Source: Ulota crispa (lineage: Eukaryota > Streptophyta > Bryopsida > Orthotrichales > Orthotrichaceae). Taken from it: DNA of 64,000 bases. The stretch covers positions 4,464,001 through 4,528,000 of the forward strand of contig OY987247.1 in NCBI GenBank assembly GCA_963920765.1, written 5' to 3'. Position numbers and translations under genes: made by a program. The notes beneath the pieces are model-generated. The model did not search any database. It was given only the letters and a program-made list of their open reading frames with translations, and had not been told where the DNA came from. Of the stretch, positions 1-64,000 are shown piece by piece. How positions within the stretch are numbered: position 1 is the first letter of the stretch; every line of letters starts with the position of its first letter.

Positions 1-571
1 CAGCGCCTACACAAAAGTGCAGAACGTCAAAAACTCACGTCGTATGTATATCAGATTCCATAAGCAAAGAAACTATAATACAAAAAAATTTGACATGTAA
101 AAACACTTGGTGAGGGTTATATCCACTCCACCTGCCTTTCCGCACTAAGCACAAGAAAGATCTGAATCCATAAAACCTAACTAGAAAGCCACCATAACCC
201 CTGAAGGCTCAATCGACCTGGTTTGGGTTGATGGATGTTTTCAAACGTTTATCATCCACAACTGACAGCTTTGATCAATGAAAAGAATATATATCGCAAG
301 GAGCTTGGCAAGTTTACAATCTATTATGCGAAGTACAAGAGATCTGACGTTACTGGATTTCAGATTTTCTAGTAGGACTTTAGGAAGAGAAGTAGGAGAA
401 CTTGACCGAGTAGACTTTTAGTTCAAAAGTGATCTTACAAGAATGAAATCATAGATTTACGCAACAAAAGAACATTACATTGAGATCGTCACATTCAAAC
501 CCATTCCAACAAATTTCCCTCCAAAAATTTATTTGTAAGACTTTAGAAAGAATTTTGCATTGAAAAATTAC
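1..571. other. Left-edge non-coding stretch (kinase intron or 3' part)
   Basis: This stretch follows the fifth kinase exon, which ends in a GT donor just below position 572. I found no convincing exon here. On the minus strand there is a possible 3' splice site within the first ten bases, so the next kinase exon may lie just outside the window. The sequence is AT-rich with stop codons in all frames. Confidence 0.5.
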
Positions 572-3225
572 CTGTCTGACGGGTCTTAAGTGGCGTCAAT
601 GGCTTGTTATGTGTAGGACACCTATCCGGGTGCCCTTTCCGACAATCAGAAGGGAGAGCTTCGTTAACACGCTGCCAGACCTGCAAGGATAAGCAGGCAG
701 TCAGATTCCAAAAAGAAAGAGCAAAAGAAATTTACCAATCTTCAAAAAGCCCCGACCTAAATTTCAGAACCTTTAGAAGAAAAGCTCCCCATATATATAT
801 CTGGCTGCCACCCAAAAAAAAACTAACCTATTTCATGTAGAAGAATGGGCCTAGTCCATCAAAGCCCTTGCCTGCATGACATCTGGCCTTGCCTCCGGCG
901 ACACATTGAGCATGTCTTTGATCAGTCCTGTGATGGCGGCAGAATATCTCGGCATGTCCGGTACTCGGTAGTTGCAATTCAGGATTTGCAATTTCGACTC
1001 ACCATCAAATGCTGACTTCAAGTAGGCGATCCTATATAAAAGACAACCGAGTGCCTGAATGCATTCAAGTAGCAACCGTTAGATCTAAGATATCACAACA
1101 GAACCAGTGCATTAGCAAACCAACAGTTGTAGCGCAACAGAAATCACTGAAGTTGCTACAATTTCAAATAGTAGTGAAAACCCTTACCCAGATATCCACC
1201 TTCTCGCTTATAAGTTCCTTCTGGTAAAGGTCCCACATCTGGCAGGGAAAAGGTTTGACTGTCTGAAGTAAGTAAGGAGTCGTTGATTTGCAAGTCAGTC
1301 CATTCAAAAAGAAACATCCGTAGCAGCAGATACTAAAGTTTATCTCTAAGTGCTCAAAATGGCACAAAAAATGGTTGGTTTTATACCTATAAAAAATGAA
1401 CATTTACGAAACAGAAAATGTACCAAGAAATAAAAGAACTCATAACCTACTAGCTTCCAAAGTAGGATTTTCAATTTGTAGCTAGGACATCTGGGGTTAT
1501 GAAGTATATGCTCACGGGCAGTTTGACTCAACGCTTTGAATCGTTACCTAGTAACCCCTCAGCATACAAGAAAGAGACGAGTGACAACACTTACCGTCTA
1601 AAGCTCATTGTAAGTAAGTAAGCAAGTAAGCAAATCGATTAAGGACAAACCTCCGGGGCTCGATAAGAAGGTGTTGTGAATTTTCGAATACAATCTTCTT
1701 CAAGGCCCATCTCTTCGGGAGCATCGAAGTGCTTGTGATTGGTCGAAGTGCTGCCGAAGTCACACAACTTCCACGTCCCGTCTGGACCCATGAGCACATT
1801 CTCCACTTTTAAATCCCTGTCGAAAACGCTCACAAACGTTAAAGTAAGTCTTAAACTCTTTCAAAGTGAGTATGTGAAGCTTGTATCAGCGCAAAATTTA
1901 AGAGTGAATGTAATGAATAATGCCATGAATACGTGCTGGCAAGGACATTCAATGACAAATCCAAAATATAGTTGGATTTAAGCATAACCCTAAGGTAGCA
2001 ACACCCATAACCATCACTGTACCCATAACCATCACCTCTAAAACCTTGGAAAATCTGTGGAAGTGAATAGATGTAATTACAAGAATGTACAACATGTGAA
2101 CATGAAACCTTAGTGTTGGTATTAAGTGCAATTGCAGTCGGCTCTTTAAAAATTCACAACTTATTCTCACAGTATCCAAATAATACATTCAAAAGTGCAA
2201 ACTCATCATTTTTCTGATCCTATAATTTTCTAGATGTTTATTAATAATCATCATGTTCAAAACCCTTAATTTGACGGTTATGAGTGCTGCTACCTTACCA
2301 TTCACGGAGATATCCAAAACGGTAGCATTTGAAAAGAGTGAGGTTTTGAACAAAGCTGTCATTTGTTGAAGTTCAAAGATTAGCAATGTCACTAATCTCG
2401 GAACCTCTGATGTCAATCAGACCGAACGCACGCACCAATCTAAGGTAGTGAAACCCTAATAACTTAGACGATCGGTACGTTTGATTGAGAGGATTTTCTA
2501 AAATGGCGGTTTTTAGGCCATCTACCAGCAAAACAAATGAACCTTCAGAAACTTTGCATTTCAGCATCCAGATAATGAATTCTTGTATAAGCCAAACAAG
2601 AATGTATACAAATTTGACTTTGACAGAAACTAGCGAAATTAGGTGTTTAGCGACGAACAGCAAAGCAAGCATCGCCATAGCCATAGCCATAGCCATAGCC
2701 ATCGCCATAGCCAGAGTCAAAGAGGAGCAGAAGAGAGAAAGAGTTTATTGCAAACCTGTGAGCAATGGGAGGCGATTGGCAATGCATAGCGTAAACAGCA
2801 TTACAAATGTCCAGAAACATGAGCAAGATTTGCTTCTCCTCGTAATATCCTGCGCCGCGAGTCTCCAGCACAAGCGCCAGCATCTTGTGGCAATACTCCA
2901 TCACCAGAAAACACTCCTTGGTGCGGCCTAAGTCATACACCACCTGCGCATGCAGCGTGACCACATTCGGGTGGCCCCGAAGCGCCTTCATGACCGCCAC
3001 CTCCTTCTTCACGAGATCCACCGACTCGTTGTCGTTGCAAATGATGTGCTTCAGCGCATACGTCTTCCCCGTGGCCGACTCCTTGGCCAAATACACGGAG
3101 GAGAATCCGCCCTGCGCGATCACCGAGCGCACTTGCAGCTTCAGATCGCCTACGTCCACATGCCTCCCCTCCAATGTACTCCCTCCCGCCTCCTTGCTCG
3201 GCATGAACTGCTTCAAACGCCACAT
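572..3225 (-). CDS. NAK/AAK1-like serine/threonine protein kinase (partial, 3' end off window)
   Basis: Five exons join in frame: 3225-2756, 1816-1651, 1238-1188, 1054-872 and 680-572, about 326 residues before the window edge. The start is MWRLKQF at 3225. Kinase landmarks are all present: glycine loop AQGGFSSVY (about residues 37-45), ATP lysine in YALKH (K59), catalytic HRDLKVEN (D158), DFG (D176), the APE segment, and the lobe motif DIWALGCLLYRI. Within the AAK1/GAK (NAK) group, plant members have this DLKVEN and SEKVDIWALGCLLY pattern and act in clathrin-mediated trafficking; that role is inferred from the family. Intron 4 uses a GC donor (CAG|GCAAGG at 871-870) and joins to VWQRVNEALP, which is expected at this point in the family. 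The C-terminal tail is missing from the window. Intron 1 carries a MITE and a hexanucleotide repeat. Confidence 0.88.
1991..2297. mobile_element. MITE, AAGGTAG-type terminal inverted repeats
   Basis: The ends TAAGGTAGCAACACCCATAA and the inverted TTATGAGTGCTGCTACCTTA bound 307 bp inside kinase intron 1. The same end type occurs at 3930, 20399, 27659, 38563 and 62043. TA at each border fits a TA target, as in Tc1/mariner-like elements, but no transposase is present, so superfamily is uncertain. Confidence 0.75.
2670..2718. repeat. Hexanucleotide (ATAGCC)n microsatellite
   Basis: About seven copies of CCATAG/CCATCG lie in kinase intron 1, roughly 40 bp from the exon 1 donor. The same hexamer recurs in the His-rich coding repeats (29835-30080) and upstream of the start codon at 37338. 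Confidence 0.85.
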
Positions 3226-3929
3226 CGTGCCACCGCCAACGGTAGATCCAAACCTAATAACACCGGATCTAAAAAACCACAGGGATTCAAACCACAGGAT
3301 TCAAACCACAATAAACCTCGAAAGCTGGATCCCGAGTTAGGTCAGACAGGAGCGTTGCAATGAAGGAGCAATGAAGGATCGATCTGTTGGATTTTCTCCA
3401 CCATCACTTTCATTTGAACTCTTCAGTGATCCATGATGCGCGTGTTGTGACTTGTGAGTGATGCTTTCAGAGGTGATTGATTGCTGGTAAGCTTAAGCTG
3501 AGCACGATGTGGCATGGTGGCTCCGGGAATTCAGAGCAGTCGGGCGGACGATTAGGGTCCAAGCACGTCGTCGTCCGACCGATGCAGAGGAACAGTGCAG
3601 GAGGGAGATGGAGATGGAGATGGAGGCCCAGCCTTTTTTCCGCGGGCGCTATTGTGTGGGTATGCCGGGCCATGGGTGGGCAGGTGGGTACCGGCGCCGT
3701 GTTGCGGGTGGCGTGTGCCGGTTCATAATGAAACTCCGAAAAGAAAGGATCAGGGGCAGTGCATTTTTTTTCGGCCTGACATTTATCGCAGATCACACAT
3801 GGCAAGAGGACAGCGGACAATTAATGGAGGGCCTGCCCACATTTGTTGCAGGCTGTTAGAATTTTCGTCAGTGTAGCTTCCTTTTGCCAAAAAAATGCAC
3901 TGATCAGGGCTGTTTTGTAACCTACATTG
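3226..3929. other. Kinase 5' flank / putative promoter region
   Basis: This region is less AT-rich than the DNA beyond it and holds a short (GAGATG)n run near 3605. Open frames here overlap one another and show no recognisable domain. It probably carries the kinase 5'UTR and promoter. Confidence 0.4.
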
Positions 3930-4804
3930 TAAGGTAGCAACACCCATAAGGTAGGAGGCTCATAAATCAACCATCTAAGGGTTAAAACTGAATTTTGGGG
4001 AGGTGAAACTTCTTGAACTATTTTTCAGTAAATTTTTGACATCTAATTCAAGTTGTTTCATATTTTTTGGAGCTTTGTGGAATTAGTTATAAAACTTTGC
4101 AGTGAAAAGGTCAAAGGGCTCTAAAACAGTTCACCTCCTTCAATGTACTCTGCTTGTACATTTTTGAAAGCTTATGAAAAATAGCTTGTACACATGAATT
4201 ACATTTGAGAAGGTGGACGGTTTTAGAGCGTGAGCAGAATATGAGCCTCCTACCTTAAGCAAGAAACAAAGAGTTTTGGAGTAGGAAAATCAATTGACAA
4301 ACTTTGAATAAAATGTTGTAGTGAGTAAGAGGAAATTAAAAAAATTGGTATCAATTTCAAAGTTTCAAATGCAAGCATTTGTTCACAAAGATTTTTCAAA
4401 AATCTAAATCACTGAACTTGTATGGTTGTGTGTCAACTAGAGCTACTACAAGGGACCACTGTCAATTCAAACATTTTCTGTCAATTAGGACCACTTGATT
4501 TGGACATTTTTTTGTCTATTTGGACATTTTTTTTGTTAAATTTTTGTCAATTTGGACATTTTAGTTAACTTGGATGTGTCAATTAGGACAAGTTTTTCTT
4601 GTAACTTGCTTGAGATGCTAAAAACAACGCAATGGGTCACTCAAAAATGTCATACAAGTCACCTACAACCATCACTTTGTCACCCTTAACCATCACTTAA
4701 GTACCCATAACCAAATTTTTAAATATTTGTAAGTCACTGACAACTTGACACATGCATAGTTCATGCCCATGGAGATAATAGCACCTATGGGTGTTGCTAG
4801 TTTA
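3930..4804. mobile_element. MITE of the AAGGTAG family (outer element)
   Basis: Left end TAAGGTAGCAACACCCATA pairs with right end TATGGGTGTTGCTAGTTTA. The interior (ATTGACAAACTTTGAATAAA, then GTTCACAAAGATTTTTCAAA) matches the element at 62043-62826, so both are copies of one family. A second MITE is inserted 17 bp inside the left end. Confidence 0.72.
3947..4257. mobile_element. MITE nested in the element at 3930-4804
   Basis: The ends TAAGGTAGGAGGCTCATA and TATGAGCCTCCTACCTTA form a clean inverted repeat. The outer element resumes directly after it, so this is a later insertion at a TA. Confidence 0.75.
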
Positions 4805-4806
4805 TA

Positions 4807-5478
4807 TTGCATTTAGGTTGCTTTGACCATTATGTTGCCCTTTTACTTGGAAATTTACCTCATGATTCATCCCTTGGCCATTAAGAGATGCATGCAACTA
4901 TTTAGATATTAGGATTTCACATGATTTATGACCTGAACACCACTAGTTTATTTTTTTTAGCTTTGTTGTTGTTGCCAAGCCCTTTAGTCCTTAAATGTTG
5001 AAGTGTACAATTTTTGTCCAATGGGTATTAAAATAACACTTTATAGGAAAAAATAATTGTTTTCATCTGATTTTTTTAGAAATGATTATAGATACATGGT
5101 GCATCATAAAAGGCAAAAAATAACTTCACCAAATGTACTCATATTTTTAAGTGTACTAAACTATGAGAGGATTCAAAAACACAATATCTTGTCCCATGTT
5201 GCTTTTCTTGCAAATTTTCATGAGATTAACATACACTGTTGAAAATAGTAATTTTTAGAAGTAGTATTATAATGGGTGGGTAATACTTGCCACACCACTA
5301 CAAAACACTAAAAACCATTGTAGAGCCACTTAAGAAGAGCTAGTCAGGGTGACTAGCTTGACGTTTAGGGGTTAAAGTTTGTTTAGATGGTAATTATTGA
5401 TGAAAATTACTATGGTATTGGTTAGTATTCATATACTGTAAAGTGTTGAGAAATTAATATGGGGCACCCTAAATGCAA
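4807..5478. mobile_element. Candidate MITE with GCATTTAGGTTGC ends
   Basis: TTGCATTTAGGTTGC at the left and GCACCCTAAATGCAA at the right are imperfect inverted repeats. A second copy with the same ends lies at 60985-61381. No coding capacity is visible. Confidence 0.5.
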
Positions 5479-6731
5479 TACTCAGTGTACTTTTTTGAAA
5501 CGTGGTTGGACATTGCACGCCTGTATAGCTCCCTGCAAGTTCATACACGCATTTAACAATTCGGTGCCCAAGATGGATGATATTGGATGCAAGTTTTGAG
5601 ATGAAGAATTGTAATTTTTCATCTAATTTATTGGTTATTGGTTAGACTTCTTTGAACGTATTTACAGTGGATGGTAGTGAAAATTATCGTTGTTGATGCT
5701 TTATTGACTTGTCTACAACAAAAGAAATACTCAAATAAGAAATCTCAAAAATGGAATTTTTGAGTGTTTTGGAAACCTGTACATCTATGCTCTAGATGTG
5801 TGTTTTAACTATAAACAATTCAATTTTGAATATGAGCCCAACTAATAGAATGCAACTTACTAACTTCGGTTTCTATTCTGATTTGGGAATTTGAAAATTT
5901 CCGAAATCTGAATACTATATCATAACTTGAACTTTGGGCTTATTACCATGGGGTGATGATTTTCTAATTATACAAGCACAAGGAATTGTGGTGTACATTA
6001 TGATGTTTTACAATATAATGTGCACATATATAATGTGCACATATAGTGAAGTTTTCAAATGTCTTAAATTAATTTTTCATTTAATGTGGATTTACTTCAC
6101 TTATATATAGCCTCCACACCATTACATGCTTGGGTGTGACACATGCAATACTTGGATGATAAATGTTTAGGGCTTATCAAAATGCTCTCTTGACACTCAA
6201 ATTGAGCATGTCAAGCAATAACTCTTATAATCAATCATCATCCTAAGTTTAGTGAGCTCTATCCTATGCTCCACTTGATGATTGGTTAATTGACTATTTG
6301 TGTAGCATAATTGAAAGGCAAGGGTAGGGGACAAGAATTTGAGGGCTCTTCAAAAATAAACATGAACCCTTGGCATGTTAATTATTGCCTTTAAGGATAT
6401 AAGTGCTTTTTTTCTTGAGGAGTTTATAATAATTTCAAATTTCACACTTTTCTGAAAATATAAAGACAAACAAAAGACATGTGGTTCAACTCTAAAAGAA
6501 ATAAAAATAATAATCTTCACTCATATTTAGTTGAAAATTAGAGAATACATGGCAAGAAGTGTTGAAACTGATTTCACAATCTTATGATGAATACTTTAAG
6601 TGTTAATAAGAATGCACAAATCTTAGTCCTTATAAAAACAACCTTTCAGGAGGAATGATCCCCTCTTAAATACTTTAACAAATTGGACATTTGGCACTAT
6701 ACCATGCTTATGTACTTCACAAATGTTTCAG
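5479..6731. other. AT-rich intergenic DNA
   Basis: I see no gene, RNA or clear element here. A short duplicated ATAATGTGCACATAT lies near 6015-6045. Confidence 0.5.
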
Positions 6732-7644
6732 TTAATCCCTAAAGGGCCAACTGTCCCCGCGAGGGACAAATGGATTTTTGGCATGTATCTACAACTAAAT
6801 TAGTTTTTGTAATTTTTTGAAATTTTTATTGAAGGTGGGGAATTTAGAGGTCTTCATGGGCATCTAATCTTTTCTTCATTCCAACATTTAATGAAGAATT
6901 AATCAAGAATTTTCCAAAATTAAGGGAGAAGGGACAATTTGGGCAAGGCCTCTCCTTTGTAAGTGGGTGCTGATTCCAAAGAGGGTCAGCCCTTCCAGGC
7001 ATAAGGTGTGGACACTTGGGCAAAGAGAAGTGGAGTGGAAGGATCTTGGGGGACACTCAAACCTTCATTCCTTTGCTCATTGTAAAATTTGGTGCTTTAA
7101 TTTTTGAGCAATTTATGTGTTTTTTTTTCCAAGTTGTAGTAGACTAAGATTCCTTGGTTTTTGCCATTTGGATCTAAGTATTTCAGATTTCTAAATTTTC
7201 CATAAATCTTACAATTTTGGCAAGTATATTTGCAAATTCTATGACCTCTTGACATTCAAAGATTTTTGAAGTATGTTCCACACTTTTATTTCATTTAAAA
7301 ATTCTCCCACACTTTCCTAACTTGGATTTCTACATGAAGAAATTAAACCTCAACTTAGTGTAGAGCAATTTTTTTTGCTGTAAGAGTAGTCAAAGACTTT
7401 TGATATTTATATGGGCAAAAAAGAAAAAAACTTTTTTTGTCACTTCAAATGTCAATATATATCTTACTCCTCTACATCTAGAACAAGCCAATTTTTTCAC
7501 ACAAGTACCTCCCTTAGTCTAGGGCAAGATCGTATGGTTAGATTCTAAAATATATATATTTTCCTACTTTTCTACTCATTCCTCCAAAAGTGACAGTTGT
7601 GAATGACTTTCACAAGAAAAAAGACTTGGACCTTGAGGGGTAAA
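6732..7644 (-). mobile_element. TTAA-flanked non-autonomous DNA transposon (long type)
   Basis: The left end TTAATCCCTAAAGGGCCAAC and right end GGACCTTGAGGGGTAAA are inverted-repeat ends of the family also seen at 8116-9060 (opposite orientation) and 49632-50559. Interior stretches match between copies, for example TTTTTATTGAAGGTGGGGAA near 6820 against the reverse complement near 8945. TTAA plus CCC/GGG termini resemble piggyBac-type ends, which is an inference. Confidence 0.65.
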
Positions 7645-7689
7645 TTGCTCCCTTTTCATCCAAAAATCTTCTTAATCCCATGTTTTGCA

Positions 7690-8035
7690 AGATGGGTGAA
7701 AATGCTCTAACACAAGGTGTAAGGCAGGGTGCTAGAAATGCGGCCCTCTCTTGTAAATTGTCCCATAGGTTGCTAAAGAATGGTTATGAAGTGGTCCTTG
7801 AATGGACCCCTTCAAGTCATAGAATAAAATGTGTATTCTATTCTAAGAGCCAATCATACTCCTTGGTTTCATTCATTTCTTCACAAGTTGCAAGCGACAC
7901 TTTATGGGAGACCTAGAGTCCCAAATAGGTGTTTGTTCCAAAAACTTTGAAAATTTATCACTAATTCAATAATGCTTCAAAAAATATGAAAAAATTGTGT
8001 CACATTTAGCATCCATTTCTCTTTGACAAAAAATC
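7690..8035. repeat. Dispersed repeat, copy 1
   Basis: About 340 bp that matches 26820-27165 in the same orientation, including GGTCCTTGAATGGACCC, AAGAGCCAATCATACTCCTTG and TTTGGCATCCATTTCTCTTTG-like segments. The short open frame across it is not a recognisable protein. Confidence 0.7.
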
Positions 8036-8115
8036 TAACAAAAATTCTTCATGTCTTGAAAATCCCATGAAAACCCAAACTTGCTCTTAAAGTGACAATT
8101 TAGGAGCACCCTACT

Positions 8116-9060
8116 TTAACCCCTAAAGGGCCAAGCCCTTTTTTTGTGAAAATCACTAAAAATTGCTACTTCTAGTTCTAGGAGGTTTAGTAAGAAGGGA
8201 TTTTATGTTTTGTTTTTGGGAAATCCAATCGTAGGATCTCCCTAGACTAGAAGAGGTACTTGTGGGAAAAGAATCAGCTCATTCCAAATGGAGAGGAGTG
8301 AGATATTTACATCTAAAGCAACAAAAAAAAAATTCCATGCTACCCAAAAATTTCAAAAGCCTTTGACCACTCTTATAACAAAGAAATTGCTCTACCCAAA
8401 GTTGTACTTTATTTTTTCCATGTAGGAGATCAAGTTAGGTATGTATGGGAGGATTTTCAAATCAACTGGAACTATACAACACATGGGAAAAAAAGTAAGT
8501 AAAAAGAAGTAGAGAGTGAGTCAAAACACTAAAATGTTAAGAATTTAATTATGGAAATGAAAAATGCAAATCCCAACGGTTGTAATGTTGTGATAAACAA
8601 TCTACTTCCTTTGGTTTAGTTTTTTTTTTCCAAAATATTGAAATTGAATAAAATAAAGGACTTCAAAGTGTATTTTAGAGTAGAGAATCCACATTTACCC
8701 GCAAACAAAAACTCCTCATAACTTTCATGTCATGGATTGAAATTGAATGATTCAAAGCTTTCTAGGTATAAAAAAAATTTAAGGAACCAATTTCAAATTT
8801 TTATTTGAGAGAAAATGCAATTTAAAAGAAGTTTTTGGGCTGCCTGGACATGCACTCTTCCCCAAAATTTTCATACTAAATTCATGGATAACTACTTCAT
8901 CAAATGTCAAAATGAAGAAAAGTTAGATGCTCACATAGGTCTTTGAATTCCCCACCTTCAATAAAAGTTTCAGAAATCACACAAAGTAGTTTAGCCATAG
9001 CTACAATCATGCCCAAAGTCCAACTTGTCCCCCAAGGGACAATGGTTGTTTGAGGGTTAA
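8116..9060 (+). mobile_element. TTAA-flanked non-autonomous DNA transposon (long type)
   Basis: Begins TTAACCCCTAAAGGGCCAAG and ends GGTTGTTTGAGGGTTAA, about 945 bp. It is an inverted-orientation relative of 6732-7644 and shares its right TTAA with the next, shorter element. No transposase frame is present. Confidence 0.7.
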
Positions 9061-9290
9061 CCCTTGAATGACAGAGCAGCCCTTTGCGACCAGTACAGTA
9101 TAGAGTATTTTTCTTGTATTTGAGTGCATCCACACCTTTATTACATTTAAGATCAACAAATAATCTAGAATATAAATCAATGATGTTCTAGTGAGGGAGT
9201 CAAGATCCCAAATTAAAGCTTTTTGTTGGTAGCAAATGCCAGTTATACAACAACATACATAGTATATATTATAGTAGTTTGGTCCTTTAA
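9057..9290 (-). mobile_element. Short TTAA MITE, type C
   Basis: About 235 bp bounded by TTAACCCTTGAATGACAGAG and GGTCCTTTAA. Internal sequence (CATCCACACCTTTATTACATT, AAAGCTTTTTGTTGGTAGCAAATGCCAG) matches the copies at 9507-9737 (inverted) and at 37636-38336. Confidence 0.7.
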
Positions 9291-9510
9291 CCCCTTAACG
9301 TCACAAAAGCCCTTTGCAACTGTATGTATGGCCATATGTACAGACGTATTTGAGCTGCTTTGAGGGCTTTCCAATTTTTTTATGCACCCACCACCATACA
9401 ACCCTTCAATATGTAAGGTTGTAATACTTAATTTCTAGCTGATTCAAACTTCTAAATATTGGTTGCAACCATATTTGGCACCATAGAGCCCAAGGTCCTT
9501 CAGGGGCTAA
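9287..9510 (-). mobile_element. Short TTAA MITE, type D
   Basis: Bounded by TTAACCCCTTAACGTCACAA and GGTCCTTCAGGGGCTAA. Its interior (GGCCATATGTACAGACGTATT, CACCACCATACAACC) matches 38333-38565 and 62824-63046 in inverse orientation. It sits between two type C copies that face each other. Confidence 0.68.
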
Positions 9511-9737
9511 CCCTTAAAGGACCGAGCTACTATAATAGATACTATATCATTGACATTTGCTACCAACAAAAAGTTTTAATTGGAGATCTTGGCTACCCCA
9601 CTAGAACAATATTGATTTATAATTTAGCTTCTTTGTTGATCTCAAATACAATAAAGGTGCGGATGCACTCCAAGTACAAGAAAAAATATCACGTATTGTA
9701 GTGGTCGCAAAGGGCTGCTCGATTGTTCTAGGGTTAA
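9507..9737 (+). mobile_element. Short TTAA MITE, type C
   Basis: CTAACCCTTAAAGGACC at the left (TTAA decayed to CTAA) and GTTCTAGGGTTAA at the right. It is inverted relative to 9057-9290 and ends about 180 bp before the O-fucosyltransferase start codon, so it lies in that gene's upstream region. Confidence 0.68.
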
Positions 9738-9920
9738 GGGTTGAAAGAGCGCAAGCATGAGCTACAAGAAAACCACAAGAAAACAACCTTGAAACCACCG
9801 TGACAAATGATTTTTTCTCTGCGAAAGGAGAGTCGGAGGGAATAACAAATTTTGTTCTAGAATGTACCGCGCTTTCAAACCCCCTCAATTCGAACAGTGG
9901 CCGCGTCGACAGACAGAAGC

Positions 9921-12900
9921 ATGGCGGGAGGTGCTCAACCAGCCGCGCGCTCGCCGCCGCGACTGCTGTGCTTACCGGTGCTTGCCTTGCTGGCCGTGGC
10001 CTCCTTCTACTTTGTCTTCATGCTCCTCGGGACGCAGCTCTGGGGCCATTCTCACGGCTCTCGCACAATTCTATTCCAAAGCCATGACCAGATGCCAAGC
10101 TCCGTGAGCTTTTTGCAGACCGAGACGGCAAGCGAAGAGCTCGGTACTGAGCAGGTAAGTGATAATAAATCCTATTCGGGAGTAAGTACATTGTTGCCGC
10201 CATGGAAATTTGAGGAAGTGTTGGAGAGGATCGCGTTTTATTTGATTAATTTACCGAATTGGTTACACTGGCCAAAATTCAAGAAAATTGACACGTCAAG
10301 TCCTTTTCAGTTTCAGTTCTTCGAGCTTAGGATAAATTCTACTCGGGAATGCATTGTTGCCGTCATGGAGATTTGAGGAAGTGTTTGAGAGGCTTGCAAT
10401 TTCTTTGATTAAGTTACCGTATTCGTTACATTGGCAAACTGACACGTCAAGTCCTTGTCAGTTTCAGTTCTTCGAGCTTAGGATAAGTTCTACTCTGGAA
10501 AACGTTGTTGCCGTCATGGAGATTTGAGGAAATGTTTGAGAGCATTGCGAGTTCTTTGATTACCGTATATTCAAAAAAATTGACACGTCAAGTCCTTGTC
10601 AGTTTCAAGTCTTCGAGCTCAGGATCAGTTCTACTCTGGAAAACGTTGTTGCCGTCATGGAGAACTGTGGAAGTGTTCGAGAGGCTTGCAATTTCTCTGA
10701 TTACCTTATTCGTTACACTGGCGAAAATTCAAGAAAATTGAAACGTCAAGTCTTTGTCAGTTTCAAGTCTTCGAGCTTAGGATAAATTCTACTCAGGAAA
10801 ACATTGTTGCCGTCATGGAGATTTAAGAAAGTGTTTGAGAGGATTGCGATTTCTTTGATTAAGTTACCGTATTCGTTACACTGACGAAAATTCAAGAAAT
10901 TTGACACCTCAAGTCCTTGTCAGTTTCAGCTCTTCGAGCTGAGGATGTCAAATTGTTGGCGAAACATGCTATTTCAGTGAACATTAGCCATTTCGGCGAT
11001 GTGCAGGAGCAGCAACAGGATTTGCAGTATGGCAGAGAGTGGAGTCCGGTGCCATCTTTGCGTCAGCTGCTTCCGTATGCTACTCCTCGCGACGCTTCTT
11101 ATCACCGTAGGCTCCTCATGCTTGACAATCTTAGGTTGCATGATGATGTGTTGCATGTAGTTTTCAGTATGTTAAAGGCAGCCATAAATTCTTTTTCATT
11201 CTTTGTCTTTTGCTTGGGTAGTCCCAAGAAATTGGTTGAGTCTACCAAACGTGCATGATATTTCTGTTATTTTGGTAGCTACAGTACAATTTTTTTGAAT
11301 TTCTTATTGATTTTTTTTGCTGATGTATTGTTGAAAAATTGCACTTTCTTCCTTAAATTCTCATAGGCGGATATACTCCAAAATTAGTCAAAGTTTGGAA
11401 CAGGAATTCCCCAAATATGGAGTGTAGGATTTCATAATGCTCCATGCCATGTATTGTGAGGTGTTTTGTGAGGTCCTAGCACCTTATGGAATTAGAATGA
11501 GTGAGCAGGTCTCATGTAATAAAAAATGGAAACATATGATGCTTCTCAGACAATCGAGTCATTACCGATTGTGTCATGGTTTTGGAACTACTTCGATTAC
11601 ATTTTAATTTTATTAGCATGAAGCTTTGCGATCCATTCCAAAGCATCATCTTCTCCACTGCTAATGAAATGTTACTGCGTTTCAGGTTGTTCAAAGTTTT
11701 AATACATAAATCATAGCATTCTTTTAGGAGGCCCTGTGAAGCCTTAGAATTGGCCATGACTTCTATTTGCTCATGCTTTACATAATAGGCTTAATTAAAG
11801 GAAGGTTGATGGATGTAGAATAAAGATATAATTAAATTACTGATGCACATGGTTGCATAAGAGTAGCTTTAGAGATAAGTAAGATCAACCAGCACCTTTA
11901 TGTCAGTCAGTTCAGTGCTGGTGCATTTGTAAATTGAAACGTTGCCAGGGGCTTCAATGGGGAACGAATGTTATTGCGATTTTTGGTTAAAATAACAATT
12001 CCACCTTGGTAATTATAGTAAACCCTCATTGTGAATTTGTCTTAATGCTCGAGCGTGGATGTGCTTGCAGCACCAGTGTTTCCCGGTAGTGGCTTCCTAT
12101 TTACCACCATTAGAGGCGAATTGCATGATATTCACACTGCTGTGAATTCCTGACTCTAAAACTCTCATTAAATCTGGCAACTTGTTTTCAATGACTTTCG
12201 TATTTCCATTAATTCCTCTCTTAAAACTTAAACATTCAAACTAAAAATAGAAATTTATTTTTGGAAGCTATTATTTGGTTACGGGAACTTCCAAAGCATA
12301 TATATATGTTCAAAATTTTGGAATGTGAATTCTTCCTTATATTGATACGTTTTAATACTACTTTCCTAAGTTCTTTTCCAAATCCTATATGTATAGAGGA
12401 GGCTAGTTTTGACCATTTAGGCACTTTGGGTTAATAATACTAGCAGTGGGTGTGAGTGACTTTTTGCAGGTAAGTGATCTCGTGGTGATCGCCAGGTTAT
12501 TGAATGCAACCATTATCTTACCTAGGATTCAAGCCTCAGTGTCTGTAAAAGGTGGCGGGTGAGTTCTATAAACACAAACTCGACTATACACTAGCAAGCA
12601 ATTTGGGTCACTTTTTGTTGCAAAGTTTGAATCAACAAGCTTGAGATAACAGCAACCACACACGGGCCCAAAATCATTTTTGTTTTATTTTATCTTATAT
12701 TGTGTGGTGCTAGCTCCATTTGTCTAAGTAACAAGAACAAGTATGAAGATGTGGCACTTAGTACATGACTCCTGTGTGTATATGTGATCTCAAGGTTTCA
12801 TGCTATAATTGAGTTATTGAATCACCTCAAATGTGTCATAAGGTGTCATAGATGTAACGGGTTATTCTAAGCTTGTCAACTTACGACAAGTTGCTTATGA

Positions 12901-15900
12901 TGTTGGTTCAAACCAAAAGCTTGTTTTAAGCCTTAATGCTTCAACTTCTATAGTCTATGGTTGCCTTTGGTAAATCACTAGGGAAAGTCACGATTATGTG
13001 CTCTTTCATTCCCTCATCTTGATGAACCAAGAAGTGGCAAAGTGGCCTCCCCTTGACTAGCCCTTTTATTGGATTGCCCAATTCATCAAATACTGTGACG
13101 ACCAGAAAGAGTTAAAGATGACGAAGAAAATAAGAAGAATGCACTAGAGCTTGTCACCTAACCCTCCATTTTTTGTGCCAAGATAATTGTGATGAACTTT
13201 ATATTTCAATGTTTGAATTCTAAATTTCTTTTGATGATTTAGATTATTTATTTATTTTTCCGTTAACCGGTGTTCATACAATTCATAGGTGGGGAGTTTG
13301 GTCGGGTGTTTTGAGGTTGCCAGCAGTCGCAAAGTGGAAAGCTTTAGCTACCTTTACGACGAGCAACACTTCATTGCAGCATTGAAGGATGATGTGAGGG
13401 TGGTGAGTCTCTTGCCCAAACAACTCCGTTCAAGGACCCGTTTGCAAAAGCAACCAGTGATGACGCCAGCCAGATTTTCCTCTGTTCAGTATTATCTGGA
13501 CGAGGTTCTGCCTGCTTTGGCAGCTCATGGAGCTTGTGGGCTTGTCTTTTCAGATGGAGGAGGTTTGCAGGTACGTCAACACTCCCCAACTGCGCATGTC
13601 CCTGTGTATTCAAGAATCTATTACGTTACGTAAACCTCTGATTGCACCACTTCCTCATGTCGAAGTGTACTTAGAACCCCATTTATTTCCCAAGATAGTG
13701 CAATTAGAGAACATATATTGTATGTCTTGAATGAATTCCGTCGTGTATTATTGTGTTCTTGTTTTTGTTGTTGAAGAATCCATTCACTTCATAGAGTGTA
13801 CAGGAATGAGAAGTTGCATTCTGTGCTTTGTTTCCTCCTGAGAAAGTTTGAGTAGGTTGTTACGTGCAATGTTTTTTGCTACTTGAAAACTGAGCCCCTA
13901 GTACCTACCATGAATCAAGTTACATATTTAGTGCAAGTGCAGTTTGAAATAAGCTTTACAGCCTCTTGTAGCTTTGTGCATGCTTGTTTCTTATGTGTGA
14001 GATCTGGTGGTTTGAGCAGAGCTTACTACCAGCAGAGCTCGCTGAATACCAGCGGTTACGATGCAGGGTGGCATTTCACGCTCTTCGTTTTCGAAGAGAA
14101 ATCCAGGATTTAGGGGTTCAGCTTGTGAGAAGGTACGTGTTGAGGGGCTTTTTCTCATTCTTTCCTTGAAAAAATTCTCAAATCTGCATGGTTTCTGGTC
14201 TATGAATTTCCGTAGATGGCTGAAACTTTTTAGTTGTCCATCTAACATTGGTTGTGATTTGTGAATAATCTCTTGAGGGACCCAATAAAAATACATTGCA
14301 ATGCCAAAAATAAAGCGCCTCTAGGGTATTTGATAATGGTTAGACTAAAACTGGCCTTTTTTGCAACATCACAGACGTTCGTCCCCCTGACAGTCATTAT
14401 TTTGTGCAATTGAATACATATATACAGACGTGTGTACGTGTGTGCGTGTTTAGGCTATGTATATATCTATAGCATGATCTTTGTCTATGTAGTGCTTCTT
14501 TGGCTGATATTGGGGCGCCACCGTACTCTGTTTGGTGTTTATTGTACTATTTAACAGGTTGGAGGCCCATGGGCGACCATATGTGGTGGTTCACTTGGGC
14601 TTGGAAAGAGATGTTCTTGCACATCATGGGTGTGCTGAGCTCTTTCAAGTGCAGTCTATGCTCTTTTTATTGCCTCTTTTTTTCCCTTTTCATGACCTCC
14701 AGAGATAATCATGTTCATATTCAGTAGTTTTCCGAGTTGATTGCTTTTTCCAAATAAATGTTCACTTATTTCTGTGTATGAGGGGCTTCAGGATCTGCAG
14801 ACACAGAGCATACAGCTGCAGAGAAACCATTTCCTGAGTATTGGAAAAGAAGTAGGCGAGCTGGATATTGATTCTCAGAAGCAGCGCCACAGGGGGCTGT
14901 GTCCTCTCATGCCAGAAGAGGTATAATAAAAGTTCATACAGATGATGTGGTTCCGCCCTTGTTTATTACGAAATCTGGCATAAAACTCCAGAACAATGCA
15001 TACAGCATTTGAAAGTGCGCATCAAGTGTTTAGTACCAAGTGTTTTATGCATCAAATGGAATTATTATATGTCATATTTAATGAATTTTTGACTGCCTAA
15101 AATCCAAAACAAAAACTATATTATAAGGCAAAGAGATATTAGAAGTTTGGTTGGTTTTTGCTCCCTTTAATATGCATGGGGGAGATCCATTATAGGACTA
15201 ATCCATGTTTGGAGAGTTTGGTTTAGAGGCATGACAATGAAAATATTTGACAATCATCATGGCCCTATATAGTACAAGTTTGCTCTTCGCAATCCAAGTT
15301 TAACTAAATATGGCATTTATCATAAATGTTAGGAGGGAGTTGGAAACAACTAGCAAGCACAATGAATGCAAATATTTAAGGACGTATAGGTGGAATGGGT
15401 TAACTAGGCAACAATAGTGAATATGGCTGTGTGCACTATTAACAAGTTTAGCTTACTACTATTGGGTTTTAGTGTGAGAGCCAGTGAGACATTTTAGTGG
15501 ACTCTTGGATTCTAAACTTCTTAACTATTCCTTGACAGTTTCATCCTTATTTTTTTGCCGCAAAAATGGAGGATTCGGTAGCGAGCTCCGGTGCATTCTC
15601 CATGCAAAGTTCTCTGTGTTCCATTCTATTTCTCCAAAACTCCATGATAAGGATTTTAGCAAAATTCTTGCAAGCTCTAAGTAGCCGAAGGACTCTTTGG
15701 GATCTATGAGTCCATCTATTGAATAATGGGCTTTCATGGTGCAGGTAGGGCTTTTGCTAGAATCTTATGGATTTTGCAACAATACTCGAATTTATTTGAC
15801 AGGCACGGATATCACAGGAGGACAACGGCTTTTGCTCCATCTGAGGAGCATGTATGCCAATTTGGAGGATCGTTTTACAGTAAGCACAGTGCGAGAACGT

Positions 15901-17808
15901 TCTGAGTTACAACCAGCAAAGAGGAAAAAATTGATATCAGGTATCCTACGTGCTTGTTAGTTTTGTACGTAAGTCAAACTGGTAGTATCCAAAAATCATC
16001 AAAGTATCTCTTGACATGTTTCCAATAGCCAAGAGTGTTATTAAATCCTATGAGGCTTCTTAAGTTTTTTATTTTTTTATTTTGGTAGCGACAGGCACAT
16101 ATCGCAGTGCGTTTGCAACTCTCTGGAAGAAATTTCTCTTGTGGAGGAAGGAGAATGGACCACCTGTCAGAAGCTCTCATAAAGGCTGGTGGAGGACGGT
16201 TGGAGATTGTGAATCCCATATTGAAGATTATTTTGCATCGACTCTGTTGGAAGAAGAAACCAAAGACATCCAACTTCTTCTTGCGGCTCTGGACTACATG
16301 GTTTCTCTAGAAGCGAATACTTTCTTTCCTGCTTTCGATAAGGACCGACATGGACTTCCTGACTTCGCCAGCTTGGTCATGGGCCATCGTCTCTATCAAT
16401 CCGCATCTTTGAAAACTTTTTGCCCTAACAGGTACGTTGGTACTCTTCTCGCTATTCTTTGAGCTTTCAATAACTCGTACAAAGCTGTAGATCATTATCT
16501 TGAGGGGCGCTTACCAAGTATAACTTCATTCAGAGGAGTGACAAAACGTCGGTTGGATTTTCAGCCACCTCATGCAACTGAAGCCAGTGTAAACCTAGCT
16601 TTGAGTACCAAGTTGTGCAATTTTCAGGCTCTTTTTGGAAGGAAAAGTAATGTCCCTGAATGGTTTCACTTATGTAAAGTAGCAAGATGTGGGCTTATGC
16701 CTTATGTACTATTGTTCTACATTAGTGAAGGCACTCAAATGGAGTGGCTTACCCAACTTATATCACCTTCGTACTTATACTAAGAACTAGTATTGAACCC
16801 ATTGTAGCATTACAAGATATTGCATACAAATGTAATAATAAGTTGGTTGCATACAAATGTGATGATAAGGATTTTGGGCAGATGAAAACCACCTTCATGG
16901 CCTAGTAATTTGAACACTTCTTGAATGTCACTTCTATAAAAAAATACTGTTGATGGTCACAATGTTGTAGAACCCCATGTTATCATGTTCATTTTAAACA
17001 TGTAGCAAAAGACCAAAGATTGACGATTTCAATATGATCGGTACTAACATAAAAGATATAATTCAAATGGATCCAAATTTTATATCTCCAATAGAACGAG
17101 AAGTATATTGCATGCATTGGTTACTAAACCAGTAAAACTGGACACAAAGCTAATCCCCATACGACCCTACGTAAATATGCTAAAAAAATTAACTTCGAAT
17201 TTGTGCTTCTTGATCATTTAGGATTTAAAGAGATTTGAGAGCACATGCATAACTCCGTTGTTTTCAGACGAAGGAACTATAGCTTCCTTTAGCGACCAAG
17301 CTTTTAAACAATTATTGTTTTTTTCAGCAAGTTTAATTTCCGCGTTTTAAGTTGTTTCATTGCTGTGGTTCTGTGAACGTGGTTGAGGCTACCAATCTCA
17401 GCTAATTCTGCATAAGATCCTTGCTGTTTTCGGTAGGGTGAGAGCTGGACCGAAGAAAGTGTCGTAGTTTTGTGATCTTTAGCCAGAAAACGAAATCGCT
17501 GATGTTGTAGCGATGGGAACTCTTTTTGCAGGCCTGCACTGGTGACACTTCTGGACGCGTACCCTTACGAGCGGGCTCACAGCGTGAGTGCCTGGAGACT
17601 TTCTGCGAGGAGATTGCTGATGGAATCTCTCGTTAGACCGAAAAATGCTTCTCAGATTGCCAAGTCTGAGCTGTTCTTGTCTCACCCAATGCCAGAGTGC
17701 GCATGTCGAAAGGGAGAGTCCAACATTTCTCGAAGGCTAAAACCAGATGAAGGATTGGTGTGGGAAGGAGTCTCTGCGTGTCCTGCTTGGATGGTCAGTA
17801 ATTACTGA
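9921..17808 (+). CDS. Plant O-fucosyltransferase family protein (type II membrane protein)
   Basis: Ten exons that keep frame: 9921-10154, 10944-11156, 12470-12544, 13289-13570, 14020-14132, 14558-14648, 14783-14920, 15745-15940, 16095-16431, 17532-17808, about 651 residues. The N terminus has a short basic stretch and a hydrophobic anchor at about residues 14-37, as in Golgi type II enzymes. Family motifs seen: VIARLLNATIILP, DEQHFIAALKDDVRVV, YQRLRCRVAFHALRF, VVVHLGLERDVLAHHGCAELF, LLAALDYMVSLEA, FVMGHR-like SLVMGHRLY and the LSHPMPECAC end. These mark the GDP-fucose O-fucosyltransferase fold of plants; the acceptor is unknown. The usual GGLNQ-type donor-site segment before VIARLLNAT was not found, so exon 2 or 3 boundaries may be wrong or that motif is lost. 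Exons 2, 8 and 9 are the least certain. The start is the first ATG before the membrane anchor. Confidence 0.85.
10165..10943 (+). repeat. Five tandem ~150-bp units filling intron 1
   Basis: Intron 1 of the O-fucosyltransferase gene is almost wholly tandem repeats. Each unit runs from ATAAATTCTACTCGGGAA through GTTGCCGTCATGGAGATTT to CAGTTTCAGTTCTTCGAGCTTAG. The unit ends fall at about 10330, 10481, 10622, 10780 and 10943, giving periods of 141-163 bp. The last unit ends at the exon 2 acceptor, so every unit carries a copy of that acceptor. Confidence 0.85.
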
Positions 17809-18485
17809 TGTACAATGCCCTTAATGTTGTCTAGGTATGTTCTAGAGTTGGTCTAGTATCACCTGGGTTTCCCAAAGCAGAGTCATAATCAGAGATGGTG
17901 GTCATCAAACGGGTATCTGGAATGAACTACGATTCAAGATTTCTTTGTGAGAATATTTTCATGCCATGACAACACTGGCATATGGTCTGAAGGTGCTAGG
18001 GTGCTGGTGCTCGCAAAATGAATTTATTGGATATTCATAATTACGATGTGTGATAAATGCCTAGTTGTGAGGTGATGTGGTAGCGTTGAAAACTGGCCTT
18101 ACATGTAGTGTGCTAGCTTGGAGCGAGATGTGGTGAATGCAATGTCCATCCTATTCGAGGGCTACAGTTAAAATCATAGGTTGCCTTCACAAGAGTGAGA
18201 GCGCTTGTAGTGTAGATGACCCTTGAGTACATTGGATATTTGGGATAGGATTGTATCTATTCATCGACGAAGGAACGACGTCCCTGAAAGAGGCTGTGCG
18301 ACATCGGCTGAGGAGGACTCGCAGAAGGCCACATTGAAGGAAGACCAGACATGAGACGTGCGCGGAAAGAACTCTGTTTTAGCAATCTAGCCAGCTTTGA
18401 GAACGCCAGCGGAACGACTCTTTCTCTTTCTTTGCTCCACACTCCTCAACTGGGGAGTGTCTCTTCATTTGGCTTGACGAGCCTC
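17809..18485. other. Intergenic region between convergent genes
   Basis: This holds the 3' flanks of two convergent genes, the O-fucosyltransferase (plus) and the vasohibin-like gene (minus). No further gene is supported. Poly(A) signals cannot be assigned with confidence. Confidence 0.5.
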
Positions 18486-21400
18486 TCATTTCCCCAACAA
18501 GTACATCAGTTTCGTTCGAAGCCGTCGCTGCACCAGCCGCTTCTTCCGGCTCAACTTGCTACCCCTTTTCTCATTCGGTGAGGAGAGCTGGTGGTCCTCC
18601 CCACACTCGAGCAACTCCAGCTTCTTCCCAACCACTGGCTCATAATGTGAGCCTTCTGTCTTTTCCTGCACTTTCAATGGTATTGGCTTCTTCTGCTGCA
18701 ACAAGTTCTTGTGCCAGAGGACGAGCTTGCAAGAGGGCTCGTTGACAGACTCTTCTTCCATAGCCTCCTGCTTCTCGGGCTCTTCCTTGCTCGCTACTGA
18801 AGTGAGACTGATGCGGAGCTTGTATTCGCGAACACGCCGCGCGATCTCCACCTCCAGGTCTTGGCATTCGCGCATGCGGTGTCCATGGAGCCCGCACCAG
18901 TTGCACGGCGGAACTCGGTACCGGACATGGAGCTCTGCGTCGTGGCCCATCTTCTTCGGATACGGCGAGGTGCTCCGACTCTTTCTCACCGAGGGTAAGC
19001 TTTTCTGATCACTCACCACTTTCGTTCCTTGCTGGAGGCTGATCATGCACTGTTGCTGAACCTCAGTAGGCGGCTCCTCGGCCAGCTGCTTCGCCAGCTG
19101 CTTCAACGACTGCAACTCTGTCTGGTTGTTCACAGACTCTACAACGGCGTCGAAATTCTCGGAGAGCTCGTTCATCGCCCCCTCGAAGACACCCAACCTG
19201 CTTGTCATCGCTTCTCCAACGCCTACTAGGCGCTGAAACATGTCCTCGACCACCCGGAAACCTTCGACCTGAGACGGTCCCTGCATTCGCAGATCCGCCA
19301 GCTTGTCCTTGAGCAGCAGCAGCCTTGCTTCGTTCTTCGCGCGGTACAGCGTTCTGAGACATTCCCAGCATGCCTTTGGTCCGTCGAGTCCTGCACTACT
19401 TCAACGTACTCAGAAGAAAGCCTTCGTTTTCAGGTCAGATTAGCCTCCCAGCACAACCTCAATAAGAAATAAACGTCATTGCAAAGTGTTTTACAGATTG
19501 TACCAAATCCATTTCTATATGAGTCCCTAGTCATCGAAGTGACAACAAAAAGAAGTTCGTGGTTTCTAACCCAAAATCTACAAAAGGCGTGGTAGGAGGG
19601 TCAATTGGTGCTATTTGAAGGCTTCCACCTTCGCATTCATTCGTCATTATTAGGCAATCACACGTACTTCACTAGTTTAGAGTAAGCGACTACTTCCCTT
19701 TTCTTTTTTCTTTTAAGTTGGCTCTTTTTGAAGAGCTACTTGACTACAGGTAACCTCTACAAGAAACACTGCCATTCACCCTTTCCCCACTAAATTTCTC
19801 AAATTGAAGAAAACTAATTCAATCAGAAACTAGGAAAAAGTTCAACAACTCAGTAAACAACTTTGCAGAGGACTGCCATGAGCTCAAGGTCATGGACAAA
19901 AGGAAATCCGGATTCTTTTTCGTGAACAACTTAAAGGAAGTTGAAGAATCTTTTCCTGCGGTTCAGGTAAGAAAATGAAATCTCATCGTACTTTTGTTCC
20001 AACAAATGCAAAGTTATGAACAATGGGGGGGCGAAAAGATTGGGAAATTTCAACCCAACACCAAACACCCCGTAAATCCGTTCTTGTGAGATTCCAAGGG
20101 CTACAATCAAAATTGAATATGTTAGGTTGCACTTGAATATGTTAGGTTGCACTTGAAAATGTTACGCATCTTCAAGTTTGATTGTAACCTTTGGGGCCTC
20201 AAATGAATGGATCCATGGAGAGTTGGGTACTTGGGTGTAACCTTTGGGGCCTCAAATGAATGGATCCGTGGAGAGTTGGGTACTTGGGTGTTGTGCTGAG
20301 ATTTCCCTATCTTTTTGTCCCTCCCCCACTCTACAGTAGGCTAACCTTGATTGCCAAGAATGAAAGAATTATGCAGATATGTTCAAACAAAAGCATGTTA
20401 AGGTAGAAGCACCCAAAAGTGACACTAGCCATTTAGTGACATCTGTAAATAAACCTAAAGTTAAGCACTTCCGCACCCAAACAAGACACGCATGCACCCA
20501 AACTAGACATGCAAGCTAACATAAGGGAATAGAAATTGTATAGGTGGCAATTTATGATTGGATGTCACATGATCTTTTTGTTGTCATGACATGGTCTTTT
20601 TGTTGTTGCTTTTTCAAGGGTCTAGTGTCCACAATAGGTCAATCTAGGGAGTTACCTTCAACAATTTGTAATATATTCATACAATCTCAAAAACTCCAAA
20701 AACAATTTTGCTTGCATCAATATGCATTCCCTAACAAGCCTATGCCATTAGATTCTCAAAAGACCCTAACGCCATATTCATTAAATTGGGAAAACCAGAT
20801 TCCCAAGTTGTACTTCACCTTAAACCCATTGTTTTGCTTTCTCGGGTATAAATGTCAAATTTGAAAATATCAGATTTGGTCTGAGCCATTAAGATTTTGT
20901 CCCTTGCAAATTCCTCCTCTCAGGGAAGGACACTTGTACCAAAAAAATGCTACTTAAACCTAGAGCTTGATTTAAGGTGATCACCTTAAACCTAAATTAT
21001 TCCCAAAATCAGGGTTTCTTCTCAAATTAACGGATATGGCGTTCCCTCCAAATTACCACATCTGAAGTAAGTGTCACTTTTGGGTGCTTCTACCTTAATA
21101 CCTTACCAGGCCATTACCTGGAGTTGCAGCCAGGACCTTGGTACCCAAGACACACTGGTTCACGACCAGCGGTGGTGCTTCAGCGCTTTGGCTCGGAGCT
21201 GCTGCTGCTGCTCTTGGAAGGGCCCGGAGAGCTCCCTTGGTGCTCTTCACTGGCCGGGCAACAGCATCCCCACTTTTGAAAAGTTTCCTGCTCCGTCTAA
21301 ACTTGCAAAACCCATGCTTCGAAGGTAAACGAACCGCCACACTGGTCGCATCCAAGCAGAACTCCTTCGGCAGATCTGGCACGGGAGCCAACTTTCTCCA

Positions 21401-24400
21401 GAAATAAGACACCTCTCCGGGCTCCAAGCTCAAAGCAATACGTGCCGACTCTCTCGAACTCGGTGCCTGGATGTTGAATCTGCAATTGACTATGTTCATG
21501 TATTCTGAGTTCCCAAGAGCTTCTTCAATGGAAAGATCCGAGCTTCGTGCGTGGATACTGGTGGTGATCCCTTCCAAATTCAAACGCCTGGCCTTGTAAG
21601 GAGATGTCTCCCGGTCTGCAAGCATCCTCTTCGTCTGGCGAATGTACATGTGGCGAGGATCTTCGCCTCTTCCAGAGCTAATCCAGCTGTGCAGCAAAAA
21701 ATTGAATGATTTCACCACCTCAGTAAACAATAAGGGTGGTCACACCTTTTACAAGAATGAAACTTTTTATGAAGAAAGAGAAGTTGTGGAGTGGAAATAG
21801 GAGACAATGGGAGCAGTTCTTCATGGAAGAAGGTGTGACTCTCCTTTTGTGGGCAATGGAGAATGGAGATTGAGTATACCTTGAACATGGTGATGCAGTA
21901 AGAAAACAAGTTGCATTCACACACTCAACTGAGGTATCCAATTACAAAGAGGGTGAAACCAAGAAGAGCAAGATGAAAAAAAAGACATGTATCAATAAAA
22001 ACTTCACATGCTAAAAATTCTTCACACCCATAAAATTTCTCAATCTCTAAAGAATGGGACCTCCGCAAATCAAAGAGAGAGTGCCAAGTCCCCATTCTCA
22101 AAGGATTAAAAGATTGAGAATGGGGTGATTTCTCAATCTTCAAAGAATTAGGCCTCCACAAATTAAGGAGAAAGTGCCACATTCCCATTCTTGAAAGATT
22201 GAGAATGGGGTGAAGAAGGTGTGATTACCCTTAATGTAAAGTCCGAGGGTCTACAGTTCAAGGATATTAAATCCAAGAGAGTCTCAAACATCCACAAGGA
22301 AGAGGATACCAAATCCATTTAAAAACTTGACCCCATCTTCTATTAACTGACCCGTGTTATCAACGACAACACATCTACTTATACACTTGGGGTGGAGTTA
22401 ATTAGCAAAGAGATATACTCCTATCTCGGAAAGATGGGCTTAAATTGAAACCTCATGTTTGACCTCATGTTTTTATTCCAATTTTATTGATTATATCATA
22501 AGATACATTTTTCATGAGGGTTCAAATTTTACATTGGCACAAACAATGATGAATACTGTTATGTGTTCACTTGTTTAGGTATCAGTTGTATCAACGTTGT
22601 CATCTGCTAGAAGGATTTAGTGTAAAATCATTTTACGCATGTACTCTTCTCTTTCCTATTGGTCCTTTAGAAAAAGGACTTAATGTAAACCACTAGCATG
22701 TACCCCTCTCTTTTGTGGTAGTTAACAATAAAATATGATAAATTATTGGAAATTACACCATAACACTCTTTTTTAATCAATTAGACTGAGCCGCTACACC
22801 AAACATGAACAACAAGTCACTGCAATTGCACCACAACACTCTCTCAACCAATCAGAATGCAGATGCAGTTGGGCCCCATTAGCCTCCATATGACCTACTC
22901 AAACCTACTAAAGGTTCCAATGGACCAATCTTTGCAAGCCAAAGGGAGTAATTAGCTACCATTGATCTCTGACTGAAAATGGGGTCATCCACGGCCACTT
23001 TGAATTTTTGTAGAGAATTCATATTTATACATAAAGCATAAAACACCATATTCGTTAAAATGGGAAAAAACGTGATCCCATTTTGTACTTCACCTTGATT
23101 CAGAATAGTCACCTCAAACCAGATTTGAAGGTACTAGATTCAATTTGAACCACTAAGACTTTTTCCCTCGCAAATTCCTCCTCTTAGGTGAGGACATGTG
23201 TACAAAAAAAAATGCTGAACTTAGTTGTACATGTTCATGTACAACTTGCAAAAATCCCAAAATGTGCATTTTTTCCCAATTTACCTCATATGGTGTTATA
23301 AGGAAAAAAAGATGAAGCCAGAAAGCTTACAAATTCCAGAGCCGTTTTCCTTTTGAGGCAAACTCGTCAATAGCTTCAACACACTTGAGGCCCCCTAGGC
23401 AAACAAACAGTCAGAATTTCCACCAAATAATTAAGGGAAAATTCTATGGATACCCCTGAAGTTTGCAATAATTTCATAGATACCCTCGCTTTTTAAGGAA
23501 TTTCATTGATACCTTTGGACCAAAACTTTATCATGTTTTTTTGTTGTGCATGCCACTTCCCTTCTTCTTTTGTGCACACACATAATAAAAAAAGAAATAA
23601 TACATGCACAAAGGGAGAAGGGAAGTGGCATGCACGACAAAAAAATGTTTGAAAATTTTGATGCAAAGATATCTGTGAAATTTCTGAAAAAGCAGTGGTA
23701 TCTATGAAATTATTGCAAATACCAGGGGTATCCATGAAATTTTCCCAATAATTGAAGACATTCATTTCATTTGGAAAATCCATTATGCATTCAACTAAGA
23801 TTAGTTTCATGTCAAGTTCGTGATAGGATCTCTCATCGTACATCTCGCCAGAACTGGTCTTTGAGGTCAAGTTCCAGGTGTCGCCAACAAACAAAATTTG
23901 TAGACCTAGTATTGTGCTCCACCTGCCACAATTAAGTCATTTTTATACAAGATTAGCTGTTGGCGCTTGCTACATTATGCATTCATCATTAGATTTTTAT
24001 TATGATTTTTCATATGTAAAATAGAATGCAAAGTAAAAATTTCAGTAAGTCTTCAAATTATATCTATGTGACGATATCATAAAGACTAAAGGTCACTATG
24101 ACTTTAAACGTGTTATTCATTAAATTGGGAAAACAATGGATACCATTTTGTACCTCACTTTAATCCAAAATTGTCACCTTAAAATAAATTAAGGAGGTCA
24201 CTTGAAACCTAATTAATGAACTTATGTTCAAAATTTCAGAAGTTAATGAACTTTTTGTCCAAAAAGAGCATATTTTTGGAAGTTGCATATCTCATTTCAT
24301 TGAAAAACAGTCAACGGATTCCCAATTCAATGAATATGGTGTTCTTTAGAAAAAAAAAGCCAAAGATCCCACTTTGTACGCTTTTTCCCAAATTAATGAA

Positions 24401-27400
24401 TAACACATTTTTAGTAACATGACTAGCGATTGGCGTTGGCTTTACTATGTATTCCCCACTAAAATTATTGTGAAATCCAAATTGATTGAAGATATGATAT
24501 TATAAAGATCAAATGTGATATTACAGATCACCATTAGAATTTTATTAGGATTTTCATAAATTAGATAGAATGCAAAGTAAAAATTATAATAAATTTTCAA
24601 ATTATATCTATGTGATAATACCACAGTGATTGGAGATATGATTTTACAAAGACAGATATGTGATATTGCAAAGGTCGATATGTGATATTACAGAAGTAAT
24701 TGTGATCTTTGTAGCCTGATGATTTAGTAGACAACACAAACTTGACCTTCTCAGAGTCAACAAAATGTGAGTATTCCAGTAGAGGACTTTGCCTAGATTT
24801 ACACACCGGAAGGCCGACTCGGATCCTCTCCACCACATGGTGCTGCTCCTCATAAGCTGTTTTGAAGTTCTCAATAACACTGGACATACTGCAGTAGTGC
24901 AACAATGCTCCCAATGTATGTTAGTATTTGTATATTTTACAAATATTTTATCAATAAATTTATTAAATTTTTGTTAATAGACTGCTTGTAATCTTTTTTG
25001 AAAATCAGCTATATATATTCTTTTCTTGTTTTTGAGAAAATACATTTTTTTAGTCCTAACAAAATCAACAAAATGAGCAATAGCTCTATTAGCTTCAGCC
25101 ATACTATGGATTTTTTTAATTTTATTTATTGCATCTCCATTATCTCTAGCAGAATCTATTAATGCATAATTTCATTGAAAAGCCATATTTCGACTTGAGC
25201 ATTGTTTAGATGCTCCTGATAACCAACAAATAGCAAGAGCTGCAGGTTTTATTTCAATTGGTATTTGACCGGTGGATCCACTTAAACGTTTGCTTTTATT
25301 GTTACGTTAGGAGTTTGAAAATGAGGTAAAGTTTGAATAGGATTAGGTGGGTTTGCAGCTCTAAAATCTTATCGTATAGTGGTGCTTGGTCAACATCAAT
25401 CTTTGTAATAAAAACAATTGGGTAAGATAATAGTCCCATTCCCCGTTTATCCAAAATGTGTACTATGGACCCAATTAAGGTCAAGTGTTTGCGTACAATC
25501 AACGCTTGTTTTTTGTCATCTCCCATTTTGACTCATCAACTAGAAAGACATTTGGTTAGTGAACTAGAAACATAGGTAGGAAAACATCTTCAAAATTACA
25601 ACCACCAAAACTAGGGAAAGTAATGCAAATGAAATGCTTGTTTATGCTCAATGTTTGGATACAATTAACATTTTTTCTAGCCAAAAGTGTTGACCTTATC
25701 CAAGCACCATTGTATCACAAACTGGGTTAGAATATTTTGCCATTATAATAAGAACAGACAATTTTGCGACTTATATGCACGACCTGTGGAACTTCAAGTC
25801 TTTGCTGCAGAATTCCGGCCATCTGCTTATACCTATTGCACCAAACTTGCCAAAATGCTGCACCAACAACACTATGTGTTGATACACCTGCTCCACGTCC
25901 AATTTGCTTGTATCAATCTGCCTGTAGATTCCTTAAATAATGTTTTGAACATGAAACCCATCTTGTTTTTGCACACAGATTCAGCAGAAGGCATGCAGTG
26001 ACCTAGATCATTACGAATTAAAAAAGAGAAAGTCAGTAGTAGTAATTTTATTTTATTTTACTGCAACTAATGAAATAAATCGGGGTTCAATGGCGAAACT
26101 AACTGTGATTTATTTTAGGGGAAATTACTAATAGGGGCATGAAAATGTAAAATATTACAAATAGGGGCGCAATTTCAAAATAATTATAAATAGGGGCACA
26201 ATTTCCAAGAAAATTGTATTTTTTTTGTAATTTTTTTGGTTTGGACGTAGGTTGATTTAGACGCATTGCATTAAATGTTAGGTAATTTCTAAAAAACTTA
26301 AAAGTCTCTCCAAATCAAGCCTAAATAAAGAAATTTTAGTAAAGAGGATGGCAATTTTTGGAAATTTTAATTTTTTTTGGAAGTTAGCTAACATTTAATG
26401 TGATGTATCTAAATCAACCAATGTCCACACTAAATTTTTTTACAAAAAATCACAATTTCTTGAAAATTGTGCCCCTTTTTGTAATTGTTTTGAAATTGCA
26501 CCCCTATCTATAATATTTTACATTTTCATGCCCCTATTTGTAATTTCCCCTTTGTTTTATTTTTTTCTATTTCTATCAAGCAGGTGGCGGTCTAGTGTGA
26601 ATACCTCTTATCCTTTGATTGAGTAAAGTAGACATACCCATTCCCGACCCTTTAGCAATTCCGACCCTTGTGTACCAAAGGTGTTCATTTCAGTTCTAAA
26701 ATGAGCACCTTGGGTACATAGGGGTCAGAATTGCGAAGGGGTTGAGAATGGGTATGTCTACCTTAGATTCATGTCAATCTTTATTACGGCTTTTATGTTC
26801 AGTAACACTTTTTTGCCTAAGGTATGTAGCTTGAATTGCATCCCCTCTCTTGAAAAACGTCCCATAGGTAGCTGAAGAATGGATATGAGGTGGTTCTTGA
26901 ATGGACCCTCTTTAGCAACAAAGAAAAAGGTGTATTCTATAGCAAGAGCCAATCATACTCCTTGATTTCACCTCATCTCTTTACAAGTTGCAAAGGAACG
27001 ATTTATGAGAGACCTAGAATCACAAATAAGTACCTCTTACATATGACTTTGAAAATTCATCAACAATTCAATAATATGCTTCACAAAATATGAAAAAAAT
27101 TATTATATTTGGCATCCATTTCTCTTTGTCTGAAAATTAGACAAAACCTTCTTGCCTCAAAATGCCTATGGAAAGGCAGATCAGCCCTTAGAGTATCGAA
27201 TTTTGAGCTACCTACCTTACCTGATCATCCAACACCGTCTGGAAGCTCAATGGGTAACGCTCCACATCAGGCAGCCCAGCCTACAAGAGAAAAATACATA
27301 TATTGTATCACAAGCATTACGAAATTAAAACTTAACATTTTTCCTTAAAAAAATTGCAAAATGAAAGTAATCCAGAGGGAAAAGGCAATGCTGGGAAGTA

Positions 27401-28493
27401 AAGTATACCGTCAGAAAAAGTGCAACAAATACTGCTTCCACGCACTTGATAGGTTGCGGTGACGTTATGATCTGCTTACCATACAGTCACTCAGTCCCCT
27501 CATAAATCTTAGACCAGGGACTCAAGGTTTCAAATTCAAAGACTTGAGAAAAAACAGAGTTTAGATCAAATCTTATACCACCAGAATCAGTGAAGGACAT
27601 TGCCTTTGTCAGGCAAGAAATAAATAAAGTTGAAAACATGAAAAGCCTTCACATGACCTAAGGTGGGAGCACCCAATATCAACAGTGTACCTAATGGTGT
27701 CACTCTTTGCACAAGATGGTCATTATAGAACTTAAATCTAGGTACACCAAAGATAACTTATCATTTTAATCAACAATAATAAGCTATCACTAATAGATTT
27801 TGAGTTCTAGAATGATCACCGTGCATAAAGAGTAATAGAATGGCCACCTTGTATAGAGAGAGTGAAGCCATTAGGTACACTGTTCATATTGGGTGCTCCT
27901 ACCTTATTACTAAATGCTAAGAAAAACACAAGACTCGATTTGGGCTTCTTGCTCCTTCAGGGCTTATGAATGCAGGTAAAACTGTCAGCAATAACAACAT
28001 AACGGGCGAATGAAAACAGGAAGTAAAACAGAGAAAAACACGTTTCTTTTTAAAACAGAGTTCAGGGATTACCATTTTTGCAGTCTCCATAATCAGAAAA
28101 AGTGGTCTTTGCTTCTGCGAGTTGAAAATCGTGTGTGGAAGGAGACTGTATTCAAACGACGCAATGTACTGCATTATCACCATTTCCAGCAACACCAGAC
28201 ACACAAAGCTTCAAGGTCATAACCCTTTTTTTTTTTACAAAATTTATTTAAGTTAAAAAGAAGCTGAAAGTGTGTGTGTGTTCAGTTACCTGTTCCACAG
28301 CCTTGAGGCGTGGTTTGGGCATCAGTCTGTAGAATATGATTGGCAATCTGGGACGAGTGCTTTTGGCTGCAACTGTGGCCATTCGTGGTGCTTCTTCCGC
28401 AACCTCATCTGAAGCCACTGAGACATCTACAACCGTGGGTGGGTCTACAGGAGCAGGGAACTCTTCCATCTCCATTGCCAGCACTAGACTCAC
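18486..28493 (-). CDS. Vasohibin-like tubulin carboxypeptidase with C-terminal zinc-knuckle extension
   Basis: Ten exons assembled with matching phases: 28493-28290, 28168-28073, 27471-27409, 27280-27221, 25887-25784, 24888-24807, 23922-23842, 23383-23331, 21686-21118, 19390-18486; 2217 nt, 738 residues. Residues 58-230 match the vasohibin core: QRPLFLIMETAK, PIKCVEAVFVALFLT, DVERYPLSFQT, QHIVLLV, KFGAIGISR, SSVIENFKTAY and CWRHLELDL. The triad Cys110-His145-Ser162 has spacings of 35 and 17, the same as I recall for human VASH1 (C169, H204, S221). Vasohibins remove the C-terminal Tyr of alpha-tubulin; that activity is inferred. Residues 249-738 are unlike animal vasohibins: a basic region, a possible coiled coil near 455-545 and a CX2CX4HX4C knuckle (C600, C603, H608, C613). 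No SVBP-like partner gene is visible. Exon 8 is short and least certain, and exons 9-10 could belong to a separate gene. Confidence 0.85.
20115..20290. repeat. Small tandem duplications in vasohibin-like intron 9
   Basis: A 21-bp unit (GAATATGTTAGGTTGCACTT) is repeated about 2.5 times, followed by two near-identical copies of a roughly 52-bp unit beginning TGTAACCTTTGGGGCCTCAA. They look recent. Confidence 0.8.
20399..21097. mobile_element. MITE with AAGGTAGAAGCACCC ends, vasohibin-like intron 9
   Basis: TAAGGTAGAAGCACCCAAAA and TTTTGGGTGCTTCTACCTTA bound 699 bp. The inverted repeat runs on through GTGACACT/AGTGTCAC. The right end is only 20 bp from the exon 9 donor at 21118. Confidence 0.8.
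21731..22233. mobile_element. MITE with AAGGGTGGTCACACC ends, vasohibin-like intron 8
   Basis: TAAGGGTGGTCACACCTT pairs with AAGGTGTGATTACCCTTA, 503 bp apart. It contains a duplicated GATTGAGAATGGGGTGA segment. Its left end lies about 45 bp upstream of the exon 9 acceptor. Confidence 0.65.
23435..23746. mobile_element. Foldback MITE, vasohibin-like intron 7
   Basis: AGGGAAAATTCTATGGATACC pairs with GGTATCCATGAAATTTTCCC. Complementarity extends inward (GCATGCCACTTCCCTTCT with AGAAGGGAAGTGGCATGC), so nearly the whole 310 bp can fold into one hairpin. Its relative is at 32292-32599. Confidence 0.78.
25060..25355 (-). pseudogene. rps7: Organellar-type ribosomal protein S7 fragment (decayed)
   Basis: The minus strand reads PNVTIKA, then after a frameshift KRLSGSTGQIPIEIKP, ASKQCSSRNMAFQ, a TGA stop, ALIDSARDNGDAI and MAEANRAIAHF. 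These follow plastid S7 in order (KARRVGGST-QVPIEI, RNMAFKL, MAEANRAFAHF). It lacks a few codons after EIKP, has no N-terminal half, and lies in intron 5 of the vasohibin-like gene. The best reading is an old plastid-to-nucleus insertion. The residues fit plastid S7 better than plant mitochondrial S7. Its divergence is high, so the donor is uncertain. Confidence 0.6.
26117..26550. mobile_element. Foldback MITE, vasohibin-like intron 4
   Basis: GGGGAAATTACTAATAGGGGC at the left and GCCCCTATTTGTAATTTCCCC at the right form the outer arms, with further complementary stretches inward (CATTAAATGTTAGG with AACATTTAATG). Sequence near 57960-58080 resembles part of its interior. Confidence 0.78.
26820..27165. 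repeat. Dispersed repeat, copy 2
   Basis: Matches 7690-8035 in the same orientation over about 340 bp. It lies in intron 4 of the vasohibin-like gene and ends about 55 bp below exon 4. Confidence 0.7.
27659..27906. mobile_element. Compact MITE, vasohibin-like intron 2
   Basis: TAAGGTGGGAGCACCCAATA at the left and TATTGGGTGCTCCTACCTTA at the right. The arms extend for about 38 bp (CAGTGTACCTAATGG with CCATTAGGTACACTG). At 248 bp it is the best-preserved member of the AAGGTAG group here. Confidence 0.85.
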
Positions 28494-29360
28494 AACCCCT
28501 GCGAACTTGGTGCAGGGGTTGGGGTTTTACCCATTTCTGGACGTCCACACATGCCCCAAAACAACATTCTCATTTTTCATAAAACCCTAGTCGAAGAATT
28601 GGTAACCTCTACGTCACAAATCCACAAGTGGGTACAACAATCTTACAAAAAGCAAAAAGGTTTTCTACTATTTCTTCAATGATGGTCAAAAACCTCCCCT
28701 TTGCATGAGAAACTCATTCACAGCAACAAAAGTTTGATTTCAAAGGGTCCTCTCCACAGCTACATACTAATATATCCACACGAAAGCATTCCTACATCTG
28801 AGCAACAAATACAAATGATGCATCCTCTCCATTTGTTGAAAAGAAATTCAAAAGCAGAGGCGGAATGGAAGTTTTACATCCTTCTGCTCTGGCATGTCCC
28901 CATTACAGCAGGCTCCTCAAAAAGTGCAGAAAACCCCTGCCACACTACTTCGGAGCTCAAAGCTTAGGTTTCTCTACCGTGTGTCCCCAGTTTTCATTCT
29001 TTCAAGAGAATCAAGCACAAATCATACGACTTACCAGCAATCCAGTTTCATATGCACACAATTCAATAGAGAATTCAAAGAGTTTTGAATTTCTTTTGCC
29101 ATCGGACGGTTCCACGGTGTGATACGAATGGGGAGAACAAAGAGACGCTGGAGTCATGAATCCAATACAAAAGCACACTACACAGCATTCCATCAGTCAA
29201 CAAGAGCCAGAAACACGGCAGCTGCACTTGCTCCAATCTCAGACTTTCACCACAAGTGTGAACAGGACACTGCAAAAACCTCCAAAATAAAGGAGTAGTG
29301 ATACACCACTTTCCATTCATTCAACGACCAACCTTGATATAAACCAGGTCACAAATTAGG
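28494..29360. other. Intergenic region between two minus-strand genes
   Basis: This stretch holds the 3' flank of the GCIP-like gene and the upstream region of the vasohibin-like gene, in tandem orientation about 870 bp apart. No extra coding region is supported. Confidence 0.5.
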
Positions 29361-30707
29361 TCATGACAAACCCCCCAGGTGTTGTTTTAGCTCTGCCAAG
29401 GCAGTGTTCACAGCTGTTGAAGCCACTGCAAGGCCGTCCGGTACTGACCCTTTCGCTGCCTTCACTTCCTCGGTAATCCCGCCCACCAGGACATCGGTTT
29501 TCACACCTCTATCACGCAGCTGGTTTGTTTCCTGAGGCGGGTACAGCGAAGCGCCGAACTCGTCCACTTGCACACCCAAACTCTTGCATTGCTGCAGAAT
29601 GGTTTCCAAGTAGAGCGTCGCAGCCTCGTCGTTGCCTTGTTGAGGATCCGCTGCCACGTACAGAAGCTCCTTCACAAAAGCAAGGACAGAAGTCACCACG
29701 GTTTTTGTTGCATCGGCCACTTCCAGCTCTTCCGGTGAAAGCTCGTCGTTGAATTCCAAGCTCTCCGTTGATGAGCACGCTCCATCTTCGTGCTCGTGGC
29801 CGTGATCGTGTCCACATGCTCCATGCCCGTGCTCGGATCCATGGCTATGGCTATGGCTGTGGTTGTGCAAGCTCTGGCTATGGCTGTGATCATGCCCACA
29901 TGCTCCATGCCCGTGCTCAGATCCATGGCTATGGCTATGGCTGTGGTTGTGCAAGCTCTGGCTATGGCCGTGATCATGCCCACAAGCTCCATGCCCGTGC
30001 TCAGATCCATGGCTATGGCTATGATTGTGAGAGCTCTGGCTGTGGCTGTGGTTGTGAAGACTATGGCTATGGCTGCCCGAGGGGATTTCATGAGCATGTC
30101 CACAGCCACAACCGTCGTCTTCAGGTTCTTTTCCATCGACACGCATTTCACCGATCTCTCGCAAGACATCCTTCACGGAGGTAGCGACTTGAGCCAAGCT
30201 GCGTCCAATGGCAGCTCTATTGGTATACGGCGTTTTCTTAATCACGTTGCAAGATTCCCAGACACAACCGACAAGAGCAGGCAAGGCGCTCTCACGCTCC
30301 TCCTTGGACGAGCCCTTGACAGAGAACGACACCGCGCTTGTCAAGAGAGACAGCCCTGCGCCGAGCACGCCTTTCACGGCGTTCCGAATGGTCACCGCAA
30401 GCGTTGGCCCTGCTCCCACCGTGAAGCCATGGCAGAGAAGAATCAGACCTTGCAAGCTGTCTGCAAGGGTCTTCATGGCTTCCTCCGCCTCGTCCACTTT
30501 CAACAAAGGTTGCGTCCAGAGGAGTCCGATCGTGGTCGCGTGCTTTGACACGACGTCGGCTGCTTTCTTCACTTCGGCCCAGTCGAGTTTCGCGGATCCG
30601 GCCGGCGCGGGCGTGTCCAAGAGCGCGAAGGATTCGTTTAACGAGGCTGTCACTCTCTGCAACGTTCGGGAGAGGTTCGCTACTCGTCCCTTCTGCGACT
30701 TCCCCAT
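29361..30707 (-). CDS. Cyclin-D1-binding protein 1 (GCIP)-like protein with His-rich insert
   Basis: Single coding exon of 448 residues. The start is MGKSQKGRVANL at 30707, 15 nt after a likely 3' splice site (CCAATCCAG at 30723), so an upstream in-frame ATG at 30803 falls in the 5'UTR intron and is rejected. Residues 42-185 follow the plant GCIP/CCNDBP1 family: LDWAEV, SKHATTIGLLWT, GLILLCHGFTVGAGPTL, LVGCVWESCNVIKKTP, RAAIGRSLAQVATSVKDVLRE. Residues 325-448 give the helical second half. Between them, residues 200-311 are Cys/His-rich with three 28-residue repeats of the form GSEHGHGACGHDHGHSQSLH. In animals the family binds D cyclins and HLH factors; the plant role is not established. The insert suggests binding of Zn, Ni or Cu, which is inference. 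Confidence 0.9.
   Translation of the reverse strand: MGKSQKGRVANLSRTLQRVTASLNESFALLDTPAPAGSAKLDWAEVKKAADVVSKHATTIGLLWTQPLLKVDEAEEAMKTLADSLQGLILLCHGFTVGAGPTLAVTIRNAVKGVLGAGLSLLTSAVSFSVKGSSKEERESALPALVGCVWESCNVIKKTPYTNRAAIGRSLAQVATSVKDVLREIGEMRVDGKEPEDDGCGCGHAHEIPSGSHSHSLHNHSHSQSSHNHSHSHGSEHGHGACGHDHGHSQSLHNHSHSHSHGSEHGHGACGHDHSHSQSLHNHSHSHSHGSEHGHGACGHDHGHEHEDGACSSTESLEFNDELSPEELEVADATKTVVTSVLAFVKELLYVAADPQQGNDEAATLYLETILQQCKSLGVQVDEFGASLYPPQETNQLRDRGVKTDVLVGGITEEVKAAKGSVPDGLAVASTAVNTALAELKQHLGGLS
29790..30075 (-). repeat. Three in-frame 84-bp tandem repeats coding for His-rich units
   Basis: Repeats of 28 codons start at residues 234, 262 and 290 of the GCIP-like protein. They are nearly identical at DNA level and include CCATGGCTATGGCTATGGCT on the plus strand. 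The frame is kept, so copy number could vary without breaking the protein. Confidence 0.9.
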
Positions 30708-30722
30708 TGTCGATGATGGTGT

Positions 30723-31759
30723 CTGGATTGGAAACATACACACAAAGGCTGTTGTCACAAACTGCGCTGATTGCTTCGTCTCGGTTCTACCTACCGGCAA
30801 CAATACTCTCTACCAAATGCAAAGAAATCTCGAAACCCTAGGTTCGTTCTTCCACGATCCTAGCTAGAAACAGCCGCAAATGTCACACTACTGTCATAAC
30901 TTGCGGTTTTTTTCATCTCCTCTGTTCTCACGCCGAAAGCTTTTAACGGCAACAACACTCTTTACCAAATGCAAAGAAATCTCGAAACCCTAGGTTCGTT
31001 CTTCCACGATCCTAGCTAGAAACAGCCGCAAACGTCACTATACTGTCATAACTTGCGATTTTTTCCATCTCCTCTGTTTCTCACGCCGGCCGCTTCAACG
31101 GCAACAACACTCTCTACCAAATGAAAAAAAATCTCGAAATCATAACACTCTCTACCAAATGCAAAGAAATCTCGACACCCTAACTTCGTTCTTCGACGAT
31201 CCTAGCTAGAAACAACCACAAACGTCACTGCAGTGTCATAACGTGCGGTTTTTTTATCTCCTCTGTTCTTCCGCCGGCAGCTTTAACGGCAACAACACTC
31301 TCTGCCAAATGTGAAGAAATCTCAAAACCCTGGGTCCGTTCTTCGACGATCTTAGCTAGAAACAGCCACAAACGTCACTGCAATGTCATAACTTGCGGTT
31401 TTTTTCATCTCCTCTGTTCTCACGCAGGCCGCTTTTAACGGCAACAACACTCTCTACCACGGTGCCGAAACTCAACTCGATTCTTAGACACGCATTCCGA
31501 CTAGAATGCTGCCTTGTTGCGAATGCAACTCTAAACCCTCATACCGTCGAAACATTGAAACTCTAGATCCCGGCAACTAAAGACCTGAAGAAATGCCAAC
31601 AAGCATGCATCGATGATCGGTGGCGAGCCGGAACTAAGTTCCTACTGCATCGTAGCCTTCAAATGCACAATCCTAGTCGAACGCAAAATGTCGATAAAGC
31701 ACCAGAGGTACTGACACGGCATTTAGATAAAAAAGAAAGCGAAGTGTAGTCTTGCTCAC
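30723..31759 (-). other. 5'UTR intron of the GCIP-like gene
   Basis: A donor CACAG|GTGAGC at 31759 and acceptor CCAATCCAG at 30723 would define a 1037-bp leader intron, with the ATG 15 nt into the second exon. The prediction rests on splice-site consensus and on the leader position. It contains the tandem repeats at 30797-31460. Confidence 0.6.
30797..31460. repeat. Four to five tandem ~150-bp units in the leader intron
   Basis: Units begin CGGCAACAACACTCTCTACC, pass through CGAAACCCTAGGTTCGTTCTTC and GATCCTAGCTAGAAAC, and end TCTCCTCTGTTCTCACGCCG. Starts are near 30797, 30949, 31099, 31288 and 31439 (partial). The third copy has an internal partial duplication. Confidence 0.88.
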
Positions 31760-31870
31760 CTGTGAGTATTCCTGAGCAGAGCACCGCCTCGCTCGTCAAC
31801 TTAACAATCGCAATTCACACTTGGCGACGAAGAGGCAGAGTGAGTGAAAACTCGAACGGGAGAGCAGACA

Positions 31871-33385
31871 GGAACACTCTCCGTGTACGACATTTGTGGG
31901 TCAAACTTCGACCAACGGCACCTTGATTAGGGTTTCTGGACCAGGATTAGGGTTCACGTTACCGACGCAACACCCAAGGCAGCGACGAGTTTTTTTTTGT
32001 TGCAGCTTTGCAAATGGCGTTTGCACAATATCAGGATGGCGCCTTTTTGTACTTTGCTGGTGAATGTGGATGTGATGGTGAATTTTTCACTTGAGTAATA
32101 AGACATTCAAACTAATTTATTGGTACTTTTGTAGAATTATTCAATTTTGTTAATGTAGTCGTATGCTCATTACCCGTACAAAATGCATGATTAACATGGA
32201 GTTTCAGTGTGACGTGGTTGAGAAGGCGGAAGAGATTGAAAGCTTTGTTTATAGGGAATATTTGATGGAAGAGATTAAAAGCTTTGTTTACAGGGAAAAT
32301 TTGATGGATATCCCTGAAAGTTTGCGGATATTTGTACAAATGCCCTTGGTTTTCCAGAAATTGCACAAATACACTTGTGTAATTGTTTTCAAGCATTTGT
32401 TTTTTGTGCATGTTACTTTCTCCTCCCTTTGTGTCCACGCATAACAAGAAAGAAGTAGTGTGCGCACAAAAGGAGAAGCAAGTGGCATGCACAACAAAGC
32501 AAACGCTAGAAAATTATGGTCCAATGGTATTTGTGCAATTTCGACGGCGTTTCTACAAATATTGCAAACTTCAGGGGTATTACCCATCAAATTTTCCCTT
32601 GTTTTTATGGAACCCTACGATGTTTGGCGGTGTTTGGACCAGTAATTCCAAATGAGATTTCCATAAGTAGCTCGAGTGGCTAAAAAAATCTGCTAATTGG
32701 GCTATGAAATCAGATTTGTCATTGAGGTGTAAGCTTACACGCTTTTTGCAGGAATAAAACAGTTCTGATTAAAGTTTTGTGAAGGTTAGCAAAGATTCGT
32801 GAACGGTGAATTTGGACGTCGCGACAAAGAATGTCAACTTAAAGGGCCTTTCACTACTGTTTGCAAAAAAATTAAAAATTAAATGTTGAAGGTTGTTGAT
32901 AGAAAGCATTAGCAACAGTGATCCTGCACGCTCTACCTTATGAAAACTACGCTTAGAACTGATGCAGACATTTAAGAGAAAATACAACTTGAGCGAATAC
33001 ACAAGCGTTGCACTGATTGCATTTTCAGACCTTTCAAAGTCGGTGAAGTTACAAATGGATCCAACAAGTGATGTTCGGAGAAGAAGACGATTGTAGAGCA
33101 AAACTTTTTGTTTCAGCTCAATGATAGTACAGTAAAAGTAGAAGTAGGACTCGTTTCACATTTGTGAAGAAATTGGGGTACGTTGTTGCCGCTGAAGAGC
33201 CTTTCCCAGCAAAGGTTGTTGCACTTCTTCAAGTGACAAAAGGATCAATGGGACGTGGACACGTTTCTACAAGCTACTCTGCACTAATTGCTACGCTTCA
33301 AATCACCGTCAGAACTTGGTTAGAAATCTAGACACGAGCACTTTTCCAGAAATTCAGAATTTTCTACCAATGGAGCGCCGTTCAG
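31871..33385. other. Intergenic region with a foldback MITE
   Basis: This lies between the GCIP-like leader and the 3' end of the A/B-barrel gene. Apart from the foldback element at 32292-32599 and a 39-bp tandem duplication just before it (AAAGCTTTGTTTATAGGGAA), I see no gene. Confidence 0.5.
32292..32599. mobile_element. Foldback MITE related to 23435-23746
   Basis: AGGGAAAATTTGATGGATATCC and TACCCATCAAATTTTCCCT form the arms. Interior motifs GTGCATGTTACTTTCTCC and GGAGAAGCAAGTGGCATGCAC are complementary and resemble the copy in the vasohibin-like intron 7. Confidence 0.75.
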
Positions 33386-36300
33386 TCAGAGAGGTGATGA
33401 TTTAGTCACAGGGTCTACCAAAAAATCTGCAGATAACAACCCTGCACTGATGGGGAGAACTTTCTCTGTGAAAACCTGCAAAAGAAACAGAAAATATCAG
33501 AAAAGTCATACAATTAAATCTAGCCAGGAAATAAAACAATACTGCTATTCACGAGGCAATAACCACCATCTAAACATAGACACAACTTACCCTCACGTAA
33601 GCGGGATGCTTGCTGAATGTGTCCAAAGCCTCTTCTGCATTTCATTGCACGACAAACATCAGGGACAGATGAGAATGCAGGGTTTTCAACTCGTTACATT
33701 GCTGAGGTAATATGTGCAATCTAGACCACTTAGGTGCAACATAAACAAAAGCAAAATAACCAATTGTAAGAGTGTAAGACGGACCTGATGGCACCCGCAC
33801 TAACACGGCGTGTGTGTAACCTTTGTTGAGGTCAGAAACGTTGGCTCCTGGTAAAAATCCAGATAAAGATCAGAAATAAATGAGCAAGTTATAGAAACCA
33901 ACGTCTCCGAGTACTCTAAAAGGGAGTCAATTATAAGAGCAAACATGAAGGCCAGAAGGTGCCACTCTTACCTGCAGTAAGTTGGACAATAACTGATGAA
34001 TCCATTTCTTGTGGCAGAGCATTGAACGCTTCAAGCATTGCCTCAGCTCCAGCTTGGCTTGCTCCCTCTCTTACTTTTATCAGAACCACATGCTCTATTC
34101 CTTGTTGGAATTGCTGCCAGCCCCAACTGCATCATATGATTCTCCAATCTATGGAATCTTAACAATGAAACACCCTTTCCACAACACAAGAGCCTATCCA
34201 CAAAAGGAAAGACCTCCATGTCTAAAACCTCCCCTTCCATTTCCTGAGCTGGTCATGTATAATCTCTGCATCTAAGCTCTAAGTAACACAGCACATCTTG
34301 GGAGAACTCATTAGAGAGGAGTTTAGCAGCTACTCAAGAGATGGGAAATCATTCCGGAATATGAAAGAGAGATCGTAAAAAACTGTCATCATAAGGCCAA
34401 AGGCAAACAGCTTGATAATACATCTTCGGCCATATTAAGGGACTCAAGACGATCCCTCACTGAGACGCAAACATTCAAGGAAAAAGTGGCCGAGATGCAA
34501 CTTACGTCACCTCGCCTGAAGAGTGGTTCAAGGTCGTCTACTACATCTGCTTCGAAGTCTGCCACAATGGTTCCCTGTAAATTCCACAAGCTTGAGAGAC
34601 CGTAAACATCACCGTCTTACTATCCAGAGTTTCATAATACTGGAAGTCATAGTTGACCTTGCCCAAGTCTAAGCAGCACTAGCACATTCGCTTATAAAAA
34701 AGATCGGGGTTAAGATGTCTATAAAGCTGGACTAAAAATGAAATAAGAATTGAGCCAAGTGAAAGACACCAACCTTACAATAAGGATCAATGAACTCATC
34801 CTCCACTTTGATGGGAGCCGGGTGGTCCATGTACTGCTCAAGAGCTTCAACCGATGGAAAACGCTGAAAAAATGCATGTGTAACTCCTTCGGGCATTCTT
34901 TCAACAACACTTCCTGAAAACAACTTGAGTACTCAGCTATCCATTGACTTCAACAGATTAACACAATGTGAACTTGTAAAATCTAAATCATCAATTGATT
35001 AATGTCAGTTGTTACTTCGATTCTCAGAACATTCAGTTCTGAGCTGTTTTGAACACCATTTAAAAAGCTAACAGGGGTTATTGAGATATTTTCATTGCTT
35101 CCAAAAGTTTCTAAGCTCCAGACGCAGGCACGCACCTAAAGAGACAGCTAAAATGCCTCGGTAATAATACTGGAGGGAGTACAAATGGTCCAGCATGTCC
35201 TTCTCTTGTTCATCATTCATGTCCTTCATTTTGTACAAAACGAGATGCTCCACCACCTTCCTGCGTGGCCCATCTATTTGCTCACCATTCAGACTACATC
35301 AAATAAACCATACGTCGCGCTTCTTCTTCGTACAAAACAACAGAAAGTTTTTGTACAAATGAAAGGTATATCTGTGCAAGGAATGCATCCGATTTCTGAT
35401 ATCTGGCTAAAACATGGAAAAAACACACAAACAGGGCTAAACTCTGACTTTAGTAAAATTTCTTTCACTAGAGAGCATGGCTATGCTCGGATACCTCGTA
35501 CCAGTTGGCCTCGTTGATTCCTGAGGTCCATTAATAGAGGACCGCTCAGCTGCGACTGTCATACTGCTCATCCTCCTTGACCAATTGTCCAGGACTGGGC
35601 CAAATTGAGACCCTTTCCTTAACCTGCTTTGAAGATCTGCATAGATTCAACATCGATGTCTCAAACAAAGTCATACAATCATATAACCTCACCATTAATC
35701 AGTACCACAGGTCAAAGAATTAGGTCGATGCCCAAAGAATTGTAGCAAACCCTAGATCCTGGTAGAAACCTACGGTTGCACAATTTTCCAAAAGAACGCA
35801 GTTTACGAGGCAGAATCCCAGCAAAAATCTCAATATTTCACAGAGTCTAAGAGATCTCTGTAATGCACTACATTGATTTCACAAAAATCATACTCCTAAG
35901 TATGTAAAGAGTGTCTAGAGTAACGTAGATAGATTATCGACCTTGATTGATTCCTGAATCGAAAGCAACTGCTACAATATAGAACCTATTTGTAACAAAT
36001 CGAACTCAAGACTTACACTGTCGTGTGTGAGTCTCATTCACCAGAAGAATCCATTTTTCCTTTCTCTCCCGTATTAAAATCTTTGTGAACAAAACTTTCA
36101 GAACAAAAAGTCAGCTTCAAATTCCAAGCTCATACTGCCGCTTGAAAAACAACGACAACATAAATCAAATTTACCGGTTTCAGTGTCTCTAAACCCTCCG
36201 CAATCGTAATGATTCTAGAGAATAAGTTTTAAGGAAAATCTCTTCGTGAAGCTTCATACATTAACCTAAGGCTAAACAATTCTCGTACATCGTCGCAACT

Positions 36301-37338
36301 AACGTACACTCAATGCCAATCCCTGTCGCGACAAAACTCAATCTCCCGGTGTCAAGTTCCCTATCAATTTTATCTCAATGAAAGAAACCTTCTCAAACTC
36401 TGGAGTCATTATATCAATCACTCGTTTCCGTCGTTTCTTTATACCAGAGAAAGGCTTCAACAAGCCTATTCTTTTTGTTTCTGACCAACTTTTGTAGTCC
36501 AATCACCGACTTTTGTAGTCCAATCAGGTTTGTCAAAATTTGGAGGGACGACATTTGACTGGACTACAAAAGTCGGTGTGGCCAGAAAGTGAAGAACAGT
36601 GTATCGCGTTTAAGAAAGTCGAAGAGAAAGGGGAGAAAATGTGCTCAAATCAGAATCTAAATACTGATGCATCACACTCAAGAATTGCATTGTCGAATGT
36701 CATTGCCATTTCCTAATGTATCTCTCACGTATTTAAAACCTTGATGAACGTGATTTCTAGACTAAGCCAGCGTCAAAATCCATGCCGATCACACAACAAC
36801 AGAATTCGAGATTCTCTCGATCAAAAACCTACATACACGCATTGCCGATATCCATAGCCACACAATTCACACTCCATTCGTGTATATCAATTTTATTGTC
36901 AATTTAGTCACGGAAAAGAAATGTCGTCTCAAAATTATGGATCAATTTCGTGGTTTAGTTCTTTTAGTTGCAGAAAGGCTTCAACTAATTAACAGAATTC
37001 GAGATTCTCTCGATCAAAAATCTATACACGCATTGCTAATATCCATAGCCACAAAATTCAAACTCCATTTCGTCTGAATCAAGTTCTATTGTGAAAGGAA
37101 ATATCGTCTCTAAATTAGGGATCAATTTCGCGGTTTAATTCTTTTAGTTGCAAGACACGAAAGGATTCAAGAATTTGGAATTGTCGGGATTTTGGAGCGT
37201 ACCTGGGAATTGAGAAGGCCATGGCGGCGCCCCGGCCAGGGGAGAGCAGGAGGTTTTGAGCGCGACGGAGGAGTCGATAGCGATGGCGATGGCGTTGGAG
37301 AAATGCGCGGGGAGGGAGCACGCCAAGCAGAGCGCCAT
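33386..37338 (-). CDS. Two-domain stress-response A/B-barrel (UP3-like) protein
   Basis: Eight exons with matching phases: 37338-37203, 35273-35136, 34913-34774, 34574-34511, 34100-33972, 33847-33785, 33634-33591, 33475-33386; 804 nt, 267 residues, close to the plant UP3 length. The first 45 residues (MALCLACSLPAHFSNAIA...) are Ala/Ser-rich, poor in acidic residues and look like a plastid transit peptide. Domain 1 (about residues 51-157) has VVEHLVLYKMKD, GVTHAFFQRFPSVEALEQYMDHP and IVADFEAD. Domain 2 (about 158-267) has IEHVVLIKVREG, YTHAVLVRVPS, ALDTFSKHPAYV and SADFLVDPV. Each is a dimeric alpha/beta-barrel (Dabb) unit, so the protein could form the barrel by itself. The biochemical function of UP3-type proteins is not settled. 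The long first intron (35274-37202) contains duplicated sequence and a foldback element. Confidence 0.88.
36476..36590. repeat. Short foldback in A/B-barrel gene intron 1
   Basis: TTTCTGACCAACTTTTGTAG and its inverted partner CTACAAAAGTCGGTGTGGCC flank a small loop. The left arm holds the CGACTTTTGTAGTCCAATCA motif twice. Confidence 0.7.
36799..37160. repeat. Tandem duplication near the 5' end of intron 1
   Basis: Two copies (36799-36990 and 36992-about 37155) begin ACAGAATTCGAGATTCTCTC and share CGCATTG, ATATCCATAGCCAC and GGATCAATTTCG. They lie directly downstream of the exon 1 donor of the minus-strand A/B-barrel gene. A more diverged third copy may lie near 36400-36470. Confidence 0.8.
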
Positions 37339-37635
37339 GGTGTGGATCGAAGCCAGCCTGATCCCGCCATAGCCATAGCCAGGCTTCAGTTCAGAGCGTC
37401 ACTCTCCTTCACTCTTTTTCCGTTGCTTGGCCTCCTCCCAGTGTTTCTCATCCCACCCTCCTGCCTCCGCATTGGCTCTTGTGGCGTACAATCTACGTGG
37501 CAAAGCGTCTGCCCTCGTGGCACGCGGCTTATCAGAGCCAACCAGCGTTTGTGCTCATCGTCTAGCCACTTGGCATCCTCAGACCAGAAAATTGCTTTTC
37601 AGTTGTTTTGATCAATGGACGGGGAATGCCGGCAT

Positions 37636-37877
37636 TTAACCCCCTTAAACGACCGCTCTACGTATTACATAGTAAATACATTGCCGTATAATTGGCATTT
37701 ACTATCAATAAAAAGTTTTAATTTGGGATCTTGTCTAGCTCACTAGAATCACATTGATTTATATTCTAATTTTTTTGTTGATCTCAAATGTAGTAAAGGT
37801 GTGGATGCATTCCAAATACAAGAAAATACTAAATATTGTATTGGCTACAAAGGGCTCCTCGGTCCTTTAAGGGTTAA
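37636..37877 (+). mobile_element. Short TTAA MITE, type C (array unit 1)
   Basis: TTAACCCCCTTAAACGACC to GGTCCTTTAAGGGTTAA, about 242 bp. The right TTAA is also the left TTAA of the next unit. Confidence 0.78.
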
Positions 37878-38108
37878 CCCTTAAAGGACCATTGGGCATA
37901 GTATATACGCTGTTGTATAATCAATATTTGCTACCAGTAAGAAGTTTTAATTTGGAATATCAAGTAGCTCACTAGAACCGCTTTGATATATTCCTCAACT
38001 TCTTTGTTGATCTCAAATGCAGTAAAGGTGTGAATCTATACCAAATACAAGAAAAACACCTTGTATTCTACTACTCGCAGCGGCATGTTGTGTCCTTTAG
38101 GGGTTTAA
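37874..38108 (+). mobile_element. Short TTAA MITE, type C (array unit 2)
   Basis: TTAACCCTTAAAGGACCATT to GTCCTTTAGGGGTTTAA. Same orientation as unit 1, with matching interior (GAAGTTTTAATTTGGAATAT, GATCTCAAATGCAGTAAAGGTGTG). Confidence 0.75.
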
Positions 38109-38336
38109 GGACCAAGGAGCCCTTTACGACCAATACAATATTTAGTATTTTCTTGTATTTGGAGTGCATCCACACCTTTACTACATTTGAGATCAACAAA
38201 GAAGTTGGAATATAGATTAATGCGGTTCTAGTGAGCTAGTTAAGATTCCAAATTAAAACTTTTTATTGGTAGCAAATGCCAGTTATACGGCAGTGTATTT
38301 ACTATGTAATACATAGAGCGGTCCTTTAAGGGTTAA
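38105..38336 (-). mobile_element. Short TTAA MITE, type C (array unit 3, inverted)
   Basis: TTAAGGACCAAGGAGCCC to GGTCCTTTAAGGGTTAA. Reverse orientation relative to units 1 and 2 and very similar to 9057-9290. Confidence 0.75.
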
Positions 38337-38565
38337 CCCCTAAAGGCCCCTTGGGCTCTAGAGCTACGGTACCAAATACGTTTGCAACCAATATTTAGAA
38401 GTTTGAATCATTTGGAAATTAAGTGTTACAATCATACATGTTGAAAGGTTGTATGATGGTGGGTGCATAAAAAAAAACTGGAAAGGCCTTAGAGCAACTC
38501 AAATACATCTATATATACGGCCATACATGCGGCCATAAAGGGCTTTTATGACATTCACGGGTTAA
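38333..38565 (+). mobile_element. Short TTAA MITE, type D (array unit 4)
   Basis: TTAACCCCTAAAGGCCCCTT to TGACATTCACGGGTTAA. It shares TTAA with unit 3 on the left. On the right its TTAA overlaps the first bases of the AAGGTAG MITE at 38563. Confidence 0.75.
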
Positions 38566-38991
38566 GGTAGGAGCACCCATAACCAAGAAACTTTCTATTT
38601 TAGGGTATCTTTGGTCTTGAAATAGGATTGAAATTAATATTTTTAGGTTAGGAAGTGGAAATAAAAAATATTGGGTTTGTTAAAAATCTTGCTTACATGG
38701 TCATTTATTTGAGCATTTATTCAAAGTGCTAAATAGTTTCTACCCATGGGCATTGACAAAGTGAGCTTAAACCATGCGTCATGGAGCCTCTTATTGCCTT
38801 CAATTATTATCAAAACCAAAACCTCAATATCCAGAACCTCACCAATCTACTACCACCAAGCCTCGTCACATTTTCTTGTTTTGACTAAACAAGGAACGAA
38901 AGTAGCAGAGTTGGGAACTAAAGCAGCAAAGCTAGGTTTTTAATTAGGTCACACCCATGGGGACGTGACGCCCATGGGTGCTCCTACCTTA
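38563..38991. mobile_element. MITE of the AAGGTAG family
   Basis: TAAGGTAGGAGCACCCATAA at the left and CCCATGGGTGCTCCTACCTTA at the right, 429 bp. A 65-codon open frame inside has no recognisable domain and is probably chance. Confidence 0.78.
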
Positions 38992-41900
38992 GTTACAAGT
39001 TAGCCGGTTGATTTTGAGAATTTGCCGAAGTCAATTCAAAAGTTTAGGAAAAATCAACCGTTTAAGAGGGTAAAAAAGATAATATTCTTCATTTCTATAG
39101 GCTTAGTTGGGAGTATACTCTAAACAACCCATTGGCCCAAAAGAATATAGGATATTGGCCGGTTAAGCTAAAAAAACTCCCCAAACTATGGTTTTGAGGG
39201 GTTTTTCCTGAGATATTAGCCTATGACTAGAGCCTATGGTAGCAATTTTAGGAGGATGCTATCTCATGAGCAGGGATTTGTGGGCCGTGAGCCGGGAATT
39301 TTTTGTCAAAATAATAAGCTTTACCTGTAACCGAGTATATAAAGCCTTATAATTGTGCATTTAAACTATTTTTTGAAAAACTTACTGTTTTTTTAGTTAT
39401 TTCATTGATTTTGAATTGAAACTCCAACCTTATTCACAGAATCTTGAATCCGCACTCATGGCTCATCGTTTTTGCTCACCAAATATTGTCGTCCGCAATT
39501 TTAGAACTTATCAATGGTAGCAATTTTGGAGGGACTAGAATTTAGTGGATCTAGAGCATCTACAATGTTCTCAATGTTTGAATGGTTCATAATTAAATGA
39601 GCACTCCAATGGAAATGTTATGAAGTGTTATAATTCTACTATCTAGGTATGCTAAAGGGTAGGACTATCCTTTTTGGTCAATTTGCTTCTCCCTTGAAGC
39701 ATCTTGCCATATGAGATTATTGGTCATCATGACAATAGTTTTGGCTTCTCACGTGTAAAAAGGAAGGAACTTATTGAATGAAGAGAAACATCAAGATTGC
39801 CTTAATGTGCTTCATGAAAGGATTGATTTTGGAAAGGGATTGAAAACCATTACAACGCAAACAAGCCTATAAGATGTGGTTTACTTCCTTATCATTTTTT
39901 TGAGACATATAGAGTAAAACACAATATTTTTGAATTCATAGCAATTTATAGTCGGTGATATGTAGTGAGGGAGTTTGGTATTTTGCTTGATGAGGTACTA
40001 CAAAACGTGCTTGAATTGTATAAAGGCAAGCACCTGACAACAAAGATTTATTTTTTTTCATTGTTGGATTACTTTAAAGGATCAACTTGAGTAGAGGGAT
40101 ACCCTAGTTGAGTAGTAGTAGTGGTAGCAAACACAAACAAAATTATCTCTGTCTTTAATTGCAATAACAAAAACTGCAAAATTTGGCAACATTGATCATG
40201 TCTTAGTTACGTTATGATGAATAGGAGAATGAATCAAGGACAAGACATTCAAGACCAATTTCCTGCCACCAAAGCAAAGTGATTTCACTTAAACAAAGTT
40301 GACAAAGCATTAGTGTCTACTTGACCTCTTCAAAACTGCTACAGTGTAGGAGCCTAAATCTAAGCAACTTATACCTTGAGTCATTTAAAACTCTCACTAA
40401 TAATTTGCTCTTTTGATTTCATGTTGTTAGCTACTTGGGGAACCTTGAATTCCTTGAGAATGCTTTTGAGTCCATTTATGATTACCTCAAATCTGCATAT
40501 ATATTGTAGTGTTTAACGTTTTTAAATAATATATTTTTATTTCATAAAGAAACTGCTTCTTGTATGTGCTAATGTGTTTATTTATTGAAAATTGCAAAGG
40601 AGAGAAAGTGAATAAATGTTTTTTGTTCAAGTATGTTGACATGTATCAACATTTCTATTTAGATAAATAAAAGGTTTTTTTCTATTTGAAATCAAAAAAC
40701 TAAAGCAAAAATTCAAAACAAAGCATCATTGTGATAACATTTTTTTATATTATATGTAACTACTTACACCAAAAGGGTATTGAATTGACCTAAATGACAA
40801 TGAGTTACTTTATTAGTGTGTCTTACATATTCACAATTTTTTTTTGTCTTTCTTTGGATTAGCATTAGTAGTGTGGCTTATAATAATTATAAAAAATAGT
40901 TTATGTATTGAGAAGACTATTATAAAGGGCACAAAGCTGTAACCAAGTCTCATTTGGATTTTGAAATCATGAGCAACTTACAATGACAAAATTTGTTGAT
41001 ATTGATATGTCTAATAAAGAATGATTGGAGTATGACAGAAAGGTAGCACAAGCAATATGCATTATAATCCTTGAGCAAAAGTTTGTGATGACAAACTAAA
41101 AAAATTGTAGTTTATTACTTCTGCATTTTTTTAAATTATTCTAAACATGTTTGCTAAACTTTCAATTTTACTTTCTTATATAAGTTATCAATGAAATAAA
41201 TGACTTTTTGATAAAGTAAATATATTATGATCTAGCCATGCAAATTTGCAAGTTCTTTATGCTGGACCTTGTTGAACAATTTTTTTGGCTTATGCGTAGG
41301 TCAACTACAAAAAACTCAAAAGGAATAGTTTCTTTGGATTGACTCCAAGCTATAATAGTAGTAATTGTAAGAAATGTTATATATATTGCATAATCACAAA
41401 TTTTCAAAAAATCCTTTTTTATCCAAGTTGAATATGAAAAATATCATTTGTCTTAATTTGTGTCATTACGTAACCAAACTATGTAATAATGGTGACAATG
41501 TGAATAAATTGGGTATGTAACTAAGTTATTATTATTTTTCTAGCTTGTAGTTTAAAAATAACGTGTTTTCAAATTGTTTAGTTGCATACAAAAAGCTTAC
41601 AATTATTTTTCAACGAGACTTCAACCATCAATCCAACAATTTTGAAAAGTTATAACATATAAAAAAATTCAAATTCAAAATTGCAAATGATGAATGAATA
41701 CGGATGTTTTTGATACATTGTTTATCATTTAGAACATCTACTTTTTTGCCAAAAGCACTTTTGGTATTTCATTGGGTATTCTTCCAATTAATTTTTGCAA
41801 TTAGTCCGTGGTTTTCTTACTCCATATATTTTTATTTATGTACATCATATATTGTTTTTTTTAGTTGGTTGTGGTGGTGGAACAAATCCTTGGATATTTT

Positions 41901-42642
41901 TCATAAATTTTTGATGGAATTTAGATTCAATGAGTTTTTAGGCCAAATTAGCTTCTATACATTGTGAGCTTTCTTTCACTTAATTGGAAATGTATCACAA
42001 TCTTCCATAGATGCAAGTTGTTTGGAATGATTATGCATACAATAAAAGCCATTTAATAGGTCCTTGTGTACATTGCAAGCAAAATTTCTGTTGTTCTTAC
42101 CCATTTTGGCATTATGATTATAGGATTTTTGTCACAATTGCTAAAGGTTCCTCAAACCTTGACTAATGATTTATTTGAATTAAAAGTGGGTGCAAGACAA
42201 CAAGATGCATATTTTGTATGATGCTTTTGCCAATTTCAAATCTAGCAAGAGGTTTTTTTAGTTTACATAAATCTTTGTTTTTCCAATTATATTTACTTCA
42301 TCCTCTATTGTCCAACAATAATGTTATTGAGCAAAAACAATCTTTTTATATGTTGGTCTATGTTGAATTGAATTTTTTTAATATGCAATTCTATTATCAA
42401 AATTTATTTTGCAGATATGCTTTGAATAGTATTTCAATGGACTTAGAAGTTGTTTGCAAGCATGTCAAGGTTTTATTAGTGGTATTTATCATTTAGCAAA
42501 TTCAATTCTTGTTATACATTGCTTAAAATTTATGATCTTAGGATATTTGTGCAATAATTTCTGAAAAATCAAGGACATCCATACAAATATCAACTAAATT
42601 TAAGGGTATCCATCAAATTATCCCAATTTATTTTTGCCATTT
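38992..42642. other. AT-rich intergenic DNA
   Basis: About 3.6 kb with no supported gene or RNA. A weak part of the 23435-type foldback family lies near 42540-42630 (GGATATTTGTGCAATAATTTC ... GGGTATCCATCAAATTATCCC). Confidence 0.5.
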
Positions 42643-42850
42643 CTAGCACTCACTGAAATAAGAATAAAAAGCCAATTCTATCACTTTCTGAAATAAGAAT
42701 AAAAATCCAATTCTATCACTCTTTGAAATAAATAATAAAAAGCCAATTCTGGAACTCCATGAAAACAATAACAAAAAGCCAATTCTAGAACTCCATGAAA
42801 ACAAGAATAAAAAGTCAATTCTAGAACTCTCTGAAAAAAAAGGAAGGGGG
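42643..42850. repeat. Tandem repeat, ~34-bp unit, about six copies
   Basis: Units read GAAATAAGAATAAAAAGCCAATTCTATCACTTTCT with drift toward GGAACTCCATGAAAACAA in the later copies. The reverse strand stays open through it, but only because the unit lacks stops in that frame. Confidence 0.85.
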
Positions 42851-45800
42851 CTAGTTCTCACCCACACAAACAAAAGTACATCAATTCATCCAACATCATG
42901 CAATCTTGTCCATAGAGTGCAAACTAAGACTTTGCCAGGATCTTTGCAATTTGAACATACTAGAAGAATCAAGATAGAGAGAACATCGAGGAACGCATGC
43001 AAGTATTTATGGAAGCCTTCGTCCTAGCCATGCATGGACTCATTCTTCCTATTTGCACATTTCCTCATTGCCACCCCTGATTGTTACACTATGAAACAAA
43101 GCAAATTTTGTAATTACACTACATCTTTATATTTGACTTATCTTGGACTTGAGTCGAAGAAAAGAGAGAACGTGAGTGCAAAATTATTGCATAAAAATAG
43201 CCCACAAATGCGTTAGCAAGAAGGTTGCTTTTTTGACATGAGCATGCACAAAACAACAAGCAGCTTTTGCAAAACAATGGACAACATTGACAAAATAAGA
43301 TACTATAGCAACAAAGTAGGAATAAGGAATTAGCAGGTGAACTCTCATCCAAAATTGAATTATATGCGAAGAGATTTTGGATAGCCAAGAAAAACAAGGT
43401 AAAAAACAACAACGTGCTGAAGATCAACCAAAACAAAGTTTGTATAATGTATCAATTTGCGTAGAAATTATGCAAAAAGGAAGATGATTAAAAAACAATG
43501 TCTTTAGTAAAAAAACTCCACTTTTGCCATTGAAAATTGAATTCAATATGACAGCTACTACCTCCAATATCAATGATAGCTCTTAAAAGCTAGTGATAAA
43601 TTAGGCTCCAAAACATGCAATGGCAAGGACTAAAAATCTTTTAAAAATTGCATAGAGATGCAAAATTAAAGTAGGGAAAAGGCTGCAAATTTTCTTTATT
43701 GAAAACGTGATATGTTGTGTGCAAGGTAATTAACATTTACAATCAAGAAGTAAAATATGGAGTGAAAAAAATTGTAAGCTTCATGTATCCTATTGTGTGT
43801 TGTAACCATTACTGACTTTGTAATATATAGATTTTTTGTTGTGATTTTTAAAAGTATCGATTTTATTGATTTTTTTTAATGTTCATTTCTTGAATTTTGA
43901 AATGATCTATGACATATAAATGTCAAATTATTATTGCAATATTTGTTTATAGATTTTAGTATCTATATACACAATTATTTTGACTGGATGAAATTTCATC
44001 TACATTGTGTGGTTTTTACGATGGTAATTTTGGTTTTTTTAAAATTACAAAGAAGAGACATTTTTATTGCGTGATGTGTTTTACTATATGATAAAATATC
44101 TATATGTTTTAACATTTAAGAAAAAATCATCAATCTTCATTACATTTTATATTTTTTGTATTTATTTATTGGAAGATCAAACAAGTATAATTGCTTAGAA
44201 ATAATAAAGCTTGAATCAATTTATAATAATAAAAAAGTTATCTTGGTTTTGAGAAACAAGATGGTAAAAATAAAGAAATGAAAATGGAAAAAAAAAAAAA
44301 AAAAAAAAAAAATCGCAGTTTTTGAATAATATTAACATATAACATGTTTACAAAACATTTCAATGGACAATTAAAAAATTGTTGTGAACTAAATTACTAT
44401 AATCTGTATAATTTTTGGATTCTAGTTAATGTAATTTTTTTTAAAGAACGTAATAAAACTCTTAGATGCTCAATGCCTTGCTTGTCTTTATAAAGAGGGT
44501 CAAGAATACAAAATGTGTGGTGTGACTAGTTTTGGTTTGATAGAGTTCAAACTTGTTAGAGATGACTGTATATAAAGCAAAGGTGAAAATATATTTAGAG
44601 TTAGTCCATAAGATTCTATCTGTGATACAAAAGCAGACTTTTGATGATATGTTAGGTACTATGTTTACCATCTGCACTAGATTTGATTGCCTTTGACATT
44701 TGTTGACACATTGGGAGGCTATGTTGGAAGAGAGGCGTAAAGATCGATTACTGGGTGAGAAAATAAAGGCTATGGTTCACACGGAGATGGTTATTGACGT
44801 ACGTTGACTTGCATGTAAGCTTAATCTTTTGCGCATTCATGGCATTGAAAGTGCATTAGGAGGTGCATTTTCTAAGAAGTTTAGAGATAGATTGCCAAAG
44901 TTTTCACAAATGGTTCATGGGATGGACGCAGTTTGACCAAGAGTTCATGTTCAAATAGCATTAACTTTTGCTTGAAATGCGATAGGATGGAGTGACAAGA
45001 ACATGCACCAACAACTAGCAGAAGCACAAGCGTGGAGACTAGCGACACGACGTCAACAAGCTAAGAAGGATGCTCCAAAACTTCTATATGAAGGTTACAA
45101 GCATGATTTTTACCCATTTGTGCATTAATTGTTGATTTTCTCAACAATGCTCATTGGTTTCTTCATGGTAGGAATCAAGATTGTACATTAGAGCCATTGA
45201 TGTTGTAGAGGGCAAATAGACATGCATAATGGACACGGCAAGGTGTATATCATGATCGCATTGGAGCGGCATGTCATTTTATTGGACTATTTGGAGTTGA
45301 TTGGTGTCATCATGTTCAACATATTCAGGTAGTTCCAAACAATGTTGCTCCAAAAGCAATACCAGAAGACATCGTACAATCGCCAGTATTGGAAGACATT
45401 CCACTGGGACCAATACTTGAAGATGTTGAATAAGCACTAGCTCCCAACAATGTTGCACCTAAAGTGCCCATTCCAAAAATAATCAAACTTTTGTCTTCAT
45501 CAAATTCCATGAAAATTTTGTAGTTTGATTTGCATACATTACATATTATCTTAATTTATATTAAATTAAATTACTTAATTTACATACTTATGTCATGTTT
45601 CCATTTTTTATTTATTTTTAATTTTACGTAAATAGCTCATTTATATTTTAATTTGTTACATATATATATATATATGTATATGTATATATGCTTCATTTTA
45701 TTTCAAATGGATTTATGTCTATATTTTTTTGACTATTTTAACTTATTTAGAAAATTAAAGAATAAATTAAAAACTTAGGTAAGAAACAATTATACTATGA

Positions 45801-47029
45801 GGTATGGGAATTTTTTTTGGAAATATAATTAAAATGTATAGTATTTACAACATATTGAAAAACAATAAAAAGTGACAAAAAATCCATATTATTGAAAAAA
45901 GTGATTTCAAAAATACTTAAAAATATACAAGGTTTGTTTTAGATTTAAAATTTGAAAAGTAGATTTTTTTTGCCATATTAGGTAAATTAGGAAAAACAGA
46001 GGAACCGTTTTGTACTCCATCTTAATCTTACACACACTAAATGTAGGCATATATACAGCTCAAAGTTGTAATTAATCAAAATTCTTGGAGGCAATCATTG
46101 AGACTCTAATATTGTACAAAAAATTACAGGCTTGTTTCTTTGTAATATGCTAAATATTGTATAATGACAAAAATAGTGAAAGTCCTAAAATACACTATTG
46201 TTTTCAATTTACCTAATATGGTCTTAATTCAAATAATGTTGGATTAAACTCTTGACTTGATAATTATAAGAGGTTGGTTGATTCTCTAATTTCTTATTAA
46301 AAATTTACATTTTCTTTTTTTATGGCAAATCCAAATAAAGTTACAAAAAAATCAGACTCAATAATTATTTTGAAAACAAAATATTATCTAGAAATGAACA
46401 ATTATCCTATGAATAGATCAAAGGCCAATAAAAGACATGAAAATGAACACATTTGACATAAAGTAGATGAGAAAAGACATATGATGATAAACAAATTTGT
46501 TTGTTTTTATCATTATTTTACAATTTTAAAAATTTATAATTTAAATATTTCATTATTACCTATTAAATTATCAATAAATGTTATGTATTTTTAAATTATT
46601 AAAAAGCTTAATGTTATTTTAATGGGTATAATCACAAAAATTTAGAATACTACAAGACTTTTAACAGAATTACATATCTTTATAATTGATTGTTTGTAGT
46701 TAAATTAACCTTTTACTTTTCAACATTCATGAAATATTGTAAAATTAAAAAAATTGAAGGTGAAGAATCATTAATTAAGAAACCTCTATTTACTTCGTTT
46801 GTGTTAATATGAAATTATAATTGCAAGCTTTCATCCTAATAAAGCTGATCTTGACTTTATTTTCATTTTGTATTTAAAAAATGGTTGTTATTGATTATAC
46901 GCATGAAATGATTTTACTTCTACTTTGTAATGTTTTGTTTGTTTTTAATAAAAAAACCGATACAAATGATGTGATTGATAAAGAATATGTCTTTTAGATT
47001 GTTGTTTTTTTTATTTTAAATTGCTATTA
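42851..47029. other. AT-rich intergenic DNA with a poly(A) run
   Basis: Contains a run of about 34 A near 44289-44322, an (AT)n run near 45658-45675, and a coding-like but stop-broken stretch at 44700-45520 (see findings). No intact gene is supported. Confidence 0.5.
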
Positions 47030-48085
47030 TGCATAAAGCATGAAGATGTGAAATGTATAAAAGTATGTAATTTAATACACTGTACAGGAAAAAAAGATTA
47101 ATATACTTTAAAAAAAGTTATGCATAAACATGAAGAGGTTATTAGCTTGCAAGCATATGATTTATGATATTGCACTGCAATTTTTAAAATATTTAAAATT
47201 GGTTTTACACCTAAGCTTGCATACATTATTAGCTTGAGCGTATGTGATTTATTGCATTACATAGAGATCTTTAAATAAAATACTTGAAATTGCTTGTACA
47301 AATAAACATAAGGATGTTAATTATTTGAGAGCACGTGATTTATTATATTGCACAAGCAATTTTCTAAAAAATACTTGAAACTACTTCTATGCCGAAGCAT
47401 GGTGATGTTGTTAATTTAAGTGCATGTGATTTATTACATTACATAGCGGTTTTTTTTTAAATATTTGAAATTGCTTTTATATTAGTGCGTAGTATTATTA
47501 TTTGTTTGAGAACATGTGATTTATTACATTGCACAAAGGTTTCTTAAAAAATACTTGAAGTTGCTTTTACACCTAGACATAGAGATGTTATTTGTTTAAG
47601 AGTATGTGAATTATTACATTGCACAGCGAGGCGTAAAAAATATTTGAAATTGCTTATACGTATAAACAGAGAGATGTTATTAATTTTGCCAGTATGTAAA
47701 CTATTAAATTGCATATTCATTTCCTAGAAAATATTTGAAATTGTTTTTATGCCTAAGCATGGCGATGTTACTTGTTTGGGTGCATGTAATTTTTTACATT
47801 GCATAACAATTTTTAAAAAATATTTGAAAATGCCTTTATGCCTAAGCTTCGTGATGTTATTTGTTTGAAAGCATGTGATTTATTACATTGCATCGGGGTT
47901 TTTAAAAATAACTTAGAATTTGTTTTTTTATTAACGCCTGGTGGTAATGTTATTTGTATGAGAAAATGTGATTTCTTACATTACACAAATACTCTTTAAA
48001 AAAATATTTGAAATTGCTTTTATGTCTAAGCATAAGAATGTTATTTATTTGGGAACATGTGATTTAATACATAGCACAAAGGATT
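47030..48085. repeat. Degenerate ~90-bp satellite, about 12 copies
   Basis: The core GCATGTGATTTATTACATTGCACA recurs near 47064, 47153, 47238, 47331, 47422, 47513, 47603, 47690, 47782, 47871, 47963 and 48054, a period of about 85-92 bp. Each unit continues with TTTTTAAAAAATATTTGAAATTGC and CCTAAGCATGGTGATGTTATT. Copies differ by roughly a fifth to a quarter by eye, so the array is old. Confidence 0.88.
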
Positions 48086-48173
48086 AAAAAATCCTGATCA
48101 ATGAGCTTGAGCTCTTCCTTTAACAAATTCATCATTTACACAATTAAAAAAATATTTAAAATTGTTGTTGAAA

Positions 48174-48315
48174 CGCTACAAGGAAATTGTGGTCAAATCT
48201 ACAAAAAGCTGACAAAGATTGTGACCTAATCTATAGTATAATCTATAGTATACTAAAGATTTGGTCACAATCTGAGTCAACTTTTTGAAAATTTGACCAT
48301 GGTTTCCTTGTAGTG
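48174..48315. mobile_element. Mini CACTA-type foldback element
   Basis: CGCTACAAGGAAATTGTGGTC and GACCATGGTTTCCTTGTAGTG are inverted ends. AAA flanks both sides (48171-48173 and 48316-48318), fitting the 3-bp target duplication and the CACTACAAG ends of plant CACTA elements; the left end has C-G instead of C-A. The 142 bp is nearly all hairpin. Confidence 0.72.
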
Positions 48316-48318
48316 AAA

Positions 48319-49098
48319 AACGTGTTTGAAAAAATATAAACATAAAAGAAAACCCTAATAATGACACTTGTTAACTAGATAATAGATTGTTTTTAAAGTG
48401 CATTTAAAAAAACTGAAAAATATTTTTTATATCTTTTTGATGTTTTTTAAATTTGCTTTTGGTGGTTTTAAAATCAACTAGACAAACTAGTGTAATTATT
48501 AAGCTATTTGTATGTATTTTTTATTATGATTTTAAAATGTATTTCATATTAGTTGGTTTTTAATATAAAATATATTTTGATACTTTTTGAATCTACTTTT
48601 TGTTATGATTTTTTTTGTAATTAGTATATGAGAGGTATTTTATAGAATGCCTACTTGTTGTAGAAAGTTAAAATTTTACAAATAGGTGTTCTTTTCTTAC
48701 ATTTTGGCAGTTATTGTGCAACCTGTTGGTTAAGGAGTCACAATTAGGTCATAGAGATTCAAAAGATGCTAAAAAGACTAAGATTCCATGAGATTTGTGA
48801 AGAAGCTAAGGTAGAGATCCAAATAGGTGGAGAAAAGATTATAAAAGAAAAGATTTTGCAAGTGAAAAGAACCCACAGCCTTGGAGAGCGTGCAAGTCTA
48901 GCCAAGTTTGGATGTTTTGTGCTTTTGTGTTTTCTTGTTTTTGCTTATGAATAAGAATAATATTTTACTACTTGCTTTGTGTTACAAATTGTGCATATTG
49001 CATAAGTTGGTGTATGATGTTTTGAATGTTTCTATTCAAGTTGGATTATGAGAAATTGTTTGTGTAAGTGTTTGAGATTGAAGTTGTAATTCAATTTG
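48319..49098. other. AT-rich intergenic DNA
   Basis: No supported gene or element between the mini CACTA element and the large CACTA-type element. A 62-codon open frame at 48766 has no recognisable domain. Confidence 0.5.
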
Positions 49099-49331
49099 CA
49101 CTAGTAGAAAATTTGATAGAATCAACAAAATTTCAACTCAAAACTATTGATTTCATCTGTTGATTTGGTCAAGTTGATTTGGGTACTTTTCAACAAGAGT
49201 TTGTTGATTTTCTGTTGTTTCTTTGTTGTTTCTATTAATTTTTGCTTATTTTTTTGTTAATTTTTGTTGTTAATTTATTTCTTTCATCATTTTTTTTTCA
49301 TAATAATCTTGTGATGTTGAAAATTTTAAAA

Positions 49332-49490
49332 AATGGTCTCAGCTGGCTGAAGGCCAACTGTAACCGCAGCAGTCCGCCAAGGGCACTGGCTGCAGAGCGC
49401 CAAGATTGGGGGTTGAACCCTAGACCTTGTGCCTCCCACCGGTGGCCCTTCCCTCAAATTCCTTGCCACTACACCACTCGTCACCTCATG
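49332..49490 (-). mobile_element. tRNA-derived SINE
   Basis: On the minus strand, TGGTGTAGTGG (49476-49466) matches the Pol III A box and GGTTCAACCCC (49419-49409) matches the B box, with 46 nt between. A T-rich stretch (CCATTTTTT) near 49337 could end transcription. Its GC content is far above the surrounding DNA. It sits inside the CACTA-type element. No target duplication was identified with certainty. Confidence 0.75.
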
Positions 49491-49631
49491 TGTGTGTAAG
49501 CAGATATGAAAAGTGTATTTAAACATTATGTAAAACTACTTTTAATTACTTTGCAAAATAGTAGACTTTGAAGCCTATTTTGGTCTTGTAGAGGACTTTT
49601 TTTCAAAAAACTCAAACATACAAAAAGTTGG

Positions 49632-50559
49632 TTAACCCCTAAAGGACCATGGCCTTTATTTTGTCAAAAGACACTCAAAACTGTCACTTCTATGGCAAAG
49701 AATAAAAAAGTTTGAATATCAGGCATTTCGCACATCTAACCGTAGGATCTTGTGCTAGACTATTATAAAAATGTGTCATACAAAACTCAAGAACTTTGAC
49801 CGCACAGATTGGAAGATATTTGCATTTAAAAAGTAAAAAACAACTTTTTTGCACCTTGCTTGACTGGAATTTTTAACTTTGAATATTTTTAACTTAAAAT
49901 TTTTGCACCATAGAGTTTGAAATTCTATTTTCGCATGGTGGAAAGTTGAGTTGGGAATCTTGGGAATTTAAATAAAAAAAGAATACTCAATTTTCATTCT
50001 TTAAAAAAACATTAGGTAGAGGAAGGTATGAGATTGAAGAAAAACTTAAATTGCTAATAATCCTGCAATGGAATTGAAAAGCAATAATCCTAATGGTGAG
50101 ATTGTTCTAGAAAGAAAAAATCATCCTCTCCAACAACTTTTTTGGAAAAATGTTAAATCTGCATTCAAAAGTGAAGTTTATAAGTTATTTTTTCAAGAAG
50201 ATGCTTGAGTTGCTCAAAAAACAAGATTGTTCATAACTTTCTCATAACTAGTCCAAATGCAATGAATCAAAGCTTCAAAAGTAAATAAAGATATAATCTA
50301 TGAGAAAAAAAAATTAATTTTTTTTTTTCAAGTTTATATAAGAATTTTTTTGCTGCCCCTAGTCCCCAAATTTGTGCTTATTTGGGCATAACTTTTGCTC
50401 CTTGGCATCAATGGGAATAAATATTATATTCCCCAAAAGCTAATGTGTTTTTCCATCTTCAAATAAATTTTCAAAAAACCAAGACAAAAATTGAGGCTGT
50501 AGGTACCTGCCCAAAATTCCATTTGTCCCCCAAAGGGACAATGGTCCTTCAAGGGTCAA
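49632..50559 (+). mobile_element. TTAA-flanked non-autonomous DNA transposon (long type)
   Basis: TTAACCCCTAAAGGACCATG to GGTCCTTCAAGGGTCAA (TTAA decayed to TCAA), about 928 bp. The interior start (GACACTCAAAACTGTCACTTC) and end (GTCCCCCAAAGGGACAATGG) match 8116-9060. Confidence 0.75.
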
Positions 50560-52169
50560 TGTAGTCTACTTTCATCTCCAACAATTTTTTTGAGATTTAA
50601 GATCTTTGATAAAAAAAAATATGGGCAAAAATCAAAGAAGGTGTTTAGAAATTTTTAAAAATTATTTATTTTCACCCCTTTGATTTTTGATTATAATTTT
50701 TGATTGAAAGGCATAAATCTCAAAAAAATGTTGCAAGTGAGAATTTGCTTCATTTTTTAATTTTTTTTAGTTTTTATATTTCTTGAAAGCAAAACACTTA
50801 TTAGGTTAAAGTATCATCCATAGTTTGCTAGCTTCAAAAAACATTAAGTTTTGAATAGTTATAGAATTAAAAAGTTGTAATCATACAATCAAAATTTCAA
50901 AGTATCAAAAAAATTAAAAAAGATTCTATAGTACTTTGAAGATTTTTTAATCCTTTTTAAAGATTCCAAAAATATTCCATATGATTTAAAACTTTTTGTT
51001 GATGTGATTTACAAAAGAAGGAGAAATATTAAAAATGCTCTTTGGTTGTTTCAAAATATTAAATTTATCCCTTAATGATTTAAAATATCAAAAATACTCT
51101 TGTTTTTTCTCAAAGTATCAACTCTACTCCTAGTATTTTGAGATAATATAAAAAATGCTCTTTTATTTTGAAATAGCAAATACACTCTTGTGTTATTTGA
51201 AATATAAAAGTCACCTTTGATTTTATGTAAGAATATCAATTAAACTATACCCTTAGTTATTTTTGAAGCTATTTCAAGTTCCTATAATTCACTTTTTCTA
51301 TTACAAATTTTTGTAACTACTAGAATGACAATGAAAGTTACTAAAAATAGAGGCAATTTAATTGCAAACTCAATCTTATAATCAAATTGTTCAAATTCTT
51401 TGTAGGATTTCTACCTATAGATATATCATTGCAAAATCTAATGCATCAACTGCATAGTGATTTTTATTTTTAATATAATATTTAAAATACAATTGGACTG
51501 AAAAGGCGCAGAAAAACTAGAGAAATTTATGATATTTAAAAAATCTAAGAATAAAGATTAATTGGCATTTTTACACTAAACCAAAGGTAGATATTTTGTT
51601 TTCAAACTACTCAAGGATTTACTGGATAATTAAAAATAGTTGAGAGCATTTTAAATATTTTCCCGGTATATTATAGCTAGGCACTATTGATATTTTTGCA
51701 AAAAGCCGAGGGTGTTTTTGATACTCTTAAACTTTGAGGGACATACATGATTTTATGAAAGAATTGAGGGGCATCTTTTATGTTTTTTCATAAAGAAATT
51801 TTGGTATTTAAAACAACAAATATTGTACTTTTTATATAAAACTTTGTTGAATTAATGAAATTGTGTCCAAAAGTGTCCAAATCAACAAAAAACTATTGAT
51901 TCTTTGTTGTTTTGGCCATGTTTTTAGTAGATTTTAAGGGCTACTAATGTTAAACCATATATACCATATTGTGAAAAATGAAGATAAGAAGCCACACTCA
52001 AAATTCTAAAAGATTCTAACTTTCTTGAAAACTTCTTTTATTTTGCAAAACTTCAAAATATTCTCATGTAGTCCACAAATATTCTAGAAAGATTTCAAAA
52101 ACAACCTAAATTATTCAATTAGTTTTTTATGAAAAACATTCTAAAGTATTTTAATGATTTATAAAAAGA

Positions 52170-52790
52170 TTCTAAACCAACTCTAATTGAGTCTGAGAGA
52201 TTCTATTTTTATAAAGATTTTGAAATCTTTTAACAAATCACATAATTGAAGATTTCAAAAAGAATCTTGAAGATTCCAAAGAGGTTTCTCAAGATTCCAA
52301 AAAGATTTTCAAAGATTCTTTAAAACATGCAAAATATTCTCAAAGATTCTCAAGGTTCTTTAAAAACCTAAAAAGATTCTCAAAGATTCTTCAAAACATC
52401 TCAAAGATTCTTAAAGATTTCCAAAAGATTCCAAAAAGATTCCCAAATATTCTCAAAGATTCTTAAAAACCCTAAAACATTATCAAAGATTCTTTTAAAA
52501 CCTCAAAGATTCTCAAAGATTCTCAACTTTTTGAAAAGATTCACCAAAGATTCTCACAAATTCTTAAAGATTTCCAAAAGATTTTTAAAGATTCCCAAAA
52601 GATTCTCAAAGATTCCCAAAGATTCTTTAAAAACCTAAAAAGATTCTCAAAGATTATTTAAAAAATCTCAAAGATTCTCAAGGATTCTTAATTTTTTGAA
52701 AAGATTCTCAGAGATTCTCATAAATTCTTAAAGATTCTCAAAGGATTCTCAAAGATTCCAAAATAGATTTTGAAAGATTCTAAATTTTTT
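52170..52790. repeat. AAAGATTCT-rich degenerate array
   Basis: Dozens of CAAAGATTCT, AAAGATTCC and TTAAAGATT variants at spacings of about 10-13 bp, with a weaker higher-order pattern (AAAACCTAAAAAGATTCTCAAAGATTCTT). It forms the right part of the CACTA-type element. Confidence 0.85.
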
Positions 52791-52940
52791 GTTGATTTGG
52801 ACAGTGATGTCCAAATCAACAGAAACGTAAGTAGTTTTTTACAGAATTTTGTTAAATTAGTCAATTAGTGTGTGCAAGTGCCCAAATCAACAAGAAACTG
52901 TTGGTTTTCTGTTGTTTTGGCCAGGTCTTTACTAGTGTTG

Positions 52941-55900
52941 GGAGTTTCTAAATGAAAAGGAGTTCTGCTACTTGGAGTGTATGTGAGATTTCTTACTTGT
53001 GTGTGTATGATTGACCTAGTTGGAATGGATTAATTATGAATGCGTGTACAATTTCTACTTGTGTTGAGTTTGTCATGTGAGTGGAATCAAAATTGTTGTC
53101 TTGAGAGAAGAGATCTTATTTGGGAATTAAGTGGAAAAATTCCATGAGCAAGAAGAGTGGATATTCTACTTGCTTGATGTGAAATAATTAACAGGTGCTT
53201 GTGTCTTAACAAATTGAAGTTTTCAATCAGCCTTGTCCTCGCCAATTGAATTGTGTGCTTGTATGATTGAATCCTATTCGGTTTGAGAGTGCTAAAGTGA
53301 AAAGGAATCTAGAAGCATTGTTTGCTAATTCAGTCTATTTCTTGGGTGTCGTTGTAGTTTCAAGTTGTGAATGAAATTAAGTGATGAGTGATTTCTCAAA
53401 GAAGAATAAAAATAGGTTGAATGGCTAAATGCAAAGTGAATCGATGAAACAAGCTTATTGGATCTTTTTAAATTATTTGAGTTGAATTTGCAAATTTGGA
53501 GTTATTAAAGAGTCTAGCCGAACAGGTGAGTGTAGTTGAAGGATCCAAATTAAAGAGAAAATAACCAGAGAGTGATTCAAATTCATGGAGAGAATGACTG
53601 AGTGATTATATTCTGAATTGGAATAAGAAGAACAAGTGACCAAAAATCCAACTTGGAGTGCTAAGTCAAGAGAAAAAAAATGAATCCCATTCAAAGGTGA
53701 TTGAGAGTATCCTGCCGAGTTGAAGTGAGGATATGAGGGAAGAATAAAATCTAAATTGAGATTTTTGATGAGAGTGACTAAAAGCTTTTGAACGGATTAG
53801 GGAAGCCAAGAAAAGAATTCCAAATTGGAAGAGTATCTAGCCAAGTGGTAATGAGAGCCTTGAGAGAAATCTTAATCCTATTTGGGAAGTAACTGAGAGC
53901 TAGAATGCAAAGTTGAAAACCAGGATGTTGGAAAGAATAATTAGCCTAATTGGTGAGTGAAAACCAGAGGGAATAAGAAAAATATTCCTACGTGGTAAAT
54001 GGTTGCTGAGAAGCTGTGAGTCTAATGAAGTTCCAATTGGAGTAAAGACATGGACTTGTGAAGCTGCAAAATTGGAATGATAAAGCTGCCAGCCGATTGG
54101 AAAAGACAAAGCTAAAAAGACAATTTGGAGCTGGAGAAAGAAAGTTTCAAGACTGTTGGGTGTAAAAGAAAAATAAAAGAAAGCAATTACATTTAAGTTC
54201 TTCTAACTCTACTTGGGCATTAATTAAGAGTGAACACCCTAATAGCAATTAGGAGCATGGCTAATAATCCAATTAAAGAGGAAACTTCTTACTTGGGTTT
54301 TTAAATATAAATTGAAGGAGTCTTGCAAACCTATGAGAATAGTCTCCCCAAACGAACTCATCCCTAGACTAGGTTTACTAAAAAAGTACACCAAATCTTA
54401 CTCCACATATTTCAATTTGAAAAGCTTAGTATTTTATTGTGCAAATGTCTTATTTTTTGAATGTCTTTGGTGTAATTTTTTATCATGGTTTTTTTTTTTT
54501 TTTCATTTATCATTAGATATACCGGCAGCTGTTTTTCACATATTACAGACTCATTGCCTAGTAGTTGTTTTGCTAACCTTTAACCTTATATATGCTAATT
54601 TGATACTAATAATATTTACTCTAAGTTGACAAAACTTTCTATAGTTCTTTTTATATCTTTTATTTATTGAAGAGTAAACAATTTGTAATTGAGAATGACC
54701 ATTTCAATAGTTGTCAAATTCTTAAAGCTGATATAATGTAACCGTTCACTCCATAGCTAGTAATGTATACTATGTCATCAAATTTTAAGGATGTAGACTT
54801 TTTTAATAAATATTTGCAAGGATAATTGAGTTGGTCATATTGAATTTACAAAAACTCTAGAAATGAAATAATACCTTCTCTCCTTCATCTTGTTCTTTTT
54901 GTCTTTTTTGTGTTTCCATTAGATAGTTTGGAGTGGTGTTCACTCTAACATTAAAATTTGTATGCTTAATTTAAATATAAATAAACAGCCATTATTGTGT
55001 TATGTAAAGCAACATATCTCCAAAAAAATTAAGAAGGCTTGAAAGCACAGTTTCAAATTGTTAGATGAATATACTTTTATCCATCGCACTAGGAAAAAAT
55101 TGTTTGAGCAACTTTGGTTTGTCCTTTTCATCACAAAGTAAAAAACAAGTATATATAAAGGATTAACAATAGTATATGTAGAAACAAATGGTATTTCTAT
55201 TTTGACAAAACACAATCTTTAAAATAACTACAATTTTTTGGAATTAAAAAACATATATTCATCAAAACTAAATTAACAAGAAGAAAAAGAAAAAAAGAAT
55301 TGTAAGTTCAAATAGATAGGTACACATATGAGTACACTTAACAACTAAATTGCTAGAAGGAGAGTCTTTTTGAAAAGTTAATGACAACCTATTGACTATT
55401 TATGAGTCTTATTGGCTCAAATGCCATATTCAAAGTTTCAACTTTTTGAAAACACATACTTTGTACTAAAGAAGTTATACTAGAGTAAAATTGCTGCACA
55501 TAGTCTTTCTTTTTTGGTGGTAAGAAAATCACAACTAATATAGAATAAGATGTTCTATTTCAATAAGTTACAATATTCCACTTTTAAAATTGAGGAAGAA
55601 TCATTCCAAATAGTGAAAATGCTTGTTACAAACAAAACAAAACAAAATCTTGATCTTCATAAATACATAGCCTAGACTATTCTCACAAAATATGCTTTTG
55701 TACAATCATATTTTGATCAATAACTGTACAAATTAATAAATAAAGCATACATCAAGTCTCTCCTTTAACTTAAATATAGAGTATGTACAAAATGAAACAT
55801 ATGTTTAATTAGAATCAATATGTGAACAATACAAACTACAAAGTCAATCCAAGTTATCAAACAAATGTACACTGGAATGTTATGGATTTCGAAACACAAA

Positions 55901-58089
55901 AATGACTTGAACTATGTTGGGTATGTGCTTCTTTTTTGAACCATGTTGGTAGCATGTTCTTGTGCAAGCCTTGAAAGGAAACCTTTAATTAATTTTTGGC
56001 ATCAATGCAGAGAAGTCAAGATTGAATCAATACAAACCATGGAATGCTCTCAATTTCACCTCGGAGAGGGGAGGAGGGGCACTCTATGTATATTTTGAGT
56101 ACCCTGTGCGGCAAGGGTTTTTTTGGGGGTTATTTATCTCAGGGGCAAGAATTAAAGGATCCTTATGATTACTTATAATTGACAAAATGGCTTATTTGAT
56201 AGAACTCTATCATTACTTATACTTTTCATTTCATTGTTATTTTATTCTACACAATATATTTTGTAAAGAAAAACCTAGAATTGAAAAACAAGTTCAAAGA
56301 AGAAGGATTAGACAAAGAAGTATACAACCCTATTTTCCCTAAAGCCTTGAAGCTACCCATTATATTTTGAAGAAATTGGACATTTAATTGCCAAAAAAAA
56401 ATTGCCTAGCTATGCAACCAAATGTATATACGGGTTATAATGAATTCAATCCACATGATCCAATATATGACACACTAAATTTTATGCACAAAATACTAAT
56501 GACCCACATTTGGAGGATACTTGAATTATTCATAAATGATTTTTGGCTTTTAATAGCCTCTATCTTGTTTGTAAGCTTGTTATAAATTTTATCTAAAATG
56601 AAAAAAGGGCTATCTATATTATGCCGCACATTGTTTCTAAAATGCAGTAAGTTGCCCCAAGAATTTCACAAATTGCATTCAACTTTACCAGTTTTAAATA
56701 TGCACAAGGTGATTACTCTAAAGAACAATAATTCAAACAATGCAAAATAAAACTCTCATATAGGTGATAGACAAACCCTATCAACATTAACATGCTAATC
56801 ATTTTTCCAAGGTTCTTCTAATCATTTTGACTACCTCTCATTCTTTGCTCACACACAAATGTTAACAAATGAATACCTAACAACAAATGCAATTGACAAA
56901 CTAAAGTCAAATTGAAGAAACAAGCTAGAAATCTGTGGCCTCTTTCACCACAAATTATGAGCAATTCAATTACAAGAGGCTCTTACACTAAATCACACAC
57001 TTCTAACTAGAGTATTATCTCCACATCTTTGCAATGATTTCCAAAAAAATTCAAATCCTACGTTGTAGTTAAAAGAAAATTGCTTAGAAAAACCAAAATA
57101 TCGTTATTTTGCCTTAAGATTAAAATAAAATATTTGACAAACATCATGGTTCTAAATACAATCACAAGTAATTTGAAAGAGAAAACAAACTCATCCTCAT
57201 ATTTTCCAAGGCCTTCTTATAATTGAAACTCAAGTTGCATGCGCCAAGCCTCCATGTTCCCTCTTCATAAACTAAGCAATCTTTTTTTTATAATTTTTTT
57301 TGTTATTAGAAAAAATCATAGTTCTTACAAAAAAATATCAAAATTAGAGATTAGTCCACATTGTGAAACGAAAACAATCAAATATGAAAGTGATACAAAT
57401 ATTGTAATCCTATATAATAAAAATTGTGAGATATGCTCTATGAAAAGTTGTGTTGCTTTTGGGACCAACATCATCTTGCACAACATTTGGAGAAGTTGCA
57501 AAGTCAAGTTTTATATTCCTAAAAAAAATGGGGTAACAGGGCAAAGCCTACTCCTATTTTTGAAGTTTTGGAAGAAATTTGCAATGAAAAGTCCAATAAG
57601 ATAAATCCACATGCGACAATCCTTTAACAATCTACCATTCCTCAAAAAACCTTTGATCAAAATTTGATGTAGAATGATGTAACCCGCCACGCATGAGAGA
57701 ACTTGTGACAAAACAAAATTCGCACTCTAAAGGCCATTCAAATAGCTAGCCATTTGCTCTTATATGGCTTGTTTGCAAAGTATGCAATGGAGGTGCTCTT
57801 GGGGCATCTTTAGTCCACCTTAGCAAACATCATTAGAATACCAACACTAGTCTTTTGATAGACTTTAAATTGACTAAAGTATAACATTAAAATTTTATGA
57901 TTTGAAAGGCATTGAAAACATTGTTGTAATAACATAGTTAAACTTGAATTTGGACATTGACTAATTTGAATACGTCCCATCAAATGTTAGGTGTCTTCAC
58001 GAAAACTTACAAGCCTCTTCAAATCAAACCTAAAAATAAGAAAATTTAGCCACAAGGATGGTATAGTGATATTTGTTTCATATGTAGGA
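52941..58089. other. AT-rich intergenic DNA
   Basis: About 5 kb with no supported gene, RNA gene or complete element. The region 53000-54300 is purine-rich (GAGTGA and AATTGGAAT motifs). Short frames at 54312 and 57239 have no recognisable domain. Confidence 0.5.
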
Positions 58090-58342
58090 TAATATCCTAT
58101 TTCACTAAAATGGGAGATTGGGCGCCTCTCAAAATAACCATGCTAATCTCGACTTGAAATGGCAATTTTCATTAAAAGTAGAGTTTTTAGATGAAATCCT
58201 CTAATTTTAGGTCATTTTTGAAAGGTTTTATTGCAATTTAACTCGACTCAAGCTAAATTGCAATAAAACCTTTCATTGAATTTCCTTTCAACTATCTCTC
58301 AATTCAATGGAAATCTCCCATTTTAATGAATTTGATGTTATA
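58090..58342. mobile_element. Foldback MITE
   Basis: TCACTAAAATGGGAGATT and AATCTCCCATTTTAATGA are inverted ends. The centre is also palindromic (GAAAGGTTTTATTGCAATTT with AAATTGCAATAAAACCTTTC). Confidence 0.75.
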
Positions 58343-59135
58343 TTTTTTTGCATAGAAAATAAATGTAATTATCATAATCATCCAAATTTAAAGTTACACC
58401 TCTGATAATCATATTGTGGATTTTTTTTCTCCAAGAAGGTGGAGAATAAAATCTATCTTTGTCAAAAAGTAGAGAAAATGATTCTTCTTCAAAAAATTTA
58501 AAGACCAAGGCTTTGCCAAAAAATGTCCAAAATATTCTTTAGCAAAAAGATGAAGAAAAAATATATTGTTGCTAAAAATTATGAAGAAATTCTCACCTTG
58601 TTAGATTGCACCTATTTATTTTACACTACCTTTGCAGTTCACAATGTCCCTTTAAACCAAAACTATGTTTGGTAATTACCCTTCTAGTTGCAAAACTTAA
58701 TGAGTGTTTCACTAGGTTTCTTTCCAAACATAACCTCTCAAAAACCTTGAATGCAAGTTTTTATAAACATGTATATGCAAGCATGTCCAATCCATACATT
58801 TGATGATTTCTACATCCATTTGAAAGTTTATAGATTCTTGTATTGGTTTTGTAATATTTGTGACAATATGGGTTTCTAAAGCAAATTTTTACAGATATTC
58901 TAGAGTTCAAAAAGCACAAATGTACTCTTGCTCAAACATAAAACTTCTAGCTCAAACAAAAATTTCCTAGCTCAGAATCTCGTCAAAAATGGCTTTTAAA
59001 TTTAAATTTTGTTTTATAAACAAAGCAAGTGAACCATTTATAATTGGTATACAATCTATAAGGGAAGAAGAAACAAAAAAAAAATCTAATATTCATTGAC
59101 AAAATTTAGGAATGCACCACTATATCAAAACTCAT
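58343..59135. other. AT-rich intergenic DNA
   Basis: No gene or element supported in this stretch. Confidence 0.5.
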
Positions 59136-59958
59136 ACTCCCTCTGTTTTTGAAAGAAACCCGTATTTGAGAATTTGTGGGGAATTAAGGAATATTAACAA
59201 CAAATTGTAATTGGAAATAATTGGATATTAGGCTTAAACTATTCCAAACCCAATTTTAGTTTTTTTTTTAAAATTTTAAATAAGGTTTTTTAAAAAAAAG
59301 AGGAAATTAGAACCAAAGTTTGAAATTTAAAATATTTTGTTATTGTCACAAATAGTTAGAAAAATGATTGATATGAAGTGTGTCAATGCAATTGTAAGTA
59401 AAAAACAAGTTATCCTAGTTGCCCAAGTAGTCCCATCTATCAAAAAATCAAATCCCCTAAAGGATGTTGCTATTTTGTATAAGGACTCCCAAGTTGTATA
59501 CAAATGGGGTATTTGGATAGCACATGAACCCTATTGGAGTTGTAAGTTTCAAGCCAACTCATAGACATGCTACTTGTCAACTAGGATTTTTTAGGGAATT
59601 TTTAACATTTGTTATATAGTCATTTCTTTAAGTACTAAATGATTCTTGTACAAATACAAACGACACTTTTGGTAGACAACATCCTTTAGGGGTTAAGATA
59701 CTATTGATGATTCTAGATGAATGATAGGGACAACTTGCAAAAAAAAATCACCAAATCAAGTTTGCAATGCTAACATTAGCAATTAATGAGCATGAAATGC
59801 TTAAAGAATATCATCAAACATGCCAAGCACTTCACTTTACTTTAGAGATAAGCATAGGTTTTGTTTTTTACAAAAATCAAGTCAATAGACAAATATGGGG
59901 TTTTTTTTTAAACAGAAAAATAAACATGAATCCAAATTTCTTTTAGAAACGGAGGGAG
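59136..59958. mobile_element. Stowaway-type (Tc1/mariner) element
   Basis: CTCCCTCTGTTTTTGAAAGAA and TTCTTTTAGAAACGGAGGGAG are inverted ends matching the plant Stowaway consensus CTCCCTCCGTTTC, each bordered by TA (59134-59135 and 59959-59960). At about 823 bp it is longer than usual MITEs. A 75-codon frame inside (MLLSQIVRKMIDMK...) is not a recognisable transposase, though the motif WIAHEPY could be a remnant. Inside it, CCCCTAAAGGATGTTG (59453) and CAACATCCTTTAGGGG (59679-59694) form another inverted pair. Confidence 0.85.
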
Positions 59959-60151
59959 TAGTAAAAAATTGCGTTGGAACCCACCTTTTTATGTAAGGTA
60001 GTTCTTGTTAAGTTCCTTGTTTCCAAAACAAAATTTTGCTAAACAATGCAAAATTTTGCATTGTTTAACAAAATTTTGCGTTAAAAACAAGGAACACAAC
60101 AAGAACTACCTTACCTAAAAGGGTGCATTCTAACATAATTTTCTACTAGTA
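59959..60151. mobile_element. Foldback MITE directly adjoining the Stowaway element
   Basis: TAGTAAAAAATTGCGTTGG pairs with CTAACATAATTTTCTACTAG, and TAAGGTAGTTCTTGTTAAG, TTCCTTGTTT and the centre GCAAAATTTTGC continue the pairing, so all 193 bp can form one hairpin. The end ACTAGTAGAAAATT is the same 14-mer as the left end of the large CACTA-type element. Confidence 0.8.
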
Positions 60152-60984
60152 TATGGATGTAAGTTATAGACTACATTTACATCTCATGTTTGAAAACTCC
60201 ATTTAAACAATTCAAATAATTAGCAATTTAGGATTCAATATTAGATGTTTGAAAATTAGAGTACCTTTTAGTTCCAAAGGTGGTGATGTAGTCAAATGTG
60301 AAAACAAAGACTCACTTCCACGCAACAAAAAGATATTTTAGAAGTGAATAAATCTCTATAGCAAAGGATAATAAATTTTGAAACAAATAATGATTGGCCG
60401 TGGTTCCTATCACTGTTCTGTCTTATAATGATGCTTTTGAGGTGTTTCTGTTGTAAATTATAGACTTATGTGAGCCAAAACAAGATTCAAAATGCTAAAC
60501 ATCATCCTTCTAGATTGTGCATTGGAAAGGTACATGCTATTACTTTGACCATCTACAACCCACCATCAATAGTTTTTATTTTATTGAGTTGATGTAATCG
60601 TTTTATTTTATTTCTATAGGGTACCGTTTTCCACTTATAAACAAGATCCTTTCTGATATAAAAAGTAAAACTAACATGCAGCCAAAGTAACAATCAAATC
60701 CTACTCTACCTTAAGACAAGTTGATATAATATGAAGAAATTTTCCTTGACAATCACAATTGTGGCCCAATAAGTTCACATAGACAGATTTTTTCTAATTT
60801 TATGTGTAGTTCAAGAATGACACTTCATATTTTTGCAATGCAAAACCAAATTGGTAAATATTCTCAATTTGTGTCCACTTACTCAATGTTCTAAACCTGA
60901 ACATTTTACAAAAAATGATGAACATTTACCAACAACTATTGAGTGTTCTAAGATGATTATCTACTTATCACCTACACCAAATAT
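60152..60984. other. AT-rich intergenic DNA
   Basis: No gene or element supported in this stretch. Confidence 0.5.
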
Positions 60985-61381
60985 TGCATTTAGGTTGCCT
61001 TAACATGTCAGAGTTACCTCATGAACCATCTTTGGCCACTTGAAGGGACATAACTCTCTTTGTACTACAATAATTATGGTTTAATCCCTAAAGGACTAAA
61101 GGGACAAAAATTGGCCCTGCAAACACATGTGACCCCGTGCAGGCATGGTGACCCCTGGCGCTTAAGGGTTAAAGTACTAGCTTCTGGGCTCCCTAGCTTT
61201 GGCGCTTAAGGGTTAAAGTACTAGCTTCTGGGCTCCCTAGCTTTGGCGCTTATTGATGTGCCCCAACCTCGACTTGCTTCCTCCATTGTTTATCACAATA
61301 ATTATTGACAAATATTACTATTGGTAAAAAAATTAAATAGTGTGAAATATCAAGAAATTAGTATGGGGCAACCTAAATGCA
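60985..61381. mobile_element. Candidate MITE with GCATTTAGGTTGC ends (second copy)
   Basis: TGCATTTAGGTTGCCTT at the left and GGGGCAACCTAAATGCA at the right. It is shorter than the copy at 4807-5478. It contains a small TTAA-bounded segment (61081-61172) and two tandem copies of about 50 bp reading CTTAAGGGTTAAAGTACTAG. Confidence 0.5.
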
Positions 61382-61395
61382 CTATTTGGTATAGA

Positions 61396-61802
61396 TTTAG
61401 GAACGGACTAGGGAGACACCCCCCCTAGTTGCTAGGGAGATACCCCTACAACCTAACCTATTAAATTTGAGATTATTGATACGTCAAAATAAGAACAATA
61501 TTTTAGTGCACATTTGCATTTGTGAGCATTGCAACCATAAAACAAATATTGCTCACTTGTGAGATGGTCAAGAGTTAAAACTAGTCATTCCTTTTGTTTA
61601 TAAGTTTAACTCTTGACCATGTCACAAATGAGACATATTTTTTGTATGTTTACAACGCTTGCACATGCAAATGTGCGCTAAAATATTGTATTGATTTTAT
61701 TTCTTATTTCAACGTAACAATAATCTCAAATTTAATAGGTTGGGCTGTAGGGGTTGTCTCCCTAACAATTGGGGGGGGGGGGTCTCCCTAATCCGTCCCT
61801 AG
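61396..61802. mobile_element. Foldback MITE with G-run
   Basis: TTAGGAACGGACTAGGGAGAC and GTCTCCCTAATCCGTCCCTAGA are the ends. The arms continue through AACCTATTAAATTTGAGATTA and CAAGAGTTAAA, so about 400 bp can pair. The right arm has a run of 12 G where the left arm has 7 C. Confidence 0.82.
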
Positions 61803-62042
61803 ATTTATTAGGGCAAGATCTTAACCCCTAAGCGCCCAGACTTGAAACCAAAAAAACATGACCTACTCGCAATCAAAGTGTCCCCTGTGGACCGAAAATT
61901 ACAATCTACAAGATTGGACCATACAAATTGTTAGTAGAAAGCATCTCCATCGCAATGGGTTTGATTGGAGGTGGTCTAACCAAAGGAGCAATGAGATTAC
62001 AATAGTCAAACCTGAGTTGACCTAGCTTTTGGAGAGACAGTA

Positions 62043-62826
62043 TAAGGTAGGCGCATCCATAAGCGTGGAAATAAGGGTTTTGGAGTAGGTAAAACAATTG
62101 ACTAACTTTGAAAAAAATATTGTAAGTTAGGAAATGGAAACAAAAAATATTGGCATAAATTTCAAGGTTCAAACTGCAAGCAATTGTTCACAAAGATTTT
62201 TCAAAGTCCAAAATCATTGAAATTGTAGGAACCATGTGTAAGAGATGCTAAAAACAAGGCTTGTTGGTTCTTAACCCCTAAACGACCAAGGTGCTGCTTT
62301 GGCCAAAAGAGGGTATTTTTCCCGTATTTAGAGGTGTTGTTGTTTTGGATTTTGTTTGGATATTTGAGGGTTGTGTATTACTATTCGTCTCCACCTTTTG
62401 GGATGTTCGGCATGTTTTTGCAATTGTTTTTCTGACTTTGTGAAGCGTTTGTATTGGAGGTGGGTTACGAATATGTAGCTAGAGCGTATTTGCGACTTAC
62501 GGATCCGTGTGGTGGATCCCTGAAATGAACACACTCCTGGAGCGCCAAGAGCAAGTGCTCTCGTCTAGTCTCTCAGATTCACAATCCTCTTCAAGAAAAG
62601 AACAAAAATCAGATTTGTGTCTCCACAAAATTACAATACAGTTAGGATTTTACGATTCCTTGTGGTTGTTTAAAGGTTAAATAGTGAGATGGGTACTAAA
62701 AACTGTCATGGAATCACCCACAACCATCACTTTGTCACCCATAACTATCACTTAAATACCCATAACCACCTTGACTTTGTCAATGACCCCTATGGGGACA
62801 TCACGCCCATGGGTGCGGCTACCTTA
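62043..62826. mobile_element. MITE of the AAGGTAG family (outer element)
   Basis: TAAGGTAGGCGCATCCATAA and CCATGGGTGCGGCTACCTTA. The interior on both sides of a nested insert matches 3930-4804 (for example CACAACCATCACTTTGTCACCC). Confidence 0.78.
62271..62680. mobile_element. TTAA-flanked element nested in 62043-62826
   Basis: TTAACCCCTAAACGACCAAG to GGTTGTTTAAAGGTTAA, 410 bp. The interior differs from types C and D and from the long type, so it is a fourth size class with the same ends. Confidence 0.72.
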
Positions 62827-63046
62827 ACTCGTGAAGGACCCTTGGACTTTGTACCAAATATGGTTGCAACTAGTATTCAGAAATTTAAATTAGCTGAAAA
62901 TTAAGTGTTACAACCATACATAATGAAAGGTTGAATGATGATAGGTGCATTATTATTTTTTAAAAGCACTCAGAACAACTCAAATACGCCTAGACGTACG
63001 GTCATACATACGGCCGCAAAGAGAGTTGGGGCCCTTCGGGGGTTAA
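62824..63046 (+). mobile_element. Short TTAA MITE, type D
   Basis: TTAACTCGTGAAGGACCC to CCCTTCGGGGGTTAA, about 223 bp, with interior matching 38333-38565. It starts in the last bases of the AAGGTAG MITE (CCTTAA) and ends about 850 bp before the EB1 start codon. Confidence 0.75.
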
Positions 63047-63894
63047 TGTCTATTGGGCGCCCAGGCCATCTCACTCTGGGTTTTGTTTACAAACAACTCC
63101 CTCGGAGAGAACACCAGAGAACGCCAGAGAATGCCAAGGGAACGCGACCCAACGTCACTGCCAATTTCAGTTCGCCTTTCTGTCCAAATAATGACAACGC
63201 ACATGCCCTTGAAACCCCGCTCACACATCACCTCAGCCACCTGGCCAGCAATTCAAATTTCCCTCTGCCACCCCCCTGCCCGGGCCCGCTCTGCCCAGCA
63301 ACCCACGACCCATCCCCCACCCGACCCGCGCCAACCCCACCTCCTCACACCTTCACCCCCGACCGCCGCAGCCGCGCAGCCGATCTCCCCCGTCGATCCG
63401 CGATATCCACCCGCGATTCCAATTTCCCAGCCTCCAGTAAATCGATAATTGACCAATCGACCATGCAAATTGCATCTCTGGGTCACAAATTTTGCATTTC
63501 TGGGCACGGATGACTGAAGGAAAAAAAAACCCAAAAAGAAAACAGGGGAAGCTGAGAAAACGGCGACGCCGTGCATTTTGAGCTGTTCTCCCCTTTTTTC
63601 AACGGTCACAAGCCTGCTGAACGCAGGGATGAGCTTTGTGTTTGATTGATGCTGCTGCTTTTGCTGCAACTGTGAGAGATCTTCATTAGGTTGAGTCACT
63701 TGTGGTGGCAGTCAGTTGAAGTGTGCCAGTTTTGTCTTTTTTTTCTTCTTGGTTTCTTGGAGTGGTTAGTGAACTTTGCAGGCTATGGTGGAGTAGAATG
63801 CAGGTGAGTGCAACTGGAGGGATTGCATTGCCGAGTTCGAGATCGTAGCGAGGTTTACTTTATTGGTTTGTGTTAGTGTTTGGATCGGGTGACG
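63047..63894 (+). promoter_or_regulatory. EB1 upstream region / 5' leader
   Basis: GC-rich compared with the rest of the window, with a C-rich, pyrimidine-biased tract at 63250-63420 and TC-rich stretches near 63735-63760, as is common in plant leaders. Overlapping open frames on both strands reflect the base composition and show no domain. Confidence 0.45.
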
Positions 63895-64000
63895 ATGGGG
63901 GCGACGACGATAGGGATGATGGACGCCGCGTACTTCGTAGGCCGGAACGAGATTCTGTCCTGGGTGAACAACACGCTGGAGCTTTCGTTGAGCAAAGTAG
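63895..64000 (+). CDS. EB1: EB1 microtubule plus-end-binding protein (first exon, cut by window end)
   Basis: The 35 codons read MGATTIGMMDAAYFVGR, then NEILSWVNNTLELSLSKV, and run into the right edge. This is the start of the calponin-homology domain of EB1 proteins, which in plants begins with the pattern MAT(N/T)IGMMD.AYFVGRNEIL.W.N. EB1 tracks growing microtubule plus ends. The ATG is chosen because family members begin here. The coiled coil, EB homology region and tail are outside the window, so EB1A/B versus EB1C cannot be told. Confidence 0.92.
   Translation, partial: MGATTIGMMDAAYFVGRNEILSWVNNTLELSLSKV

Follow-up and report, generated by a model that had tools for sequence, protein, structure and literature searches.

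The 64-kb stretch of Ulota crispa DNA analysed here (hereafter the window) carries a nine-exon, protein-coding vasohibin gene with at least three paralogs in the same genome, and its product most likely acts as a tubulin carboxypeptidase, a reading to which we assign a probability of roughly 75% on the basis of its sequence. The predicted product scored 163.3 bits against the Pfam Vasohibin profile (PF14822; E 8e-48; profile positions 35-230 of 245), for which the cut-off is 24 bits. A gapless alignment to human VASH2 covered 158 core residues, 54 of which were identical. The sole credible PDB matches were human VASH1 and VASH2 chains (6j8f, 6j4o and others), with E-values of 2.7e-31 to 2.2e-27 that refer to a draft protein lacking exons 7 and 8 and not to the 438-residue model. 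These scores lie far beyond chance and bear out the original prediction of a vasohibin core in a plant. Judged by these matches, the window gene is a genuine vasohibin in a plant genome, and the alignment to the solved VASH2 structure points to a transglutaminase-like fold for the spliced product.

The gene lies on the minus strand and consists of eight short coding exons between 28475 and 23331, where seven had been counted originally, and a large terminal exon (21686-21095), which together encode 438 residues (Table 1). All nine coding exons have GT/AG borders and are free of stops and frame breaks. The Met at 28475 is the first one in frame after the upstream stop. The PIKC, QHIVLL and GAIGISR motifs named in the original prediction were all recovered on this strand, within exons that are bordered by GT/AG and join in phase. 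A model that closed the gene after exon 7, at a stop whose end lies at 23833, was rejected because a further 53-nt exon and a conserved large exon opening with the W[VI]..G[RK]G.DP motif are present in all four copies, the motif at the equivalent place in each. Translation most likely terminates at 21095-21097, the stop codon of the large exon. The introns contain inverted repeats of mobile-element type and an organelle-like insert, and an Rfam search of the whole window returned no matches at gathering scores.

Table 1. Coding exons of the Ulota crispa vasohibin gene and the neighbouring gag-like frame (window positions)
Feature	Positions	Strand	Length (nt)	Content
Coding exon 1	28290..28475	-	186	Met at 28475; core similarity begins here
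Coding exon 2	28073..28168	-	96	Y69 (VASH1 Y134), K81 and R83 (VASH1 K146, R148); equal length in three paralogs
Coding exon 3	27409..27471	-	63	PIKC, K103, catalytic C104 (codon 27442-27444); equal length in three paralogs
Coding exon 4	27221..27280	-	60	AGLPDVERYPLSFQTVLDDQ; equal length in three paralogs
Coding exon 5	25784..25887	-	104	QHIVLL with H139 (25876-25878), GAIGISR with S156 (25825-25827), R157; equal length in three paralogs
Coding exon 6	24807..24888	-	82	MSSVIENFKTAYEEQHHVVERIRVGLP; equal length in three paralogs
Coding exon 7	23842..23922	-	81	VEHNTRSTNFVCWRHLELDLKDQFWRD; equal length in three paralogs
Coding exon 8	23331..23383	-	53	CVEAIDEFASKGKRLWN; equal length in three paralogs
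Terminal coding exon 9	21095..21686	-	592 with stop	WISSGRGEDP motif, then basic tail; stop 21095-21097
Gag-like open frame, not assigned to the gene	18486..19390	-		Copia-type gag similarity, CCHC zinc knuckle (CNWCGLHGHRMREC); last exon of the original prediction

The 275-Mb genome contains at least four vasohibin genes, the window gene and the loci L004, L005 and L006, a count that is a lower bound. The gene of the original prediction is a vasohibin, but not the sole copy. Exons 2-8 have identical lengths across the four genes, and each of the three paralogs ends with a large exon (613 nt in L004 and 571 nt in L005). In all six pairs of the four genes, replacement changes were rarer than silent ones (pN/pS 0.27-0.40), and Biopython gave a dN/dS of 0.294/1.863 for the L005-L006 pair. 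A tree of five sequences, too small to rely on, set the window gene and L004 apart from the rest with a support of 84, and the grouping of L005 with L006 reached 46. The active site of L006 has Ser in place of the catalytic Cys, together with Arg to Pro and Tyr to Trp changes, and its residues thus suggest an apparent pseudoenzyme with a clearly lost active site. Vasohibin relatives were also sought in viral contigs, where none of 13 pattern matches was confirmed.

The catalytic residues of the window gene are C104, H139 and S156, numbered from the Met at 28475. The same triad had been given as 110, 145 and 162, figures that count six additional residues at the N-terminal end; the distances of 35 and 17 residues hold and equal those of C169/H204/S221 in human VASH1. 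The human enzymes share with the window gene the core sequence, these spacings, the Lys before the Cys and the Arg after the Ser. Along the gapless VASH2 alignment, C104, H139, S156, K103, R157, K81, R83 and K164 are all kept relative to VASH1 and VASH2. Among them, K81, R83, K103 and R157 correspond to VASH1 K146, R148, K168 and R222, basic residues involved in binding the tubulin tail or in holding the active site. In the available text of two mutational studies of VASH1 and VASH2, the equivalents of the kept residues matter (PMC6937246, PMC6642083). The window gene nevertheless differs from VASH2 in that only 54 of the 158 aligned residues are identical and the loop past the Ser is different. 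It also differs from both human enzymes in its W[VI]..G[RK]G.DP motif and in a tail without a Pfam match. Human VASH tails are basic, a property shared by the C-terminal tail of the window gene product (pI 10.1).

Three substitutions raise the question of whether the protein keeps the vasohibin fold but cuts tubulin poorly, acting as a regulatory or decoy paralog with L004 and L005 as the working enzymes. The second Arg after the Ser (VASH1 R223, VASH2 R212) is W158, VASH1 L226 is F161, and VASH1 K145 is replaced by Gln. Human mutants at or including these sites are weaker: according to the available portions of the same reports, VASH2 R212E has dramatically reduced activity, and the carbonyl of VASH1 L226 holds the His, its Ala mutant being weaker (PMC6937246, PMC6642083). 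The R223 and L226 positions are functional in the human enzymes, and we did not count them as family-defining. The inactive-looking sister L006 in the same genome gives this interpretation a precedent, and Leu occupies the L226 position in all three paralogs. However, the second Arg is non-Arg not only in L006 but also in L004 and L005, the presumed working enzymes, and every one of the eight residues from C104 to K164 listed above is kept in the window gene. Moreover, where the other three genes agree, the window gene has 7 private changes, against 3 in L004, 9 in L005 and 19 in L006. We consider a role as a poorly cutting paralog unlikely.

Lower still stands the reading in which the vasohibin core continues into the gag-like frame at 18486-19390, giving a fusion with a zinc knuckle in which a captured gag perhaps binds RNA or self-assembles. 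The two frames can indeed be joined in phase from a GT donor at 21117 to an AG acceptor that ends at 19391, and the gag-like frame is open over about 300 codons. The original prediction of a 738-residue product ended in this frame; we rebuilt a chain of 732 residues from the first Met, which with six extra residues makes 738 and is probably what had been assembled. Yet a stop at 21095-21097 already closes the large exon, giving it roughly the length at which L004 and L005 stop, and no convincing gag-like counterpart was found behind the three paralogs, the best match having an E-value of 0.028 and lying upstream of the L004 exons. The segment 18489-19400 instead resembles copia-type gag, matching Pfam Retrotran_gag_2 (PF14223) at 29.6 bits against a cut-off of 27, a similarity limited to profile positions 62-164 of 172. 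By eye, the stretch ahead of the acceptor is pyrimidine-poor. Models of 688 and 732 residues running into this frame were rejected because of where the paralogs' genes end. From these comparisons, 18486-19390 very probably lies outside the vasohibin gene, the 738-residue model is likely a fusion with a retroelement-like frame, and a genuine fusion protein appears quite improbable. A pseudogene is scarcely credible: the mobile-element-type repeats and organelle-like insert in the introns could suggest one, but the nine coding exons are intact, with GT/AG borders throughout, and 122 of 179 residues are shared with L004 despite a pS of 0.72 at silent sites.

As a candidate tubulin carboxypeptidase, the gene is a new member of an already known family, with relatives in mosses and algae known earlier. 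Vasohibins from green algae to bryophytes, including Physcomitrella, were reported in 2016 (PMC4866520, as far as its available text goes). In Chlamydomonas, tubulin detyrosination is much lower in VashL mutants, and the locus is described both as the counterpart of the SVBP peptide and as a Vash2-SVBP homologue (PMC11770126, available text). These bryophyte and green algal proteins share family and branch of life with the window gene, a likeness drawn from the reports and not from alignment (PMC4866520, PMC11770126). The set of four genes with an inactive-looking paralog, found in the present genome, goes unmentioned for Physcomitrella and Chlamydomonas in the available parts of these two papers. 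A literature search on vasohibins in Physcomitrella and bryophytes, with most subscription journals outside its scope, gave PMC4866520 and a paper on medicinal plants, and no work in which a land-plant vasohibin had been studied by experiment.

The genome also encodes the expected substrate. Twelve alpha-tubulin-like loci were found. The C-terminus could be read in 10 of them, and it is EEY in every case; at L036 and L054 a tail was looked for and none was found. TTL-family exons occur at three places and dynein heavy-chain exons at nine. To our knowledge, flowering plants have no dynein heavy chains. Their presence points to flagellated sperm, which the plant very probably makes. VASH enzymes need SVBP, according to the available text of PMC12714142. 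A genome search for SVBP (PF15674) gave one match of 17.8 bits, where the cut-off is 27, and the matching frame showed no resemblance on visual inspection, although this type of search is weak for short split genes and missed the window vasohibin too. MATCAP (PF08014), an animal detyrosinase that carries out the identical reaction but belongs to another, metal-dependent enzyme family, gave no match in a genome search run without a positive control.

We propose that the basic tail and a positive groove around K81, R83, K103, R157 and K164 would bind the acidic tail of alpha-tubulin. With H139 activating it, C104 would then attack the last peptide bond, so that polymerised microtubules lose the terminal tyrosine of their ...EEY ends, and a TTL-type ligase may restore it. 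Stable microtubule arrays, above all those of sperm, would be the likely site of use, and the gene probably serves swimming sperm.

More tentatively, seedless land plants may keep a small vasohibin family with a division of labour, in which the window gene, L004 and L005 would be enzymes and the catalytically dead L006 would be retained as a microtubule regulator or competitor. It may be that such a set needs no separate SVBP and that its task lies with the microtubules of swimming sperm; if so, its loss together with swimming sperm would be explained. With an inactive-looking paralog next to active-looking ones, the genome provides a natural experiment on non-catalytic roles, and a land plant with intact vasohibins and tyrosine-ended tubulin makes the proposed function testable through knock-out in a moss or liverwort.

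The motifs PIKC, QHIVLL and GAIGISR, which the original prediction had assigned to a vasohibin, were located on the minus strand of the window (G000:C6:4464001-4528000; genome of 274.8 Mb in 157 contigs), starting at 27453, 25881 and 25842, respectively, in exons with GT/AG borders that joined in phase. The final model had nine coding exons encoding 438 residues, and when this protein was searched back on the window, every exon was matched once, with a sole further match at E 0.62. Pfam returned Vasohibin alone (163.3 bits, E 8e-48), indicating that the identification was real and the domain well preserved. When a draft without exons 7 and 8 was searched against the PDB, 19 sequences of the human tubulin carboxypeptidases VASH1 and VASH2 were matched (E 2.7e-31 to 2.2e-27), and the next matches were two nanobodies (E 0.52 and 0.9). 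Against human VASH2, 158 core residues aligned gap-free, of which 54 were identical. The family itself is known, with members described earlier from bryophytes and algae (PMC4866520), and the gene adds a new one.

Features of the window and of the paralog loci (exons of the window gene have GT/AG borders and in-phase joins)
Feature	Position	Strand	Remark
Window gene, coding exon 1	28290-28475	-	
Coding exon 2	28073-28168	-	
Coding exon 3	27409-27471	-	
Coding exon 4	27221-27280	-	
Coding exon 5	25784-25887	-	
Coding exon 6	24807-24888	-	
Coding exon 7	23842-23922	-	
Coding exon 8	23331-23383	-	
Coding exon 9, terminal	21095-21686	-	
GCIP (cyclin-D-interacting) protein gene, next upstream	29361-30809	-	GCIP_N 129.3 bits
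Protein kinase exon	2650-3300	-	Pkinase 61.3 bits
L006 paralog	G000:C1:11603500-11613400		coding exons 2225-4896 within locus, tail up to 6725
L005 terminal exon	5201-5771 within G000:C1:29803000-29812900		

When the genome was searched with the Vasohibin profile, three more genes, L004, L005 and L006, were each detected through a single exon; the window gene was missed, indicating a lack of sensitivity to small exons. Complete vasohibin cores were present in the three retrieved loci (Pfam 182.6, 175.0 and 153.0 bits, respectively, L006 being scored without its tail), and in each of the four genes exons 2 to 8 measured 96, 63, 60, 104, 82, 81 and 53 nt. Over 179 common residues, L004, L005 and L006 shared 122, 102 and 89 with the window gene, and L005 and L006 shared 103 with each other. 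The pN/pS values of the six pairs were 0.27 to 0.40, rough figures since silent sites were near saturation.

In all four genes the core was followed by a large exon, which opened with W[VI]..G[RK]G.DP and continued into a basic tail (pI 9.5-10.4). Up to the stop, this exon measured 592 nt in the window gene, 613 nt in L004 and 571 nt in L005, and the L006 tail frame likewise reached a stop. Among the four tails, only that of L005 had a cysteine-rich stretch (CECGLVEPNLLEDCKLCDCGNLLCK), and that of L006 contained a glutamine run. The last exon originally proposed, 18486-19390, instead encoded a zinc knuckle and scored 29.6 bits against copia-type gag (cut-off 27). The three paralog loci (9.9 kb each) held no convincing gag-like frame, their best match reaching E 0.028 at a site upstream of the exons of L004. 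Because the paralogs share the large exon with its stop and have no convincing gag-like frame, the window gene would, by homology, end at 21095, and the proposed last exon was dropped. The gag-like open frame itself (18486-19400, minus strand, ~300 codons) may be an old retroelement remnant or a domesticated gag; inspection by eye found no long pol-like frame adjoining it.

Other features were observed in and near the gene. Intron 5/6 contained a broken, AT-rich fragment with similarity to ribosomal protein S7 (24974-25420; best match chloroplast chain 4v61_AG, E 2.9e-6; Pfam S7 16.8 bits, below the cut-off of 24), probably a transfer of plastid DNA into the nucleus. Four intronic inverted-repeat pairs (23435-23746, 26117-26551, 26624-26765 and 27659-27906; arms of 48-142 nt, 83-92% complementary) were of the type left by small mobile elements. 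The GCIP frame contained a histidine-rich tandem repeat (HSHSHGSEHGHGACGHDHGH).

In the active site, C104, H139 and S156 occupy the positions of VASH1 C169, H204 and S221. For VASH1, C169S and H204A are reported to disrupt activity and mutants at K168, R222/R223, S221 and K145/K146/R148 to disrupt or reduce it, and the L226 carbonyl, instead of S221, is proposed as a possible third triad member (PMC6937246). For VASH2, dramatically lowered activity is reported with K135E, K157E, R211E, R212E and K218E, as is a bound tubulin tail beside R211, R212, K157 and the Cys position (PMC6642083). K81, K103, R157 and K164 of the window gene match VASH2 K135, K157, R211 and K218, whereas R212 is replaced by W158 (Cys in L004, Ser in L005, Asn in L006); relative to VASH1, F161 stands for L226 and Q80 for K145. 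Judged by these matches and replacements, the window gene preserves the core chemistry and the greater part of the basic groove, with one loop altered. The missing second Arg speaks against full activity.

In L006 the catalytic Cys was replaced by Ser (PIKS), the Arg that follows the active-site Ser by Pro, and the Tyr equivalent to VASH1 Y134 by Trp; this gene had 19 private changes (L005 9, window gene 7, L004 3). Despite the active-site changes, its frame was open across the exons built, and its residues suggest a pseudoenzyme. The presence of at least four vasohibin genes, one an apparent pseudoenzyme, is new, as is their shared tail motif.

In the Chlamydomonas report, disruption of VashL strongly reduced detyrosinated tubulin, caused stoppages of intraflagellar trains and impaired ciliary growth (PMC11770126). 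The target locus is described there as the counterpart of the SVBP peptide, the vasohibin partner, and VashL is termed the Vash2-SVBP homologue; it is presumably a family relative of the window gene. Within the partly accessible literature on vasohibin in Physcomitrella or bryophytes, no experimental work on a land-plant vasohibin was found.

In the genome, SVBP was not found, its profile giving a single match of 17.8 bits against a cut-off of 27, and that of MATCAP, another animal detyrosinase, gave none; neither result proves absence. With the tubulin profile, 63 exon matches were obtained and grouped into 27 places, with L009 and L011 sorted by their frames or by identical scores. Twelve places were alpha-like, and all 10 readable C-termini (L007, L008, L027-L034) ended in EEY; no C-terminal tail was found for L036 and the fragment L054. 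The remaining places were beta-like, FtsZ-like and gamma-like (L035), plus L037, L052 and L053 (G000:C2:19.38M, C3:7.81M and C3:5.02M), which we take to resemble the delta or epsilon tubulin of centrioles and which would be consistent with basal body formation in this plant. L007 (G000:C1:5047417) and L008 (C1:5057851) were inverted alpha-tubulin copies ~10 kb apart with equal score and tail, and beta-tubulin occurred three times within 28 kb with equal scores (G000:C3:2894455-2922978); both may reflect recent duplication or an assembly effect.

TTL (ligase)-family exons occurred at three places, one presumably of the ciliary polyglutamylase type, and 20 dynein heavy-chain exons (PF12777) at nine. 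Since, to our knowledge, dyneins are absent from flowering plants, their presence indicates that this plant very probably has flagellated sperm. By homology, tubulin detyrosination would be the best explanation for the product of the window gene, and the combination of a vasohibin set with tubulin ending in tyrosine, in a plant that has dyneins, is new.
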